DNA from: a filamentous cyanobacterium ESFC-1
GTDB lineage: Bacteria > Cyanobacteriota > Cyanobacteriia > Cyanobacteriales > Spirulinaceae
Assembly: GCA_000380225.1 (NCBI GenBank)
Contig: KB904822.1
Span: 1-64,000, forward strand
Direction: 5' to 3'
Length of the DNA: 64,000 nt
The translations under genes were made by a program, and so were the position numbers. Of this stretch, positions 1-64,000 are shown piece after piece. The notes below the pieces were generated by a model. The model saw nothing but the letters and a program-made list of their open reading frames with translations, was not told the DNA's origin and searched no databases. Within the stretch, counting starts at the first letter, position 1. Each line of letters begins with the position of its first letter.

Positions 1-1247
1 CAAACGCTGGGGATCAGGGAAACTTGTAGGGGTTTCAGTTCCTTTACTTCCTAATGGAAGTCGATAGCAGCAAAATACTGTAAGCAAGCAATAGGTGTAG
101 ATATTGTTTCAGTTCCTTTACTTCCTAATGGAAGTCGATAGTTGAAACTCTCCCTAGTACCGGACACAGTTTTCCGTTGATGTTTCAGTTCCTTTACTTC
201 CTAATGGAAGTCGATAGCTCATTCTAATAGCCATAACAGTTGCCTACATTGCTGCGTTTCAGTTCCTTTACTTCCTAATGGAAGTCGATAGCTACGATTT
301 TTTGGGAGGATGGTTTGACTGCGATCCACAAAGTTTCAGTTCCTTTACTTCCTAATGGAAGTCGATAGAGGATCGCCCCTTAAAGATGGGTCTTGTAAAC
401 GAGTTTCAGTTCCTTTACTTCCTAATGGAAGTCGATAGGTCGTATCCGTGAAAAATCCAGTGGTCAGAGCAGTGTGGTTTCAGTTCCTTTACTTCCTAAT
501 GGAAGTCGATAGACGGTCTTACGGCTCAACTGTAGGGGAATCAGAAGCGTTTCAGTTCCTTTACTTCCTAATGGAAGTCGATAGTGGTTAACATCCAGTC
601 CCGCTTAGACGAGATTGAAGTGTTTCAGTTCCTTTACTTCCTAATGGAAGTCGATAGGTTGTTGCTCCTACCGGCGTTCATGCTGATCCTCTCACAGTTT
701 CAGTTCCTTTACTTCCTAATGGAAGTCGATAGTTATGGAATGAATTTCAAAGCCCTACACACCATGATTCAGTTTCAGTTCCTTTACTTCCTAATGGAAG
801 TCGATAGTCCCAGTGACTTCAAGGTTGACCCTGACTTATCCGTTTCAGTTCCTTTACTTCCTAATGGAAGTCGATAGGTACGAGCAGAAAAAGTTTATGC
901 TTGACCCTAAGATATGGTTTCAGTTCCTTTACTTCCTAATGGAAGTCGATAGCTTGAAGTTCGGGCATTGGGGTGTGGTCGAGCATCCCCGTTTCAGTTC
1001 CTTTACTTCCTAATGGAAGTCGATAGAGCTTGTAATTTTCCTTTGGAGGTGATGCCTATTCAAGTTTCAGTTCCTTTACTTCCTAATGGAAGTCGATAGC
1101 CGTCCCCGCTGAGGCCAGTGGTAGTAATTACTATTTAGTTTCAGTTCCTTTACTTCCTAATGGAAGTCGATAGCAATGATATTAAGAAGAATGAGGTTGT
1201 GATAGAGTTAAGTTTCAGTTCCTTTACTTCCTAATGGAAGTCGATAG
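1..1247 (-). CRISPR. CRISPR array 1 (17 repeats in the window)
   Basis: Seventeen 36-bp repeats start at 32, 106, 182, 256, 333, 403, 477, 549, 622, 697, 772, 842, 917, 991, 1064, 1138 and 1212, separated by spacers of about 34 to 40 bp. Read on the minus strand each repeat begins CTATCGACTTCC and ends GGAACTGAAAC, with a 6-bp stem ACTTCC/GGAAGT around the loop ATTA. The conserved leader lies at the right end (1248-1436), so the array is transcribed leftward and its newest spacers lie near 1174-1211. All repeats are alike and the left end lies outside the window, so the older end is not seen. Open frames reading through the repeats are artefacts. Confidence 0.98.
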
Positions 1248-1436
1248 GGCAGGCATTTAGAACCCGCATCCTGGCTTAATTGTAGCACCCGTTTGCGAGG
1301 ATGACTCAAAATGGGGGTCAAGACCAGTCAAAAAAACAGCATCGAACCCCCTCAAATCCAGACGCAGCAGGGGTTCGAGGATGAAAACGAAAAACCGTCG
1401 TTTGAGGCACTTTACAATCATCCGCGCAAAAATCCC
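1248..1436 (-). promoter_or_regulatory. Leader of CRISPR array 1
   Basis: About 190 bp directly abutting the last repeat are closely similar to 5263-5452 and, on the other strand, to 15667-15855. This shared block, always at the same end of the repeats, marks it as the leader that carries the array promoter and the spacer-integration signals. No clear -35/-10 pair was identified in it. Confidence 0.85.
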
Positions 1437-1794
1437 AATCTGTGAGGAAAGTCGAGTAAAACAGCCATAGAAAATTAATAAAATCAACTGTAAAATCTTC
1501 TCAAAAAAAACGCTACTAACGCCAGAATTGCTGACCTGTCAAGGATTTGCTGTTTTTTACAACTGAACGACTTTTACACAATAAGCTGAAAACCCAGGTG
1601 CAACTACTCCCGGTTGAGTGGTCAAGACAGCGCAATTTATAGATCGAGTGATTTAGAGATATTTACCCCTAGAACAACTTTTTGGTCGCGAGTTGTGCTT
1701 CCCGCACCACCCCAATTTAATATTTTTTTTAGATTTTGCATAATTTACCCTAGCCCGTCGCGAGAGAGTAATAGAAACATCTGGAGCATCTACT
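1437..1794. other. Intergenic region between leader 1 and the excalibur gene
   Basis: This 358-bp stretch is AT-rich with several A and T runs. I see no convincing gene, RNA or terminator. Open frames here overlap the next gene in other phases or use leader sequence. It presumably holds promoters for array 1 (leftward) and for the gene at 1795 (rightward). Confidence 0.5.
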
Positions 1795-2184
1795 ATGAAA
1801 GAACAAGCTGGATTTTTGACAGGACTCTGTATTGCCCTCGCTCTACAAATTGTAAGCGATCGATTGGCATCTATCCCGACACCTCCCACGGTAACCGCCT
1901 CACCCGTTATCACTCAGCACCAACCCACTACAGCTACTCCGCCTTCTCTCAACGAAACCGCACCCCCCAATGCGTCACCCAACCCAGCCAACACTCCAGA
2001 AATGCCTGATGGTGAAATATCCTCCCCAGAGACATTACCCGACTGCGTTCAACAGGACTGTAACTGTAGTGACTTTCATAGTCAAACCGAAGCCCAGCAA
2101 GTCTTAGACGCTTTTCCCGAAGACCCCCATCGCCTCGATGCTAATGGCGACAAGGTGGCTTGCGAGAGTTTAGCCAAAAGCTAA
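1795..2184 (+). CDS. Membrane-anchored excalibur-domain protein
   Basis: This 129-residue protein has a hydrophobic N-terminal segment (about residues 6-20, a signal peptide or anchor), a Pro/Thr/Asn-rich linker (about 27-75) and a C-terminal excalibur calcium-binding motif (about 85-127). The motif has paired Cys residues in DCNCSDF and ends with DANGDKVACE, matching the family's DxDxDGxxCE signature. The domain is therefore predicted to lie outside the cytoplasmic membrane and bind calcium. Excalibur domains often accompany secreted nuclease-like or surface proteins, but no nuclease domain is present here. The gene lies on the same strand as the csx18-like gene and cas1, 89 bp upstream of the former. 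A link with CRISPR function is only suggested by position. Confidence 0.85.
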   Translation: MKEQAGFLTGLCIALALQIVSDRLASIPTPPTVTASPVITQHQPTTATPPSLNETAPPNASPNPANTPEMPDGEISSPETLPDCVQQDCNCSDFHSQTEAQQVLDAFPEDPHRLDANGDKVACESLAKS

Positions 2185-2273
2185 GAACAAGCTGGAGTTT
2201 GAGCCAGATTATCTTTGATTTTATTCAGAGTGAAGCCTAAATTCACTTCAACAATAAGGAGTTTTTAAACATA

Positions 2274-2534
2274 ATGTATATGTCCTGGCGTGCTGCACAG
2301 TTACGCAATGCCGTGGTTTCTGTAACCTGCGGTGGTGTCACTTTGGTTATTCTTTTGATTGCACCTTTAGGATTAGCTGCGGTTCTCATTAATACTTTGC
2401 TGGTCGCTTTCTCTGTGTATAGTGTGGGTAATCTGGCTGACCGCGTTGTTGCCCGTGTTTTCCTTCCACCCCAGCAGTCCTCATCGGGAATCCAGGCAAC
2501 CTATCGAGCGCAAAACCAAACCTTACGTCGCTAA
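2274..2534 (+). CDS. csx18: Csx18-like small membrane protein
   Basis: This 86-residue protein has a basic N-terminus, two closely spaced hydrophobic segments (about residues 13-52, including LVILLIAPLGLAAV) and a polar, basic C-terminus. Small two-helix membrane proteins of this kind, named Csx18, are known beside cas1-cas2 in cyanobacterial type III loci, and their function is not established. The position, 276 bp upstream of cas1 and on the same strand, supports the call. The name rests on my recognition of the LLIAPLGLAAV-type core and on context. If it is not Csx18, it is an unclassified small membrane protein. Confidence 0.6.
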   Translation: MYMSWRAAQLRNAVVSVTCGGVTLVILLIAPLGLAAVLINTLLVAFSVYSVGNLADRVVARVFLPPQQSSSGIQATYRAQNQTLRR

Positions 2535-2810
2535 AAGATTTGTATAGTAGTACGGCAAAGCGTCGTTACACTTCGTACAAATCGGAATTTAGAAGCCCAT
2601 CTCCTGTGGGAGAGGGGTTTGGGGTGAGGGCTGATGACAAGCTGAATCTCCCAACTCAAAAACGCACTGCTATATCAGCATTTTTCCTCGTCTAAAGCCT
2701 AATATTCCCCAATTCCCTTGACAAAATCGTTAAATAATCTGAGTCATAGGAGTTGAGGGACTGTCGAGCAATGTCTACGCTGTGGTCAATTTGGCCTTAA
2801 CTTATCATCT

Positions 2811-3800
2811 ATGCGCTCTCTCTATGTTTCTCAGCAAGGGTGTTATGTTTCTCTGCAACAAGAAACCCTGCAAGTTCACCACCGCAGCCAAGTTTTGCAG
2901 CAAATCCAACTCCCTCATCTCGAACAAATCCTCATTTTCGGGAAGTCGCAAATCACAACCCAAGCGATTCGAGCTTGTTTATGGCGCAATATTCCCATCG
3001 TTTATCTGTCGCGGATGGGGTATTGTTACGGTCGGGTTATGTCCATCGAGCGCGGCTATCGCCACTTACAACGATATCAGCAAGAATTGGTTTTGGGCGA
3101 TCGCGTTACCCTAGCCAGAGCCATTGTCGCCGGGAAACTCAAAAACTCTCGCACCTTGCTTCTACGTCAACAACGCCAGCGCCATCTGCCCCAACTTGAC
3201 CCAATCATCCCCCGTTTAGAAGCATTAGCCCAACAAGCCCAAAATACCACCGCCCTCGATAAACTCATGGGACTCGAAGGTGCAGGTGCAGCCCAATACT
3301 TCAGCGCCTTGGGTCAATGCTTGACTCATCCGGACTTTGACTTTATTGCTCGCTCCAAGCGCCCACCCCTCAACCCTGTCAACGCCCTACTCAGCTTTGG
3401 TTATCAAGTCGTGTGGAATCACCTACTATCTCTCATTGAAGTCCAAGGACTCGATCCCTATTATGCCTGTTTGCACGAAGGTACAGAACGCCATGCTGCC
3501 CTTGCTTCTGACCTTATCGAGGAATTTCGCGCCCCTGTGATTGATGCCTTAGTTTTGTCAGTTATCAATCGGCGTTGGCTAGAAGTTGGGCGCGATTTTG
3601 TTTATCACCAAGGCGGTTGTTATCTCAATGACCAAGGCCGCAAACGCTTTTTGAAGGCATTTCTACAACGTATGGAAGAACCCATCAAAACTGAATCGGG
3701 CTTGCAACCCAAGTGGGATATTCTCAATCAGCAAGTAAAAGCATTTAAACAGTTTGTCTATCAGCCCAGTCGCGGCTATAAACCGTATCAAATGCGCTAA
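2811..3800 (+). CDS. cas1: CRISPR-associated endonuclease/integrase Cas1
   Basis: Cas1 forms a complex with Cas2 that integrates new spacers at the leader end of arrays. The 329-residue length is normal. The N-terminal beta-rich domain starts MRSLYVSQQGCYVSL. The helical catalytic domain shows LMGLEGAGAAQYF (conserved metal-binding Glu near residue 151), then YACLHEGTERHAALASDLIE with the His of the active site, followed by EFRAPVIDALVL. The ATG at 2811 is the first in-frame start after the non-coding stretch. The gene is followed 57 bp later by cas2, and the two probably form one transcript ending at the hairpin at 4161-4192. It is not fused to a reverse transcriptase. Confidence 0.97.
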   Translation: MRSLYVSQQGCYVSLQQETLQVHHRSQVLQQIQLPHLEQILIFGKSQITTQAIRACLWRNIPIVYLSRMGYCYGRVMSIERGYRHLQRYQQELVLGDRVTLARAIVAGKLKNSRTLLLRQQRQRHLPQLDPIIPRLEALAQQAQNTTALDKLMGLEGAGAAQYFSALGQCLTHPDFDFIARSKRPPLNPVNALLSFGYQVVWNHLLSLIEVQGLDPYYACLHEGTERHAALASDLIEEFRAPVIDALVLSVINRRWLEVGRDFVYHQGGCYLNDQGRKRFLKAFLQRMEEPIKTESGLQPKWDILNQQVKAFKQFVYQPSRGYKPYQMR

Positions 3801-3857
3801 GTTTGTCTAAAAACTTGGCTCATTTCCCTTATTAACCAATTGCCATATAAAAGTATT

Positions 3858-4142
3858 ATGTCTCAATTTTATGTAATCGTTTACGATATCCCCTGCAACA
3901 AACGCCGTAAGAAAATAGCCGATTTATTAGAAGGCTATGGTCAGCGCGTTCAATACTCTGTTTTTGAATGTGTTTTGTTTCCAGAAAAATACAAAGAACT
4001 CAAACGCCGCTTGCGTAAGCGCATTAAAACCAAAGAAGACAGTATTCGCATTTACCCCTTAAAATCTTCGGCTTTATCTCGTGTTGAAATTTGGGGCGCA
4101 AGTCCACCTTTGACCCAATTACCGGGGTCTGTTGTGGTTTAA
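3858..4142 (+). CDS. cas2: CRISPR-associated protein Cas2
   Basis: This 94-residue Cas2 has the typical start MSQFYVIVYDIP, with the conserved Asp at the end of the first beta strand, and the RVQYSVFECVL segment of the ferredoxin-like fold. It is the structural partner of Cas1 in spacer acquisition. An in-frame TTG six codons upstream is possible, but the ATG at 3858 matches the normal N-terminus of the family. The stop is followed by a strong terminator, so cas2 ends the adaptation operon and converges with the distal end of array 2. Confidence 0.97.
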   Translation: MSQFYVIVYDIPCNKRRKKIADLLEGYGQRVQYSVFECVLFPEKYKELKRRLRKRIKTKEDSIRIYPLKSSALSRVEIWGASPPLTQLPGSVVV

Positions 4143-4160
4143 GCATTAGTTATTCCATGA

Positions 4161-4196
4161 AAAAGAGAGGGCTGATTCAATCCCTCTCTTTTTTGT
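4161..4196. terminator. Bidirectional intrinsic terminator between cas2 and array 2
   Basis: The arm AAAAGAGAGGG (4161-4171) pairs perfectly with CCCTCTCTTTT (4182-4192) around a 10-nt loop, and more T residues follow. The reverse strand also ends in a T run. The hairpin can therefore stop the cas1-cas2 transcript from the left and the array 2 transcript from the right. Confidence 0.9.
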
Positions 4197-5262
4197 TTTT
4201 CAGTTCCTTTACTTCCGAGTGGAAGTCGAGAGAAGGAAGGACGTGGAGTAGTAGTTATCATTTCCATACAGTTTCAGTTCCTTTACTTCCGAGTGGAAGT
4301 CGAGAGCCTCTATTATCCTCATATCTGATGAGACAAAAGATGGTTTCAGTTCCTTTACTTCCGAGTGGAAGTCGAGAGAAACATTTGGGAAGGCCTATTT
4401 ATCTTTTTACTCCTGAGTTTCAGTTCCTTTACTTCCGAGTGGAAGTCGAGAGAAAGTTAAGGAAATGGTTCGGGCTGGCTGCAACGTCACGTTTCAGTTC
4501 CTTTACTTCCGAGTGGAAGTCGAGAGCTGTTCGCTTTCAACTCCCATATCTCTCAGCTTACTTGTTTCAGTTCCTTTACTTCCGAGTGGAAGTCGAGAGC
4601 AGCTTCTATCTTCGAACGGCTTTTTATCAAATATCGTTTCAGTTCCTTTACTTCCGAGTGGAAGTCGAGAGCTGACTCAGGTGAATGGCTTAGGGATTGG
4701 AGCAGTAGTTTCAGTTCCTTTACTTCCGAGTGGAAGTCGAGAGTTAAAACGATAATACGTGACCATTATTATGTGGTGTGCCAGACGTTTCAGTTCCTTT
4801 ACTTCCGAGTGGAAGTCGAGAGATTTCTGTCAAGAGAACACAGATTACAGTCATCAAGAGTTTCAGTTCCTTTACTTCCGAGTGGAAGTCGAGAGCGAGA
4901 CAGCCCAAGACGGGATGGACAAAAGAACAGGGTTTCAGTTCCTTTACTTCCGAGTGGAAGTCGAGAGTTAAAACGATAATACGTGACCATTATTATGTGG
5001 TGTGCCAGACGTTTCAGTTCCTTTACTTCCGAGTGGAAGTCGAGAGATTTCTGTCAAGAGAACACAGATTACAGTCATCAAGAGTTTCAGTTCCTTTACT
5101 TCCGAGTGGAAGTCGAGAGCGAGACAGCCCAAGACGGGATGGACAAAAGAACAGGGTTTCAGTTCCTTTACTTCCGAGTGGAAGTCGAGAGTTTTAGGAA
5201 GGTAACGGCTTTACGCCCTTGCTCTGGTTTCAGTTCCTTTACTTCCGAGTGGAAGTCGAGAG
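4197..5262 (-). CRISPR. CRISPR array 2 (15 repeats)
   Basis: Repeats start at 4197, 4271, 4343, 4417, 4491, 4564, 4636, 4708, 4787, 4860, 4932, 5011, 5084, 5156 and 5227. Read on the minus strand they begin CTCTCGACTTCC, have loop ACTC between the same 6-bp stem arms as the other arrays, and end GGAACTGAAAC. The leader at 5263-5452 shows transcription to the left. The distal repeat at 4197 has lost its terminal base (C to A at the last position on the minus strand), as is usual at the old end. Three consecutive spacer-repeat units are present twice. Confidence 0.98.
4744..5191. repeat. 224-bp tandem duplication of three spacer-repeat units in array 2
   Basis: Segment 4744-4967 (three spacers with their repeats) is followed immediately by an identical copy at 4968-5191. 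The spacers begin TTAAAACGATAATACG, ATTTCTGTCAAGAG and CGAGACAGCCCAAG in both copies, in the same order. Confidence 0.97.
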
Positions 5263-5452
5263 GGCGGGGGATCAGAACCCGCACCATGCCTTGATTGTAG
5301 CACCCGTTTGCGAGGATGACTCAAAACTGGGGTTAAGGCCACCCCAAAAAAACGCATCGAACCCCCTCAAACCCAGATGCAGCAAGGGTTCGAGGATGAA
5401 AACGAAAAACCGTCGTTTGAGCCACTTTACAATCATCCGCGCAAAAATCCCA
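5263..5452 (-). promoter_or_regulatory. Leader of CRISPR array 2
   Basis: This block abuts the leader-end repeat of array 2 and closely matches leader 1 (1248-1436), with shared stretches such as TTGTAGCACCCGTTTGCGAG and the GGTTCGAGGATGAAAACG region. It ends only 36 bp from the stop codon of the effector operon, so transcripts of that operon would run into the array in the same direction. Confidence 0.85.
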
Positions 5453-5487
5453 ATCTGTTAGAAAATCAATCACTTTTTGGCTAAAAC

Positions 5488-7230
5488 TTATGGTATTGCT
5501 GACCATACTTTAGTAAAGCTATAGGCTGACATTGATAGAGTCCGTTGGCGTTGCTGAATTACGGTATGAAAATGAAAAATAAACAATCTTGAAGATGGCT
5601 TATTCAATAGTTTAGCAAGTGCCAATAAATACAAATCATGTTCAAAATAAGTAACACCATTAGGTTCAAATACAGTCAAGAAGCAAGACTTTGAGTATTG
5701 CCTTACAGAATATCCAGAAGGACGAGTTTTACTATTTCCGCACAAATCTGGTCGGCTACTGGCATTGGTTGAGCAAACCTTATGAACAATTTTTTTCCAT
5801 TCTTGAGCATCTTTGCTTTTCCAAATACTAACTAAGCTTCCAACTTGAGGAGAACGAGAACCGCTTTTGCTAATTCCATATCGTTTAGCAATATCGCTAA
5901 TTTGATCGAGCAAATTATCAATTAGTTCTGTCCAAGAATCCTTAGAAAAATTTGGAAGACTTTTATCGATTCGACCTGTTGTAAATTGACTACCGCGAAA
6001 CACACTACCGCGTCTAAAACTATGAGGTGGTCTTCGCCATCCGGGTCCCAATCCTCCTAAACGACTCGCTAGAATGAGTAACCGTCCTATCAACTGACGA
6101 TGGTTAAATAGACTGTCACAATCTACTCGAACTTCCCAAACCTCATTGGTAATAGATTTAGGTATATTTCGGTAAAATGTTTCTTGGCTCAGTTGAGACT
6201 CATCAGCAATAGGGTCAACTGCTTTGAGATAGCTGGTTAACGTTAGCTCCCCCGGACAACTCGTTCCCCCAAAAACTTTATCGGTGAGTGTTATGGCATC
6301 TTCTTTACTAAAATTGAGTAAAGCTAACCGAGTAAAATAACCCCGCAAACAAGCCCTCAATACTTGAGGACTCCAGCGATATTGCCCTACTTGTTCAACC
6401 TTATTTTTTTGGACTTTATGGGTCACAACTGTGGGCTTCATTCCCCTAAGTTTCAACTTCCACATTCCTTTAGGAATCTCCCTTGCAAAGCGACCAAAAC
6501 CCGAAGCCGTACCGCGACCCACTCCTTGCTCCCTTAGCATCGTTTCTAGAGCCTCACAGAACCATTTTTCTTGGGTTTGCGAGAGTGGGTCTCGTACAAT
6601 CACTCTGACACGATATCGTGTAGGTGCAATACTACCACGAGCCAAAGCAAAATTTTGTATATTCTGTGGCTTTGGAGATGCTTCTTGCCACTGAATTCCT
6701 AATTTATCGCGACTTTTTTTGTCAGCGAAAATCTGCCATTCTTGTTGAGGATTCAAAGGATAAGGTTTTAGGTTTTGAAGGGGTAGGGTTTCAAAACGCA
6801 CCTTTAGCGGTTGCCAACTTTTCCAATCTTTTGTTACTAAACTCTGCCAGAATTTTTGCTCATCTGAAGTAAAATTACTACGATTTTGGCGTAACCAATG
6901 TAAAAATGCCCCTCGTATACTTGAACCCGGAACGCAAGGAACACCGCCAATTTGTGCGGGTAAAATTCCTCCTTCGGGGAAGCTACCACTCCCCACTTGA
7001 ATCGGACTAATGACTTGTAGATTACTGACGCTAATTTGCGTCGGTAAGGGACGTTTAGGGACTTTTCGATTGGTTGCAGTTAGTCGAGGAGCAGGTTGAA
7101 CTGTACCATCCCAATCATCTTTTATCTTGGGAATATCACTGGTTAGCGGAACCCATCCTTTTTCGTCATCAGGGTTATCAGTATTGACAGTGTACCACGG
7201 GGGTAATTCTGTGGGTAATAGTTCGGGCAT
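5488..7230 (-). CDS. Double-RAMP protein, Cmr6/Cmr1-like effector subunit
   Basis: This 580-residue protein is the last gene of the effector operon and would bind crRNA/target RNA in the Cmr complex. The first RAMP part has VSNLQVISPIQVGSG, then PGSSIRGAFL (about residues 100-110) and a glycine-rich loop GVGRGTASGFGRF near residues 235-247. The second part contains a further glycine-rich motif GGLGPGWRRPP near residues 390-400, as in Cmr1-type RAMPs. Standard III-B loci encode Cmr1 and Cmr6 separately. Neither is found elsewhere here, so this longer protein probably supplies both roles. Assignment to RAMPs is firm from the motifs. The Cmr6-Cmr1 fusion reading is inference. It lies 50 bp downstream of the cmr5-like gene. 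Confidence 0.8.
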   Translation of the reverse strand: MPELLPTELPPWYTVNTDNPDDEKGWVPLTSDIPKIKDDWDGTVQPAPRLTATNRKVPKRPLPTQISVSNLQVISPIQVGSGSFPEGGILPAQIGGVPCVPGSSIRGAFLHWLRQNRSNFTSDEQKFWQSLVTKDWKSWQPLKVRFETLPLQNLKPYPLNPQQEWQIFADKKSRDKLGIQWQEASPKPQNIQNFALARGSIAPTRYRVRVIVRDPLSQTQEKWFCEALETMLREQGVGRGTASGFGRFAREIPKGMWKLKLRGMKPTVVTHKVQKNKVEQVGQYRWSPQVLRACLRGYFTRLALLNFSKEDAITLTDKVFGGTSCPGELTLTSYLKAVDPIADESQLSQETFYRNIPKSITNEVWEVRVDCDSLFNHRQLIGRLLILASRLGGLGPGWRRPPHSFRRGSVFRGSQFTTGRIDKSLPNFSKDSWTELIDNLLDQISDIAKRYGISKSGSRSPQVGSLVSIWKSKDAQEWKKIVHKVCSTNASSRPDLCGNSKTRPSGYSVRQYSKSCFLTVFEPNGVTYFEHDLYLLALAKLLNKPSSRLFIFHFHTVIQQRQRTLSMSAYSFTKVWSAIP

Positions 7231-7280
7231 AGTGAAGAATCTCCTAAATGATGAATTGAGAGAATTTGTATTATGAAACT

Positions 7281-7724
7281 TTATACGTCTTGCCCATTTG
7301 CATCCTTAATTCGCATTGTCCAAAACTGGATTGTATCGGCAATTTGTAGTAATAATTCAATCAACAACGTTTGTTGGTTAAAATTAAGCTTTTGATAACG
7401 TTCTTGAAATTCTTTTGTTGTCATATCAGCATTAATGCCTAAATCATTACCGACGATATTACATAAAACGATACGAGCAACAGCCCAAGCAAAATATCGT
7501 TTTGCTTCATCTGAACCAATATCATTAAATTCAGGAATTACACCACCAATCAAGCGGAGCGATCTGGACATTGCCCAAAAACGTTCAACTCCCCAAGTCG
7601 AAACATAACTCGCAATGTTACTAGCGACTCCTTGCCACTTTTTGAGATTTTCGGTGTCTTTGCCGCGTTCCAATTCGCTGAAAACTTCGCGGTCTAGTTC
7701 ATAAGATTTGACGTTATCGGCCAT
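7281..7724 (-). CDS. cmr5: Small helical subunit, Cmr5-like
   Basis: This 147-residue protein is predicted to be almost all helical, with the conserved-looking core WGVERFWAMSRSLRLIGGVIPEF and a second helical part ending in LLIELLLQIADTIQFWTMRIK. Position between cmr4 and the double-RAMP gene, small size and helical content fit the Cmr5 (Cas11) small subunit that lines the crRNA-target duplex. Sequence conservation in this family is low, so the call rests mostly on context. It is 48 bp downstream of cmr4 and shares its operon. Confidence 0.65.
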   Translation of the reverse strand: MADNVKSYELDREVFSELERGKDTENLKKWQGVASNIASYVSTWGVERFWAMSRSLRLIGGVIPEFNDIGSDEAKRYFAWAVARIVLCNIVGNDLGINADMTTKEFQERYQKLNFNQQTLLIELLLQIADTIQFWTMRIKDANGQDV

Positions 7725-7772
7725 AACAGTTTTTTTTTGACAATAACTACAGGAAAAATTAACGAACTTAGA

Positions 7773-8666
7773 TTAAGTTGGCGTACTCACTGGAGTAGGA
7801 GCCATTGCTTTGATTTCAATGCGTCCATAACCTACACTCCAGAGTCCTCCTAAATAATGTTCTTGATGGAGAAACTTTGACCATTGATCGAGGTTTTCTG
7901 CATGACCGCGTGTTGTCCAAGCAAATAAGAAAACCGCACCCGGAGGAAGCCCCTCAACCGCGAATAAGTTTTTGACTAAGCTACCATCGTCGCCATTTTC
8001 ATCATCGTTATTGTTATCGTTGTTTTGAACGTTTTGGTTTTCCAAATTGCCGTTGGCGCTGGCATTGTTTAAGAGTTCATCGTAATCTTTGAGGCTAACT
8101 CTGGGTTGACGAACTAAACCCATTTCTACCAAAAGATTAATACTGTCATCGGGAACAACAATGCGACGTTTTGCTGGAATTTCGGTTGGTGTTGGTAATT
8201 CCCCTGGCCAATGTTCAACATTGGTGAGTTTGAGCCAACGCAGATATACTGTTTGCTCATGCAGTTCCTGTGCGGTTACATAAACTGTTTCGCTGTCAAA
8301 TGACAGTACGTCCTCACCGCGTAGCTGTTGACAGCGATTAATCCAAGTCGGACAACTGACCCACCAATTGCCGTAACCCAAAACATGAATCGGCCACCAT
8401 ACCGGCCACCCCCAACTTAAACCAAGATAGCCCGGTGAAGGATTATCGCGATCGCCCCCAAACCAATTTTCCACAAAATTAGGATAATTCGATGAAGTGG
8501 TGGCACTTTCCCGTAATGCCCCCCGTAGCGAACTCCCTGGAATAGCCGGGGAATTATCCGGTAAGCGAAAAACAGGGTTGTTGTTGCCGCGACTACTGCT
8601 GTCTGCGCCGCCGATGTGGACGGGTTCGCGACAGATTAACCATTCAAGACCAGCTTTATTTGTCAT
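7773..8666 (-). CDS. cmr4: Cmr4-like RAMP, backbone subunit with apparent Asp-to-Asn change
   Basis: This RAMP of about 297 residues should form the repeated backbone of the complex. It has PVHIGGADSSSRG, then NNNPVFRLPDNSPAIPGSS and LRGAL (about residues 25-52), and a C-terminal glycine-rich loop LGGLWSVGYGRIEIK. In Csm3 and Cmr4 the loop reads IDSPVIRDP or VDLPIQR, where the Asp cuts target RNA every 6 nt. The aligned position here is Asn. The acidic, Asn-rich stretch around residues 205-228 looks like a disordered insertion. I chose the second ATG (8666), which gives a shorter overlap (11 bp) with cmr3; an ATG five codons earlier at 8681 is possible. Confidence 0.85.
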   Translation of the reverse strand: MTNKAGLEWLICREPVHIGGADSSSRGNNNPVFRLPDNSPAIPGSSLRGALRESATTSSNYPNFVENWFGGDRDNPSPGYLGLSWGWPVWWPIHVLGYGNWWVSCPTWINRCQQLRGEDVLSFDSETVYVTAQELHEQTVYLRWLKLTNVEHWPGELPTPTEIPAKRRIVVPDDSINLLVEMGLVRQPRVSLKDYDELLNNASANGNLENQNVQNNDNNNDDENGDDGSLVKNLFAVEGLPPGAVFLFAWTTRGHAENLDQWSKFLHQEHYLGGLWSVGYGRIEIKAMAPTPVSTPT

Positions 8667-9702
8667 TATCTCGATCCTCAAATAACCATAAATGTCCGTA
8701 GCCTAATGTGTGGCGATAATAAGAATCGGGCAGGGGGCCCGATTCGGTTAGGGGTGCTTTATCTCGCCACAAATAAACCGCCCCCGCCGGAGTCAGCCAT
8801 TCCCCAGGCGTGAGCCTAGAGATTTGCTGCACAGGTGTGTCGTCTTGGGTAACAGCCAGTTTTGTCCAAGTTTGCCAAGCTTCTCCTTGGTCAGCCGCAT
8901 AAGCAGCAACCTGAGTAGAATCAGGATAAGGCAGCGAGACTTTTTCTTGGTCTTTTTGCCATAATGCTCCCGTCAACAAAACTGCTCCTGTAGCTTGGGT
9001 GCATTCTTGCGTTAGCCAGCGATCGCGAACTTGTCTTTCTGGCAATGGGTCTATGATGACAGGTGTTCCCCCAGCTCCCAAACAACTCCAACGGGATGGT
9101 ATGTAAGTTTCAGTGGTTGAGTCTAGGACTTCTTGAGCGCGGTCATCGATAATTTTGACCAAAATAGACCAACCGGGTTTGAGTAGGGTGGTCATTTCTG
9201 CAAAGAAGCCCCCTTCTTCACTGACCTGAAAATTGTCGCGTTGGTTGTGACTCAGGGTCAAAGTTTCCCAAGGCAAAGGCTGGAGAGACGGTTTCGGTAA
9301 AACCTTTTTAGCCCACAGGCTTTTTAGCTCAGTACCGCTAATTAAATAACGCCCACCCACTAACTCTAAGTCTTGTTTTTGATGTTCGGGAGATTGGGTT
9401 TGCCAAGATTGACTTTGTTCGTCCCAAAGCAAACGATAAATGACTTCGGGTTTTTTGGGGTCGCCATCATCGAAGTTCAGACCATAAACAGGTAAAGGAA
9501 GTGTTACATAAATCTCGCGACTGCTTTGTTGATACCAAAACGGCCCCCAAAGCTTATAGGGTTTTGTCAAACCCAGACAAGCGGCAAGATGATGACCGTT
9601 GGGCGGCCAGCGACAACCCACTTGACCGCTATTTTGACCAACAGGGGTAAGATTCCCAAATGAGAGGCTTCCCGATGGTGTGATGGTGTACCATCCAGTC
9701 AT
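8656..9702 (-). CDS. cmr3: Cmr3-like RAMP subunit
   Basis: This 348-residue protein matches Cmr3 (Cas5-like), which caps the complex at the crRNA 5-prime tag next to Cas10. The N-terminal part has GSLSFGNLTPVGQ and WPPNGHHLAACLG, like the proline-rich segment after the first strand of Cmr3. The C-terminus has HTLGYGHLWLFED, a glycine-rich closing strand. The order cas10-cmr3-cmr4 is the normal III-B order. It is 85 bp downstream of cas10 and its end overlaps the start of cmr4, indicating translational coupling. Confidence 0.85.
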   Translation of the reverse strand: MTGWYTITPSGSLSFGNLTPVGQNSGQVGCRWPPNGHHLAACLGLTKPYKLWGPFWYQQSSREIYVTLPLPVYGLNFDDGDPKKPEVIYRLLWDEQSQSWQTQSPEHQKQDLELVGGRYLISGTELKSLWAKKVLPKPSLQPLPWETLTLSHNQRDNFQVSEEGGFFAEMTTLLKPGWSILVKIIDDRAQEVLDSTTETYIPSRWSCLGAGGTPVIIDPLPERQVRDRWLTQECTQATGAVLLTGALWQKDQEKVSLPYPDSTQVAAYAADQGEAWQTWTKLAVTQDDTPVQQISRLTPGEWLTPAGAVYLWRDKAPLTESGPLPDSYYRHTLGYGHLWLFEDRDNDK

Positions 9703-9787
9703 TTAATTTCCTCCAGGTTTTAAAAGTTGAAGCACATACTGATGGCATCGGTTTCAAAAGGAGCATAATCCACAGAGCAAAACTGTG

Positions 9788-12046
9788 CTAGCTTTGTGTC
9801 TGAGCGACGGTTTTAGTGATTGACTGTACCCATTTTTCTCGTTCTCGTTGTTGACGAGCTAAGAAGGCTTTGAGACTAATCCAATCTAACCACCATTGCC
9901 AATTATTAATCACAGAGGCGTATTTGCTTCGTCCCACGCGCTCAACTGTTGGCCAATCTAAGGGAATGCCTACACTTTGCAATAAGGGGGTGAATAGTTC
10001 CCCAACAATGCGTACTGAGGAGTGATTGCGGAGGCGGGTACTTTCCACATAAGCCAGTAGTTTTTCCCAACGATTGAGTGCTGTTTTGCCTGTAACGTCG
10101 GGTTCAATGGGCATCAGCAGTTCCCACAGTTCCCAAGGACAAATCCATTGCAGAGATTGACCGCTATTAAATAAGACGCGAACACAAACCCGATTGCGAC
10201 CTGCTTCTTTGGCTGCTTTATAAGCTTGATTTAAGCCGCGATGCCACAGGGATTGAGGGATACGCCGTTGAGCGATAACAATGCCCAAGCTAAAGTCCAT
10301 TTTTTGACCGGGAACGGGGTAGATTTCGTCGCCATACTGAACCCAGCCATCACTGAATGAGTCTAGAGGTTGAGTGATGGGGCTGGTTTCACCCCGCCAT
10401 AAATGATAAAGGTCATTGGTTAGCGGAACACACTCAGTCAGCGGCCCGAGTAAAAGAAAGTCATCGCCTCCGGCAAAGATAACTTTGCCTTGGTGATAAT
10501 CTTGAACCAAGGGATAAAGTAAACGATTCCACTTGTTGAATAAAATTGATAAGTCTAGGGTATGGGGCAGTTCGAGTTGACGGGAGCGATCGCGTGGTAA
10601 GGAGGGAGCGTCGCAATCTAAGTTATACAAGGCTTTTTGCTCTGGGGTAGGATGCCAGTTTGACCAAGGCAAGTTTAAGTCAGTATATTGATCGCCAGCT
10701 AACCATTTACCCATATTGTCGCCGTCTCCGCGCCAGCCGACCGTCCACTCAATGGTACTTTCCCATCCTTGCGGTCTTTGGGAATCTCGATCCCATGCGG
10801 TTTTGTGGTCTTCAGGGATATTACGCCGTTCTAAGACCCGTGGGTGATGTAGCTTGATATCGAGGTTATCAATCTGGGGCATTCCCCAGGCGCTTTTGGG
10901 AGGCGTGTCTCCTAGATGTTTTTTGAGGGGTTCGAGGGCATGATTCCAAACTTCAGGATGATCTCGGACAACATCAACAATCCAAGTGGCGGCGATCGCG
11001 CTACGATCTGGGAAACGTTCCCAAGGACAACTAGGCGGGGTAGGGCAATCTGGCCACAAGGATTGTAGCGTTGGTTCGATAATATCGGGAACTGAAGCTA
11101 ACCTTTTAACTAACTCAATGCTGTTGAGGCGATCGCTTTCTGAAAACAAGCCGGATAATTTGGATTTTTGGGCAATACTTTGCCACCATTGGTCAAGTTG
11201 CTGTCTGGGGAGTCCCCAAGTGCCACCGCGATCGACTTGTCGCAAGCCAGGATGCCAAATGGATAAGTTACCCGCACTAGGGCTAGTCGGCCCTCCCCAC
11301 CAAGTACCTTGCCAACCGCGACCGAGTTTGCGGGCTTCTACGCGCTGATGAAGTGTAGCCAGGGTATCTTGTAGATTTTCGCGGTCATAAGGGGCTGACT
11401 CGGCATAAACAGTCCACTGATATTGATTATCGGCGTGGATAGTACGCCAACCGACACCACCGAGATGGCGACTATAGTTGATGGTCGCGTTTTCAAGGTG
11501 TTGGGTAAATCTCTCCCACTCTTGGTTTAAAGTATTTTCAAACTGCTTTAGCCATTGGTCATCAGGACATAACCCTGTAATGACATTGGGTAACTCTGCT
11601 TGCCAAAATAAATCTGCATCACAACTGTTACCGTTCAACCAGTTAAGGAGAGGACTGGATTGATGCAACGGTAATAAGACATGACCGCCCTCGGCTTGCC
11701 AGCGATAGATTAAAACCGCACTAAGGTAATGGCACAACCACGACCCAACGGCCCAGTCTCGCAAGCGTTGACCGCCGCCTAAAAAGCTTTGAACGGGGCC
11801 AAAGGTCAGCACCGCGATTTGACCTAAATGGCTAAAGTCTTGGGCTTCTATTTGGTCGCAAGCTTCTACTGTTGCTCCGCCTCCCCAAGCATAGCGGCTA
11901 CGGAGATGGGGGGAGTTTTGCCATGTTCCACTAACGGGATGAATGGAAAATGGTGCGCGATCGCGAGGTAGTGTATTAGGTACGGCATAAATTTGTTGCT
12001 GTTGAATGAGATAATCGGCAGCGTTGGGATGATTGGTTGGGTTCAT
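9788..12046 (-). CDS. cas10: Cas10/Cmr2 without HD domain, with intact GGDD cyclase motif
   Basis: This 752-residue protein is the large subunit. The N-terminal palm contains LTFGPVQSFLGGGQRLRDW and AVGSWLCHYLSAVLIYRWQ, corresponding to the IGPVQSF...RDLWAGSYLLSYL signature of Cmr2. The second palm has VIFAGGDDFLLLGPL with GGDD near residues 526-529, the active site that makes cyclic oligoadenylate or related nucleotides upon target recognition. No N-terminal HD nuclease motif is seen, so DNA cutting by this subunit is not expected. The start overlaps the end of the Csm6-like gene by 4 bp (ATGA), coupling the signal maker to its likely receptor. Confidence 0.93.
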   Translation of the reverse strand: MNPTNHPNAADYLIQQQQIYAVPNTLPRDRAPFSIHPVSGTWQNSPHLRSRYAWGGGATVEACDQIEAQDFSHLGQIAVLTFGPVQSFLGGGQRLRDWAVGSWLCHYLSAVLIYRWQAEGGHVLLPLHQSSPLLNWLNGNSCDADLFWQAELPNVITGLCPDDQWLKQFENTLNQEWERFTQHLENATINYSRHLGGVGWRTIHADNQYQWTVYAESAPYDRENLQDTLATLHQRVEARKLGRGWQGTWWGGPTSPSAGNLSIWHPGLRQVDRGGTWGLPRQQLDQWWQSIAQKSKLSGLFSESDRLNSIELVKRLASVPDIIEPTLQSLWPDCPTPPSCPWERFPDRSAIAATWIVDVVRDHPEVWNHALEPLKKHLGDTPPKSAWGMPQIDNLDIKLHHPRVLERRNIPEDHKTAWDRDSQRPQGWESTIEWTVGWRGDGDNMGKWLAGDQYTDLNLPWSNWHPTPEQKALYNLDCDAPSLPRDRSRQLELPHTLDLSILFNKWNRLLYPLVQDYHQGKVIFAGGDDFLLLGPLTECVPLTNDLYHLWRGETSPITQPLDSFSDGWVQYGDEIYPVPGQKMDFSLGIVIAQRRIPQSLWHRGLNQAYKAAKEAGRNRVCVRVLFNSGQSLQWICPWELWELLMPIEPDVTGKTALNRWEKLLAYVESTRLRNHSSVRIVGELFTPLLQSVGIPLDWPTVERVGRSKYASVINNWQWWLDWISLKAFLARQQREREKWVQSITKTVAQTQS

Positions 12047-13554
12047 TGGAGATTATCCATGAGGTTTTGGGCTTTTTCGCGATATTTATTAGCACGATCT
12101 TCAACGTCTGTTTCAATGTCTGCTAAGTCAAGAATGTAGTGGAAGTGGTCGATAGCTTTTTGAGACGGGTGTTTAAGAGCAGTGACACTCCCTAATTTTT
12201 GGGTCTGTTCATCGAGGATTTTGTCAATGCGATCGCCTCGGAGATTGTGATATAGCGAATTACGAAGGTCGTTAAATCCTTCTTGTTTTTTGACATCTGT
12301 TTGTAACTGCCAATTACTGATGTAGAATTGCTTGACAAATTTGTTCCAATGGGGGTCAGTAATTTTATCAACTTGTAAATTACTATCATTAAAGCGTACT
12401 TTAATTGTTCCTTTAGATAATAAATCTCTGGTTAACGCTGTAATTCCCAATAAATTGACTTTGACCGTGCTATCAGCTACTAAATCAGCATTTTTCCACT
12501 GGTATTGTCCTTTACTCTGCTGTTCTATCAATAAATAAATCGCCAATTCAAATGCACCCGCCATGCGTAGATACCAGTGCATCCATTGACTGCGTTCGCG
12601 AAAAGCTTGTTCGCTCCACAGCGCGATCGCCAAACGCTCCAAAATTTTATCTCGTTCGTCTGATATGTTCCGATCTTCGATGTTAAGAGAAACTGCTTTA
12701 TCGAGATAGGTAAGGTCATCTTCGAGTTGCTGATCTTCTATCTGATGCCCTTTCAGCAGTTCTAATGCACCACCAAAATCTTGTATTTTGACCAACTCGC
12801 GAATTTGGGGAACTCTCAATCGCCATTGCCAATGTTCGCCTGAATGATAGGGATCACTTATTCCTTGCTCGGATAAGTAGATAAACTCAATTTGATACTG
12901 ATCGAGTTTCTTTTCTATTCCCCATAGATATAATGCACTACTTAATGCTGGTGTACCGCTACTATGTTGAACAAAAAGCCCATCGATTGAGATCAGTTCA
13001 TCGTCGCAATTTTTGAATTGGATAGTTTTTGCTAGGGTTTCGTCTTCTTCTAAAATAATGTTGGTTTTTAAGAAAGGTGTAATCGCCTTTGCCATACCTT
13101 CCCAATCGGCTGCACCATATTCAAGATCGTGTGGAATTTCAAATTCTTTAAGACAGCAATTGATTCCATTCTTGTCACACCATTGCTGTAAGATATTTTT
13201 CCACCAAATCCCGTCTCTAATAACTATTTCGTTCCAAACACTATCATCTCGCTGGGGCTGACTTGCCCATTCTACTTGATTAGTGAGAATAATAAGCCAG
13301 TGTAAATTGATATCTTTTTTGTTTTGGTTAGCAAGCTTTTGTATGAGGATTTTTTCAGTATTAGCAATCAAAGGAAACTTGACTTTAAGAGTCCCCTTTT
13401 CAAATTCTTCTTCAAAAAAATCTCGATTATCTAAAATATCGTCGAGGTCTCTATCTTCGTTGAAAAGTTGATAGCCATCAACAAACTCAGAACTTTTATT
13501 GGCTGCTTCAATATCGCTACTGCCTAGAACTTGAATAACTAGATAATTGTTCAT
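12043..13554 (-). CDS. Csm6-like CARF-HEPN ribonuclease
   Basis: This 503-residue protein has an N-terminal Rossmann-like half with VQHSSGTPALSSALYLWG (about residues 194-211), the SSGTP-type loop known from the CARF domain of Csm6, which binds cyclic oligoadenylate. The C-terminal helical half carries LRNSLYHNLRGD with an R-x4-H HEPN catalytic motif (Arg about 429, His about 434). The expected action is collateral RNA cleavage when Cas10 makes the activator. Its frame ends within the first codons of cas10. No transmembrane segment is seen, so it should be cytosolic. Exact subfamily (Csm6 or Csx1-like) is uncertain. Confidence 0.82.
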   Translation of the reverse strand: MNNYLVIQVLGSSDIEAANKSSEFVDGYQLFNEDRDLDDILDNRDFFEEEFEKGTLKVKFPLIANTEKILIQKLANQNKKDINLHWLIILTNQVEWASQPQRDDSVWNEIVIRDGIWWKNILQQWCDKNGINCCLKEFEIPHDLEYGAADWEGMAKAITPFLKTNIILEEDETLAKTIQFKNCDDELISIDGLFVQHSSGTPALSSALYLWGIEKKLDQYQIEFIYLSEQGISDPYHSGEHWQWRLRVPQIRELVKIQDFGGALELLKGHQIEDQQLEDDLTYLDKAVSLNIEDRNISDERDKILERLAIALWSEQAFRERSQWMHWYLRMAGAFELAIYLLIEQQSKGQYQWKNADLVADSTVKVNLLGITALTRDLLSKGTIKVRFNDSNLQVDKITDPHWNKFVKQFYISNWQLQTDVKKQEGFNDLRNSLYHNLRGDRIDKILDEQTQKLGSVTALKHPSQKAIDHFHYILDLADIETDVEDRANKYREKAQNLMDNLQ

Positions 13555-13671
13555 AATAATACAACTCGACGAAAAAACACTTGCTTTTTAACTGTAACAT
13601 ACCAATAAAGTGATATCAGATGGTTGAATTTAAAATTCAAGTATTTAATTAATTCTTAATATTTTTACTAA

Positions 13672-15144
13672 TCATTCACTGTATTTTAATACTAGCCAAA
13701 CTAAGAAAGCCAAGCATAAACCACCCCCTAAGCCAATCATTAAAGCCACACCCAGAACCATACCGTCATCTCCGGCAGTATGGCCTCTGATATTAATTCC
13801 TAAAATGCCGATAATTAAACCGGGAATACCGAGAAATATACCGAGAAGATTCAATTTGTTTTCAACTCGTTCGGTGCTACGCTGTATGGTGTATTCGTGC
13901 ATTTCTTGGACTTCATCGCGGACCTCTTGATAAAGTTGCTCAATCTGAAAGACCTCTTGCCATTTGAGGTAACAACGATGGTGATGTTCTCGTTGCATGG
14001 CTTGATAAAAATACCCTCTTGCTGTAAAAGAAAGGAGGCGATCGCGAATATGCTCAAATGCCTTTTGTCGCTGTTTTTCTTGGCGGGAGTTGGGGTCTAG
14101 TACCCAGTGTTGAGCCACTTCAAAAGAAAGCATCATCAAAGTAAAACGTTGATGTAAAGCCAAGAGAAATAACAAAAAGTATTCATTGCTCAAATGAGAT
14201 GGTAAGGTAGATCGAAAGAATGGTTTTTCAGGGGTATTGCAACCGACAAAGCTACCACCATCAATAGACATCACAAACCATTGGTTTTTAGCGTAGGAAA
14301 GCAGGTTGGGGTGGTTTAAGGCTAAATCTTCTGGTGCAGGACATTGACCTTGCTCGAAGTGGAAAAAGTTGCGTGTTTTATACAGTAGATGGGGAATATC
14401 GTCTTCTTCTATCGAGTCTACAAATAAGGAAACGAAAGGGAACATTTGCCCCGGAATAAAGACTTCTTGCCACCATTGACGGGCATTTTGTCGAAATTTG
14501 CCTGTTTCTAAAAGTGCTGTAATAATCTTGTCTAGCGTTCCTTTACCTTCTGGAGATTGGGCTAAACCACCAGCAAAATCTGGAAAAAAGGGTTCATACT
14601 GTTTCTGTTGGTTTTTCTTGTCGTAACCAACCGATTTTTGACTTCTGATTTGAACACCGCGCTTTTTTTTCAGGAAGCGGAAGTAATGGATAAAGTCAAG
14701 CCAATCTTTGAGTGCTTCACTTTGGGGCTGGACTTGGACAGTTAAAAAACCAACGCCAATTTTAAATAAAGCTAATTTAATATGAGACGAGCCTTGTCCG
14801 CGTTGACCAAATTCAAAAGCAATTTCTGGTTTTTGTGGAGGAACTAAAAACCACTCACAATTAATTCCGAGTAGCTTGCGGAGTTCGTTGCTGTTTTGCA
14901 ACTTCCACAATCGGGCTGTGGGGGAGTGGGTGGAGTTGAGGTATTGAGCCACATGAGCCAGTAAGTCTTCTTCAGAGAATTTGTCTTGCTCCCAAATCGG
15001 AATGGCTTGTTGTTCGCTCTGGAAGGTTGCTGCTGTGATGGCGCTTGAGCGTTGCTCAAATTCTTGACTGTTGAAAAGGAAGGGATAAACAAAATAAGTA
15101 GCTGAAGCTTCGCGATCTACCCGAACATGCTCAAACTGCACCAA
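13672..15144 (-). CDS. CorA-like type III-associated membrane protein
   Basis: This 490-residue protein is the first gene of the effector operon. Its long N-terminal part is soluble with no motif I recognise. Then come charged helices (about 395-430, with QEMHEYTIQRSTERVENKL) leading into two transmembrane helices near the C-terminus (about 435-455 and 463-485). The order soluble domain, coiled helix, two C-terminal TM segments, and GILGINIRG after TM1 in place of the GMN motif, matches CorA-like channels. CorA homologues are known in type III-B loci; in Bacteroides fragilis one answers to SAM-AMP made by Cas10. Whether this protein conducts ions or binds a nucleotide is unknown. It lies 117 bp upstream of the Csm6-like gene. 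Confidence 0.78.
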   Translation of the reverse strand: MVQFEHVRVDREASATYFVYPFLFNSQEFEQRSSAITAATFQSEQQAIPIWEQDKFSEEDLLAHVAQYLNSTHSPTARLWKLQNSNELRKLLGINCEWFLVPPQKPEIAFEFGQRGQGSSHIKLALFKIGVGFLTVQVQPQSEALKDWLDFIHYFRFLKKKRGVQIRSQKSVGYDKKNQQKQYEPFFPDFAGGLAQSPEGKGTLDKIITALLETGKFRQNARQWWQEVFIPGQMFPFVSLFVDSIEEDDIPHLLYKTRNFFHFEQGQCPAPEDLALNHPNLLSYAKNQWFVMSIDGGSFVGCNTPEKPFFRSTLPSHLSNEYFLLFLLALHQRFTLMMLSFEVAQHWVLDPNSRQEKQRQKAFEHIRDRLLSFTARGYFYQAMQREHHHRCYLKWQEVFQIEQLYQEVRDEVQEMHEYTIQRSTERVENKLNLLGIFLGIPGLIIGILGINIRGHTAGDDGMVLGVALMIGLGGGLCLAFLVWLVLKYSE

Positions 15145-15666
15145 GAACTATACTCCCGTTAGCGTTATGAATCGATATTGTCTTTCTCAATCTTAGGTGG
15201 AAAAAACAGAAAAGAGAATAGGGAGTGTTGGAAAACAAAGAAAAATTTAGGATTTGTAATATATCTGCTGGTTTTACTTTCGAGGTTGAGTTGTTGAGTA
15301 AAGTTTGTAACTTACTATACAACGCTGTTTGCGGTTGAGTGATAAGTGGGTAAATGGAGATCGAGAAAGGTTGGTTCTCAGATCAGTTGACTTAGTTTTG
15401 GTGGTGTGCGAATGCTTGGCTGCAAGTGAGGGTGGGATGTAGGGCAGAATCTTTCGATCTATCAATGACTAACACATAAAAGCGCGGGGTGAGGGTTGGG
15501 TTACTATTTTTTGAGGTCAATATTTTCGGGTTTTGAGTGAATTGAAATTTCTGTAATAATTAATATACTGTAGTTTCTGGATAGATATAATGATATTTGG
15601 TTACAATGTTTTGCTACAGAAATTTAGAAATAGCTTACTAAAAATTACTGGTGTTTCTAACGATTT
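15145..15666. other. Divergent promoter region between corA-like gene and leader 3
   Basis: No gene is supported in this 522-bp AT-rich stretch; short open frames are poor. It must contain the promoter of the minus-strand effector operon and upstream signals for array 3. No clear operator or riboswitch was seen. Confidence 0.5.
15542..15569 (+). promoter_or_regulatory. Candidate sigma70-type promoter upstream of array 3
   Basis: TTGAAA (15542-15547) and TATACT (15564-15569) are separated by 16 bp and point toward array 3. They lie upstream of the conserved leader block, so the array might instead start inside the leader. The assignment rests on pattern alone. Confidence 0.35.
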
Positions 15667-15855
15667 AGGATTTTTGCGCGGATGATTGTAAAGTGCCTCA
15701 AACGACGTTTTTTCGTTTTCATCCTCGAACCCTTGCTGTGCCTGGGTTTGAGAGAGTTCATGACTATTTTTTTGGGGAGTCTTCACCCCGATTTTGAGTC
15801 ATCCTCGCAAACGGGTGCTACAATCAAGTCAGGATGCGGGTTCCGATCCGCTACC
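15667..15855 (+). promoter_or_regulatory. Leader of CRISPR array 3
   Basis: This is the third copy of the shared leader, here on the plus strand, running from GGATTTTTGCGCGGATG to the first repeat at 15856. Its similarity to the leaders of arrays 1 and 2 suggests that one Cas1-Cas2 complex serves all three arrays. Confidence 0.85.
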
Positions 15856-16935
15856 CTATCGACTTCCATTCGGAAGTAAAGGAACTGAAACGACTATATC
15901 TGTATAACTACTCAACCTTCTATATTAAATCTATCGACTTCCATTCGGAAGTAAAGGAACTGAAACTTGTGCCAACAAAAGTGGGGAATGACTGTTCCGT
16001 TGTCTGCTATCGACTTCCATTCGGAAGTAAAGGAACTGAAACTTGAAGCTGACACCCCTCCTTGAATTAGGTTTAATTTCTATCGACTTCCATTCGGAAG
16101 TAAAGGAACTGAAACCTTAAGTTGCGGAAATTAGAATTATTTGGTTTTAGAACTATCGACTTCCATTCGGAAGTAAAGGAACTGAAACTTTGGAAGGTTG
16201 ATTATTCGGTTGGTCTGTCTTTGGTCTATCGACTTCCATTCGGAAGTAAAGGAACTGAAACCCCTTTATCCGTGGGTGATTACACAAAGCGTTAGCTTTA
16301 TCAATCTATCGACTTCCATTCGGAAGTAAAGGAACTGAAACTTGGTTAATCTTTCTCTTCTCAGCGGGATATAGTTGATTCTATCGACTTCCATTCGGAA
16401 GTAAAGGAACTGAAACTGTTACTGTATCGTGCGATCGTGTTTAAAACTGACGGCTATCGACTTCCATTCGGAAGTAAAGGAACTGAAACATCAAACATTT
16501 GTTGTTCGTGCTCTACGTAAAGGTCTTCACTATCGACTTCCATTCGGAAGTAAAGGAACTGAAACATCAATGCACAAGCCATGTTCGCTTGGTTGGATAA
16601 GACTATCGACTTCCATTCGGAAGTAAAGGAACTGAAACATCAAACATTTGTTGTTCGTGCTCTACGTAAAGGTCTTCACTATCGACTTCCATTCGGAAGT
16701 AAAGGAACTGAAACATCAATGCACAAGCCATGTTCGCTTGGTTGGATAAGACTATCGACTTCCATTCGGAAGTAAAGGAACTGAAACTCAAAAAACCCTC
16801 CAAGCGGAGGGTAAATTACTGGAACTATCGACTTCCATTCGGAAGTAAAGGAACTGAAACACTACTGCCTCATTCCCACCCGGATCCCCGTAGGATAGAC
16901 TATCGACTTCCATTCGGAAGTAAAGGAACTGAAAT
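15856..16935 (+). CRISPR. CRISPR array 3 (15 repeats)
   Basis: Repeats start at 15856, 15931, 16007, 16080, 16153, 16226, 16306, 16381, 16454, 16530, 16603, 16679, 16752, 16825 and 16900. They begin CTATCGACTTCC, have loop ATTC and end GGAACTGAAAC. The last repeat ends GAAAT instead of GAAAC, marking the distal end. Transcription is rightward from the leader, opposite to arrays 1 and 2. Two spacers are present twice in alternating order. Confidence 0.98.
16490..16787. repeat. 149-bp tandem duplication of two spacer-repeat units in array 3
   Basis: Segment 16490-16638 is repeated exactly at 16639-16787. The two spacers begin ATCAAACATTTGTTG and ATCAATGCACAAGCC in both copies. This is the same kind of event as in array 2, with different spacers. 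Confidence 0.97.
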
Positions 16936-17062
16936 AGACGGTAGTCATTCAAACCCATGAGCTAATCTCACCCTATAAATGTTATTGAACAGCAAAAATA
17001 TTGGGCTAAAAAAAGCTTATTGAATTGAATAAACTGGCAAATTAATAACCAAAAATAATTAC

Positions 17063-17091
17063 AGTCTTGACTTCAAAATCAAGACTTTTTT
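17063..17091 (+). terminator. Intrinsic terminator downstream of array 3
   Basis: AGTCTTGA (17063-17070) pairs with TCAAGACT (17079-17086) around an 8-nt loop and is followed by five T. It lies 127 bp after the last repeat and should end the array 3 transcript before the convergent relaxase gene. Confidence 0.85.
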
Positions 17092-17184
17092 AGTGGCAAT
17101 ACTCAGATTTTCACAACTAGAGAAAACAACCACAATCTTCTCTACTCCACCAATTTCTAAACAACTGCAATTGCCTACAATTAG

Positions 17185-18117
17185 TTAAAGTTCTAGAGAC
17201 TCAGATTTTCGTCGAGTCATTGGAATTTTTCCTTGCGGTTGATGGTCATCCAACTCCATCCTTTCTCCTTGATTCGCCCTTCGTAGGGTCGGCAAATCCC
17301 GTTCGGGTTGGTATTGAATAGAACGGTGTTGGAGAAGTTTAGGGAAACTGCTGACTCTCAACCGTGTACCTGGAAAGCAAACCCCCGCGTAACTGTAGCT
17401 GATTCCTTGGATAGTACCATCATTGGTGATGCGACTGCGGACTGAAACCCCTTGTTTTTGTAAGCGCCTTACAAACTCGGTGAGGGTGGGTTGGTCAGCA
17501 CTGGCATCATCAATCAAATCTTGAAGGCGATCGCTCACAATAGGAAATGGCGGGGTATCCCGTTCCCCAGCCTCGTAGTCCAGCATTCCTTTCTTGTATC
17601 GCCGGATTTGACCGTGGGCGGGACTACGGCGGGAGTTGGGTTGGCTCGAAGCAATATGGGTGAGATTGTAAGCAAGTTCTAATTGTCTGAGAATTTCTTG
17701 AAAGCGCAGCATTTCCCAAGAATTAGAGGTTCTTGTGCCATCTATAGCGATGGCGTTAGCAACAATATGAACGTGGTCGTGGTCGTGAGGCCAATCATGT
17801 CCGGGATCGTCTCTGTGATGGTCGATGACCACATATTGGTTGTAGGTATATCCCAAGCCCTTCACTACCGCCGTGGCAATTTCAGCTTTAGTGCGGTCAT
17901 CGACTTCGCCATCTGTCGGGGCAAAACCAATCATAAAGTGTTTACAAGGTTTTTGGGTAGAGCGCCTTTGGGCGGCACAGTTTTCAAATTCAGGGGTAAG
18001 TTCGGTAGCCACATCTCCAGCACAATTGCCGCCAATAATTCTGGGTTTTTTGTCGGGATGTAGCAAATAGCCGAATAAACCGCCGAAACAAGTTCCCGTT
18101 GAAATTTGACCAATCAT
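17185..18117 (-). CDS. Relaxase/mobilization nuclease
   Basis: This protein of about 310 residues would nick one strand at oriT and lead plasmid transfer. It begins MIGQISTGTCFGGLFGYLL, typical of the relaxase family, and has the metal-binding motif HDHDHVHIVANAI (about residues 110-122), plus IGFAPTDGEVDD before it. A Tyr that could attack DNA cannot be chosen with confidence. The protein ends soon after the relaxase domain, so no helicase or primase part is fused. I chose the ATG at 18117 because it overlaps the stop of the mobC-like gene as ATGA (18114-18117); an upstream start at 18138 would add seven residues. Confidence 0.88.
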   Translation of the reverse strand: MIGQISTGTCFGGLFGYLLHPDKKPRIIGGNCAGDVATELTPEFENCAAQRRSTQKPCKHFMIGFAPTDGEVDDRTKAEIATAVVKGLGYTYNQYVVIDHHRDDPGHDWPHDHDHVHIVANAIAIDGTRTSNSWEMLRFQEILRQLELAYNLTHIASSQPNSRRSPAHGQIRRYKKGMLDYEAGERDTPPFPIVSDRLQDLIDDASADQPTLTEFVRRLQKQGVSVRSRITNDGTIQGISYSYAGVCFPGTRLRVSSFPKLLQHRSIQYQPERDLPTLRRANQGERMELDDHQPQGKIPMTRRKSESLEL

Positions 18118-18503
18118 GGTTGGTTTTTGACTCCACAAAGTTCCAAACGAAGTTGTTTAATAAGGGCTTGGGTACGCTCGATATGGGCTTGCATTTGAGT
18201 CAATATTTCTTCACTGGATAAGGCAGAGGTGAGGGGCTGTTGAGTATTAGGAAACGTCGAAGTCTTTTGATTGAGGGCGTTGGCGAGGTTTTGTAAAGAA
18301 CGAGCAATCTCGCCGAACTCCGTGTAAGCTTGCCAGTTGACTTGAGGTACTCTCGACGGTTGGATGGGAAGCCCTTGCAGTTTGCGAGCGATATAGGCGC
18401 TGCGACTCAAACCCACCGAAGCGGCAGCGCGATCCAGTTTTTCGAGGTCGGCGGGTCGATAACGCAGGGTTACAGTTTTGGTTTTCTTCTCCGGTTTGGA
18501 CAT
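18114..18503 (-). CDS. MobC/NikA-like mobilization accessory protein
   Basis: This 129-residue protein has a basic N-terminus, then TVTLRYRPADLEKLDRAAASVGLSRSAYIARKL cut here into its parts: a TVTLRY beta strand, a helix, and the SRSAYIARKL helix of a ribbon-helix-helix fold. A helical C-terminal half follows (about residues 55-122). Such proteins bind oriT and place the relaxase. It is translationally coupled to the relaxase downstream. An oriT is therefore expected in the 347 bp upstream of its start. Confidence 0.8.
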   Translation of the reverse strand: MSKPEKKTKTVTLRYRPADLEKLDRAAASVGLSRSAYIARKLQGLPIQPSRVPQVNWQAYTEFGEIARSLQNLANALNQKTSTFPNTQQPLTSALSSEEILTQMQAHIERTQALIKQLRLELCGVKNQP

Positions 18504-18850
18504 AGTTGGGATAAAAAATCTCGGTCAACAGGGGTGATTTCTCCTGGGTCAAATCCCGGTTTGCGGCCAAGATGCTAGGGGGAGATGAGGAAAATGTATT
18601 ACATTGACACTGCTGGCTCTCTCCTCTCAGGATAGAAAACACCGCCCAAAAGTGCAAGGGGTAGCGAAGGCTGTACTTTAGGCAGTATAGGGCTTTATGC
18701 AGTGTTAGTGCAGTAGTAGTGTTCTGAGGTTGCACAAAATAGGGGCAGTTTTTAGGAGTTTGGGGAGAGTCAATAGTTTCTTTTTGCGTAGTATTAATGT
18801 AGCTTGACTGCACCGTCAAAGCGTTGATAATCAGGAGTTGAAAAAAAGTA
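18504..18850. other. Divergent intergenic region, candidate oriT
   Basis: This 347-bp region lies between the leftward mobC-relaxase pair and the rightward gene at 18851. It has repeated TGCA-containing segments around 18650-18740 and G-rich stretches, but I could not fix a nic site or a clean inverted repeat. Location next to mobC is the only real support for oriT. Confidence 0.35.
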
Positions 18851-19279
18851 ATGAAGAAAAAATCATTTCGGTTGAACTACACGGTTGAATCTGATAGTTG
18901 TGATGGTCGTTTGGTTCGTTTCTTGGACGAGCTTGAATTTCTGTCTCGCAAAGAAGCCATGATGAAAGCGGTTCGTTCTTACTGGCTACCCTTGGCTTTA
19001 GAAAATGAGAATTTGGATTCACGTAGTTTAGAAAAAGTGGGCTACGAAGCCGTATTGGATTTACTCAAACAGGCAAACTATATCTGTACAGTATTGAAGT
19101 TAGACCGTACTCAGTTAGGGATGGGGTTGGTTTCGTCTCCTGGGACGATGGAAAGCCAGTCAGCCAAGGTATCTTCTTCTCTCTCCGAAACGAAAGTCGA
19201 AAAAGTTAATGAAATGGACGCGATCGTTCGGGATTATCAGTACGAGGATTTGGGGTTTGATGATTGGCCGAAAAATTAG
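18851..19279 (+). CDS. Hypothetical plasmid protein
   Basis: This 142-residue protein has a basic start (MKKKSFRLNYTVE), a helical middle with LEFLSRKEAMMKAVRSYWLPLALE that may be a ribbon-helix-helix-like or related DNA-binding helix pair, and an acidic tail ending YQYEDLGFDDWPKN. An AGGAG lies a little upstream of the ATG. I do not recognise the family. Its stop codon TAG lies inside the first copy of the TTAGGGTGCA inverted repeat, so the end of its message would carry that structure. The neighbours suggest a role in plasmid maintenance, without direct evidence. Confidence 0.7.
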   Translation: MKKKSFRLNYTVESDSCDGRLVRFLDELEFLSRKEAMMKAVRSYWLPLALENENLDSRSLEKVGYEAVLDLLKQANYICTVLKLDRTQLGMGLVSSPGTMESQSAKVSSSLSETKVEKVNEMDAIVRDYQYEDLGFDDWPKN

Positions 19280-19580
19280 GGTGCAGTTAGAGAAGCAGCA
19301 AACCTTGATATATCGTTACTGCTTGCACCCTAACAACTGGGTTAATGATGGGTTCAAACCCATGTCCTGTGAGCGTTTTGGGTCGAACATATCTATAAGT
19401 TAGGGTGCAAGTTAAGAGCCTGAAACCTTGATGTACCGTTACTACCTGCACCCTAACAACTGGGTTAAAGATAGGTTCAAACCCTTGTTTCGTGGGCATT
19501 TGAGGTTGAAAATAGCCGCGAGTTAGGGTGCGATGAAAGAGCCTCAAACCCCGATATACCGTTACTACTTGCACCCTAAC
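19276..19580 (+). repeat. Three 124-bp tandem units with TTAGGGTGCA/TGCACCCTAA inverted repeats
   Basis: Inverted-repeat copies lie at 19276-19334, 19399-19457 and 19523-19580, spaced 123-124 bp. Each has arms TTAGGGTGCA and TGCACCCTAAC around about 38 bp that contain AAACC-YY-GATATA-YCG and GTTACT. The DNA between copies is also similar (AACTGGGTTAA, GGTTCAAACCC). Related single copies occur at 36442-36501 and 36968-37026 in the opposite orientation. Iterons, operators or RNA structures are all possible. Confidence 0.9.
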
Positions 19581-19780
19581 CGCGACGATGTTTCGCTTTT
19601 GTTTCTCAAATCCGACAGCAAAATTAAGTCAGATGTTTGATGGCGAGAAACCCTGTAATAGCAGGAGATGTAGGGGGTTTTGGGGTTGGTATTTGATAGT
19701 TTTGTCCCCCATGTGTCCGATGCCAAGCTGAGAGTAGTTGTGGCACATTAACGACTATAGGTTTTTAAGCAAGAGCGATC

Positions 19781-20059
19781 ATGAGCAAAGGACAGATTAA
19801 CATCATGCTGCGGTTTCAGCCGACGCGGGATTCGAGTGATGCAGTATTGTTTAACTGGCTGCGTCGTAGCTCTTTGTTACCGTTGAAAGAAGCTGTATTG
19901 CTGCCATGTCGGGCATTTTGGAATCCCATCGCGTTTCGGGTGATGGGGAAACCCCGTTCTGAGTGCTATCGCGTGTGTCAAGATTCTCTAGCAGCCCTCA
20001 ACGCCCAAATCGAGTTGGTTCGGGTGCAATTAAAGCATTTAGAGTTGGGGGGTGAATAA
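19781..20059 (+). CDS. Small protein preceding ParM-like gene
   Basis: This 92-residue protein (start MSKGQINIMLRFQPTRDSS) has a central stretch LLPLKEAVLLPCRAFWNPIAF and a helical C-terminus. The LKEAVLLPCRAFW segment resembles the KEAMMKAVRSYW helix of the protein encoded at 18851, suggesting two related small proteins. Its stop overlaps the start of the ParM-like gene as TAATG, so they are co-translated. By analogy with segregation operons it may be a DNA-binding adaptor, but no known adaptor family is recognisable. Confidence 0.75.
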   Translation: MSKGQINIMLRFQPTRDSSDAVLFNWLRRSSLLPLKEAVLLPCRAFWNPIAFRVMGKPRSECYRVCQDSLAALNAQIELVRVQLKHLELGGE

Positions 20060-21204
20060 TGCCTCGGCGTAAAAATCCGACAGTGGTTTTAGCGGTGGAT
20101 TTTGGCGGGTCAAGTACAAAGGCGTTTTATTCAGTATCGGGTAAGATTGGCTCGATGATGATGGGGCCCGAAGTGGTGAAAATTCCCGAAAGCGCGATCG
20201 CGACCTATGAAGCCCAAAAGTTAGGGTCGGGATTGCCCGAAAATGAAGCCTGGGTCAGCTACGACAATGAGTTTTATGCCGTGGGCTACCTTGCAGCTTC
20301 CCAATTGGCGGGAATTTCACGATTATCCGAACTCAAATACATCCATGCAACCCTCAAAGTTTTAGCAGTTTTGTGGGTTATTGCATCTCGCGAACCGGAA
20401 CTTGATGGTAAATTTGACCTGGCTATCTCTACCTTACTTCCCGGAAACGAATTTGCAGATCGCGGTAAGTTTGAACGAGCATTAAAAGCGGCATTAGCGC
20501 AATTTGAAACGCCGGTCGGGACTTTAGAGGTAAAAACTATCCATTTTACCTGTTTACCCGAAGGTGCAGGGATTTACGCCGCTTATCGTCAACAAGTCGG
20601 TTCTGCTATCTTCAATGAAACGATCGCCTTTTTTATGTTGGGTTATCGCAATCTGAGCATTCTGATTAGCGATCGCGGTTCAATCGGTAGTGGTGCTAAA
20701 TCTTGCGACTTGGGTATGGTCAAAATGCTAGAACGAGTGCAAGAGCGAACCTCTGGCTTAGAATCGGATCGTTTATTGACCGCGATCGCCCAAGCGGGGG
20801 ATGAAGTCGAACGAGAGGTCTTGTGGTCGGTGTGTCGCAGTCGGGATGTAGCTCAACGCAGCGAAGAAGTAGACGCATTAGTTGATGCGGTGGTCGCAGC
20901 CAGAAACGAATATATCGCCATGATTCAAAACTGGATGGGGGAAGTTTTACCCGACCGCATAGACCGCATTGTTTTCTCCGGTGGGACGGCTCAATACCTC
21001 AAAACTGAACTGGAAAAAATCTATCCGTTTACCCCTCTAGAATGGCATGGGGGCGTAGAAGTGCCTCAAGAATACGATTTCCAACATAACGGCGGTCATC
21101 GTTTCGCCGATGTTTGGGGTGCTTTTGTGCGCTTGGCTGCTGTGAGCGAAATAGCGGAAAATCGCGAAGTACAAAGAGGCAATTCATGGCTGATATTCAT
21201 TTGA
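20059..21204 (+). CDS. ParM/StbA-like actin-family segregation ATPase
   Basis: This 381-residue protein has the actin/Hsp70 nucleotide-binding pattern. The phosphate-1 loop is VVLAVDFGGSSTKAFY (about residues 9-24), there is an inner segment with LGYRNLSILISDRGSIGSG (phosphate-2-like region near residues 195-215), and the adenosine motif is RIVFSGGTAQYL (about 314-325). ParM-type proteins form filaments that push plasmid copies apart. The small protein before it may be an adaptor and the P-loop protein after it overlaps by 19 bp. No ParR of known type is obvious. Confidence 0.82.
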   Translation: MPRRKNPTVVLAVDFGGSSTKAFYSVSGKIGSMMMGPEVVKIPESAIATYEAQKLGSGLPENEAWVSYDNEFYAVGYLAASQLAGISRLSELKYIHATLKVLAVLWVIASREPELDGKFDLAISTLLPGNEFADRGKFERALKAALAQFETPVGTLEVKTIHFTCLPEGAGIYAAYRQQVGSAIFNETIAFFMLGYRNLSILISDRGSIGSGAKSCDLGMVKMLERVQERTSGLESDRLLTAIAQAGDEVEREVLWSVCRSRDVAQRSEEVDALVDAVVAARNEYIAMIQNWMGEVLPDRIDRIVFSGGTAQYLKTELEKIYPFTPLEWHGGVEVPQEYDFQHNGGHRFADVWGAFVRLAAVSEIAENREVQRGNSWLIFI

Positions 21205-22070
21205 TTGATGGTGAAAAAGGGGGCGTAGGCAAATCATTATTCGCTCGTTTGTTGTTGCATTATTGGTTGACCCAATTAACCGATGCACCCAAGCCCGTCC
21301 TGTTTGATACCGATGCGTCCCGCAAGGATGTAGAACGCTTTTATGGTAATCATGTAGATTGCGGAGATGTTCGCTTTTCTGATGATGATGAAAAGTTGGT
21401 GGTAGCTGACGAGATATTTCAGACGGCGTTACTCGGTCAGTCGGTTGTGGTGAACTTAGGGGCTTCAGTGTATGAAGTCGTGCGGGATTGGATTGTCTCG
21501 AACGGTTTAATTGAACTGGGGAAGATTGCAGGGGATACCAAAGCACGGCAAAATAGCCCCATTTTCCAAGCCTTAGTCGAGCGTAAATCGATGGCGGCTG
21601 ACCCCAATGCCAGTAGTAAAGCAGCGACTCCTAAAATCGAGGGAGTGCGCTTTTTCAAGTGGTTTGTTTGTTCGGGTCAGCAAGATTCCCTTGCTCCTTT
21701 CCATCAAAGTTTAGAGGAAATAGGGGACCAAATGCCGCATATCCTGGTTGAAAATCGCTTTCTTTACGATGACCAGCAATGGGAAGCAATTGAGGCAGAA
21801 TTAGCACCTAAACTCAAGCAATATAACGTCAAATCAATTTATATCCCTAAATTACTCAAAACCGACCTGAAAATGGTCTTAGAAGGGGGATTAACTTGGG
21901 CAGAAGCCATCAAAGCGCGATCGCTCTCCTTAATGGCACGACAGCGTTTGTTTATGTTTTGCGAAACCGCTAACACCCAAATCGCCGAGGCTTTCGCCAA
22001 TTTAGACTCCAACACCAACACCAAAAAAACCGGGACGAAACAAACGGTGAGCGCCAATGGTAAGAAGTGA
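21186..22070 (+). CDS. ParA/MinD-like P-loop protein
   Basis: The 294-residue product begins MADIHLIDGEKGGVGKSLFARL with a deviant Walker A motif GEKGGVGKS (about residues 8-16). VLFDTDASRKDVERF follows as the switch-like Asp segment, and SVVVNLGASVYEVV as a probable Walker B-like strand. It resembles StbB-type or ParA-like ATPases found beside ParM-like genes on plasmids. I chose the internal ATG at 21186 because the Walker A then sits at the normal distance from the N-terminus. An upstream ATG would add 24 unlikely residues that overlap the ParM-like gene. It overlaps the next gene by 14 bp. Confidence 0.78.
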   Translation: MADIHLIDGEKGGVGKSLFARLLLHYWLTQLTDAPKPVLFDTDASRKDVERFYGNHVDCGDVRFSDDDEKLVVADEIFQTALLGQSVVVNLGASVYEVVRDWIVSNGLIELGKIAGDTKARQNSPIFQALVERKSMAADPNASSKAATPKIEGVRFFKWFVCSGQQDSLAPFHQSLEEIGDQMPHILVENRFLYDDQQWEAIEAELAPKLKQYNVKSIYIPKLLKTDLKMVLEGGLTWAEAIKARSLSLMARQRLFMFCETANTQIAEAFANLDSNTNTKKTGTKQTVSANGKK

Positions 22071-22728
22071 CGAAAATACCTCCTCATCGATACTCGAAGA
22101 ATTACTCGAAAATCGCAGCGAGGAGTTCAAAGAGCGAGTTCTCAAAGTGGTGGCTCGTCTCAATTTAGGTGTAGATGACCCGGCGTTTTTGTTTGCGGTT
22201 GCCTTGGGTCAATTAGAAGTCTTGCTGGAAGATTCGCCCAAGTCCATGGCCCGCTTGTTCAAAGCTTGGACGAGCGAACTGCGTAAAACCTTGGATTTAG
22301 CTGAAACCGTATTGGTGGCCGAACAAAAAGAAGCGATCGCGAAAGCTGCTACATCCCTGATTCGCCGTCACGAACAAGTGGAATCCAGTCGGTTGTGGCG
22401 CTCGATTGTACCCGCCGCCGGGATTGTCTGTGTCGCTCTGGGATTGGGCTTTTTGGCTGGTATCACCGTCCCGCCCTACTTGCAAGGAGGATTTGTGGGA
22501 GAACCCGTGCGTTTAACACTATCCCAAGCGACGGCGTTGGATTGGGCAACAAGTTCAGAAGGTCAGTTTGCTCAAAAACTGATGGAATGGAATGCCGGAT
22601 ACCTTGATGATTGCGAAGAACAAGCGGCGGCATTGGGGGTGGAATTGAACCTGGGAATGCGTCGGGCTTCGTCGGGATTTTGCGTACTTTGGGTACAGCC
22701 TCCCCAAAAGCGTTCTTGGTCACAGTGA
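22057..22728 (+). CDS. Membrane protein with helical N-terminal half
   Basis: This 223-residue protein has a long helical cytosolic part (about residues 8-105, rich in Leu, Glu and Lys), one transmembrane segment (about 117-138, IVCVALGLGFLAGITVPPYL) and a C-terminal domain of about 80 residues with CEEQAAALGVELNLGMRRASSGFCVLW, holding two Cys. It ends the ParM-ParA-like operon, with a 14-bp overlap at its start. Anchoring the segregation machinery, or a role in transfer, are possible. I know of no function for it. Confidence 0.72.
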   Translation: MVRSDENTSSSILEELLENRSEEFKERVLKVVARLNLGVDDPAFLFAVALGQLEVLLEDSPKSMARLFKAWTSELRKTLDLAETVLVAEQKEAIAKAATSLIRRHEQVESSRLWRSIVPAAGIVCVALGLGFLAGITVPPYLQGGFVGEPVRLTLSQATALDWATSSEGQFAQKLMEWNAGYLDDCEEQAAALGVELNLGMRRASSGFCVLWVQPPQKRSWSQ

Positions 22729-22734
22729 GCGCGA

Positions 22735-23046
22735 TTAACTGGGGTCGGCTTTGCCGAGATAAAACGAGTGGTGGGTTCCGTTACGACGAATCCGCAGATA
22801 CAAATAAGGCCCGTAACCTTTGATGGTTTTGGCTTCAATGTAGCCGTGACTGCCGTTGGCACCAAGTCCATTATTGTTGAGATGAGAAGATTGCTTTTCT
22901 TCCTGGGGAAGCTGCTGCCATTCTTTCTCGGCAATCAGCCAATCCAGAGCATCCCGCAATAATTGTAGTTGAGCCAAGCTCAGTTGACGGCAGCTTCGCA
23001 AAATCGGCTCAACGCCAGACTTTTTAGATTTTGGCGAGCGTGGCAT
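22735..23046 (-). CDS. Hypothetical protein with GPYLYLRIRRNG-type domain
   Basis: This 103-residue protein has a basic start, a helix LSLAQLQLLRDALDWLIAEKEWQ and a C-terminal small domain GYIEAKTIKGYGPYLYLRIR with RNGTHHSFYLGK. The latter resembles the KGPYYYLR...YLGK small beta domain often seen in cyanobacterial and plasmid proteins of unknown function. It converges with the membrane protein gene, with six bases between the stops. Nothing else is known from the sequence. Confidence 0.65.
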   Translation of the reverse strand: MPRSPKSKKSGVEPILRSCRQLSLAQLQLLRDALDWLIAEKEWQQLPQEEKQSSHLNNNGLGANGSHGYIEAKTIKGYGPYLYLRIRRNGTHHSFYLGKADPS

Positions 23047-23117
23047 GATAGAAGTAGTGGGAAGTTTTTAACTTAATACTATTCTACCTTATTGTCTGTA
23101 TACACGCCATTAAATCT

Positions 23118-23330
23118 GTGAGCAATCCTAATCCCCAAACCGAACAATTGCAAGCTTATCAATTTCCCCGTAGCGAAGTTCCTTTGGCTCAAAGACCGCT
23201 TACTGTCAGAGTTCGTCAAGATATTGATGAATTTATCCGACAACTGCCCAACCGCAATGAATGGTTGCGGCAAGTGATTACAGAAGCGGCGGAAGCCGAA
23301 CGAACCGATGGATGCGGTGATTGCGCTTGA
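23118..23330 (+). CDS. Small putative DNA-binding protein
   Basis: This 70-residue protein starts with GTG and has the central segment PLTVRVRQDIDEFIRQLPNR then NEWLRQVITEAAEAE, a strand followed by two helices, as in ribbon-helix-helix regulators or antitoxins. No toxin gene lies beside it. It lies between the plasmid backbone and the restriction operon, 109 bp upstream of the methylase start, and could regulate either. The start codon is not certain. Confidence 0.55.
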   Translation: MSNPNPQTEQLQAYQFPRSEVPLAQRPLTVRVRQDIDEFIRQLPNRNEWLRQVITEAAEAERTDGCGDCA

Positions 23331-23439
23331 GTGGGTCTGCTGTTCTAATCTAAGGCGAAATTTTCGCCATCTAGTTTTTGTGCTAATCGCCGTCAGGTGT
23401 AAGATATAACATCTGGACAAAACATCAAGGTTAACAAAA

Positions 23440-25485
23440 ATGTCAGCTACAACTTCTCCAACTTATCTCGAACAGGCATTTCATGATGGTCATGCCGCGC
23501 TGATAGGTGAAGGAAAAAAAGAGCGCATTCACTATATTGCCGCAGATCATTCTGAAAAGTGGTCTGATCCAGAAGAAAAGGTTAGGGCTGAATTTTGGTC
23601 TGAGTTAATCTACAAATATGAATACGATCCAACTCGCATCAAGTTTGAAGTAAATGTACCACGGCGTACTCCAAATGACTACGCTGATGTGGTGATTTAT
23701 AAAGATGACGAGTGTAAAGACCCTTATTTCGTTTTTGAAATTAAACGAGCAGATATCAGTGATGCTGAGTTTGCTCAATCGATTGAGCAAGCCTGTGGTA
23801 ATCGGGCCAGTCTTGGCGCTCCCTTTTGTGGTGCAATTGCAGGTTTAACTCGTCGCCTGCTGCGTTTTGACAAGTTTCCGCCAGGTGAACGAGATCGGAA
23901 CCATCTTACAGATATTCCAAAACGCTACGGTAAACCTCCTGCATGGCGATTTTATAAAAACAAACCAGGACACGACCTCTCTGCTATTCCCCGTGAAGAT
24001 TTGCGTTCTGCTATTCGTAAATGCCATCAAACTCTTTGGGAAGGTGGTCGCCGCAGTCCAATTGCTGCATTTGGTGAGTTTTGCAAGATTGTTTTTGTTA
24101 AATACCGTGACGAAAAAAATCCAGATTTGGAAGACGATCAACCCTATGCCTTTCAGCGTCGGGATGAGGAAAGCAGCGATGCGCTTTCTAAACGGATTTT
24201 GAAGCTTTACAAGGCTGAGCAAGAACTCGAACCAGGAGTTTTTACAGATCAAATTAATGTTGATCCTCCTGTGTTAGCTCAGGTTGTTGAACACCTGGAA
24301 GCAATCTCTCTAGATCGCACTGAACTAGACACTAAAGGAGTTGCTTTTGAAGAGTTCATGGGGGGCTTCTTCAAAGGAGATTTTGGACAATATTTTACGC
24401 CCCGTGAATTGATTGCCTTCTCGGTTGAAATTCTGAATCCAGAACGTAAGCACTTAATTCTCGATCCAGCGTGTGGTTCAGGGGGCTTTTTGCTCTATGC
24501 CCTTGACCATATCCGTAAAGAAGCTGATCGTCGTTATCCGAAACATAGAACTAATGCTCGCCAGAGTGTAAGTCATTATAAGTATTGGCATGATTTTGCA
24601 GAGCATAATCTATTTGGCATCGAAATTAATGAAGAACTTGCCCGTGTCGCCAAGATGAATATGATCATTCATGACGATGGTCATACAAATATCGTGGGAC
24701 ATGATGCTCTAGATTTTCTGGAAAGAATCACAGCCGTTAAACCCGATCTCACTCCCGATAAGTTTGATTTGATTTTGACAAATCCGCCATTTGGTTCAGT
24801 AGTCAAAGCAACTGAAAAGGACAAGGGTTATCTTAATCAGTTTGATCTGCGGTTTTATCTCAATAAGTCCACGACAGGGACAAAGCCAGATGAGTCTAGC
24901 CAAAGTGAGAGAAGCGCAAAACGAGGTGCGAAAGCAGTCAAAGCTCGTACCAGTGTTAAAACAGAAATTTTGTTTATTGAACGGGTTCGTTCGTTTCTAA
25001 AACCGGGGGAAGGACGAGCTGCGATTGTCTTGCCAGATGGCATTTTAACCAACTCTTCTTTGCAAGGGGTACGAAATTGGATATTGTCTCGTTTCCAAAT
25101 TTTGGCAGTGGTGAGCTTGCCCCAATTTGCTTTTGCTCACTACGATGCAGGTGTGAAAGCCAGTATTGTTTTTCTACGGCGATTAAAGGATGGAGAAGTT
25201 GTACCCGACGATCAGCCGATCTTTATGGCATTGGCTGAAAATATTGGTTACGACGCAACGGGACGAAAGACTTTTGATGTAACGGTTGAAAGTGAAACTC
25301 CAGAGCGAGAGAAAGTAGAAAGGCATAGCTGCGATCTCTTTGATTACCGAGTTTATTTTGAGTGGAGTACAGTTAATCCCAAGGAACCAGGATGGAGTGA
25401 ACGCCATCGTGAAATTATTCCCGATACGGGGTTAGTGGCTCAGTGGCGCGAGTTTCAAAGAAATCCAACCCCTTTTTTCGTCTAA
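23440..25485 (+). CDS. Restriction-modification fusion: PD-(D/E)xK nuclease plus N6-adenine methylase
   Basis: This 681-residue protein joins two activities. The N-terminal part is like the HsdR N-terminal nuclease: YADVVIYKDD (Asp about 83) and YFVFEIKRAD (Glu-x-Lys about 101-103) form the PD-(D/E)xK core. A helical bundle follows (about 195-320), then the HsdM-type methylase with FMGGFFKGDFGQYFTP, motif I LDPACGSGGFLL (about 342-352) and motif IV ILTNPPFGS (about 446-453). With the specificity subunit next to it this resembles BcgI-type two-subunit enzymes, where one protein cuts and methylates. No separate hsdR gene is present. The next gene starts 43 bp before its end. Confidence 0.9.
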   Translation: MSATTSPTYLEQAFHDGHAALIGEGKKERIHYIAADHSEKWSDPEEKVRAEFWSELIYKYEYDPTRIKFEVNVPRRTPNDYADVVIYKDDECKDPYFVFEIKRADISDAEFAQSIEQACGNRASLGAPFCGAIAGLTRRLLRFDKFPPGERDRNHLTDIPKRYGKPPAWRFYKNKPGHDLSAIPREDLRSAIRKCHQTLWEGGRRSPIAAFGEFCKIVFVKYRDEKNPDLEDDQPYAFQRRDEESSDALSKRILKLYKAEQELEPGVFTDQINVDPPVLAQVVEHLEAISLDRTELDTKGVAFEEFMGGFFKGDFGQYFTPRELIAFSVEILNPERKHLILDPACGSGGFLLYALDHIRKEADRRYPKHRTNARQSVSHYKYWHDFAEHNLFGIEINEELARVAKMNMIIHDDGHTNIVGHDALDFLERITAVKPDLTPDKFDLILTNPPFGSVVKATEKDKGYLNQFDLRFYLNKSTTGTKPDESSQSERSAKRGAKAVKARTSVKTEILFIERVRSFLKPGEGRAAIVLPDGILTNSSLQGVRNWILSRFQILAVVSLPQFAFAHYDAGVKASIVFLRRLKDGEVVPDDQPIFMALAENIGYDATGRKTFDVTVESETPEREKVERHSCDLFDYRVYFEWSTVNPKEPGWSERHREIIPDTGLVAQWREFQRNPTPFFV

Positions 25486-26870
25486 GCCCTGCTTCACAAC
25501 TTAATGCTTCATGTTTTGGTGTTGAGCAGGGCAAAATTCGACAAAGAGCAGATGTTAATTTTTGGCGAATAACTCCCTTCCTAGAAGCTACATTTGAATC
25601 TGCACTGTTTACACCAGTCAAATTTGGCGAGTTAGTATTAACAGTTCAGTATGGTTCCTCAGCTTTAGCGAAATTAGAACCTCCAGGTGTACCCATCCTA
25701 CGAATGAATAATCTTCAGGATGATGGCTGGGACTTGACTGACCTAAAGTATATTGAGATGACAGAACGTCAGTTAAAAACATATAAGTTATATCCAGGTG
25801 ATCTTATTTTTAATCGCACAAACTCAAAGGAGCTTGTTGGAAAATGTGAGGTTTTTCGTGAGTTTGGGGATTGGGTTTTTGCTTCTTATCTTATTCGTGT
25901 GCAGGTTGATACAAACCAACTAAATCCTCAATTTGCTTCTGATTTCTTAGGCACTTTTACAGGGCGACTTCAGATTGATCGTCTTTCACGTCAAATCATT
26001 GGGATGACCAATATAAATGCTGAGGAAATTCGCCAAATTCTAATTCCCTCACCCTCATTAGATCAGCAGCATGAGTTAGTTGCTGTTATGAATAGGGCGC
26101 GATCACAGCGAAAACAAAAACTAGCAGAAGCCGATGCTCTCCTCTCCAGCCTTGACGATTATTTATTAACAACTCTTGGGCTTAATCGTCCTGTGGAAGA
26201 CGATCGCAAAGTATTTGCTATGCGTGTTCAAGATGTGCGTTCGCAAGGTCGCTTAAACTCTGACTATTTTCATCCTGAGCGAATCTTGGCTTTAAGAGCT
26301 ATGACTTCTGCTGCACAAACAACTAATTATCAAAGGCTTGCAGATATTGTGACTTTCGAGCGTAACAAACTTAAAACACCAGGAGAAAATTACTTAGGGC
26401 TTGCTCATGTACAAAGTAACACAGGCGAACTTACCAATATAGATGATACTGCCACTGGAAATTGTTTTACATTTCAACGTGGAGATGTCCTATTTGCACG
26501 TCTACGACCATATCTGAACAAAGTTTATCGCGCCGAGATGGATGGTTGCTGTTCACCCGAATTTCATGTTCTTAGGATTCGTGATAATAATTTGCTTCTT
26601 CCAGATTATCTAGCTGTAATATTGCGTAACCGATTGACTCTGGCTCAGACTATTCACATGATGACTGGTAATACCCATCCACGACTTGCTAATGATGACG
26701 TAATGAACCTTGTAATTCCCATACCCAGTATTGAAATTCAAGAGCAGATTTCAAGAGAGGTACAACGTCGACGGGAAGAAGTTCGCAGCCTACGATCTGA
26801 AGCCGAAGCAGAATGGGAAGAGGCAAAGCAATGGTTTGAAGAGCAACTCCTAGGATCTGCACAGCTATGA
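25443..26870 (+). CDS. Specificity subunit (HsdS-like) with two target recognition domains
   Basis: This 475-residue protein sets the DNA sequence recognised. The first recognition domain covers about residues 50-215 (GVPILRMNNLQDDGWDL, LYPGDLIFNRTNS and LIPSPSLDQQHELVAVM before a helix). The second covers about 270-445 (GENYLGLAHVQSNTGEL, FQRGDVLFARLRPYLNK and VIPIPSIEIQEQISREV before a second long helix). The conserved helices act as spacers between half sites, so a bipartite site is expected. Translation starts at GTG 25443 inside the end of the methylase gene. The stop overlaps the ATG of the HEPN gene by 4 bp. Confidence 0.88.
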   Translation: MARVSKKSNPFFRLSPASQLNASCFGVEQGKIRQRADVNFWRITPFLEATFESALFTPVKFGELVLTVQYGSSALAKLEPPGVPILRMNNLQDDGWDLTDLKYIEMTERQLKTYKLYPGDLIFNRTNSKELVGKCEVFREFGDWVFASYLIRVQVDTNQLNPQFASDFLGTFTGRLQIDRLSRQIIGMTNINAEEIRQILIPSPSLDQQHELVAVMNRARSQRKQKLAEADALLSSLDDYLLTTLGLNRPVEDDRKVFAMRVQDVRSQGRLNSDYFHPERILALRAMTSAAQTTNYQRLADIVTFERNKLKTPGENYLGLAHVQSNTGELTNIDDTATGNCFTFQRGDVLFARLRPYLNKVYRAEMDGCCSPEFHVLRIRDNNLLLPDYLAVILRNRLTLAQTIHMMTGNTHPRLANDDVMNLVIPIPSIEIQEQISREVQRRREEVRSLRSEAEAEWEEAKQWFEEQLLGSAQL

Positions 26871-27733
26871 TGATCGAGTTCTTAATTTTTTGCCGAAAGG
26901 AATCCGGCACTAACATCCATGAAATTCTTGCAGATATCCTAACTACTGTTCTACAGGACAACCTTAATGAATTTGAGCCTGAAGAAGTTCAACAAATGAT
27001 TACCCTCTCTATCGAAAGAATAGGAGATCAGGATGAATCTGGTAATAACTTAAACAATGCCCTTATAGGCTTTTCCCTAGATTTGCCAGACGAAACAAAC
27101 GAGTCTGAAACAGTCGTTGATGAATTTGCTAAGGCGTTAATAGACAATACAAGTCCGATTTCGCATATTGTTAAATTTGAAGACCCTTTATTACGAGCTA
27201 ATCTCGCTCAGTGGGCTGAAGAAATCTTTGCCCTTGAAATGAAACTAAGGCGTGTTTTGACCTTAATTTATCTCTATGCCTATCAGGATGGTGATCCTTT
27301 TGACTTGTTGTGCGAAGAATTGACGCAACCAACGAGCAAAGAACGCCTAAAGCCAGAGCAGATGAAGGCAGCATTAGAAAACCAATTTTTTTATCTCACA
27401 TTTAGTCAATATGTAAATCTAAATCAGCGACCTGAGATGAAAATAACTAAAATAATTGAAAATATAAAAAATACCGAAACTTATGAAAATTTTCGCACAG
27501 AGTTAAATCGCGTTCCAGTTGAAAATGAAAACGATGCAAATTTGCTGGCAGGTTTGAGAGCGCTAATGAAAGCTATCGAGGCGATGCGTAATTGTGTTGC
27601 CCACAATCGTCGCCCTCCCCGTCGAGTTGTAGACAACTACGAAAAGGCTCAACCATTGCTGAATCAAGAACTTGATCGTTATCTTAGTCAGTGGCTATGG
27701 ACAGAGCCTGAAGATAATAATGGGAGCGTTTAA
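26867..27733 (+). CDS. HEPN-domain protein in the restriction operon
   Basis: This 288-residue, mostly helical and acidic protein carries ALMKAIEAMRNCVAHNRRPP, in which RNCVAH (about residues 241-246) is a perfect R-x4-H HEPN motif. HEPN proteins with this motif are often RNases used as toxins or in phage defence. Its ATG overlaps the stop of the specificity gene (ATGA at 26867-26870), so the three proteins are made together. It could be an abortive-infection arm triggered when restriction fails, or a structural helical protein. The first residues (MMIEFLIF) are hydrophobic but too short for a clear membrane helix. The family is not recognised beyond the motif. Confidence 0.75.
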   Translation: MMIEFLIFCRKESGTNIHEILADILTTVLQDNLNEFEPEEVQQMITLSIERIGDQDESGNNLNNALIGFSLDLPDETNESETVVDEFAKALIDNTSPISHIVKFEDPLLRANLAQWAEEIFALEMKLRRVLTLIYLYAYQDGDPFDLLCEELTQPTSKERLKPEQMKAALENQFFYLTFSQYVNLNQRPEMKITKIIENIKNTETYENFRTELNRVPVENENDANLLAGLRALMKAIEAMRNCVAHNRRPPRRVVDNYEKAQPLLNQELDRYLSQWLWTEPEDNNGSV

Positions 27734-27748
27734 AAATTGGGGTGATTA

Positions 27749-30443
27749 CTAAGAAGCACCTGCTTTGTTGATAATCGCTGCCCATCCTCCAGGGCCGGGA
27801 TTACCCAAACAAGAGCCATCGGTGTAAATTTCGATTTTGTCATTAGTCGGATTAGCTTTAGATGTATTCATGGGTTTGGATGGATTCAAGAAAATGTTGT
27901 CTTTGCCTTGCAATTGGTGTCTAAAAGCTTGCTGAGGGGTAGTTTCAGCCGCCCTGAGCGTTGAGGTTTCCGGGTCGTACCGTTTGACCCACGCCCCCAG
28001 AGGAGGATAATTAATTCGTACCGGGTCAACAATCAGTTTGGCAGCGCGAATATTACTTTCAATCTTTGCCCCTTTAATAATTTGCCGATTTTGATTAATT
28101 CCCGCCTTGAGCAAAGTAGAACGGCTTTCTTTATCGATTACCAAGCCCAGTTTGCGATTATCGAGGTAAATCGCGGGTACAGTCTTATTTTCTGCTACAA
28201 ACTGAACGGTAAAGCGGTGGGAATCGCCGTTAAAATGATGGCGATTGTAGGCGCTGTATTGTTGGGCAGTTTTGAGTATTGTGCCTCGTGCCGTGGTAAT
28301 TTGGGCTTGCTTTCCTCGTCCCGAACCGATGGTGGTGACTGTGCCATCAAAACTTGCTCCTGGGGTTAATGCCGAGGCGTGGGTGAGGGTTGCAACGGAA
28401 TCTTTATCTAAACGTCCTAAGCTTTTGCCATCAAGGGTTAGGGCGGGATAAGTGGGCTTTTCTAGACGAATTTCAATATCAGCTTCAAGATTGAGGTTCT
28501 GCTGTGCAAAATCACCTTGGGCAATTTTATTGATTTTGATGGGGTCAGATATGCCCCTGAGCTTCAGTTGTGCGGTAGCGGCGGGTTGTAGGGTAATCGT
28601 TCCGATGGCTGTGGTCTCAAGAGGCATTTGGGCGCTAACTTGAGAAAGGTTAGCCAGTTTAATGCCCTTGTCATCGAGGAGTTGAGGCCGACCGCTTTCA
28701 TCTTGGCTAAATTGGACAAGTTGGTCTGTGTCTTTGTTACGGGCAATTTCGGTTAAGTTTAAGTTCAATAAGTCAAATTCAACAATGGCAGAAGTGGCAA
28801 CGCGATCACGAAGTGGCAGGCTTCGCCTGATCGCATAACTCGTTTTGGAAAGCATAAAATGAGAAGTTCGAGATTTTGTAATCGGCATTGTCCGCCTTGT
28901 CTGCGGATTCTCGGCTACTACCAACGTGCCAAGCCGCCGCGGCCATAGCGGCTCGTTCGCTATCATCGGTAATGGTACGAGACCAGGCTTCCAACTGCTC
29001 GAAGGTTTGTGAAAATTGCAGTTTCACGGTTTCGCGGTCTAAGCCCGGTTGTAGGACAGCTTCAGCCACCATCGCTTCTGCGCCAGCAACTAAGTTATAT
29101 TGTTGGCAATCGGTTTCGCTAATTGCACCTAGATTTTGCCAGCGATTGTCCTTATCTTTGGCTTGAGCAAGGAGGGGATATTCGGGCTGTTTATTTTGAA
29201 CCAAACGCAGGTTTTTGAGAGGTTGGAGATTGAGAGTATTATCTTCGGCAAAAACCAGTGGATGCTTATACTGAACGATATTGCTGAGAGTCAAGGATGT
29301 GCCTTGATGGGTAACAATGGCAAGGGCGGGGCCTTTTTCACGATTCAAAGCACGATTTAAACGAGTTGCAGCATTGAAAGCTTGGTCAAATTCTAGCTTT
29401 TGCTGTTCGGCAATTTTTTTCTGCTGAGGTGAGTAGGTTTCAGCAAACAGATTTCTAAACTGAACCGTAGGACGAGCTTGAAGGCTGGATTCAGCAAAGA
29501 TTTCATTAGTTTGGTTGATAATTAATTCAACCGGGGAAAAGCCATTGACCTCAATGGTGCGCGGTTGATTGTTACGAGAAGTATAAATTTGAGGGTCTTT
29601 CTTATCGCGAATATAGTTAACTTGGCGGTAGAGGAGGCGCTGATTATTTTGAATAATATCCATGTTAGGCGATCGCGCTGATTTGAACATATCAACCGCA
29701 ATTTGGTTTTGATAACAACCTTCTTCAATCATCTCTCGATAAATACTGCGATTGAGGTCAATCATTTCGTCGATTTGAGCCATATTGGTATCTGCTACTG
29801 TCTGAAAAGCAGCAATAGTAGTGACTCTTTCGCGAAACTTATCGCGGATAATCTGGGGAGTTGTTTCTTGGGGAGTATTTACTGAATTTTGAGCAAGTTT
29901 TTCTTCTTCTTGAATCAAACCGCGATAATGCTTAACAATTTGATTGAGATACAATAACTTCTGGTCGAGATCGCCTTGTTTAATAATCAACTCGGCTTCG
30001 GATTCTAAAGCTTCTGTCGCCGTAACAAAATTATTAATAAAACCCACGCTCATGCCATCCGCCATAAAGTGAGCAATCCGCGAAAATTCCCAATGGCTGC
30101 CATCCTCATCTTGAAAAGAAATCTTCTTTTCTTTAGGAGTTGGTGCATAAGCATAACCCGCCCAATTACGTCGCTTCACTTCGGCGGTAAAGTTAGGGTA
30201 TTTAGACGCTAACTCAACCCCAATGGTATCGCCATCAAAATCTCGTCCTTGCCGTTGGGATTCCGTTTCTAAAGGTAAGGGTTGCTCAATACCTTCTTCT
30301 CGATATCTTTGCTGAATGCGATTGAGAGTTTCATCGGAAACAACAATCACACCTTCTAAAGTATCTCCGGTTGGACTATAAGCTTCGGGAACGTATTTGT
30401 TGATATTAACGCACATCCCATTAGAGTTCAGAATTAGAAACAA
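27749..30443 (-). pseudogene. Decayed RNA-polymerase-like (DFDGD) gene with truncated RNase HI motif
   Basis: Two reading frames on the minus strand (30443-28806 and about 28805-27749) belong to one former gene. The first part has GRDFDGDTIGVELASKY (about 70 residues from the present start), which looks like the metal-binding DxDGD loop of double-psi-beta-barrel RNA polymerases. The last part ends with [19 protein letters not shown], the first strand of RNase HI, and stops 10 residues later, where about 120 more would be needed. The 5-prime end is cut by an ISAs1-family element; the frame meets a stop inside it near 30499. A 25-bp insertion at 28804-28832 shifts the frame. Removing it joins the frames through a restored GCGATCGC. 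Function of the intact protein is unknown. Confidence 0.72.
28804..28832. repeat. GATC-flanked 21-bp mini-element inserted in a HIP1 site
   Basis: A 21-bp core (28808-28828) is flanked by GATC on both sides (28804-28807 and 28829-28832). Taking out the core and one GATC leaves GCGATCGC and restores the reading frame of the broken gene. The core matches, on the other strand, 20 of 21 bases of 35426-35446. Small dispersed repeats of 21-27 bp are known in other cyanobacteria. Confidence 0.85.
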
Positions 30444-31586
30444 GCCTCCTGAGTTATTTTGATGAAATTCCCGACCCCAGAGCCGAAAGAACTAGAAAAC
30501 ATTTACTCAAAGACATTATCATCATTGCCATTCTGGCTGTTATCGCTGGTGCTGAGGGCTGGGAAGATATGGAAAACTACGGCATCAGTAAACAGCAATG
30601 GTTAGAAGAGTTTCTAGAATTACCTAACGGAATCCCCAGCGACGACACTTTTCGCAGAGTCTTTGAGAAGCTCAATCCTCAAGTCTTAGAAGAAAAGTTA
30701 ACTCAATGGTTGCAACAATTGGTGGAGTCAGTGGTCTCGGAAGTGGTATCCATTGATGGTAAGAGTCTCAGAGGCTCTTACGACCGAAATCAAGGGGTAA
30801 AAGCCTTACATTTAGTCAGTGCTTGGGCAAATGAACAGCGTTTAGTCTTGGGACAAGTCAAGGTAGAAGACCATTCCAACGAAATCACTGCGATTCCGGC
30901 ACTTTTAGAACTTGTTGACATTACGGGCGCGATCATTACTATTGATGCAATGGGAACACAACAGTCCATCGTTCAACAACTCCAAAAGAAAAAAGCCGAT
31001 TATGTTCTATCTTTAAAGGCTAATCATCCCACTCTCCACTCTCAAGTCAAGAATTGGTTTGAGCTGGCTAGAGCTACCAATTTTGAAGGGGTTGATCTCA
31101 GTTATGACCAACGCCTCGAAACGGGACATCATCGTCGTGAGAAAAGGCAGGTTTGGGCGATTCCGGTGACCGCTTTTGGGGGTCTTCACCAACAGCAACA
31201 GTGGGCTGGACTTCAAAGTATCATTGTGGTGGAGAGAGTTCGCCATCTTTGGAATAAGACGACTCAGGAGATACAGTTTTATTTGAGTTCTTTACCCCCA
31301 GATGCTGCCCTTAATGGTCGTGTGATTCGTCAACATTGGGGCATTGAAAATCAATTGCATTGGACTCTTGATGTGACTTGGCGTGAAGACCAATGCCGAG
31401 TTCGTTCTTTTCACAGCCCCCGCAATTTTGCCTTGTTACGACGCATCGCTCTTAATGCTCTTAATCAAGAGACGACGGTGCGACGTAGTTTACGCCAGAA
31501 GGTTAAACGGGCGGCTATGAACAATGACTATATGATTCAAGTTCTCAATTCCTTTTGTCAAGCCTGATTGAGATGCTCTTACCCTG
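30425..31586 (+). mobile_element. ISAs1-family insertion sequence, copy 1, left end missing
   Basis: The right end reads GATTGAGATGCTCTTACCCTG, ending at 31586, and is shared with copy 2, which marks the boundary. The transposase frame is open from 30425 (after a TAG). No inverted copy of the CAGGGTAAGAG terminus is seen at the left, so the element has lost its left end and start codon where it joins the DFDGD pseudogene (junction about 30425-30445). It is therefore probably unable to move by itself. Confidence 0.85.
30569..31567 (+). CDS. ISAs1-family transposase (N-terminally truncated)
   Basis: The 332 residues from the first ATG hold the DDE transposase core: VVSIDGKSLRGSYDRNQG (first Asp), GAIITIDAMGTQQSIV (second Asp) and HWGIENQLHWTLDVTWRED (Glu), all ISAs1 hallmarks. 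The frame continues upstream to 30425 with YFDEIPDPRAERTRKHLL then KDIIIIAILAVIAGAEGW, which is normal N-terminal sequence of the family. The true start is thus lost, and the ATG at 30569 would give a protein lacking the N-terminal domain. The C-terminal 205 residues are the same in copy 2. Confidence 0.88.
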   Translation: MENYGISKQQWLEEFLELPNGIPSDDTFRRVFEKLNPQVLEEKLTQWLQQLVESVVSEVVSIDGKSLRGSYDRNQGVKALHLVSAWANEQRLVLGQVKVEDHSNEITAIPALLELVDITGAIITIDAMGTQQSIVQQLQKKKADYVLSLKANHPTLHSQVKNWFELARATNFEGVDLSYDQRLETGHHRREKRQVWAIPVTAFGGLHQQQQWAGLQSIIVVERVRHLWNKTTQEIQFYLSSLPPDAALNGRVIRQHWGIENQLHWTLDVTWREDQCRVRSFHSPRNFALLRRIALNALNQETTVRRSLRQKVKRAAMNNDYMIQVLNSFCQA

Positions 31587-31778
31587 CCCATAACAGCTAG
31601 ATTCAATGATGAACAAATAACTTAAAAGCCATCCCGGTTCGAGATGGCGGGGTTCGATTTTCTGGGGTTTGGGAATAGTGAAGTTATCGTATTGACGGCG
31701 GTGTTGTGTCAGTTGTTGGCGTAGTGCCGTGAAACGAGCATCGATTTGTTGTAGTGTAGTAGAAATTGAATGAGTCAT
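31587..31778 (-). pseudogene. N-terminal gene fragment cut by ISAs1 copy 1
   Basis: The frame starting with ATG at 31778 gives MTHSISTTLQQIDARFTAL and RQQLTQHRRQYDNFTIP, then HLEPGWLLSYLFI, and runs into the end of the insertion sequence at 31586. The helical, Gln-rich start looks like real coding sequence, but it matches no family I know. It might be the 5-prime end of a gene whose remainder was lost, or of the DFDGD gene on the other side of the element. Confidence 0.4.
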
Positions 31779-31929
31779 ATTAAGCCCAAGTGAAACTTCA
31801 CTTCGGGCTGCGCGAACGGCGCAATTGGACTTAATTGAATTGAATCAAGCCCAATCGCGTAAAATATAATTAAAGAACCAGTAAGCCAGTTTTTAGACAA
31901 TCCAACTCGCCAATTCCTACAAGGTCAAG

Positions 31930-32544
31930 ATGGTACAAACACCTGCAAAGCCGGAAATCGAAACGCTATTACTAAATTTACCTAAAACTGTCAAACTCCA
32001 CGTTACCCCAGAACAGTTTACTTCCCTAGCCGCTTGCAATCGAGAATTACAACTAGAAAGAACTGCACAAGGAGAGTTGATTGTGAATCCACCCACAGGT
32101 TGGGAAACTGGAAAACGAAATTGGAGCATTTCTGGAGAATTATATATCTGGTGGCGAAATTCTGGTGAACCTGGAGAGGCGTTTGATTCTTCAGCAGGGT
32201 TTACGTTACCCAATGGTGCGATTCTTTCTCCTGATACTTGTTGGATTAGTCAAGAACGTTGGGATGCACTAACTGACGAACAAAAAACGACATTTCCTCA
32301 GATTTGCCCGGATTTTGTGGTGGAATTGCGTTCGGAATCAGATACTCTGAAATCACTACAAGAAAAGATGCAGGAGTACATGGAAAATGGGGCAAGATTG
32401 GGATGGTTAATCAACCCCAAAAATCGAACTGTAGCCGTTTATCGAGTTGGTTTAGAAGTCGAAACACTGTCCAATCCGACCGAGTTATCCGGCGAAGAAA
32501 TTGTACCGGGTTTTGTCTTGAATTTGTGTCGAGTATGGGGTTAA
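31930..32544 (+). CDS. Uma2-family (DUF820) putative endonuclease
   Basis: This 204-residue protein has the usual Uma2 layout: an N-terminal strand-rich part with RTAQGELIVNPPTGWETGKRN (split here as helix and loop), LPNGAILSPDTCWIS in the middle, then CPDFVVELRSESDTLKSLQEK with the PD...ExxS/K pattern, and GARLGWLINPKNRTVAVYR near the end. The family has a PD-(D/E)xK nuclease fold and is greatly expanded in cyanobacteria, usually with unknown role. It stands alone, with no obvious operon partner. Confidence 0.9.
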   Translation: MVQTPAKPEIETLLLNLPKTVKLHVTPEQFTSLAACNRELQLERTAQGELIVNPPTGWETGKRNWSISGELYIWWRNSGEPGEAFDSSAGFTLPNGAILSPDTCWISQERWDALTDEQKTTFPQICPDFVVELRSESDTLKSLQEKMQEYMENGARLGWLINPKNRTVAVYRVGLEVETLSNPTELSGEEIVPGFVLNLCRVWG

Positions 32545-32765
32545 CTTATTAGCTAAAATTACAGTTGGGGCTGTACTGCTAAAGTTAATGATTACCATAA
32601 GCTGTCACGCCTTTAAACCGCCGATTTCACTAGCTGAATCCTTTGGTAAGCTTGGATCGAGACAGAATTTTGAATGATTAACAGCTTACTATAGATTAAT
32701 AAAATCAGTGTTATTGTGCCATTTTAGGTAAAGTTTGCTTTACTGTTTGTGCAGCAGGAAATGTA

Positions 32766-34127
32766 TTATAAATTCAGGATTTCTTGAGCTGCCCGCAAGC
32801 CCGATAAATAAGCACCGTGAGCCGTCCCGAAATAGTCTTGATGAGAGGCTTCCCCCGCAAAAAATATCGACTTTTCGAGTGGTGCAGCAAGCTCTTGGCG
32901 CATCTTTGGCACTGCACCCACCCGATTGTATGAATACGAACCCAACGAAAACGGATCGGTTGCCCAACGGGTAATTTGATAGTCAATCGGTTCGGGGATG
33001 CTGACTCCATAGATTGTCCTTAAGGTTTGCATGGCACTCGCTACGATTTGTTCATTCGACCATGTTTCTATCGCTCTCCCCCAATCGGCAGCATTAAATC
33101 CTAGTAGTACGGGTAGATTGGCTGCTTGCTTGAAACTTACCCACTCTGTCCACTCACCATGTCTTGCCGGAATATACTCCAACCAATCGACATCAGCATC
33201 CCAAAAAACATCGGCGAATCGAAGATAGCATTTGTTTAAGACACCCATACCCAGTTTCGCGATCGCGTCCTGCTTACTACGGGGTAATTCAGGAGAAAAA
33301 CGAACAGTGTTAGCCTGTAAAACCCCCAGTGGTAAAGTCACGACAACATGGTCGGCGCTAAACTCGGTTTTTTGGGTAATGACTCGAACAGGCGATCGCT
33401 GCCATTGAATCTCTTTGACCACCTGACCCAATTCAATCTGCAATCCTTGTGCGAGTAACTCTGGGATGACTTGAAATCCACGAGCGAATAGAACATCATC
33501 ACCCTCAAATTCGCGATCGCTGTCGTACCAATGTGCGGAAAGCCTTTCAACGCTTCCCGAATACTCATGTTCGATCGCACCATTCAATATAAAATTGATA
33601 AATCGGTAATCTTGCGAAGCTTCGTCAAACTGATTAATTAACGGTGTAATAACTTGCCGAATCGAAGCGTCAGTATCCCCATCCTGTGCTTGTTCTAAAG
33701 CCCTGAATACTTGCGCCCTCAAATCTGACATACGGGCTTCTTCTGCCTCAGAAAGGGGCTTTCCTGATGTGTTGTATATTACTGCCCTATCGTAACTCGT
33801 TGTCAGCCGTGTAGCGTTGATTTGGTCTGCTAAATCGGTTAAGGGATTGCCCTGGGGTCCATGTATCCAAGTTGCGCCAAAATCTAAGGGCATATCGGTC
33901 CACTGGGTACTCGTCCAAATTCGACCACCAATTCGCTTGCGGGCTTCGATAACAAGAACGGAATGCCCTTGCCTGTGTAATTCCTGAGCAGCAGCAAGAC
34001 CGGATAATCCAGCGCCGATTACCACGATCCGTTTCTGATTAGATGTCACCGAGTCTTCACCACAGGCGCTATGAACCGATACCATCAGCGCCAACCCACC
34101 TATTTTCAGAAAATTGCGCCTGTACAT
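32766..34127 (-). CDS. FAD-dependent amine oxidase, predicted Tat lipoprotein
   Basis: This 453-residue flavoprotein has the Tat motif RRNFLK at residues 3-8, a short hydrophobic segment and a lipobox-like SVHSAC (Cys 22). It should therefore be exported folded and may be lipid-anchored. The FAD-binding loop is VVIGAGLSGLAAA (GxGxxG at 38-43) with VIEARKRIGGRIW after it. The C-terminus FFAGEASHQDYFGTAHGAYL with SGLRAA is the second FAD site of monoamine/polyamine oxidases. Likely reaction: oxidative deamination of amines or polyamines outside the cytoplasmic membrane. The substrate cannot be told. It is a single-gene unit unrelated to its neighbours. Confidence 0.88.
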   Translation of the reverse strand: MYRRNFLKIGGLALMVSVHSACGEDSVTSNQKRIVVIGAGLSGLAAAQELHRQGHSVLVIEARKRIGGRIWTSTQWTDMPLDFGATWIHGPQGNPLTDLADQINATRLTTSYDRAVIYNTSGKPLSEAEEARMSDLRAQVFRALEQAQDGDTDASIRQVITPLINQFDEASQDYRFINFILNGAIEHEYSGSVERLSAHWYDSDREFEGDDVLFARGFQVIPELLAQGLQIELGQVVKEIQWQRSPVRVITQKTEFSADHVVVTLPLGVLQANTVRFSPELPRSKQDAIAKLGMGVLNKCYLRFADVFWDADVDWLEYIPARHGEWTEWVSFKQAANLPVLLGFNAADWGRAIETWSNEQIVASAMQTLRTIYGVSIPEPIDYQITRWATDPFSLGSYSYNRVGAVPKMRQELAAPLEKSIFFAGEASHQDYFGTAHGAYLSGLRAAQEILNL

Positions 34128-34249
34128 GAATGACCTCAGTCAAGCAGTTGTGAACAGTCTTTGTATCCTCTGCCAAGAGCGCTTATCCGTCCGCTCTAAC
34201 TGGGTTTTTAGACTATGCTTTACTATTATTCAATAAGGTCGTAACTACA

Positions 34250-34471
34250 ATGGCAACTTTAACAATTCGTTTACCCGACGACAAACACTCTCGTCTAAAA
34301 GCATTGGCTCAATCTCGCGGCATTAGCGTCAATAAACTGATGGAAGAACTATCGACGCTGGCGCTGGCTGAATTTGAGGCTCAGACGCGATTTCAAGCCT
34401 TAGCAATGCAGGGGGATGTGGCGCGAGGTTTGGAGATTTTGGATCGGTTGGATGCCTTCAATCAGCATTGA
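34250..34471 (+). CDS. Ribbon-helix-helix antitoxin-like protein (orphan)
   Basis: This 73-residue protein begins ATLTIRLPDDKHSRLKALAQ and continues SRGISVNKLMEELSTLAL, a standard ribbon-helix-helix DNA-binding fold, followed by a short helix ending GLEILDRLDAFNQH. Such proteins usually repress their own promoter and neutralise a PIN or ParE toxin encoded next to them. No toxin frame follows, so it is either an orphan antitoxin or a regulator whose partner was lost at the downstream junction. Confidence 0.8.
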   Translation: MATLTIRLPDDKHSRLKALAQSRGISVNKLMEELSTLALAEFEAQTRFQALAMQGDVARGLEILDRLDAFNQH

Positions 34472-34654
34472 CTTTTTAGCTTTTTTACTCACACTAGCAG
34501 TGCATCCCAAAAGCCTATCTTGCCTTGTATCCAAGCTTCTTGTCACTCCGTTAACTCCTGCAACGTACTCGAAGCAAAGTCCCATCAAAAGTTATACCCG
34601 TCGAGAAATTGAGGCGGCAAAACGTTGTTTGTCCCCGATGGGATTGGAAACCCC

Positions 34655-35362
34655 TTATGTTGACTCATTCCGCAACTGCTCTACAAAATCTGCCTGTTCT
34701 GTCGATTGTAATCCCTCTTGCACGACCTCTAGCACCCGTGCCATCCGATCGCCCAGGAGTGCGTCCACCGCCAACCACAAGCCCGGAAAAACTCGACTGC
34801 GAATGATGCCATCTGTCGTAGTTTGTAGCAAGCGATACTCCCCCTCGACAAGGCTAAACCACTCCAACTGGTTCTCGTAAGATTGCCAAACAATATACTC
34901 CAAAACACCATTGCGGCGATAAACTTGCTTTTTGCTTCCTCTATCGATAGCGGCGCTGCTGGCAGCAATTTCAACAATTAATTCGGGCGCTCCTTCGATA
35001 TAACCATCTGCACTCAATACAGTACGCCCTCGGAGCATCCGTTTGATAAATAGCACCGCGTCCGGTTGAGGTTCGTTATCCAAATCTAGGCGTACAGTAG
35101 GTTCCACGCTCAAGTCTACACCCGGTGTTAGGGATTGATAGACCCCTAACCAAGTCATCACGCGACTGTGGGGTCTACCATGTTGTTCGTGCCGTAGAGG
35201 AGATGCCACGTAAACGATTCCTTCAATTAATTCCGCTTTTTTGATATGAGTGGCCGCAGTATATCGTCGCTCAAATTCAGTACGAGCGAGGCGATCGCCG
35301 CTCAGGAGTGGAGGATGCCCTTGGGCTTCGCTGTTTGGTCGATTGAGCCGCTCTTGAACCAT
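34655..35362 (-). CDS. Uma2-family (DUF820) putative endonuclease
   Basis: This 235-residue protein has the Uma2 pattern: AELIEGIVYVASPLRHEQHG early, LDNEPQPDAVLF (PD motif near residue 100), GAPELIVEIAASSAAIDRGS (E-x-A/S) with a following Lys, and LEYIVWQSYENQLEWFSL near the end. It differs much from the protein at 31930. Around its start the DNA contains HIP1 sites and a 21-bp mini-element. Role unknown. Confidence 0.9.
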   Translation of the reverse strand: MVQERLNRPNSEAQGHPPLLSGDRLARTEFERRYTAATHIKKAELIEGIVYVASPLRHEQHGRPHSRVMTWLGVYQSLTPGVDLSVEPTVRLDLDNEPQPDAVLFIKRMLRGRTVLSADGYIEGAPELIVEIAASSAAIDRGSKKQVYRRNGVLEYIVWQSYENQLEWFSLVEGEYRLLQTTTDGIIRSRVFPGLWLAVDALLGDRMARVLEVVQEGLQSTEQADFVEQLRNEST

Positions 35363-35421
35363 GTTGAAATCTCAAAAAATACAGCAACTCGCTTGGTGTT
35401 TTCCGATCGTGCCACCGGAGC

Positions 35422-35536
35422 GATCAGGCGAAGCCTGCCACTTCGCGATCGCGACTGATAGGTGCAATGTTTATTGTAGCGTCAGTTTGGGTTAAGCTGA
35501 AACCCCGATCACCTCGTTGCCTGCCACTTCGCGATC
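35422..35536. repeat. Two more GATC-flanked mini-elements
   Basis: One copy has a core at 35426-35446 (AGGCGAAGCC...CACTTCGC) between GATC at 35422-35425 and 35447-35450; taking it out leaves GCGATCGC. A second, diverged copy has a 22-bp core at 35511-35532 ending GCCTGCCACTTCGC, between GATC at 35507-35510 and 35533-35536. Confidence 0.8.
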
Positions 35537-35547
35537 GAGTCTAGAAG

Positions 35548-36429
35548 TTATTGTTGAGCCAACCACCAAAGGTAGCGATCGCTAATACCAAACCCTTGAA
35601 AAGAATCCCACTTATACTGCGGTTCGCCAAGGCGATATTTAGCTGATTGTGCGCTCCATTTATCCCAATCGTACAGCAAACTAGGGCTGATAAACTTTAA
35701 TGCCATCCCCGTGAAAATCCAACTTTGATAATCATCAGCAAAACGCGGGTGGATTGCCGTTAATAAATCCTGGGCTTGTATGATTGTTGTTGTTGGCGCA
35801 CTCAGGGGTTGAAAACGTCGATGACCGCGAATGCGAGACGGATAGGTTTTCCGACGAATGAAGGTCGATTGCATTAGTTTAATAATCGCATTGGGGACAG
35901 TTTGAATCGCAATTTGGTCGGGACGACACCCTTGAATCCACCGATACTGACCCGTCAAAGGATGAGGAGAAGGCGGCAAAACCGATATCTGCCGTTCGCC
36001 ACGAAACTCCAAAGTTGCGCCCTCTTGGGTGATTTTTCGAGACCGTAAACCCAATGACTCGCCATGATAAGCAAAAAGATACTGACAACGCCCCGGACGA
36101 CCCGAACTAAAAGCAATTGTCGCTGGAATACGGCTTCCCAATAAGGTTTGTAGCAGTTGATGAGCCTTGATACCATCGCAATCTACCGCAATCAAATACT
36201 CCCGTTCGGTTTGACCGCACAATAAAGCGTATCCTGCCGGACGAACCGTATAAACATGATTTTTCCCCAGAACAGGGACTCGACCCCGGTTAAGGTGAGC
36301 TAACAATTGCTGGGGAGAAAAAGGGTGATACTGCCAACTCATCCCCAATGGCTGTTTGTGACCATTGACCGGGACAAGTCGCCAATGAGACGGAATGAAA
36401 GCCAGTTCATTCAATAAGTTTGTATTCAT
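35548..36429 (-). CDS. Prim-Pol primase with PriCT-like C-terminal domain
   Basis: This 293-residue protein starts with HWRLVPVNGHKQPLGMSW, the usual opening of bifunctional primase/polymerase proteins. The active-site strand is YLIAVDCDGIKAHQLL (two Asp near residues 82-84), followed by IAFSSGRPGRCQYLFAY. The C-terminal part DDYQSWIFTGMALKF and YDWDKWSAQSAKY resembles the PriCT domain. Helicase domains often fused to such primases are absent. It probably primes plasmid replication. The ATG at 36429 lies 12 bp after the end of an inverted repeat (36442-36501); an upstream start within the repeat is unlikely. Confidence 0.82.
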   Translation of the reverse strand: MNTNLLNELAFIPSHWRLVPVNGHKQPLGMSWQYHPFSPQQLLAHLNRGRVPVLGKNHVYTVRPAGYALLCGQTEREYLIAVDCDGIKAHQLLQTLLGSRIPATIAFSSGRPGRCQYLFAYHGESLGLRSRKITQEGATLEFRGERQISVLPPSPHPLTGQYRWIQGCRPDQIAIQTVPNAIIKLMQSTFIRRKTYPSRIRGHRRFQPLSAPTTTIIQAQDLLTAIHPRFADDYQSWIFTGMALKFISPSLLYDWDKWSAQSAKYRLGEPQYKWDSFQGFGISDRYLWWLAQQ

Positions 36430-36441
36430 AAAAAAAGAAAA

Positions 36442-36501
36442 GTTAGGGTGCAATGATGTGTTGATATACAAGGGTTAGAGCCGTCTTTGCTGCACCCTAA
36501 C
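36442..36501 (-). repeat. TTAGGGTGCA inverted repeat before the primase gene
   Basis: Arms GTTAGGGTGCA (36442-36452) and TGCACCCTAAC (36491-36501) enclose 38 bp with the TGTATATCA variant of the GATATATCG core. On the strand of the gene the element ends 12 nt before the primase ATG. It could act as operator or as an RNA hairpin at the translation start. Confidence 0.88.
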
Positions 36502-36556
36502 TCCCCCGTTAAAGCCAGGAAAGTTGGATGAAACAAACAGTAACGGTACTAACCCA

Positions 36557-36958
36557 TCAAGTCTCAAAGAGTTGGAGTTGCCGCGCATAGATGCGATCGG
36601 CTAAAGTGTGCTGTAATTCCCGATTAGCCTGGGTTAGCCAAAACTTGAGCCGGATTATGTCTTGAGTTATGGGGGCTTCAATTCGTTCTTGTTCGTCGCA
36701 CCACAGATTGAAGTCGGCTTGGATATCTTCGATGATGTCGGCCAACTCCCAAGCGATATCATCCAAAGCTCGATTGACTCGACGGCGAGTAGCAGCATTA
36801 GAACCGTTCCAGTAAATCGAGTTGAAGGTAGAATCGTATCTTTGAGCTACTGTGATACCATCTTCAATCCGTTTGTGCAGACGAGTTACGCCATTCCCCT
36901 CCAACCCCAACAAGCAACCTTTGGCACAGGCAAGTTGCGCGATGAGGATAACCGTCAT
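36557..36958 (-). CDS. Hypothetical helical plasmid protein
   Basis: This 133-residue protein begins MTVILIAQLACAKGCLLGLE and is mainly helical, with DSTFNSIYWNGSNAATRRRV, then DIAWELADIIEDIQADFNLW and a C-terminus QLQLFET. The ATG at 36958 is preferred because it follows the inverted repeat at 36968-37026 by nine bases. No family is recognised. It lies between the primase and a membrane protein gene and probably belongs to the plasmid replication cluster. Confidence 0.65.
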   Translation of the reverse strand: MTVILIAQLACAKGCLLGLEGNGVTRLHKRIEDGITVAQRYDSTFNSIYWNGSNAATRRRVNRALDDIAWELADIIEDIQADFNLWCDEQERIEAPITQDIIRLKFWLTQANRELQHTLADRIYARQLQLFET

Positions 36959-36967
36959 AATTATTGA

Positions 36968-37026
36968 GTTAGGGTGCAAAAAGTGTCGATATATCGGGGG
37001 TTTGAGGGTTAAGTTTGCACCCTAAC
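36968..37026 (-). repeat. TTAGGGTGCA inverted repeat between two minus-strand genes
   Basis: Arms GTTAGGGTGCA (36968-36978) and TGCACCCTAAC (37016-37026) enclose a loop with CGATATATCG. On the minus strand its first arm supplies the TAG stop of the upstream gene (37022-37024), and its last base lies nine bases before the next ATG. It thus fills the whole gap between the two genes. Confidence 0.9.
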
Positions 37027-37684
37027 TCGCTGCCAAACTTGCCCGAATAATGGGTACAGCCACCTCGGTATCGGTTTTGAGGCGTTGTTTGATTTGGGAA
37101 CGCAACCATGAAAGCGGCTGGTCTTTGCCATTGATTTTCTGCCGAATGCCTAACTGAGAGGCAATTTTGCGAGCTTGGCGTAATTTGAGCTTATCAATCG
37201 TTTTCGGGTCAATCGGCGGTATTGTCTCCTGGGCGGGAGTTGCAGCCTCAGTATCCGGGTCAGGCTCGACAGCAAAGGCGGTTTTGAGTTGGGAAAGGGT
37301 CAAAACTGATTGAGGCGGTTGTGGGGCTTTTGGCGGTGTTTGAGTGGTTCTCACAGATGCAGCGCGGGTTTTGGCTTTATTACCTTTATGCTGATGTTCT
37401 GAGTTGGTGGAGGTGGATTGTGCCTTTGTTGATTCTTCAGATTTTGATGGGTGGGTGGCGCTTTGACTGCTGTTGGCTACGGCTACGGTGGTTGCATCCG
37501 AAGTGGTGCTGTTAGTTACGGTGGTTGTATCCGAAGTGTTGTTGTTAGCTACGGTGGTTGCACCTGAAGTGTTGTTGTTGGCTACGGTGGCTGCATCCGA
37601 AGTGGTGGTGGTAGGTGTTGTCAGCCAGCAGAGAAAGCTAAAGACAACACCGTATAGGAATACTGAAAACAAAATATCTTCCAT
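37022..37684 (-). CDS. Membrane-anchored protein with Asn/Thr repeats and a SAP-like end
   Basis: The 220-residue product has one N-terminal transmembrane segment (about residues 5-20, ILFSVFLYGVVFSFLCWL), then imperfect 11-residue repeats of the type TTVANNNTSDA (about 22-68), a charged Ser/Thr/Gln linker, and a C-terminal domain with KLRQARKIASQLGIRQKING and a final RSQIKQRLK, similar to SAP or Rho-N-like nucleic-acid-binding helices. The ATG at 37684 is chosen; one at 37714 would overlap the upstream gene. Function is unknown. A tie between membrane and plasmid DNA is a possible reading. Confidence 0.65.
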   Translation of the reverse strand: MEDILFSVFLYGVVFSFLCWLTTPTTTTSDAATVANNNTSGATTVANNNTSDTTTVTNSTTSDATTVAVANSSQSATHPSKSEESTKAQSTSTNSEHQHKGNKAKTRAASVRTTQTPPKAPQPPQSVLTLSQLKTAFAVEPDPDTEAATPAQETIPPIDPKTIDKLKLRQARKIASQLGIRQKINGKDQPLSWLRSQIKQRLKTDTEVAVPIIRASLAAS

Positions 37685-37686
37685 GA

Positions 37687-37980
37687 TTAATTTGAGAATG
37701 AAGTGCGTTGACATAAGGGGCAGAAGTCAGAGGCTCGTTTACGGCGTTTTAAGGCTCGTTCTAGGTCAAATCCTCCAAGCCAGACTTCTGCCAAAGTGAA
37801 TGAAATTCCAATGCTGGCGGCGTGAGCGCAGAGTTTGCTGGCTTGGGAATTGCCTTGTCTGTGGAGTCGCAAGCGTTGGTCTAGATTGGTGGTACTGCCG
37901 ATGTAGTGTTGGGCTTGACCTCTCTTGTTATTGGGATTACCAATGGGTTGAGAGAAATGGAGTAGATAGACATATTGCAT
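37687..37980 (-). CDS. GIY-YIG-family nuclease-like protein
   Basis: This 97-residue protein starts QYVYLLHFSQPI and continues HYIGSTTNLDQRLRLHRQGN, a clear GIY-YIG core with the Tyr pair and the Arg after it; a Glu (AEVWLGG) follows at the expected strand. An insertion separates YVYLL from YIG. The end FDLERALKRRKRASDFCPLC is usual for stand-alone members, which are thought to process branched or damaged DNA. Its stop lies two bases upstream of the next start. Confidence 0.85.
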   Translation of the reverse strand: MQYVYLLHFSQPIGNPNNKRGQAQHYIGSTTNLDQRLRLHRQGNSQASKLCAHAASIGISFTLAEVWLGGFDLERALKRRKRASDFCPLCQRTSFSN

Positions 37981-38036
37981 GGGAGTAAAGGGAATGAATT
38001 ACTCCCATGAAAAGTGCGTAAGCGCAACCCAAGACG

Positions 38037-38522
38037 TTAGTTGTTTTGGTTAGAATATTTCTCGAATGTGGTGGCAGCAGGTCTGAAAGATATGGCGGCA
38101 TTGATAGCTGTTTGTTTGTCTATCTTTTCGTTACCAATCATCCAAACATCACTGGGTTTTAAGACAGCTAAAAGATAGCGAATTATGCCCGGATTCGGTT
38201 GACGGTAAGTGCCTTGAAGTTCGGGAAATTCTTGGGAAACGTCATAGAAATGATTGCGCCATACTAAGTAGCATTGCTGTCCTTCTGAGTCTGTACAAAC
38301 CGCAATTGCATTGAGATTGGGAAATAAGTTCAGCAGATATCGTTGTTTGAACAGACATTGCGCGATATTATGCTGATTGGTCGTTTCTTGGGTTATGCCA
38401 ATCGTTGTCCAGCCTGCTTGTCGGTAGTAACATAGTGTTTCCCGGACACCCGTAGCATAAATCCATTCTTGGTTTTGAGACAGATGGATTGTTGTGTTTA
38501 AGCCAATAATGAGTAATTTCAT
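38037..38522 (-). CDS. HAD-like protein lacking the catalytic Asp
   Basis: This 161-residue protein has a HAD-like outline: a first strand MKLLIIGLNTTIHL, YYRQAGWTTIGITQETTN (second motif, Thr), RQPNPGIIRYLLAVL (Lys-Pro motif changed to RQP) and DVWMIGNEKIDKQTAINAA (third motif). The nucleophile and helper Asp of the first motif (DxDxT) are replaced by GLNTT. Catalysis is therefore unlikely, and a binding role or decay is possible. It lies with recombination-type genes of a phage-like group. Confidence 0.6.
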   Translation of the reverse strand: MKLLIIGLNTTIHLSQNQEWIYATGVRETLCYYRQAGWTTIGITQETTNQHNIAQCLFKQRYLLNLFPNLNAIAVCTDSEGQQCYLVWRNHFYDVSQEFPELQGTYRQPNPGIIRYLLAVLKPSDVWMIGNEKIDKQTAINAAISFRPAATTFEKYSNQNN

Positions 38523-38544
38523 GTTCTGGTATTTGTAGAGATTA

Positions 38545-38590
38545 AAAAACCCGATTTCTTAAGCCAGAAATCAACTTAAGAAACCGGGTT
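38545..38590. repeat. Palindromic intergenic repeat
   Basis: AACCCGATTTCTTAAG at 38548-38563 pairs with CTTAAGAAACCGGGTT at its right, with one mismatch pair, around about 11 nt. Such AACCCG/CGGGTT palindromes are common between cyanobacterial genes. It may end transcription of the Gp157-like gene on the minus strand, though the T run is short. Confidence 0.65.
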
Positions 38591-38633
38591 TAGCCCAATG
38601 GGAGTTATGTTTTTGGATTGGGATAAAATCGGA

Positions 38634-39684
38634 TTAACGGATTCGCAAATGAGTATTTCGTTCTTTCCAGTAAGCGACTTCGATCGCTTCGGGGTCGTTG
38701 CTTTCTAAACCTTGGCGTAAAGCCGTTTTATCGGGTTCGTAGAACACTTTGCGGAATCGTTCGGGTAGTTCTTCCGCACGGGTCACATTTAACCCCATCG
38801 GTTGTTTACCGCCATTGGTGGCGACAGTGAGGTTAAATCTAGGTGTACGGATTTTCTTACTGTCTCGATGGGTAAGATGGCGTTTGAGCCGAACGGTCGC
38901 GGAAATCAACGGTTTTGAAGTCGGCTTCGGCTAATGACCGCAAGCGATCGCCCTCGGCTTTACGGATTTCTGCCCAATGTTTGCGCGACTGAATCAAGGC
39001 GGCGTAGTTGTCCAGTTTCTTGAGATACAAATCGCGTGTTTCTTCTTGTTGTTCGAGCAGATCATCAAAGGCTTGTTGCAATTCCGGCGTGATTTCTCCG
39101 GCGACAGCTTCGATGAGGTCGTCAAGCTGTTCGAGTTGCTCGTCGAGTTCGAGTAGGGTTTTCGAGCCGCGTTCTTTGACTGCTTCCGTGGAAACAGTTT
39201 CAGGCTTTTGTTCGGCTACGGGTTCGGTGGGAACAGTCTCAGGTTTTGGTTTGGCTACAGGTTCGACAGGAGCAGGAGGGTGTCTTTGTTCGACTACGGG
39301 TTCAGTGGAAGCCGTTTGAGGTTCTTGTTCCTTGACAGGTTTGGTAGCCTCGCAAAGTTTTACAATGCGCTGACGAGTGATTTCATCAAGTAAACCCCAT
39401 GCAGCGACAGTCAGTTCTTCGCCAAAGTCATCCCGCAAAGTTTGGAGTTGTTCGCGGTTTGATGTTTCAACGATGAGCGCTGCGAGTTCTTCAGGAGTTG
39501 GCTTCTTCTGAGTCGTTACAATTTCGTTAATACGGATGCGCTCGCCCTCTGAGAGCAAAGTCCAAGCGGTGTTGAAGGTGGCTTCGTCGTATTGATTTTT
39601 GATGTGCGTATAGTCAACGGCATAATTTACTGATTTCAAGGCGATTGCAATCAGTTTGGGTTGAATGGATGTGGGATGATTCAT
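38634..39684 (-). pseudogene. Gp157-like gene split by a frameshift
   Basis: The 5-prime part (39684 to about 38890) encodes a Pro/Glu-rich region with repeats of the type EPVAKPKPETV (about residues 125-175). After it comes a coiled-coil core with LLEQQEETRDLYLKKLDNYA and RKHWAEIRKAEGDRLRSL. The normal C-terminus of siphovirus Gp157 proteins continues in another frame: LKRHLTHRDSKKIRTPRFNL, then EELPERFRKVFYEPDKTALR, to 38634. Deleting one T in CGTTCGG near 38891-38893 would fuse both parts. Gp157 proteins are phage-encoded and linked with resistance or recombination. A sequencing error or a programmed shift are alternatives to decay. Confidence 0.72.
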
Positions 39685-39694
39685 GGTGTGTGGA

Positions 39695-40204
39695 TTATTT
39701 TTCGTAGAGGTAAAGAGCTAAACCAAATTTGGCGGAAGCCCTCCGAAAAGCCATGCTTTCGGCATTACTCGATGGATCGCCATAAGCCAGTTCTTTGGCT
39801 TCTCGCTGTCCGGTGGATTTGTTGAATACTTCTCGTTTGAGTTCTTCTGTCCCTGTAGCTTCGCGATATACTAAGCCGTCGCGGGTGGGAACCGATAAGC
39901 GACCGATTAGAAAAAGGCGATCGCTACTCAGTTGAAGATGTCGGATTTCCCAAGACCATCCGAGACAGTATTTATCCAAGATTTGAATTGTTCGATACCA
40001 CGGTAAGTATTGAGCGTTCCCTCGTTCTTTGATGCGACACAGCAAATTGGGCGGTAAGGGACGTTTGAGAGCATCTTGGATTTGCTGAAGACTCCATTCT
40101 CCCGGTTGAGTGGGAGGTTGAAGGGTTTGTCGGGGTGGAGCAGTTGGTGAGTTTAGTGGTGGTGGAGCAGTTGGTAAGTTCATCGGATAGACAATCGTTT
40201 GCAT
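39695..40204 (-). CDS. Rad52-like single-strand annealing protein
   Basis: This 169-residue protein has a Pro-rich start (about residues 9-33), then the Rad52-type core: LKRPLPPNLLCRIKERG, YLPWYRTIQILDKYCLGWSW, GRLSVPTRDGLVYREATGTE and DPSSNAESMAFRRASAKFGL close to the end. These are typical of Rad52/22-family proteins of phages and plasmids that anneal single strands in recombination. It lies 10 bp upstream of the Gp157-like gene, a usual phage-type pairing. Confidence 0.85.
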   Translation of the reverse strand: MQTIVYPMNLPTAPPPLNSPTAPPRQTLQPPTQPGEWSLQQIQDALKRPLPPNLLCRIKERGNAQYLPWYRTIQILDKYCLGWSWEIRHLQLSSDRLFLIGRLSVPTRDGLVYREATGTEELKREVFNKSTGQREAKELAYGDPSSNAESMAFRRASAKFGLALYLYEK

Positions 40205-40413
40205 TTATCCGAAAGAAGCGCAATCGCGCCATGCAGATATCCCGATATCAACATGTCCTGGCGAGTCCTTTCTTGAATGAGTCAGAATGACGGCGACTGG
40301 CCAAGGGATGATAAATCTTTAGAAGATTCAGAAGTCGTTGAAAATGAATTGAAGAGTCTTACCTTTTTATTCGCGATTTGAGAGCGGTGGGCAATTGCCC
40401 ACCCTACTTCTGG

Positions 40414-40917
40414 CTACACCTCATACCAGTGTGATACCAGAGTTTGGTAATAAAAAGGCAAATTGTTCATGCGATGTAAGAAAGAAAGATTGTCAAGAAT
40501 TTCTATCTCATCAGTCTCAGTACAAATAGAAATTGAATCGCGTTTATCTTCTGAATACAGAACAAATCCAACCAAAAACTCTTTGTTGCTTGGCCCAGCG
40601 AAAAACTCTAGAATACCTGCGACCTTAAGCGGAAGACAGCTATTATCAACCTTAATGTCTTTCTGGACAAGACTTTCATCATCTTCCATTTCGTAATCTG
40701 GATTAATCAAAAAGTTATCACTTAAAGAAAGAGCATGTAGACCTATATCTTCTTGATTGGATTTAAGCAACTCAAAAATAGAGTTGCTTGATGAGCTTAA
40801 TAACAAAGTATCCATCAATAAAAAATCGTTACCACTTCCATCGCTCACACAAACTCTTCCAATCTTACTGACTTCAAGCTCCAACAAATATCTCATACTC
40901 TCAAGATTTAACGCCAT
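40414..40917 (-). CDS. Probable immunity protein of the Rhs tip
   Basis: This 167-residue acidic protein (MALNLESMRYLLELEVSKIG, and SISICTETDEIEILDNLSFL in its second half) has no motif I recognise. It starts 10 bp inside the end of the Rhs tip gene, on the same strand. In polymorphic toxin systems this place is nearly always taken by the immunity gene, and acidic charge is common among such proteins. The call rests on that context. Confidence 0.6.
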   Translation of the reverse strand: MALNLESMRYLLELEVSKIGRVCVSDGSGNDFLLMDTLLLSSSSNSIFELLKSNQEDIGLHALSLSDNFLINPDYEMEDDESLVQKDIKVDNSCLPLKVAGILEFFAGPSNKEFLVGFVLYSEDKRDSISICTETDEIEILDNLSFLHRMNNLPFYYQTLVSHWYEV

Positions 40918-41807
40918 TTCAAAGCTCCTCCTTTCCCTGCTTCTAAAAATGTTACGAACTCACCACTTGATTGTCGAATTACTATTGCATCACCTTTTCG
41001 ACTCCAGATAGCATCATCATATACTCCCCAGGGGATTTGTCGTGCCTCGCCAGTTTTGACCACATTTTCAATTGCATCTTTTACTTGTTGTTGCGATTCT
41101 GGAGATGTTTTGATTTTCTTTCCAATTGTTGCGCCTGTTGTTCTGCGGATTTGTTCAACATGCTTACCAACTTTCCTTTCAAAATTCCCTCCGTAAGTGA
41201 CGGGTAACCCTCGAGCATATCGAGTAATAGCACTATTAAAAACATGCTGAACAAAATCTTCCCAAGTATTAGTGGGAAAAGTTTCAGTATGTTCTAACTT
41301 CGGCCCAGCATTACGCCCAGGGAAACTTAGCACCCGCTGCAACAAACTCTCTGTAGGTCGATGTCCTGTATGACTAGGAGGTTTTGGTGATGGCCCTTCC
41401 CCAAAACCTCCAAGCTGTTCTGGTGAGTTTTGAGAAAGTTGGATATATGTTAATGTTGCTAAAATACCTGCAATTGCATAAATATCAGAACCCATAGTTA
41501 AAGTAAACAACCCACTTGGGTCAATACCATTAACTGGATTGCTATTGGCGTACAAATACTTATGCAACGTAATCGGCTCTTCTAACCGCCCCTCATAAGT
41601 ATCCCGCCGCGTAAACCGTCCACTCTGCGGGTCATAATACCGTTGCCGTAAATAATACTGCCCTAACGTCCCATCCCACTGCTCCCCAGCAAAGCGGTAA
41701 TCATTCGCCGTCGTCCCAGCAGCACCAACAACATTCCCAAACGCATCATAAAGATAAGTATCCGTAACCGTCCCATTCTCATCCGTTAATCCCCTTGTAC
41801 TCCCCAA
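40908..41807 (-). CDS. Rhs core end plus C-terminal toxin domain (5-prime truncated)
   Basis: The 299 residues begin in the middle of an Rhs repeat protein (DTYLYDAFGNVVGAAGTTAN), contain the Rhs core signature YYDPQSGRFTRRD and YANSNPVNGIDPSG (about residues 58-100), a spacer, and a variable tip from about 150 to the end with GNFERKVGKHVEQIRRTTGA and a final DAIVIRQSSGEFVTFLEAGK. The tip is presumably the toxin; its fold is unknown to me. The large N-terminal part and export region are missing, as in displaced toxin-tip cassettes. Upstream are short TCAGT/CATCAG repeats (about 41815-41850) where the truncation lies. Confidence 0.82.
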   Translation of the reverse strand: MGSTRGLTDENGTVTDTYLYDAFGNVVGAAGTTANDYRFAGEQWDGTLGQYYLRQRYYDPQSGRFTRRDTYEGRLEEPITLHKYLYANSNPVNGIDPSGLFTLTMGSDIYAIAGILATLTYIQLSQNSPEQLGGFGEGPSPKPPSHTGHRPTESLLQRVLSFPGRNAGPKLEHTETFPTNTWEDFVQHVFNSAITRYARGLPVTYGGNFERKVGKHVEQIRRTTGATIGKKIKTSPESQQQVKDAIENVVKTGEARQIPWGVYDDAIWSRKGDAIVIRQSSGEFVTFLEAGKGGALKWR

Positions 41808-42053
41808 CCCTTTATCAGTTATCAGTCAACAGTCATCAGTCATCAGTTTTGGAGGGAGTGGGGTGACTGACGCAGACAAGCGAAACACAGAACATCAAGG
41901 GGATCGGAAATCGGAGAAACCGCAACAATCTTGAGGCGTTATTGATGAGTTGTGGAGGAAGGATTATTGAAAGAAAATGCTATTTTATCCCACGATTTGA
42001 GAGCGGTGGGCAATTGCCTAAAGCCTAGGATTTACTGAAATCCTTATAGATCA

Positions 42054-42773
42054 TTAGCTTTCTTGTCCAATTCTTCCGATCTGATCCCATAGAGAAAGTT
42101 TATAACTTACTTGTAAGTTATTATCAGGAATTAATCCGGTTTTTAAACTCAAAGCTTCAAATTCTTGACACCATACAGTACTCATACTTTCAAATTCTTT
42201 ACACTCATTTTTACAAGTAATATATCCAAAATGAATGTCCATATAATCATCAAGTACTTGAAACTCCAAATACTCACAAGACATATCTTTTCTTTCAATT
42301 TTTTTCATAGTAAAACCATTTTTTGCATTGTTTATAATATCTTGTGTTAACTCAATTATCTTGGAAGTTTCTCGGCTGTCTAGAAAGATATTTTTTGATT
42401 GCAACTGTAAGTCACTTAAAATATAATCAATTCCATCATTCCCCCTGTTCAACAATTGAGCATCAGTTTTTTTATCCCATCTTGATTTTCTTAAACAAAT
42501 GTATGAACCACTATTTTCTTCATGTTTTGAAGAAGGTTCATTTTTGTATATACCAAAAAAATCTACATAACTTTTGTAGTCCCACAAAAACCATATCCAC
42601 TCATAAAACATGATTGTTGAATTCGATAACGAAGCACTGAGATACTTTACGTCTTTCATTTTTGAAGTTGCTATCGTTTTTGAATGTATAGGTGCAATTT
42701 TCTTTCGATTCTTCCACTTGTAAATAGCAGATTTGCCTACAGAATCTTTCTCCCAAATTATTTTTTTATTCAT
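42054..42773 (-). CDS. Hypothetical protein next to ISAs1 copy 2
   Basis: The 239-residue product (from MNKKIIWEKDSVGKSAIYKW) is AT-rich and Lys/Asn-rich compared with its neighbours. It has no motif I recognise; parts such as MFYEWIWFLWDYKSYVDFFG and YMDIHFGYITCKNE suggest a globular protein. The ATG at 42773 is chosen because a longer start would lie in the insertion sequence end at 42785. The base composition and position beside toxin-type genes suggest a transferred accessory or immunity gene. Confidence 0.55.
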   Translation of the reverse strand: MNKKIIWEKDSVGKSAIYKWKNRKKIAPIHSKTIATSKMKDVKYLSASLSNSTIMFYEWIWFLWDYKSYVDFFGIYKNEPSSKHEENSGSYICLRKSRWDKKTDAQLLNRGNDGIDYILSDLQLQSKNIFLDSRETSKIIELTQDIINNAKNGFTMKKIERKDMSCEYLEFQVLDDYMDIHFGYITCKNECKEFESMSTVWCQEFEALSLKTGLIPDNNLQVSYKLSLWDQIGRIGQES

Positions 42774-42784
42774 GGGTAAATAAT

Positions 42785-43429
42785 CAGGGTAAGAGCATCT
42801 CAATCAGGCTTGACAAAAGGAATTGAGAACTTGAATCATATAGTCATTGTTCATAGCCGCCCGTTTAACCTTCTGGCGTAAACTACGTCGCACCGTCGTC
42901 TCTTGATTAAGAGCATTAAGAGCGATGCGTCGTAACAAGGCAAAATTGCGGGGGCTGTGAAAAGAACGAACTCGGCATTGGTCTTCACGCCAAGTCACAT
43001 CAAGAGTCCAATGCAATTGATTTTCAATGCCCCAATGTTGACGAATCACACGACCATTAAGGGCAGCATCTGGGGGTAAAGAACTCAAATAAAACTGTAT
43101 CTCCTGAGTCGTCTTATTCCAAAGATGGCGAACTCTCTCCACCACAATGATACTTTGAAGTCCAGCCCACTGTTGCTGTTGGTGAAGACCCCCAAAAGCG
43201 GTCACCGGAATCGCCCAAACCTGCCTTTTCTCACGACGATGATGTCCCGTTTCGAGGCGTTGGTCATAACTGAGATCAACCCCTTCAAAATTGGTAGCTC
43301 TAGCCAGCTCAAACCAATTCTTGACTTGAGAGTGGAGAGTGGGATGATTAGCCTTTAAAGATAGAACATAATCGGCTTTTTTCTTTTGGAGTTGTTGAAC
43401 GATGGACTGTTGTGTTCCCATTGCATCAA
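42785..43429 (-). mobile_element. ISAs1-family insertion sequence, copy 2, 3-prime fragment
   Basis: This fragment corresponds to 30943-31586 of copy 1 in the opposite orientation. It contains the terminus CAGGGTAAGAGCATCTCAATC at 42785 and the last 205 codons of the transposase (43421-42804), identical in protein sequence. About 510 bp of the left part are missing. The break lies at TTGATGC near 43428, where the sequence joins a foreign reading frame on the plus strand. Confidence 0.9.
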
Positions 43430-43773
43430 CAGAAGTTATACCTTCTCCTCTTAATCCTCAAACTTACTGGTTGAAATTGGCTTCTCCTACTGCTCCTTTG
43501 CTGCCTTATGGCGATGCTCACGGTTATGTCAGTTCCGCAGAGATTCTTCTGGGTTTGAGCAAGGGTTTGACTTCGTTTCCTGGCGTTCAAGCTATCGAGC
43601 TAAATTCAAACCGGACAGCTCTTTTCGTGCAACTCCAAGATGATTCTGAGTCTTTTCAGCTTATTCCTACGGTTTCGGTCAATAACCCAGAGGGTCAGCG
43701 TATTTACTCTTTGGTTCCCAATGGCCGGGGAAATTGGGTCGTATCTTCACGGCTTATGCTATCTCATCGCTGA
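43430..43773 (+). pseudogene. C-terminal gene fragment joined to ISAs1 copy 2
   Basis: The plus-strand frame has no own start and begins at the insertion-sequence break. It reads TYWLKLASPTAPLLPYGDAH, VSSAEILLGLSKGLTSFPGV and later FQLIPTVSVNNPEGQRIYSL, ending RLMLSHR. It looks like real coding sequence of an unknown protein that lost its 5-prime part. Expression from the insertion sequence side is not expected. Confidence 0.5.
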
Positions 43774-43801
43774 GAAGTTGGGTCGGGATAATTCATCAAT
43801 C

Positions 43802-44782
43802 TCACGGGTTACGGTTTCTCATTTCTTTCATTTTCTCAATTGAAGCCAGCGCTGCTTGATAAGCGGCTTTCGGTTGGAAGTCTTTATCGAACAGGCAAGG
43901 GGTTGAGTTTTTATCGCGTTGGGGCGGTTTATGGTAGACGCAAGCATCGCTAAATCCCCAGACAGAAAAGCTTTGACATTTGAGGTCTAAGGCAGTTTTT
44001 AGGAGTTGTCCGTAGGCGTTGGCTTGTAAGTCGTATTTGGCTGTTTCGGGTAAATATTGGGTGGGGGGATAGATGGGAATGGAAACTTCTGAAAGGTGAG
44101 CGGTGATGCCGAGTTTTTGCAGGTAGCGGACGACGCTGGGGAGACGTAGGGTGGTAATGCCGAGGGAACGGAAGATTTCGTGGTGCATTTGCAGTCCTAC
44201 GCCGTCGATGGCAATGCCACTTTGTTGCAGTTCTTCGACCATTTTACCAATGGCGTTCCAGCGAGGAATGCTTTGGAGGCGGTAGTCGATGTAGAACAGT
44301 TGTGCGTCGGGGTCGGCTTGATGGGCCCATTGAAAGCATTTGGGAATGTAGCTTTCTATGGCACTCCAAATTGAGGTGCGAGGATAACCCCGGTCGTCGA
44401 TGGCTTCGCTGAGTACGTCCCAGGCGTAGCATTTTCCTTTGTAGCGTTCGACGGTGGTGAAGATGTAGTCGCGCAGGACTTTTTCGAGTTCGAGGGTGGT
44501 GAGTTTTTTCATCCAGGGGGCATAACTCATGTGCCAGCAGAGGACGTGACCGCGCACGGCTTGGTTGTGCTGTTGGGCAAATTCGATGATGCGATCGCCA
44601 CTTCGGAAGTGATAGGTGTTGGGGTTTTGGCAAACCCAACCGCATTTCAGGGCGTTTTCGGGGATGAGGAGGTTGAATTCTGTGGCTAGGATTTGCCGAT
44701 AACGGGGGTTGTTTTTGAGGGGTTCGGGGTGGACGGCGGTACCTATTTTAAAGTTGGGGGGGATAGGGTCTTTAAGGGGCAT
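43802..44782 (-). CDS. GH10 endo-xylanase-like glycoside hydrolase
   Basis: This 326-residue protein has the GH10 barrel pattern: FKIGTAVHPEPL and NLLIPENALKCGWV at the start, AVRGHVLCWHMSYAPWM, CYAWDVLSEAIDDRGY with the acid/base Glu (about residue 126), GIAIDGVGLQMHHEI, HLSEVSIPIYPP with the nucleophile Glu (about 232) and FSVWGFSDACVYH. It should cut beta-1,4-linked xylan or related polymers. No signal peptide is seen, so export is uncertain. It has no partner genes here. Confidence 0.88.
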   Translation of the reverse strand: MPLKDPIPPNFKIGTAVHPEPLKNNPRYRQILATEFNLLIPENALKCGWVCQNPNTYHFRSGDRIIEFAQQHNQAVRGHVLCWHMSYAPWMKKLTTLELEKVLRDYIFTTVERYKGKCYAWDVLSEAIDDRGYPRTSIWSAIESYIPKCFQWAHQADPDAQLFYIDYRLQSIPRWNAIGKMVEELQQSGIAIDGVGLQMHHEIFRSLGITTLRLPSVVRYLQKLGITAHLSEVSIPIYPPTQYLPETAKYDLQANAYGQLLKTALDLKCQSFSVWGFSDACVYHKPPQRDKNSTPCLFDKDFQPKAAYQAALASIEKMKEMRNRNP

Positions 44783-44829
44783 TTTGGAGAGGGTTGTGTT
44801 CTGAGTGCGTGGCTGAAGGCGGTAAGCTT

Positions 44830-45417
44830 CTAGTTTTTGAGCAAATTGTCCCAGAGTACTTCTTCGCAGGGTTTCATAGGGCAGCCGTGACCGTGACTCA
44901 AAGCAAACTGCATTTTGAGAGGAACGGGCGGAGCTATTTTTGCTTCCATGACAATTTTAAGCTCGTAGGTTGCTGTGCTAGAAAAGGGAATCCTGAGATG
45001 CCTTCCGGCAGTCGAAAAGTAATATAGATTTCCTCCAAATATTAGCTCTACTTGGTTTAGATTGAGAACTTCTTTTCCATTTTCTTTAAGCTCAACAGCT
45101 ATCTTTATAGCTTCTAAAAACTTAGGTCTTTGCTGGGATGATCTAAACATAATTCGTTTGTTCGACTTAGAGAGAAAATATAATCTTAGGTCTAACTCCG
45201 AATCAATAACTCCTTGAAAACGATAATTAAGGCTAATTTTTCCTACTTTTAGAGAAAATGACGGAAAGTAAATTTGATATGTAGGAGTGAAACTAAATGT
45301 TCCCCTTCGAAGTAATTCTCCATCTCCTTGATAGCTCGGAAAACAACGTACAATTGTTAGAGAGAGTACTAATACTAAAACAATTATTAAAAATGTTTTT
45401 ATCTGACTTTTGGACAT
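44830..45417 (-). CDS. Putative lipoprotein, possible immunity partner of the upstream tip
   Basis: This 195-residue protein has a basic N-terminus, a hydrophobic stretch (about residues 8-24) and a lipobox-like TIVRC with Cys near 25. It is therefore an envelope protein or anchored by one helix. The rest is beta-rich (TFSFTPTYQIYFPSFSLKV). It follows the orphan tip gene at 45654-46862 on the same strand. Immunity proteins placed in membranes are known for toxins that act there, but the 236-bp gap makes the pairing less sure. No family recognised. Confidence 0.5.
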   Translation of the reverse strand: MSKSQIKTFLIIVLVLVLSLTIVRCFPSYQGDGELLRRGTFSFTPTYQIYFPSFSLKVGKISLNYRFQGVIDSELDLRLYFLSKSNKRIMFRSSQQRPKFLEAIKIAVELKENGKEVLNLNQVELIFGGNLYYFSTAGRHLRIPFSSTATYELKIVMEAKIAPPVPLKMQFALSHGHGCPMKPCEEVLWDNLLKN

Positions 45418-45653
45418 TTCAGCATTCCTAAAAATATTTTTGGAGTTAGGCTGTGTTATTGAGGTTTCAAGAAGTAGGGTCAGGTGGAGATAAACAAAAT
45501 TGAGTCATTGCCGCAGTTGTCTTCATCGCTTTTCTACTGCAAGTTTTCTGACCTACCAAAACATCTGTAGTGGATACTAACGACCGAGTTGCTCTCTGAA
45601 TTTTAATCGGTTTGCGGCAATACTCGCCTCTCAAGTTCTAGCTTTCAAAAATC

Positions 45654-46862
45654 TTAAAGTCCTAATTCGCAAGATGTTGTTGCTACAAAGGGAAGTGGAA
45701 GCGGTCTCTCAGCTCCCGGAGCTATAACTCCGAGGTCAGGAAGTACTCCACCTGCTTTTGCAATTACTCCACTAACATAACTATTGCTATTGTAGGTATC
45801 AAGATTAAGCACTGCTGACGGAACCGGGAAGTAAATTGCATCAGGATTATTAGCATAGTCCTCATTAGCTTTTATCAAGTTATCGATAAACTTAGTGTTA
45901 TCTTGCCCACTAGGGATGCTAACTGGTACTAAACCTTGAAGTAGTTGAATCTCATCTGTTCTCTCATTCGTCGAAGCAACTAAATTGTTGAGTCCCCACG
46001 GTATTGAAATGAGAGGCAATGGCTCGCCCAGGTTTAGATCAAGCCCGCACGTATTCGTCCTAGAGCCAAACCAACCGCTAATGATTCCGTAACGGACATT
46101 TTTATACCTCAGAGGTTTGAATATATCAAGACTTGAAAAAGCTGTCATATCCTTGGGAACCAATATAATCGACAGATGCTTTGCCCTTCCTACTGTAAAA
46201 TCCAAAAGGCTATCGATTTGGGTGTTGGATATAGAGGGAAAGGGTCGATATCCAATATAAACTCCTGCTTCTATCGCAGTTGCTGAAGCAACCAGTTCCC
46301 CAACTTCCAATCCCCCCACTTGAACTTTCAGAGAATCTTCTGTATGTTGATTCTTTTCACCCTTATAAAGCCAATTCACTGTCTGAGACCCCGTCAACTC
46401 ACCCCCATAATTAAACTCCGACTTCTTCCCCTGAAACTTCGTCGCCACCGACATCGGCAAACGTAAATCCACCTCCTTCTCCTTCACAAACTTACCCAAA
46501 CCCCAATCTTCTTTTTTATGAAAAGCCGCCGTTTTCCCCGTAGCCACCGACGCATCTTGAGCCGCCACCACCTCCAACCAACGATAGAGATAAATATCCT
46601 GCTCTCTGGTTTCCGTTGACCCATCCGAATAAGAATAAACCCCTTTCAGCTTTACTTTTGAGCCATACAGCCTATCCTTATCCAACTCCTCAAAAGAACG
46701 TCCTTCCTCAAAACTCATCTCATCGAAAGTTTTGAGCCGTCCTGCCAAAGACAATGTTTCCCCATTGCTCGCACGATAACTTCCACTCGTCAACGAAAGC
46801 GAATCCGTCAATGCCTGCATATAATCACTGAGAGGTCCGTCTACCTCTACCGTCAAATCCAA
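45654..46862 (-). CDS. Orphan polymorphic-toxin C-terminal module 1
   Basis: The 402 residues start directly in the shared pre-tip domain: TVEVDGPLSDYMQALTDSLS, DRLYGSKVKLKGVYSYSDGS, YLYRWLEVVAAQ and TGKTAAFHKKEDWGLG (about residues 1-125), which matches the PA14 protein at 49300-51402. A second conserved stretch with FNYGGELTGSQTVNW follows, and the tip from about 240 to 402 differs from the others. It has no signal peptide or PA14 part. Such modules are thought to be exchanged into a full-length toxin gene by recombination. The tip activity is unknown. Confidence 0.7.
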   Translation of the reverse strand: MDLTVEVDGPLSDYMQALTDSLSLTSGSYRASNGETLSLAGRLKTFDEMSFEEGRSFEELDKDRLYGSKVKLKGVYSYSDGSTETREQDIYLYRWLEVVAAQDASVATGKTAAFHKKEDWGLGKFVKEKEVDLRLPMSVATKFQGKKSEFNYGGELTGSQTVNWLYKGEKNQHTEDSLKVQVGGLEVGELVASATAIEAGVYIGYRPFPSISNTQIDSLLDFTVGRAKHLSIILVPKDMTAFSSLDIFKPLRYKNVRYGIISGWFGSRTNTCGLDLNLGEPLPLISIPWGLNNLVASTNERTDEIQLLQGLVPVSIPSGQDNTKFIDNLIKANEDYANNPDAIYFPVPSAVLNLDTYNSNSYVSGVIAKAGGVLPDLGVIAPGAERPLPLPFVATTSCELGL

Positions 46863-46880
46863 CGCTTGAGGCGTAAGTTT

Positions 46881-47606
46881 TTAAAACTTGGATTTTTTTA
46901 ATATTTGACGTGATTTTTCTTTACCATAAATATGCTCTATAAGAGGAGGTATCCAGCCCACATCAATTCCGCTACTTTTGTGATACTTCCAATATTCTAA
47001 AAATTCGTAAACTTGATTTTGTATTGCAGGAAGACTAGAAGTAATACGATCTATAAATTTTTGAGTTCCACCAATTAAGGCATGATGTTCATGAGAAGTT
47101 ATAATTCCCCATTTACCTTTTGGAGAAAGTAAAATGTTTTCTGAAGATGTTACATATGTTAAGTCTTCGGGTGAATTTTCATAAGAAGAGTAAAGATTGA
47201 TTTCTGAGAATGGTATGTAAAAATGATTAGTTCTTTTTTGATTAATATTTTTATCATAGGGTTTTGTCAAGGAGTCAGCAAGTGACAACTCTTCATCTGA
47301 TAGCTGCGATATAAACTCTTGTACTTGAGATAAATAAAGAGAGATATCCTCTTGTTTAACTTTTGCTGTATTTTCTTCTGAAATCCACAATGACGATAGG
47401 TAAAAACCATTATCCCCATCTAGGATAGCTGATTCAATGATTACATCTAAAAGTGGAGACTCAATTTGATAAGAACAATTGAAAATAATTAATTTAGCTT
47501 CGATCTTATCAGAAAATGAGTTACCGAATGGATTACTATTTACAAATACTTTTTGTTTGATTGGTTTAATTTTTGAATTAAACTCTTCTTGCGATATTCT
47601 TTTCAT
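46881..47606 (-). CDS. Probable immunity protein between orphan tips
   Basis: This 241-residue acidic, AT-rich protein begins MKRISQEEFNSKIKPIKQKV and has SSLWISEENTAKVKQED and GTQKFIDRITSSLPAIQNQV. No motif is known to me. It follows the orphan tip 2 (47732-48465) on the same strand with a 125-bp gap, and is followed by module 1, so the order tip-immunity repeats along the locus. Confidence 0.55.
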   Translation of the reverse strand: MKRISQEEFNSKIKPIKQKVFVNSNPFGNSFSDKIEAKLIIFNCSYQIESPLLDVIIESAILDGDNGFYLSSLWISEENTAKVKQEDISLYLSQVQEFISQLSDEELSLADSLTKPYDKNINQKRTNHFYIPFSEINLYSSYENSPEDLTYVTSSENILLSPKGKWGIITSHEHHALIGGTQKFIDRITSSLPAIQNQVYEFLEYWKYHKSSGIDVGWIPPLIEHIYGKEKSRQILKKSKF

Positions 47607-47731
47607 TTTTTGTTATTCTTCTATTGTATTAATTAAGTAGCCACGCAGAAACATTTTTTCGCTGTCGCTGTATTCCTGAATATGTAGGGATTTCGAGGTT
47701 TGGCAATAGGTAAATTTTTCTAGATAGGTGC

Positions 47732-48465
47732 TTACCACTTAAACTTAATTTCCCTAACATACTCAAAATTAGGCGTGTTATGATTTTTTACATCGATTGT
47801 TGGGAATAAACCACTTAAACCACCTGGACGAATACTAGCAGTTCCACCACCTAGTAAGTTAGCTTGATAAATCAATCGACCAAAGATAGGTTTAATTGTG
47901 TTTACATCTACTATTTTTACATACCACCTCCAAGCCTCAAACCACGCATGACCCCAGTTATTGAGCTGTTGATTGTATAGACGAACCACACCGGAGTTAC
48001 CTCTATGAGTATGATTTTGAATTAGGTCTGTCAGTTGTGAATTAGCATTTACTATCGGCGAATCCTTCGAGAAATCTTCCAACCAACGATAGAGATAAGC
48101 ATCCTGCTTCACTGTCGTAGTCGAACCATCCGGTAGGGTTTCCTTGGCCGTAATCTTCACCTTCGAGCCATAGAGACGGTCAAGACTCAACTCCTCCGTA
48201 ATATCTTGGCGCGGTTTAAGCTGCCAATCTATGGAAAACTCTTCCCCATCGCTCACTGAATAAAGGCCATTCGTCAAGCCCACCGAATTAGAAGAGGCAA
48301 TCTCCAGATAATCTGCTAAGGGACCATCTACCTCAACCTGTACCTCTAACGTTCCCTCACTCGGCGCAGAACGAGTCAGGGCAAACTGGCCGTGGTTCTC
48401 ATATCCTGTAATAATCGGTCGGACATCAAGGTCGTCAGTCGTTTCCGTATCCCCTTCAGAATCGG
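47732..48465 (-). CDS. Orphan polymorphic-toxin C-terminal module 2
   Basis: The reading frame is open from 48465, with the first ATG at 48283 (183 residues). It begins in the same place as the shared domain of the PA14 protein and is nearly identical to it up to YLYRWLE (about 386 bp of DNA). After that it switches to a different tip with NHTHRGNSGVVRLYNQQL and NNWGHAWFEAWRWYVKIVD. The abrupt switch after RWLE shows the recombination point. No signal for export is present. Confidence 0.68.
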
Positions 48466-48468
48466 AGT

Positions 48469-48518
48469 TTCAGCCAAGGAGATAATGGGGCTTTCAGCTT
48501 ATCTGGAACTGACGTCAA
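48469..48518. repeat. 50-bp repeat similar to 53736-53785
   Basis: TTCAGCCAAGGAGA, GGCTTTCAGCTTATC and AACTGACGT occur in the same order and spacing at both places, with about five differences. At each place the right end overlaps the stop codon of a minus-strand gene. Confidence 0.8.
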
Positions 48519-49195
48519 GTTAGTTCATTAGTACCATTCAAGATTGCTGCGATGTCAGTTAGTAACGGTGTTACATAAAATTCAGCGCCAACTTTAGCCT
48601 TCTCATATTCATGTTTAAGTTGATGGCAGAGCCAGCTTAGGTGTTTCTTCTGACGTACAGATCCTTCACTGACAGCGAATTCTTGAAACTCCCAAAAATA
48701 AGCTTGAAGGTTGTTACCAAAAACTTGATGAATAAAGCTAGCTTTTCCGGCAACAACATAGTATTCGGATTCTATAGAAACGATAACAAAGTTTGGCTCT
48801 GGTACTCCAGTAAATAGAACAGAGTAGTAAGGCGACATTTCGTGGCGTAACTCATAAAGACTATCAAGTGATGAAGATCCAGAATAGCCAACAAATGATT
48901 GTGAACCTAGTAGAAGGACATACAAATTTAAAAATTTATGAGAGATCAGAGCTTCATATAATGATTGTTGAAATGTTTGTGTCAAAAAGTCTGAGTCTGA
49001 AACTGGAATAGCAAGCCACCCTTCTTGCTTAAAGAGTGTAATTTCCAGGATTTGTATCGGCACACCATCATATATCCTTGACTCACCATGATATTGAATT
49101 GCACATCTTAAACTTTCGTCCAGTGAGTTCAATGTTTGAATATTTCTAATTTCTTGAAAATGTTTTGTGTTTAAAAAAGGCATATTCTTTATCAA
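48515..49195 (-). CDS. Probable immunity protein of the PA14 toxin
   Basis: This 226-residue protein (start MIKNMPFLNTKHFQEIRNIQ) has no motif known to me. It shows an alpha/beta pattern with FKQEGWLAIPVSDSDFLTQT and SEYYVVAGKASFIHQVFGNN. It is the first gene after the full toxin gene on the same strand, 104 bp downstream, which is the standard immunity position. Its 3-prime end lies in a 50-bp repeat that separates it from module 2. Confidence 0.6.
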   Translation of the reverse strand: MIKNMPFLNTKHFQEIRNIQTLNSLDESLRCAIQYHGESRIYDGVPIQILEITLFKQEGWLAIPVSDSDFLTQTFQQSLYEALISHKFLNLYVLLLGSQSFVGYSGSSSLDSLYELRHEMSPYYSVLFTGVPEPNFVIVSIESEYYVVAGKASFIHQVFGNNLQAYFWEFQEFAVSEGSVRQKKHLSWLCHQLKHEYEKAKVGAEFYVTPLLTDIAAILNGTNELT

Positions 49196-49299
49196 GATTT
49201 ATCAATGATTGTTTATAAGCATCTAGTCACAATTATTTACACATAGTAATTCTTGAAGATTGAAGTATAGTATGAGTTTTATGCAGGTGTCAGAAAAAT

Positions 49300-51402
49300 T
49301 CATGCTGCGTAAGGATTTAGAACTTCTCCAGTGCGGAGATATCTTACTTTAATGACTTCACCACCTTTTCCTGGACGCTTAATTTGCAGAGTTGGCTTTG
49401 GCGGTATACTAGAGGAGACCGCTCGAGCAATCACCTGTGTGCCATCAGGAAGAGTTGTATGGTACCCTATTATAGCGGAGATTGGTCCTAAGTCAAAAAT
49501 TGGTTCTACATCTAATTGGAATGGGACAGCGAAGAAAAGATATAAATCTGCATAAGTCCAGTAAAGCATATCCCTGTCGAAATTTTTCGCATAGTTATTA
49601 TTTCTATTTGGACCTTGACTTGTAGTACTTAGATATCCTGCAATAGCAACATCTACTTCAAAAGATTGAGGCTGTACCCCAGCAATAAGCTTGTCGTTAA
49701 ATTCAATACCACCAACCTTAAGACTAACAATATCGTTACTAAGGCCAACAGTATCTTTGACTTGTGGCAGTATGGGTTTTAGTTCCCAAACAGCAGTTTG
49801 TTCGCCTTGAAATTTACCACCATAGTTAAACTCTAAATTCTTTCCTACAAAAGAGGTAGTGACCGATTGAGGAACATGTAGCTTTACTTCCTTAGTAGGA
49901 GTCAGCAAACCCAAACCCCAATCTTCTTTTTCATGGAAAGCCGCCGTTTTCCCCGTCGAGAAGTCGGAGTCCGCAGTCGCCACCACCTCCAACCAACGAT
50001 AAAGATAAGCATCCTGCTTCACTGTCGTAGTCGAACCATCCGGTAGGGTTTCCTTCGCCGTAATCTTCACCTTCGAGCCATAGAGACGGTCAAGACTCAA
50101 CTCCTCCGTAATATCTTGGCGCGGTTTAAGCTGCCAATCTATGGAAAACTCTTCCCCATCGCTCACTGAATAAAGGCCATTCGTCAAGCCCACCGAATTA
50201 GAAGAGGCAATCTCCAGATAATCTGCTAAGGGACCATCTACCTCAACCTGTACCTCTAACGTTCCCTCACTCGGCGCAGAACGAGTCAGGGCAAACTGGC
50301 CGTGGTTCTCATATCCTGTAATAATCGGTCGGACATCAAGGTCGTCAGTCGTTTCCGTATCCCCTTCAGAATCGGGATAATCTCCACTCCCCTGGTCGTA
50401 AGTATCGTCGTCAGTTGTGTTGGTATCGCTCTTGTACTCCTCAAAAATCGCCCGGTCAAAAAACAGTGCGGTAAAAGGGTCTAGTTCTACCGAAAGGTGC
50501 TGGGGTTCGTTCTCCTCCAGTTCGAGAATTTCTTTGGGCTGACTGTTACTGGAGAAGGATATCCCTAGCCAATCAAAGAAGAAGTTACCACTACTGGAAC
50601 TACCGCCGGAACTACTACCACCGCCACTGGAACTACCACCGCCGGAACTACTACCACCACCACCGGAACTACTACCACCACTGGAACTGCCACCCCAGAA
50701 AGAAAAGTTATCTAGAATACTATCACTGGAACTGCTGCCAGAACTGCTACCACCACCACCACCACTGCCGGTGTTGTCGTCCTCGTTACCCTCAGAGGGT
50801 TGAGTGGGCTGGGGAAGATAGCCATAGAAGCAGGCACGCAGGGTATAAGTTTCCCCCGCTACTAAATCAATCGTGCTACTCAGCCCATTCTCTGGGGAAT
50901 TCTCCTCACCATCTAGCACGAGTTCGTCATCAATCCACAATTTGATAATAGCTCTGGGAGGAGTTTGGAAGGTATAGGTTTCAGAATAGAGAGGGACGAA
51001 GGGCGGTAGCGTCATACAGGCACTTGACGCAGGTGGCTCTTCTGGAGGGGTGATTTCTTGAGAATACAGTTGAGTAGTAGGTACAACTTCTTTAGTTTGA
51101 GTGAGACTCGACCACAACAACTTGGTGTGAGCTGCACCGCCGTATTCGGCGTACTCGAATTTAATGTCGTACTTTCGTCCCCCTTGTAGAGTAATGGGTT
51201 GACTGGTATGATGACCGCTACCGTCGATGAGTAATTGGTCGTTCACCCACAACTTCACACCATCATCAGATTCGGTATAGAAAGTGTAGTCTTCTCCATA
51301 AAGGGGTTCAATTTTTCCCGTCCAACGGGTGCTGAAAGTGTCGATTTCGATAGAAGGGTCGGGAGAACCACCTCCCCAGCTCTTGTAGGGTGCGTCAGGC
51401 GG
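49300..51402 (-). CDS. PA14-domain polymorphic toxin-like protein, 5-prime truncated
   Basis: The frame is open from 51402 after a TAG, with no ATG; GTG at 51258 is the first usable start (652 residues). From 51390 it reads a PA14 domain: TRWTGKIEPLYGEDYTFYTE, SDDGVKLWVNDQLLIDG and QPITLQGGRKYDIKFEY. A second PA14-like part follows with YTFQTPPRAIIKLWIDDELV. Then come a Ser/Gly linker (about residues 165-230 of the short form), the shared pre-tip domain with VDGPLADYLE and YLYRWLEVVA, and a tip ending VRYLRTGEVLNPYAA. PA14 domains bind sugars. The missing N-terminus probably held the export signal, so the locus may be inactive. Confidence 0.72.
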   Translation of the reverse strand, partial: PPDAPYKSWGGGSPDPSIEIDTFSTRWTGKIEPLYGEDYTFYTESDDGVKLWVNDQLLIDGSGHHTSQPITLQGGRKYDIKFEYAEYGGAAHTKLLWSSLTQTKEVVPTTQLYSQEITPPEEPPASSACMTLPPFVPLYSETYTFQTPPRAIIKLWIDDELVLDGEENSPENGLSSTIDLVAGETYTLRACFYGYLPQPTQPSEGNEDDNTGSGGGGGSSSGSSSSDSILDNFSFWGGSSSGGSSSGGGGSSSGGGSSSGGGSSSGGSSSSGNFFFDWLGISFSSNSQPKEILELEENEPQHLSVELDPFTALFFDRAIFEEYKSDTNTTDDDTYDQGSGDYPDSEGDTETTDDLDVRPIITGYENHGQFALTRSAPSEGTLEVQVEVDGPLADYLEIASSNSVGLTNGLYSVSDGEEFSIDWQLKPRQDITEELSLDRLYGSKVKITAKETLPDGSTTTVKQDAYLYRWLEVVATADSDFSTGKTAAFHEKEDWGLGLLTPTKEVKLHVPQSVTTSFVGKNLEFNYGGKFQGEQTAVWELKPILPQVKDTVGLSNDIVSLKVGGIEFNDKLIAGVQPQSFEVDVAIAGYLSTTSQGPNRNNNYAKNFDRDMLYWTYADLYLFFAVPFQLDVEPIFDLGPISAIIGYHTTLPDGTQVIARAVSSSIPPKPTLQIKRPGKGGEVIKVRYLRTGEVLNPYAA

Positions 51403-51566
51403 CTACAATTCAAAAATAATAGGACAAATGCCAATCCGCCGTAACGCACCAAACTAACACTAGAGAATCGTAAAAAAGAGGAAACCTGTTAGTATTCTAA
51501 TCGCAAAACCCCAGGTTGTTGTTGCTTTTAATAAGTTCACTATCCCGATATCAACCCACCTCCGAC
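51403..51566. other. Junction region upstream of the toxin gene
   Basis: This stretch holds no gene I can support. It begins at the break of the PA14 frame and includes TGTTAGTATTCT and other AT-rich sequence. It separates two broken genes. Confidence 0.4.
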
Positions 51567-51810
51567 TCACCGCACCGTCAAAGCACTACCCCCACCCCGC
51601 CGAGACGGTTCAGCTACAGCCCTTAGCGTCCCATCTGGGGCTTGTTCAATGGCTGTCGCCGCTCCGATTTCCTCGGTTGTAGTAAACTCATAGCCGTATT
51701 GCTCTTTTAAAGCTTCTAGAAAGGGATGCAAAGATGCGTCCGACTCACTTTGTTCGACGAGGGTTAAACCGCCATTGCGTTGAGAAAGACGAGGGAACGC
51801 GATCGCGTTT
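51567..51810 (-). pseudogene. Gamma-glutamyltranspeptidase C-terminal fragment
   Basis: The minus-strand frame reads AIAFPRLSQRNGGLTLVEQS, then FLEALKEQYGYEFTTTEEIG, AATAIEQAPDGTLRAVAEPS and RRGGGSALTVR before the stop at 51567. The segment IGAATAIE...DG...AVAEPSRRGGGSA matches the C-terminus of the small subunit of gamma-glutamyltransferases. The rest of the roughly 500-residue enzyme is missing, so it is a remnant. Confidence 0.65.
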
Positions 51811-51962
51811 CAGGGGTTGAACTGGGTCAAGAAAAGAAGGATAGCATCGGATTGACTCAGGGGTTGAAAATGGTTCAAGTCTGAATGAGTAAAATACTCA
51901 ATTGAAACTTCTGAAAACTGTTGACGACGTTTTTGAAAGTGGCTGTGGGGTTCTTGAGCCAT
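51810..51962 (-). CDS. Possible small protein (50 residues)
   Basis: An ATG at 51962 opens MAQEPHSHFQKRRQQFSEVS, then SIEYFTHSDLNHFQPLSQ and ends LLFLTQFNP. The stop touches the end of the peptidase remnant. It may be a real small gene or the remains of a larger one; no family is known. Confidence 0.3.
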   Translation of the reverse strand: MAQEPHSHFQKRRQQFSEVSIEYFTHSDLNHFQPLSQSDAILLFLTQFNP

Positions 51963-52015
51963 ATTTTCACCCCATTGTTGAGGATAACTTAATTAATACA
52001 ACAGCCTCGACGAAT

Positions 52016-52477
52016 TCAAGTAACAATCGGTTGATTGGGATTACTCAAATTTAAACGATAATCGATAAAAGGTGAGTTTGTATTCTGACCTTCTCGCACT
52101 CGAACTGTAAATGTCGGGTTATTATCTCCTGCTTGATTAATGCTTTCGATAAATTGGTAACTGATTTCGTCAGCATTAATGACTTGAGGATTGACAAAAT
52201 TGGGTTGAGAAATACAAAACTGAACCGAGCCATCTCCTGTTCTAGCCGCATACAGCCAGTAATTTTCATTATTCGCTGTGAATTTTCGACCGTAAAAAAC
52301 ATTTTGATACTGAAACCAAGGTGGCTCGGATAAACTCTGAAGAACAGAATCGGACACCTGGCGACAGTTGTTATCAACATAGACATCGGTTTCAGCTCGA
52401 ACTGATGAAAATGAAATGGTTAAGCTAGAAACGACTGAAACAGCAATCCAAGTCAAGTTAAAAAGAGAAAGGCGCAT
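52016..52477 (-). CDS. Secreted hypothetical protein
   Basis: This 153-residue protein has a clear signal peptide (about residues 1-28, with LTISFSSVRAETD and cleavage after RAE or nearby). The mature part has two Cys (NNCRQ near 37 and QFCISQ near 88), which could form a disulfide, and ends with FIDYRLNLSNPNQPIVT. No known family. It is divergent from the small gene at 52491. Confidence 0.7.
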   Translation of the reverse strand: MRLSLFNLTWIAVSVVSSLTISFSSVRAETDVYVDNNCRQVSDSVLQSLSEPPWFQYQNVFYGRKFTANNENYWLYAARTGDGSVQFCISQPNFVNPQVINADEISYQFIESINQAGDNNPTFTVRVREGQNTNSPFIDYRLNLSNPNQPIVT

Positions 52478-52490
52478 TTGGGAATAAAGG

Positions 52491-52655
52491 TTGGAATTTA
52501 TTACGAGTCAACAACCATTTTATCCCGAGGAAGAAACTAAAAAATGCTGTCTTGAGGGATTAAGACAAAGTAACGATCGACTTGAACTGTACAACGGATT
52601 TTTAGATGAAGCGATCGCCCTGGTGCAACGCTACGAACCCTACAAAGATGAATGA
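52491..52655 (+). CDS. Possible small protein (54 residues, TTG start)
   Basis: The frame from TTG at 52491 reads LEFITSQQPFYPEEETKKCC, LEGLRQSNDRLELYNGFLDE and ends RYEPYKDE. The composition (acidic and helical) looks like a protein, and an AAAGG lies directly before the TTG. The start is doubtful, and it may be the end of a lost gene. It lies 59 bp upstream of the recombinase. Confidence 0.35.
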   Translation: MEFITSQQPFYPEEETKKCCLEGLRQSNDRLELYNGFLDEAIALVQRYEPYKDE

Positions 52656-52714
52656 GCGATCGCGAGCCCAAGCTGTCATAATTACTTGTTAGAAGGTTAG
52701 TTCTCATAAGTAAA

Positions 52715-53671
52715 ATGTCGTCCTCGGTTGCTCAAACACCCCAGGCACACCCGTTAGCCCTGAATACCCCCCTGCCCCTGACCCGTCATCCGGCGGCGGT
52801 TTATTTGCGCTCTCTGGGGGCAGGGTCTCGTCCCACCATGACCCATGCCCTTAACGCTATAGCCGCTCTCCTCAGCCAAAATCAATGCGATGCTCTCACC
52901 TTAAACTGGGCGGCTTTGCGCTATCATCACACCGCCGCCTTGCAAGCCACCCTCCTCGAAACCCGCGCCCCCACCACTGTCAAAAAAATGATGTCGGCAT
53001 TGCGAAGGGTATTACAAGAAACTCACCGTCTCAAACTCATGGATGCTCAAACTTATCAAGAAGCCATTGATTTACCCCCCATTCGCGATGCTCAACGCCT
53101 ACGGGGTCGCGCTCTCTCCCAATCCGAAATTGCGGCATTGATGCGGGTTTGCGTCGAGGATGAAACCCTCCAAGGTGGTCGGGATGCGGCGCTGATTGCT
53201 TTGTTACGGGGGGCGGGATTGCGACGCGCCGAAGTGGTCAAGTTAATTCTCAGCGATTACAAAGAAGAAACCGGGGCATTACGCATCCGCGAGGGTAAAG
53301 GGGGCAAAGACCGCACGGTTTATTTACCCAACCCGGCGATTGATTATGTCGAGGCTTGGTTGCAACAACGAGGACGCAAACCTGGAGCGTTATTATGTCC
53401 GATTCGCAAAGGCGGTCAAATCCAATTGCGCCATTTAACTCCCCAGGCGGTGTTGTGGATATTGCAGCAACGCTCTGAGGAAGCAGGAGTAGAGGCATTT
53501 AGTCCCCATGATTTTCGCCGCACCTTTTGTAGCGATTTGCTCGATGCAGGGGTAGATATTGTCACGGTGCAGAAGTTGGCGGGTCATGCGTCTCCTACTA
53601 CCACGGCTCGTTATGACCGCCGGGGTGAGGCGGTGAAACGGCAAGCGGTGCAGCATTTAGGGTTTGATTGA
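52715..53671 (+). CDS. Tyrosine recombinase (XerC/D-like integrase)
   Basis: This 318-residue protein has an N-terminal SAM-like helical domain (about residues 20-125) and the catalytic domain with ARG in GAGLRRAEVVKL (about 167-178), the Lys in REGKGGKDRTVYLP, HDFRRTFCSDLL (His and Arg), LAGHASPTTTARYDRRG with the second His and the attacking Tyr (about 300). It should recombine short DNA sites, as an integrase or resolvase of the island. No attachment site was found with certainty; the inverted-repeat element at 53684-53785 lies right behind it. Confidence 0.93.
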   Translation: MSSSVAQTPQAHPLALNTPLPLTRHPAAVYLRSLGAGSRPTMTHALNAIAALLSQNQCDALTLNWAALRYHHTAALQATLLETRAPTTVKKMMSALRRVLQETHRLKLMDAQTYQEAIDLPPIRDAQRLRGRALSQSEIAALMRVCVEDETLQGGRDAALIALLRGAGLRRAEVVKLILSDYKEETGALRIREGKGGKDRTVYLPNPAIDYVEAWLQQRGRKPGALLCPIRKGGQIQLRHLTPQAVLWILQQRSEEAGVEAFSPHDFRRTFCSDLLDAGVDIVTVQKLAGHASPTTTARYDRRGEAVKRQAVQHLGFD

Positions 53672-53683
53672 ATTTAATCTGAC

Positions 53684-53785
53684 CTGAATTCGGGATAAGA
53701 GGATTTTTGAACCTTTTTGACGAGAGACTCAGGGATTCAGCCAAGGAGACAATGAGGCTTTCAGCTTATCCCGAACTGACGTTAA
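53684..53785. repeat. About 100-bp inverted-repeat element (MITE-like)
   Basis: CTGAATTCGGGATAAG at 53684-53699 is an imperfect inverted copy of CTTATCCCGAACTGAC near 53766-53780. The right half of the element (53736-53785) is also found at 48469-48518. The element overlaps the stop codon of the NERD-helicase gene. No transposase is linked. Confidence 0.6.
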
Positions 53786-55668
53786 TCGGAGTACCAAGCA
53801 AAAGCTTCACTTTGTTTTAATTCCGCCAAAAGCGGATTGTTTGGGTCGCTAAAAAGGTGCAACTCCTCTTGTGTCCGGGTCATGGCCACATAAAGCTGTT
53901 TGCGTTTTAACTGACTGCCAATGGTAGACTTTACGCAATCGCCAAACTGTTCGAGCCAAATCAGGAGAACTACCTTGAACTCTAAACCCAATGAAGATAA
54001 CCCGGTTAAAATCCTAATTCCTGGAAGGTTCGCGGAGTAACGTTCTTTGGCTTTTTTATCTTTGGTAATCCAATAGGTTTTGATACCTGCCTGATTGAAA
54101 CTGGCTAATAACTGTTTCATCAAGGGTTTCTTAACTTGATAATAAATAATGGCAATGTCTTCAGGTGCGTAATCTTGAGCGAGTAGACGTTGCACTTGGT
54201 CGATAATTGCTTTTTCTGGAGCAGAAACTACATGAATGGTTGGACGAGAACCCTGTCGTAAAGCTTGGGTGGGTTGTACCACGGGAAACGTTACCTCATC
54301 CGTTTCCAAAACGGTTTGCTCGTGAACGGGTTGAACTATTTTCCAAGCGGCGTTGAGAATTTGTTGGGTATTGCGATAGTTTTTGTCTAGGTCGAACTTT
54401 TTACTAATCGTGCGTCCTTGGGCTTTAATTCCCACCTGTTTCCAAGTAAAGCCGTCTCGCTTGTATAAGCTTTGACTGCCATCAGCTACGATGGTTAAAT
54501 CACCATTTTCTGGGTCCTTGAGTGCCGCCACACAGCAGCGAAACCAGGAAGGAACGAAGGTGTGAGCTTCATCGATAAAGATAGCATCCCATTTTTGCTT
54601 CTGAGGCATCTCAGCTAGATAATCGAGCAAGTTACGAGCGACGGTTTCATCAAAGTCAGGAACGTTGGTTGGCAAAGAACCTAAACAAGATTTAGCCCAA
54701 CCGTGGAAGTGGATGATTTCAAGATTTGGATAATTGGCATTCTGAGTGTTTGTTTGGATGACAGACCGTAGGTGAGAAGCTAAACTGACGTTGAAGCAAA
54801 GCAATAAAATTCGGGCGTGGGGATGCTGTTGGGCCAGCATTTTAGCCCTAGCCATGAGAATTAGGGTTTTACCCGAACCGGACACGCCAAAAAAGATGCG
54901 ATGTCCTTCTCCAATGCTTTTAGCTAGATTTTCTTGACGAGTATCGAGGGTTTTGAGAATGGTGGCACTGGGGAGTAAAGATTCACCCTTGGGAATACTG
55001 TCACGACACGCAGGAATGGCTTGAATGATAATTTCCGGGTAAAGGAGACCGCGAATGGTATTGATTTGGTCTGAAGTTAAGGGAGCAAAGGCAAACTTGA
55101 CTGTGAACATCTGTTGCAAACGTTCTATGAGTTGCTCTGAAGTCCAGTCTTGCCAAGCCAGAAGTTCATCTCGATAGGCAACTTGAGGTTGGGGAAGCAG
55201 GGCAATTTGATTGAGGTTTAAGGGGTCAGTCGTGGCTTGTTGGGCGGTGATGTTGGACATAACTGCACCCATACCAATGGGAAAGGCAAGTTGTCCTTGA
55301 TGATGACCTTGATTTTGAGTCAAAACAGGATAGGCTTTAAGACTATCGAGAAGGCGATTGAGATAGTCTTTACACTGACGGAGGGGAGACTTTTGGTTTT
55401 GGACGGTTTCGAGGTCTCCTTGTTTGTATTTAATTTTGAAGCTGTCAGGATTGGCTTGGAGAATTTGGGAAGGATACCAGCCTTTGACTTCGATGATGAG
55501 TAATCCAAAGTGGGGGCCGAGAATAATAAAGTCGGGATAACGACCTTGGACAATGGGTTCGTACCAAACCAAGAAGTCATTGGGGAGTTTTTGTTGCAGT
55601 AAGCGAAACAGTCGCTTTTCTCCTTGACTGGCTGTGGAAGGAAGGGTGTTAGGAATCAGAGTGGTCAC
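53782..55668 (-). CDS. NERD-domain UvrD-like helicase
   Basis: This 628-residue protein has an N-terminal NERD nuclease-related domain: GEKRLFRLLQQKLPNDFLVW, YPDFIILGPHFGLLIIEVKG (Asp, and Glu-x-Lys near residues 48-64). A superfamily 1 helicase follows with HRIFFGVSGSGKTLILMARA (Walker A about 260), WDAIFIDEAHTFVPSWF (Walker B about 363) and YVAMTRTQEELHLF at the end. Such proteins are thought to process DNA and are often found in phage defence islands. It is a single gene, convergent with the recombinase. Confidence 0.88.
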   Translation of the reverse strand: MTTLIPNTLPSTASQGEKRLFRLLQQKLPNDFLVWYEPIVQGRYPDFIILGPHFGLLIIEVKGWYPSQILQANPDSFKIKYKQGDLETVQNQKSPLRQCKDYLNRLLDSLKAYPVLTQNQGHHQGQLAFPIGMGAVMSNITAQQATTDPLNLNQIALLPQPQVAYRDELLAWQDWTSEQLIERLQQMFTVKFAFAPLTSDQINTIRGLLYPEIIIQAIPACRDSIPKGESLLPSATILKTLDTRQENLAKSIGEGHRIFFGVSGSGKTLILMARAKMLAQQHPHARILLLCFNVSLASHLRSVIQTNTQNANYPNLEIIHFHGWAKSCLGSLPTNVPDFDETVARNLLDYLAEMPQKQKWDAIFIDEAHTFVPSWFRCCVAALKDPENGDLTIVADGSQSLYKRDGFTWKQVGIKAQGRTISKKFDLDKNYRNTQQILNAAWKIVQPVHEQTVLETDEVTFPVVQPTQALRQGSRPTIHVVSAPEKAIIDQVQRLLAQDYAPEDIAIIYYQVKKPLMKQLLASFNQAGIKTYWITKDKKAKERYSANLPGIRILTGLSSLGLEFKVVLLIWLEQFGDCVKSTIGSQLKRKQLYVAMTRTQEELHLFSDPNNPLLAELKQSEAFAWYSD

Positions 55669-55786
55669 AATTTTTAGGTTGATGGGTAAGTGGGATAAAG
55701 CGATCGCAAGGCGTTACCTTGCCAGTCCTTAGCTATTGTTACAGAAAGGCTTGTCTTTTTAGCTACTTTTCTGTTACTTGTATTAC

Positions 55787-56518
55787 CTAAATATCCGGCC
55801 CCGCTTCTAATTCTTCGGCAATATTACGAGGAACGCCGAAATCCATCAAATAATTCGCATCTTGAATAGAGCCACCGCTTCCCATAATAAACTGCCAAGC
55901 GCCATAACGTTCGTGTAGCAGGGCTTGACCGCCACCTTGTCGAAATGAATAAGACGCGATCGCGTAATCTTCAACACTATACACAAAGTCAAAACCATCG
56001 AAGTATTGTGTCGGGAAATCCGTGTAGGATAACCATTGATAAACGACTTCTTTGATGGCAACAAAGTCTTCTACATCGCCGGATTGAGTGCGATTGAAGC
56101 GATCTAAGTCAAAGCGATAACGACCTTGACTACTGGCATCATAACCATTCACAATTAATTCATAAACGCCAGTTTGGGGCAGTGAAACAATAAGTCGAGA
56201 GTTAGTATTATTATCTTCAACATCGTCATTTTCGCCGATTTTATTGCCTTGGGGGTCTAACAAGATTAAGTAAGTATCAAATTCCGAACTTTGTAAGTCG
56301 ATAATGACAACTTGTCCGGCTCGACCATCAAACGTATATTTATCATAAAAACTATCATCACTGAGTCGATTGTCTCCAGGACTGAGTGAGCCTTGTTGGG
56401 ACAAAGCAATGAGAGATGAAGATGTGGGAGAAATAAGCTGATTGGGTGTGGCTTGAACGGGAGCAACTAAGGCAGCCAAACTGAGAGAAATAAAGCCGAA
56501 CAAAGACGATTTAAACAT
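55787..56518 (-). CDS. Secreted protein with a PPC-like domain
   Basis: This 243-residue protein has a signal peptide (about residues 1-23, ending VQATPN). The PPC-type beta domain shows YTFDGRAGQVVIIDLQSSEF, DTYLILLDPQGNKIGENDD and GVYELIVNGYDASSQGRYRF (about 68-152). A C-terminal part with two Tyr/Trp-rich stretches follows. PPC domains are usually attached to secreted enzymes; here none is present. It is 14 bp downstream of the membrane protein gene at 56532 and likely cotranscribed. Confidence 0.82.
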   Translation of the reverse strand: MFKSSLFGFISLSLAALVAPVQATPNQLISPTSSSLIALSQQGSLSPGDNRLSDDSFYDKYTFDGRAGQVVIIDLQSSEFDTYLILLDPQGNKIGENDDVEDNNTNSRLIVSLPQTGVYELIVNGYDASSQGRYRFDLDRFNRTQSGDVEDFVAIKEVVYQWLSYTDFPTQYFDGFDFVYSVEDYAIASYSFRQGGGQALLHERYGAWQFIMGSGGSIQDANYLMDFGVPRNIAEELEAGPDI

Positions 56519-56531
56519 AGAATTATGGGAA

Positions 56532-56993
56532 TTATTGATCGGAAGTAAGAGGACGAAAGATAATACATTCGTAGCTGTAATCTTCAGTGATGCTATCCAT
56601 AGCCCGACGACAATTGATAACTTGCCATCCTTCGCTACCGTACTGATTCATGGTTGCGGTAAAATCGAGATCGCCGGGGCTAATAACATCGTATTCGTAT
56701 TGCAAAGCTGGTGTTCGGGCGATCGCGCGGTGCAGTCCAGAAAACCCCCATAAAACGATAAGGGCGATCGCGAACAAAAGCAAAGCCACAGCGATAAACT
56801 GACCGTATTGTCGCAATATCCCCGACCAATCGGAAATCTTCAACTTGCGGGTTTTCTGGGAATGTCGCTGTGTTTCTAATTCCAGCACTTTTTGATTGAG
56901 TTTTCTTAACTCAGTCCGAATCCCCACCAATTCCTTAAGGGTGGGATTACCAGTAGCAGAAGGACGGGGAGAAGGTTTCGAGGGATTGGACAT
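56532..56993 (-). CDS. Single-pass membrane protein with DUF4177-like end
   Basis: The 153-residue product has a Ser/Pro-rich start, a coiled-coil segment (LVGIRTELRKLNQKVLELE, about residues 20-45), a transmembrane helix (about 66-90, FIAVALLLFAIALIVLWGF) and a small outer domain with YEYDVISPGDLDFTATMNQY and GSEGWQVINCRRA. The last resembles the YEY...LNxxGxEGWELV pattern of DUF4177 proteins. ATG 56993 is preferred over an upstream TTG. Role unknown. Confidence 0.7.
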   Translation of the reverse strand: MSNPSKPSPRPSATGNPTLKELVGIRTELRKLNQKVLELETQRHSQKTRKLKISDWSGILRQYGQFIAVALLLFAIALIVLWGFSGLHRAIARTPALQYEYDVISPGDLDFTATMNQYGSEGWQVINCRRAMDSITEDYSYECIIFRPLTSDQ

Positions 56994-57272
56994 AGGTTGA
57001 GAATCCAAAATTTAGCTGTTACCGCAGCAAAAGAAGTTTGCACCATCGGGACACTCGTCTATTTTGACAGCTTTTTTCAAGCTAAATGAGAAACTTTACA
57101 GTTTTTTAAGAGAACTGAAAACAAAAATCGAGATACAACAGCCATTCTTCTCCCCATAACTGTTGTTGAACCCAACCCCTAATTTGTAAACAAATATAAA
57201 CAAAACCAGGGATTCGTCACAATCAGAGAAACCCAGTTGCTTGAATAATAATAATGAGATTTTTTCCCAAAA

Positions 57273-60200
57273 ATGACAAGCACTGCCACCGAAACCCTTA
57301 TCGTTACCATTCCCGAACAAGGACAACTCGCCGAAATTCGAGGTCGTCGATTTGTGGTCAACGATGTGCGGTCGTCCACTTTTCCCCAAGATACCCGCTT
57401 CAACAGCACGACACGACAGCAGCACCTTGTCACCCTCACTTCAGTAGAAGACGATGCCCTCGGAGAAGAACTCCAAGTTATTTGGGAATTAGAACCCGGA
57501 GCCAAAGTTTACGAAAAAATGGCCTTGCCCTCTCCCAACGGCTTCGATTCTCCGCAACGGCTCGAAGCCTTCTTAGATGCAGTGCGTTGGGGAGCCGCAT
57601 CAACAGCAGATGTTCGCAACATCCAATCGCCATTTCGCAGTGGGATTGACATCGAAGATTATCAACTCGACCCCGTAGTCAGAGCAATTCAGATGCCCAG
57701 AGTCAATCTTTTAGTCGCCGATGATGTGGGCTTAGGGAAAACCATTGAAGCCGGATTAGTCGCCCAAGAACTACTGTTGCGTCAGCGCGTCCGGCGGGTG
57801 TTGATTGTTTGTCCCTCAGCCTTACAGGTGCAGTGGTACGAGCAAATGCGGGACAAATTTGGCTTAGATTTTCGGATTGTGAATCGAGAGTTAATGGGAC
57901 AACTGCGGCGACGGCGGGGATTACACGTTAATCCGTGGACGCATTTTCCCCGATTAATCACCTCTATTGATTTTCTCAAACGCGATCGCGCCCTGCGGTT
58001 ATTTCGCGAAGTCCTACCCGCCCCAGGAGAATCGGTTTATCCCCGTCGCTTTGACCTGCTTATTATCGATGAAGCTCACAACGTCGCCCCATCCGGAAGC
58101 GGCAACTATGCCGTAGACTCCCAACGAACCGCCGCCATTCGCCTACTTGAACCCCACTTTGAACATAAGCTTTTTCTCACCGCCACCCCTCACAACGGCT
58201 ATCCCGAAAGCTTTACCGCCTTATTAGAACTCCTAGATGCTCAACGATTTGCCCGAGGTGTTTCCCCCGACCGCAAACAACTCCAAGTTGTCATGGTGCG
58301 GCGACTCAAATCCGAATTACCGCCGCAATGGGATGGCACACCCCGCTTTCCCGAACGGTGTTTAGCCGCAATTCCCGTAGACTACAGCCCCGAAGAACAA
58401 CAAGCCAACCGACTCCTCAAAGAATACACCCAACTGCGTCGCCAAGGAGCTTCAGACAATACCGAACTTTACGCCACCGAATTTGTCTTGAAACTGCTCA
58501 AAAAGCGGTTATTCTCCTGCCCGGCGGCTTTCTTAACCACCCTCGAACAACACCAAACCTCCCTACAAACCAGTCGTCGCAGTTCTCCTCGTCGCCTTTC
58601 TACCCCGACTGTGGGCATTTTGCGCCGTCAGTTAGAGCAAGTCGAAGAAGACTTTGCCGACGATGACTTCTACGAAACTGCCACTGGGGATGCCGTCACC
58701 GAGACTTCCCGACTTTTTCGGGAACTCAGCCCCACCGAACAGCAATGTCTCGCTCAACTCCAAACCTGGGCTACCCAAGCCCAAGGAAAACCCGACTCCA
58801 AAGCCAGGGAATTGCTGAGTTGGATTGAAACCTATCTGCGTCCCAACCAAGAATGGTCAACCGAACGAGCCATTATCTTTACCGAGTATCGCACCACTCA
58901 GAAATGGTTGTACGATCTCTTAGCCGCCCAAGGATTTGCCGCCGAGGAGCGATTATTAACCTTATACGGGGGCATGAACTCCGAGGAGCGAGAACGAGTT
59001 AAAGCCGCATTTCAAGCCAGTCCCGACCTTTCCCCAGTACGGATTTTATTAGCCACCGATGCCGCCTCAGAAGGCTTAGATTTACAAAACCACTGTTCTC
59101 GCTTGATTCACTACGAAATCCCCTGGAATCCGAACCGCATGGAACAGCGCAACGGACGGATTGACCGTCACGGCCAGAAAGCCAGCCAAGTGATGATTTA
59201 TCACTTTGTGGGGAAAGGCTACCAAGAAAAAGACACCACCACAGTCAAACCCGGAGAAATTGAAGGAGACTTAGAATTTCTCATGCGGGCAGCGTTAAAA
59301 GTCAACAATATTCGCGAAGACTTGGGGAAAGTCGGGCCCGTCATCGCCGCCCAAGTCGAAGAAGCCATGTTAGGACGGCGTTTTACCCTGGATACCACTT
59401 ATGCCGAACGAGAAGCAGAACCGGTGCGACGGTTGTTAAAGTTTGAGCGCAAGGTACGAGAACAAATCGAGAAACTCCGCGACCAACTCCAAGAAACTCG
59501 TTCTAATCTTCATCTCACCCCAGACAATATCCAGGCGGTGGTAGAAATTGGCTTGGAGTTAGCCGAACAACCACCTTTGGCAAGAATCAATGAAAATCAG
59601 TGGGTTGAAACGGGAAAAATGCCAAACACTTCTCCTACTTCGTCTTTATTTACCCTGCCTCCCCTCAAAGGCAGTTGGGCTGCTTGTAGTGAAGGGTTAG
59701 CCCATCCCCACACCGGAGAAATTCGCCCGATTACCTTTGACCCCGACCTCGCCCACGGACGGGATGATGTGGTATTGGTGCATCTCAATCACCGCTTAGT
59801 ACAAATGTGTTTGCGATTGCTGCGGGCTGAAGTTTGGTCGCGGGGGGGAAACAAAAAACTGCATCGCGTCACAGCCTTAGTGATTTCTTCGGAAATTTTG
59901 GATTATCCGGCAGTCATTGCTTATGGGCGATTGTTGATTTTAGGGGGAGATTCCCAGCGATTGCATGAGGAAGTGATTACCGCCGGGGGAATCCTTAAAG
60001 AAGGTAGATTTAATCGGTTAAAAATGATGAAAATTCGTCAGGCATTAGGGGCGGTGAGAGGGGATATTGCCGTACCCGAAGCCATGCAAAAGCGGTTAGT
60101 CGCGTTATGGGATACTTATAACGAACCGTTGCTCAAATCCTTAGAAGCGCGAATGGCCGATCGGACATCGGCACTACAAACAGCACTCCAAGACCGTTGT

Positions 60201-60485
60201 GAGAAAGAAGTGGCTGATATTACAGCAATTTTAACCGAACTAAGGCAAAGTATCTTACAAGAACTCGAAGCCGCAGAACAACCGCAGCAATTAGAGTTGT
60301 TTAGCAATCCCGAAAAAGAGCAATTTGAGCGCAACCGTAACAGTTTACAAGCGAGGGTAGCACAAATTCCAGGGGAAATCGAGCAGGAATCCCAAGCTAT
60401 TCGCGATCGCTTTGCCCATCCCGAATCCCGCTTATTTCCTTTAGCGATTAAGTTCTTAATTCCCCAAAAATTCCTGAGTTCATAA
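57273..60485 (+). CDS. drmD: DISARM-type SNF2-like helicase DrmD
   Basis: This 1070-residue protein has the SNF2/superfamily 2 layout: Walker A VADDVGLGKTIEAGLVAQEL (about residues 147-166), DLLIIDEAHNVAPSG (DEAH about 266-269), then the second RecA domain with AIIFTEYRTTQKWLYDLLA, TDAASEGLDLQNHCSRLIHY (about 595) and WNPNRMEQRNGRIDRHGQK. A helical C-terminal region of more than 350 residues follows. Length, domain order and the next gene, an N6-adenine methylase, fit DrmD of class 1 DISARM, which restricts unmodified phage DNA. drmA, drmB and drmC would be expected after the window. A stand-alone helicase-methylase pair is the alternative. Confidence 0.82.
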   Translation: MTSTATETLIVTIPEQGQLAEIRGRRFVVNDVRSSTFPQDTRFNSTTRQQHLVTLTSVEDDALGEELQVIWELEPGAKVYEKMALPSPNGFDSPQRLEAFLDAVRWGAASTADVRNIQSPFRSGIDIEDYQLDPVVRAIQMPRVNLLVADDVGLGKTIEAGLVAQELLLRQRVRRVLIVCPSALQVQWYEQMRDKFGLDFRIVNRELMGQLRRRRGLHVNPWTHFPRLITSIDFLKRDRALRLFREVLPAPGESVYPRRFDLLIIDEAHNVAPSGSGNYAVDSQRTAAIRLLEPHFEHKLFLTATPHNGYPESFTALLELLDAQRFARGVSPDRKQLQVVMVRRLKSELPPQWDGTPRFPERCLAAIPVDYSPEEQQANRLLKEYTQLRRQGASDNTELYATEFVLKLLKKRLFSCPAAFLTTLEQHQTSLQTSRRSSPRRLSTPTVGILRRQLEQVEEDFADDDFYETATGDAVTETSRLFRELSPTEQQCLAQLQTWATQAQGKPDSKARELLSWIETYLRPNQEWSTERAIIFTEYRTTQKWLYDLLAAQGFAAEERLLTLYGGMNSEERERVKAAFQASPDLSPVRILLATDAASEGLDLQNHCSRLIHYEIPWNPNRMEQRNGRIDRHGQKASQVMIYHFVGKGYQEKDTTTVKPGEIEGDLEFLMRAALKVNNIREDLGKVGPVIAAQVEEAMLGRRFTLDTTYAEREAEPVRRLLKFERKVREQIEKLRDQLQETRSNLHLTPDNIQAVVEIGLELAEQPPLARINENQWVETGKMPNTSPTSSLFTLPPLKGSWAACSEGLAHPHTGEIRPITFDPDLAHGRDDVVLVHLNHRLVQMCLRLLRAEVWSRGGNKKLHRVTALVISSEILDYPAVIAYGRLLILGGDSQRLHEEVITAGGILKEGRFNRLKMMKIRQALGAVRGDIAVPEAMQKRLVALWDTYNEPLLKSLEARMADRTSALQTALQDRCEKEVADITAILTELRQSILQELEAAEQPQQLELFSNPEKEQFERNRNSLQARVAQIPGEIEQESQAIRDRFAHPESRLFPLAIKFLIPQKFLSS

Positions 60486-60499
60486 GTTCGTCAGTTCGT

Positions 60500-60622
60500 A
60501 AGTTCGTAGTGAGGGCTTTAGCCCTGCACAGGAAAGCCCTGAAGGGCTTACTACAAACGCTCGTAGTGAGGGCTGAAGCCCCAACTCAAGCAAGCCCTGA
60601 AGGGCTTACTACAAACAAAGTT
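60500..60622 (+). repeat. Two palindromic repeats between drmD and drmMI
   Basis: Two copies of a repeat of about 55 bp begin with CGTAGTGAGGGCT and end with GAAGGGCTTACTACAAAC. Inside each are the short palindromes GGGCTTTAGCCC and AGCCCTGAAGGGCT, so the RNA would fold. The same family occurs inside the next gene. Confidence 0.9.
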
Positions 60623-60633
60623 CCTTTAATATT

Positions 60634-63600
60634 ATGTCTACTGCTCGTCATCACGCTGAATGGTTATCCCTGGTTGAAGCTTCCGGGCCTTTCTTAAGTT
60701 TACAGGTATTGCTCGATGCTTTTCCCCAAGGGCTAGATGCCCATGATTCCGAAAAGTTTCGCTTATTAAAACAAGCCTATGAAGAATGGCTGGATAATCA
60801 GCAAGGGTTACAGCCCGATAGCAGAATTCATCGCGTCTGGATTGATTGGGTATTGCAGGAAATCTTAGAATTTCCCGATGAGGTGTTGTGGAGAGATGAA
60901 GGCATTCCCACCAAGCTAACCCTAAAGGCGGCTGAGTATGGAGAGATATTGCGCCCCGATTGGGTAGTAGCGCGTCGCCCTGATACCAGCCCTGAAGGGC
61001 TTACTACAAGCGAAGCGAGGTTGTTGGTACAATTGGTTCCGGCGAATCAGGCATTAGAAAAACCATTGCAGGGATCGCGGTGGAAAGCATCCCCGGCAAC
61101 GCGAATGATGGAGTTATTGCATGGATGCAATGTGCGCTTGGGATTGCTGACCAATGGGGAACAGTGGATGTTAGTCAATGCCCCCAGAGGTGAAACCACG
61201 GGGTATATTTCTTGGTATAGCAACCTCTGGATAGAAGAAAAGCTGACGTTGCGGGCATTTCACAGTTTGTTAGGAGTGCGGCGTTTCTTTGCAGTAGAAG
61301 CAGACGAAACCCCAGAAGCCTTGTTAGCCCGCAGCAAAGATGCCCAACAAGAAGTTACAGACCGTTTGGGGTTTCAGGTACGAACGGCGGTGGAAGTGTT
61401 GGTACAATCGTTAGATAAAATCGACCAAGACCGCGATCGCGCCCTTCTTGTTAATATAAGCGATCGCGAACTCTACGAAGCCGCCTTATTTGTCATGATG
61501 CGCTTAGTCTTTCTCCTAGCCGCCGAAGAAAAAGGCTTACTTTTGCTAGGAGATGACCTCTACGACCAAAACTATGCCGTATCCACCCTCAGAGAACAAC
61601 TGCGAGAAACCGCCGACAGTTACGGAGAAGAAATCCTCGAACGGCGCTATGATGCCTGGTGTCGCCTCCTAGCCATCTTTCGGGCAGTTTATGGCGGTAT
61701 CAACCACGATTTATTGCGCTTACCCGCTTATGGCGGCGATTTATTCAACCCGGACAAATACCCCTTTCTCGAAGGACGCACCCAAGGCAGTTGGCGCAAA
61801 GTCGCAGCGCAACCCATTCCCATCAACAATCGCACCGTTTTACACCTCCTCGAAGCCTTGCAACTGCTTCAAATCAGCGTTCCTGGTGGGGGTAGCGAAG
61901 CCCGTCGCCTTTCTTTTCGGGCGTTGGACATCGAACAAATCGGTCATGTTTACGAAGGCTTACTCGACCATACCGCAGTTCGGGCTTCCACAGCAGTTAT
62001 CGGATTAATTGGCACAAAAAACAAAGAACCAGAAGTGCCGTTGACGGAATTAGAAAAAGCTTTAGCCCAGGGGGTTGAAGTGGCAGTAGATTATCTCAAA
62101 ACCCAAACGGGACGGTCAAAGTCAGCTTTACGAAAGGGCATCAACGTTCGTGTTCGTAGTGAGGGCTTTAGCCCTACTCAAGCAAGCCCTGAAGGGCTGA
62201 CTACAAACAAGGTTCGTAGTGAGGGCTTTAGCCCTGACCAAGAAAGCCCTGAAGGGCTGACTACGAACGTTCGTAGTGAGTCGCAACGGGATATTCGCGC
62301 AGAACAGCGTTTACGCATTGCTTGTGGCAATGATGAAGCCTTATGTCAACGGGTGCTTCCCTTTGCGGATTTGATTCGGGAAGATACCTTTGGTTATCCT
62401 TTGGTTATTCCTGAAGGCAGCGTTTATGTGACTGCGGGAACAGACAGACGAGAATCGGGAACCCATTACACTCCCAAAAGTTTAACTGAAGAAATCGTGC
62501 GTCATACCCTCGAACCCCTGGTTTATGAAGGAGTGAAAGCAGGAAAGCCCAGAGAACAATGGCAGTTGAAATCGGCTTCGGCATTATTACAGCTTAAAGT
62601 GTGCGATATGGCCATGGGGTCTGGGGCGTTTTTGGTGCAGGTGTGTCGTTATCTGGGGGAACGCTTGGTAGAAGCGTGGGAAAATGCAGAATTTGGTCGT
62701 GAGGGACAAGCAAGCCCTGAAGGGTTGAGTACAAACCCGGTTCGTAGTGAGGGCTTTAGCCCTGACCAAGAAAGCCCTAAAGGGCTTACTACGAACGGGC
62801 TTACTACGAATGGGAAGAAGTGGGTAGTGGTGACTCCAGAAGGAGAGTTGTCTCAGTCGCGGCCAGAAGAATGTTTGATTCCAGAAGATGCTACAGAACG
62901 GTTGATTGTGGCCAAGCGAATTGTGGCCGAACGCTGTGTTTATGGGGTGGATAAGAACCCCTTGGCGGTGGAAATGGCCAAGTTGTCTTTGTGGCTGGAA
63001 ACATTACAAAAGGATAAACCGTTTACTTTTGTGGATCATGCCCTCAAATGTGGGGATTCTTTAGTGGGAATTGGCTTAGAACAGTTATATTTCTGGAATT
63101 TGGATACTTCGGACAAAAGCCAGCAGTTGGATGTGGGGATTCATTTACTGCGTCAGGAAGTGGATGAGGCGATTAAGTTGCGCTTGCAAATTGAAGCCAA
63201 AACGGTGATAACGCCCCAAGACCAGCAGGAAAAGGCGTATTTGCTGGCTCAAGCGAATGCCAGAATCAAAGAACTCAAGGATCGCTGCGATTTGTTGGTG
63301 GGGAGTTATTTGACGGATTTAAATAAAACCGAACAAGAAGCCCTGCGACAACGGTTGCTGTGGGTGGCGAAAAGTCGGGGGGATGTGTCGGAGTCAGACC
63401 GGGAATTGTTGCCGGATTTGGCGGGGTTACGCCCGTTTCATTGGGAGTTGGAGTTTCCTGAAGTGTTTGGGGAGGGAAGCCCTAAAGGGCTAACTACAAA
63501 CAAGGCTCGTAGTGAGGGCTTTAGCCCTGCTCAAGCAAGCCCTAAAGGGCTTACTACGAACCTGATGAAGGGGGGATTTGATGCAATTGTGGGGAATCCG

Positions 63601-64000
63601 CCGTTTATGGGAGGTCAGAAAATTACAGGGGCGTTGGGGACTCCTTATCGGGAATATATTGTGGAATGGTTGGGAAAGGGACAGCGAGGAAGTGCGGATT
63701 TATGCGCTTATTTCTTTTTGCAAGGTCAACAGTTAATCGGAGATGGCGGCACATTCGGCTTAGTGGCAACAAATACCATCGCTCAAGGAGATACGCGAGA
63801 AGTGGGGTTAGACCAAATGGTAGCGAACGGGGGAACGATTTATCAAGCTGTACCGAGTCGGAAATGGGAAGGAAGTGCGGCGTTGGAAGTGGCTTATGTT
63901 TGGCTGTGTCAAGGGAAATGGCAAGGGAAATTTGTTTTAGATGAGAAGGTTGTCAAGGGAATTACACCTTATTTAACTAAACCTGGGCAAGCGGTAGGAA
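60634..64000 (+). CDS. drmMI: DISARM-type N6-adenine methylase DrmMI (runs off the window)
   Basis: The frame from ATG 60634 stays open to the end (1122 codons seen). The N-terminal helical part has WVLQEILEFPDEVLWRDE and LVFLLAAEEKGLLLLGDDLY. The methylase part has THYTPKSLTEEIVRHTLEP, motif I CDMAMGSGAFLVQVCRYLGE (about residues 656-675, Met-Ala-Met in place of Pro-Ala-Cys), YGVDKNPLAVEMAKLSLWLE and motif IV AIVGNPPFMGGQ (NPPF at 988-991). It should mark the host DNA for the DISARM system, 149 bp after drmD. The chain is lengthened by palindromic-repeat peptides at four places (about residues 118-127, 505-550, 688-728 and 948-977). Confidence 0.85.
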   Translation, partial: MSTARHHAEWLSLVEASGPFLSLQVLLDAFPQGLDAHDSEKFRLLKQAYEEWLDNQQGLQPDSRIHRVWIDWVLQEILEFPDEVLWRDEGIPTKLTLKAAEYGEILRPDWVVARRPDTSPEGLTTSEARLLVQLVPANQALEKPLQGSRWKASPATRMMELLHGCNVRLGLLTNGEQWMLVNAPRGETTGYISWYSNLWIEEKLTLRAFHSLLGVRRFFAVEADETPEALLARSKDAQQEVTDRLGFQVRTAVEVLVQSLDKIDQDRDRALLVNISDRELYEAALFVMMRLVFLLAAEEKGLLLLGDDLYDQNYAVSTLREQLRETADSYGEEILERRYDAWCRLLAIFRAVYGGINHDLLRLPAYGGDLFNPDKYPFLEGRTQGSWRKVAAQPIPINNRTVLHLLEALQLLQISVPGGGSEARRLSFRALDIEQIGHVYEGLLDHTAVRASTAVIGLIGTKNKEPEVPLTELEKALAQGVEVAVDYLKTQTGRSKSALRKGINVRVRSEGFSPTQASPEGLTTNKVRSEGFSPDQESPEGLTTNVRSESQRDIRAEQRLRIACGNDEALCQRVLPFADLIREDTFGYPLVIPEGSVYVTAGTDRRESGTHYTPKSLTEEIVRHTLEPLVYEGVKAGKPREQWQLKSASALLQLKVCDMAMGSGAFLVQVCRYLGERLVEAWENAEFGREGQASPEGLSTNPVRSEGFSPDQESPKGLTTNGLTTNGKKWVVVTPEGELSQSRPEECLIPEDATERLIVAKRIVAERCVYGVDKNPLAVEMAKLSLWLETLQKDKPFTFVDHALKCGDSLVGIGLEQLYFWNLDTSDKSQQLDVGIHLLRQEVDEAIKLRLQIEAKTVITPQDQQEKAYLLAQANARIKELKDRCDLLVGSYLTDLNKTEQEALRQRLLWVAKSRGDVSESDRELLPDLAGLRPFHWELEFPEVFGEGSPKGLTTNKARSEGFSPAQASPKGLTTNLMKGGFDAIVGNPPFMGGQKITGALGTPYREYIVEWLGKGQRGSADLCAYFFLQGQQLIGDGGTFGLVATNTIAQGDTREVGLDQMVANGGTIYQAVPSRKWEGSAALEVAYVWLCQGKWQGKFVLDEKVVKGITPYLTKPGQAVG
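62146..62281 (+). repeat. In-frame palindromic repeats in drmMI, block 1
   Basis: Two and a half copies of the intergenic repeat family encode VRSEGFSPTQASPEGLTTNK, VRSEGFSPDQESPEGLTTN and VRSE. They lie before the methylase core, in a region that could be a linker. Confidence 0.93.
62697..62815 (+). repeat. In-frame palindromic repeats in drmMI, block 2
   Basis: One partial and one full copy, plus a short extra copy of GGGCTTACTACGAA, encode GQASPEGLSTN, VRSEGFSPDQESPKGLTTN and GLTTN. They lie between methylase motif I and the following VDKNPLA motif, that is inside the catalytic domain. Confidence 0.93.
63476..63562 (+). repeat. In-frame palindromic repeats in drmMI, block 3
   Basis: A partial and a full copy encode SPKGLTTNK and ARSEGFSPAQASPKGLTTN, ten residues before the NPPF motif. 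The reading phase is the same as in the other blocks. Confidence 0.93.

Follow-up and report, generated by a model that had tools for sequence, protein, structure and literature searches.

Cyanobacterial type III-B Cmr4 proteins without the catalytic aspartate, and a possible RNA-sensing role for their complexes

Results and discussion

The type III-B locus of ESFC-1

The window, a stretch of 64,000 nucleotides of contig KB904822.1 from the filamentous cyanobacterium ESFC-1, contains a type III-B CRISPR-Cas operon on the minus strand, transcribed in the order corA-like, CARF-HEPN, cas10, cmr3, cmr4, cmr5 and Cmr6-like, with cas1-cas2 and two CRISPR arrays on the other strand. It was classified as type III-B by the PADLOC Cas10b score of 1089 bits obtained for the cas10/cmr2 product (9788..12046, minus strand; 752 aa, Cmr2_N from residue 78), together with its Cmr3, Cmr5 and Cmr6-like neighbours. 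These are encoded by cmr3 (8656..9702, minus strand; PADLOC Cmr3 5e-10, conserved gene order), cmr5 of subfamily Cmr5gr11 (7281..7724, minus strand; PADLOC 7.7e-73) and a gene for a Cmr6-like RAMP protein of 580 aa (5488..7230, minus strand; PADLOC Cmr6 5.5e-19, Pfam RAMPs 4e-13). The plus strand carries cas1 (2811..3800; Pfam 4.7e-89), cas2 (3840..4142; Pfam 4.3e-25 on part 3855-4142), array 1 (32..1247; 17 repeats of 36 bp), for which no match was found in phage records, and array 2 (4196..5262; a degenerate first repeat followed by 14 exact ones). Array 2 includes an exact 224-bp tandem duplication (4708-5155) that copies three spacers, and both arrays end in a 239-bp sequence (1212-1450 and 5227-5465) whose copies are 89% identical.

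Between cmr3 and cmr5 lies the minus-strand ORF 8681 to 7773, encoding EWLICREPVHIGGADSSSRGNNNPVFRLPDNSPAIPGSSLRGALRE in agreement with the preliminary description; it has 302 codons from a TTG, the ATG at 8666 being the likelier start. The product is a divergent Cmr4, the Cas7 backbone RAMP of III-B complexes. It matches Pfam RAMPs (7e-23) and has Cmr4 as best PADLOC model (7e-20), while NCBIfam TIGR02580 (Cmr4) gives 32.9 bits, below the family threshold set by the curated cut-off of 87. Foldseek, seeded with a structure model of low confidence (pLDDT 55.6), returned Cmr4 chains at all of ranks 1-26, with a best E-value of 5.4e-09. By sequence the best PDB match is 6ifk, a Csm3 record in which Asn occupies the catalytic position (AINSPVIKD). 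Other records of the same protein read AIDSPVIKD, with Asp at that position, and the Asn version was reportedly engineered to stop cutting.

The catalytic loop

RNA-cutting Cas7 proteins, Cmr4 and Csm3 alike, are marked by a catalytic Asp in a GxxDxP loop. This Asp is a ligand of the catalytic Mg2+, every cut is disrupted when it is mutated, and it has been said to be common to all type III active sites (PMC11026444). At this place Asp-bearing Cmr4s read GxxDxPIxR and the window protein reads GGADSSSRGNNNPVFR, with residues R31-G32-N33-N34-N35-P36 encoded at 8574..8591 (minus strand). The hallmark Asp is absent, and the stretch is certainly free of any acid in any register. With GNNNP the loop is also one residue shorter than GxxDxP. 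His22 and Arg39 are both retained.

When 106 Cmr4 and Csm3-like proteins were aligned with L-INS-i, all 80 representatives without the Asp, drawn from five cyanobacterial groups, had a gap in the column of the catalytic Asp, where all 11 non-cyanobacterial Cmr4s and all seven canonical Csm3s have the Asp. Pairwise phmmer comparison of the LLG group with Pyrococcus furiosus Cmr4 gives the same gap, whereas comparison of the window protein with Csm3 pairs Asn34 with Asp33 of Csm3. A plain deletion of the Asp was considered and dropped: three cyanobacterial III-D Csm3-like proteins read GSDLP, which matches GNNNP in length and carries an Asp where the window protein has Asn34, so that a deleted Asp and an Asp that became Asn34 are indistinguishable. 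The preliminary description, which had the catalytic Asp replaced by Asn, was thus right about the missing acid, while the choice between Asn and deletion depends on the alignment. Within the window's clade Asn34 is itself replaced, by Thr in L037 and by Gln in L171, and G32, N33, N35 and P36 are invariant.

Distribution of the Asp-less loop

Orthologues were collected from genome contigs, from sets of 386 and 291 cyanobacterial genomes and from plasmids, taking the loci at the top of the score lists. Among the cyanobacterial Cmr4 versions so examined, Asp is absent in 103 of 106, and the loss is therefore neither private to the window nor as narrow as first described, but spans most cyanobacterial III-B Cmr4s in this collection. 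All 103 distinct sequences, in five groups, keep the Gly-Asn pair. Alignment of cyanobacterial III-B Cmr4s bears out the loss in every one of the 15 distinct members of the window's clade, which read GN[N/T/Q]NP, and in the 88 members of the four other groups (88/88), whose loops are GNLLGIAR, GNLMGIAR, GNLNLIFR and GN[IV]L[DE]I. In the last of these, the NIL group, an Asp or Glu stands in for the Pro, at a place distinct from that of the catalytic Asp. The three remaining cyanobacterial Cmr4s keep it (GVVDLP or GTVDLP), as do the Csm3/III-D loops examined and all 11 non-cyanobacterial Cmr4s fetched (from Thermus, Allomeiothermus, Runella, Aureispira, Thermomicrobium, Paenibacillus, Azospirillum, Arcobacter, Allochromatium, Vibrio and Aeromonas).

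The Asp-less set includes the III-Bv Cmr4 of Synechocystis PCC 6803, encoded on plasmid pSYSA, and a second III-B Cmr4 of ESFC-1 itself (L040/L077), which belongs to another group than the window protein; the Cas10 of this second locus (contig G000 C1, near 891000-910500) retains an LLHDP motif. The whole ESFC-1 genome holds only four RAMP-family places, two of them these Asp-less Cmr4s, and no Csm3-family match. A plasmid search with the window Cmr4 returned cyanobacterial records only (25/25), and no further relatives of Cmr4 were found in the viral contigs scanned.

Selection and phylogeny

The Asn following the Gly, Asn33 in the window protein, is fixed in 103 of 103 sequences and its codons mix AAT and AAC in every group, which shows that purifying selection on the amino acid has kept the loop and that Asn33 does something. 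This conservation bears on the possibility that the system is degenerating and that the missing Asp marks lost function. Broken loci do occur in the clade: L075, in which cmr4 is split by an interval of about 5 kb that holds two long Cas1-related ORFs; L076, in which cas10 is in two frames; and L171 on plasmid CP101711 of Synechocystis sp. B12, an apparently degraded member with many short CDS and the loop GNQNP. Against decay, the loop is invariant over a clade whose members have 57-67% protein identity to the window Cmr4, with synonymous codon turnover; the GGDD and HEPN motifs described below are intact; the window has two arrays and cas1-cas2; and defence against plasmids has been reported (Behler 2018, cited in PMC9676260) for the systems of Synechocystis 6803, where the III-Bv Cmr4 lacks the Asp. 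We regard degeneration as very improbable.

In a tree made without the loop columns, every one of the five Asp-less groups is set apart from the other sequences by a single branch, and two changes between loop types are required. Several origins of the loop were considered on that ground and set aside, as a tree holding all Asp-less rows together was not rejected (p-AU 0.258). One ancestral change of the loop is the most economical account, but it is unproven.

Candidate substitute acids

Three acids are invariant in the window's clade, Asp27, Asp42 and Glu58. Asp27 of the GGAD motif (8601..8603, minus strand) is the closest upstream of the loop and the nearest candidate for a substitute. It is present in 12 of 12 clade sequences and absent from the other Asp-less groups, and a column-by-column search of the alignment found no substitute acid specific to all Asp-less groups. 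An AlphaFold2 model of the window Cmr4, computed with ten orthologues, has a pLDDT below 50 in the loop, so Asp27 cannot be placed relative to the scissile phosphate. At residues 40, 90 and 281 the window's clade is without acids that are common in other Cmr4s, for example the Glu or Asp after IxR (Leu40).

The invariant acids speak for a second explanation, in which cutting is retained, perhaps slowly, by a rebuilt site that uses Asn33, Asp27, or RNA geometry with a metal held elsewhere. Asp27 could have taken over, and an Asn33 that is invariant across five groups despite codon turnover would fit such a site, as would the retained His22 and Arg39. In type III-Dv the chemistry is partly driven by the RNA, and an Arg has been proposed as the base (PMC11026444); in Bacteroides fragilis, Cmr4 D27A still cuts, only more slowly (PMC10600005). 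The statement in the preliminary description that changing the Asp stops cutting therefore has to be narrowed: in most tested systems such mutants do abolish cutting (PMC8682760), which also weighs against a rebuilt site, while the B. fragilis complex is merely slowed. The lack of Asp27 in the other Asp-less groups speaks against it as a general replacement. Csm3 of the Streptococcus thermophilus type carries an Asp (GGSD) at the matching place, beside its catalytic Asp. That Asp is not known to rescue a catalytic mutant, which also weighs against Asp27. A rebuilt site is in our opinion unlikely, yet a serious alternative.

Cas10 and the receptors

The Cas10 of the window is without an HD nuclease domain and has an intact GGDD (FAGGDDFLLLG; 10460..10471, minus strand) in its palm/cyclase domain, as have the clade members. 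A HD motif within the first 120 residues of Cas10 was found in none of 14 sequences of the window's clade (two being repeat fetches of a locus), none of 21 of the NLN group and 41 of 56 of the remaining groups, Asp-bearing groups included. Loss of the Cas7 Asp is thus not coupled to loss of HD, and since Asp-less groups include some with an HD-bearing Cas10, it is not specific to receptor-only systems. In the window's clade, with HD absent and GGDD intact, the complex retains no recognisable catalytic activity other than messenger synthesis.

A receptor for such messengers is predicted directly upstream. The Csm6-like CARF-HEPN protein of 503 aa (12043..13554, minus strand; PADLOC CARF_HEPN 1e-13) is encoded next to cas10 in the clade, namely in 11 of the 12 loci whose sequence upstream of cas10 is intact. 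It combines the CARF fold and the HEPN RxxxxH motif by which Csm6/Csx1 receptor RNases are recognised. The motif reads RNSLYH (12247..12264, minus strand), and R431, N432, L434 and H436 are invariant in 13 of 13 aligned sequences, which share the CARF stretch QHSSGTPAL and the HEPN pattern RNxL[YF]H. The best fold match of its structure model (pLDDT 73.7) is Csm6 of Enterococcus italicus (2.6e-07), with low TM-scores. Upstream of it lies a gene for a CorA-like membrane protein with a type III-associated sensor domain (13672..15144, minus strand; PADLOC CorA 4e-124; Pfam CorA 2.8e-05, slightly below the cut-off). CorA-like proteins occur in five clade loci.

A complex that may sense without cutting

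The best explanation in our view, which we judge to be somewhat probable, is a III-B complex that does not cut: it would sense target RNA and defend only by way of second messengers and their receptors. A Cmr4 backbone that has lost the metal-binding Asp, with a catalytic loop one residue shorter, would most likely bind target RNA but not cut it at the regular backbone sites, and target binding would turn on the Cas10 palm domain. Defence would then fall to the receptors whose genes lie upstream: in most of the clade the Csm6-like RNase and, in some loci, the CorA-like protein as an additional one. The preliminary description had likewise made defence depend on receptors; with GGDD as the only recognisable activity and CARF-HEPN in 11 of 12 loci this is reasonable for the window's clade, but the HD-bearing Asp-less groups show that it does not follow from Asp loss as such.

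The same description, which also raised stable target binding and longer signalling as possibilities, held that cutting ends Cas10 activity. This agrees with the literature: target cutting and release form the off switch of Cas10 (PMC6053304). In Sulfolobus islandicus a nuclease-dead Cmr4 is lethal through autoimmunity (PMC9368842), so that a naturally dead version needs another brake on signalling, and none was identified in this analysis. Bacterial systems with a dead Csm3 are tolerated (PMC9368842), and in Vibrio metoecus the D26A mutation has little effect on signalling, since even the wild type cuts slowly (PMC8682760). A non-cutting complex might be switched off if the target dissociates, if the HEPN RNase destroys the RNA that is bound, or if the messenger is broken down, possibly in the CARF domain of the receptor itself. 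A search of the ESFC-1 genome for the ring nuclease Csx3 gave no match, but neither did its controls, so that the result is uninformative.

Destruction of the target could also be the off switch proper, with no cutting by Cmr4 and another subunit or a factor in trans (the Cmr6-like protein, Cas10 or the HEPN RNase) in its place. Most loci indeed carry the Csm6-like RNase with an intact motif, and the Cmr-beta system of S. islandicus tolerates loss of Cmr4, which was attributed to a Cas10-linked RNase (PMC9368842). HEPN cutting is, however, unspecific and begins only after signalling, and the Cmr6-like protein is without a GxxDxP loop. We consider this quite improbable.

Carried over to the whole lineage, the non-cutting reading would be that one ancient loop change made a large cyanobacterial III-B lineage, Synechocystis 6803 III-Bv included, into non-cutting RNA sensors with an invariant Asn, and that in the window's branch HD was lost as well, leaving the second messenger as only output. 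We advance this tentatively, as a possibility. Such complexes may detect invader RNA and raise the alarm without cutting it, and would serve sustained RNA detection. A lineage without the Asp would offer a test by nature: does the end of Cas10 signalling require cutting, and how do cells escape the autoimmunity seen with the dead Cmr4 of S. islandicus (PMC9368842)? With a member in the model cyanobacterium Synechocystis PCC 6803 the question is directly testable.

Comparison with known type III systems

It has been stated that RNA cutting by the backbone seems to occur throughout type III (PMC6053304). The 2025 classification reports the Cas7 Asp as lost in III-G, III-H and type VII and conserved in III-A2, and its passages on this loss make no mention of III-B (PMC12669027). 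We found no report of such a loss in cyanobacterial III-B in the open-access literature. The window shares with III-G, III-H and type VII a Cas7 whose catalytic Asp is not conserved; III-G and III-H combine it with an inactive cyclase and a predicted reliance on HD, and type VII with a predicted reliance on Cas14, whereas the window has an intact cyclase motif and has lost HD.

With the canonical III-B systems of P. furiosus, Thermus thermophilus and Archaeoglobus fulgidus the window shares the RAMP fold, the gene order cas10-cmr3-cmr4-cmr5-cmr6, the conserved His and GSS(L/I)(R/K)G motif of Cmr4 and, in Foldseek, Cmr4 chains as best matches. It differs from them in the shorter loop without Asp, in its Cas10 without HD, and in having one Cmr6-like protein, 580 aa long; a separate cmr1 was not seen at the locus. 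The Synechocystis 6803 III-Bv system (CRISPR3 on pSYSA; Cmr4 Sll7087, L172) has a Gly-Asn loop without Asp (GNLLGIARE). Its Cmr4 belongs to a separate group, with about 24% identity to the window protein over the matched part, its Cas10 is longer (980 aa), and its neighbours include csx18 and other genes, with no Csm6-like gene beside cas10.

The V. metoecus Cmr system with NucC resembles the window in being III-B, in its Cas10 without HD and, as predicted for the window, in a defence by messenger-activated effectors. It differs in retaining Asp26 of Cmr4, and cuts at 6-nt spacing though slowly, this slowness being the cause of its long activation (PMC8682760). The III-B system of B. fragilis likewise has a CorA-family membrane effector, with SAM-AMP as messenger, but keeps Asp27 of Cmr4 and has NrN to degrade SAM-AMP (PMC10600005). 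In the window's clade a Csm6-like gene is present and, judged from the gene neighbourhoods, no recurrent extra enzyme gene was seen. A survey has suggested cA6 as the signal to which CorA may respond where it is paired with a Csm6-type gene and SAM-AMP-degrading enzymes are missing (PMC11229360); the pairing in the window is similar.

Over its first ~420 residues the CorA-like protein resembles proteins of four further loci (L031:531-3137, L034:371-2614, L035:495-3083 and L076:14296-16785), in which a longer and unlike C-terminal part replaces the CorA-like end, for a total of 748-869 aa. Compared with the CorA-like protein of the window, these sequences suggest an apparent swap of effectors on one sensor.
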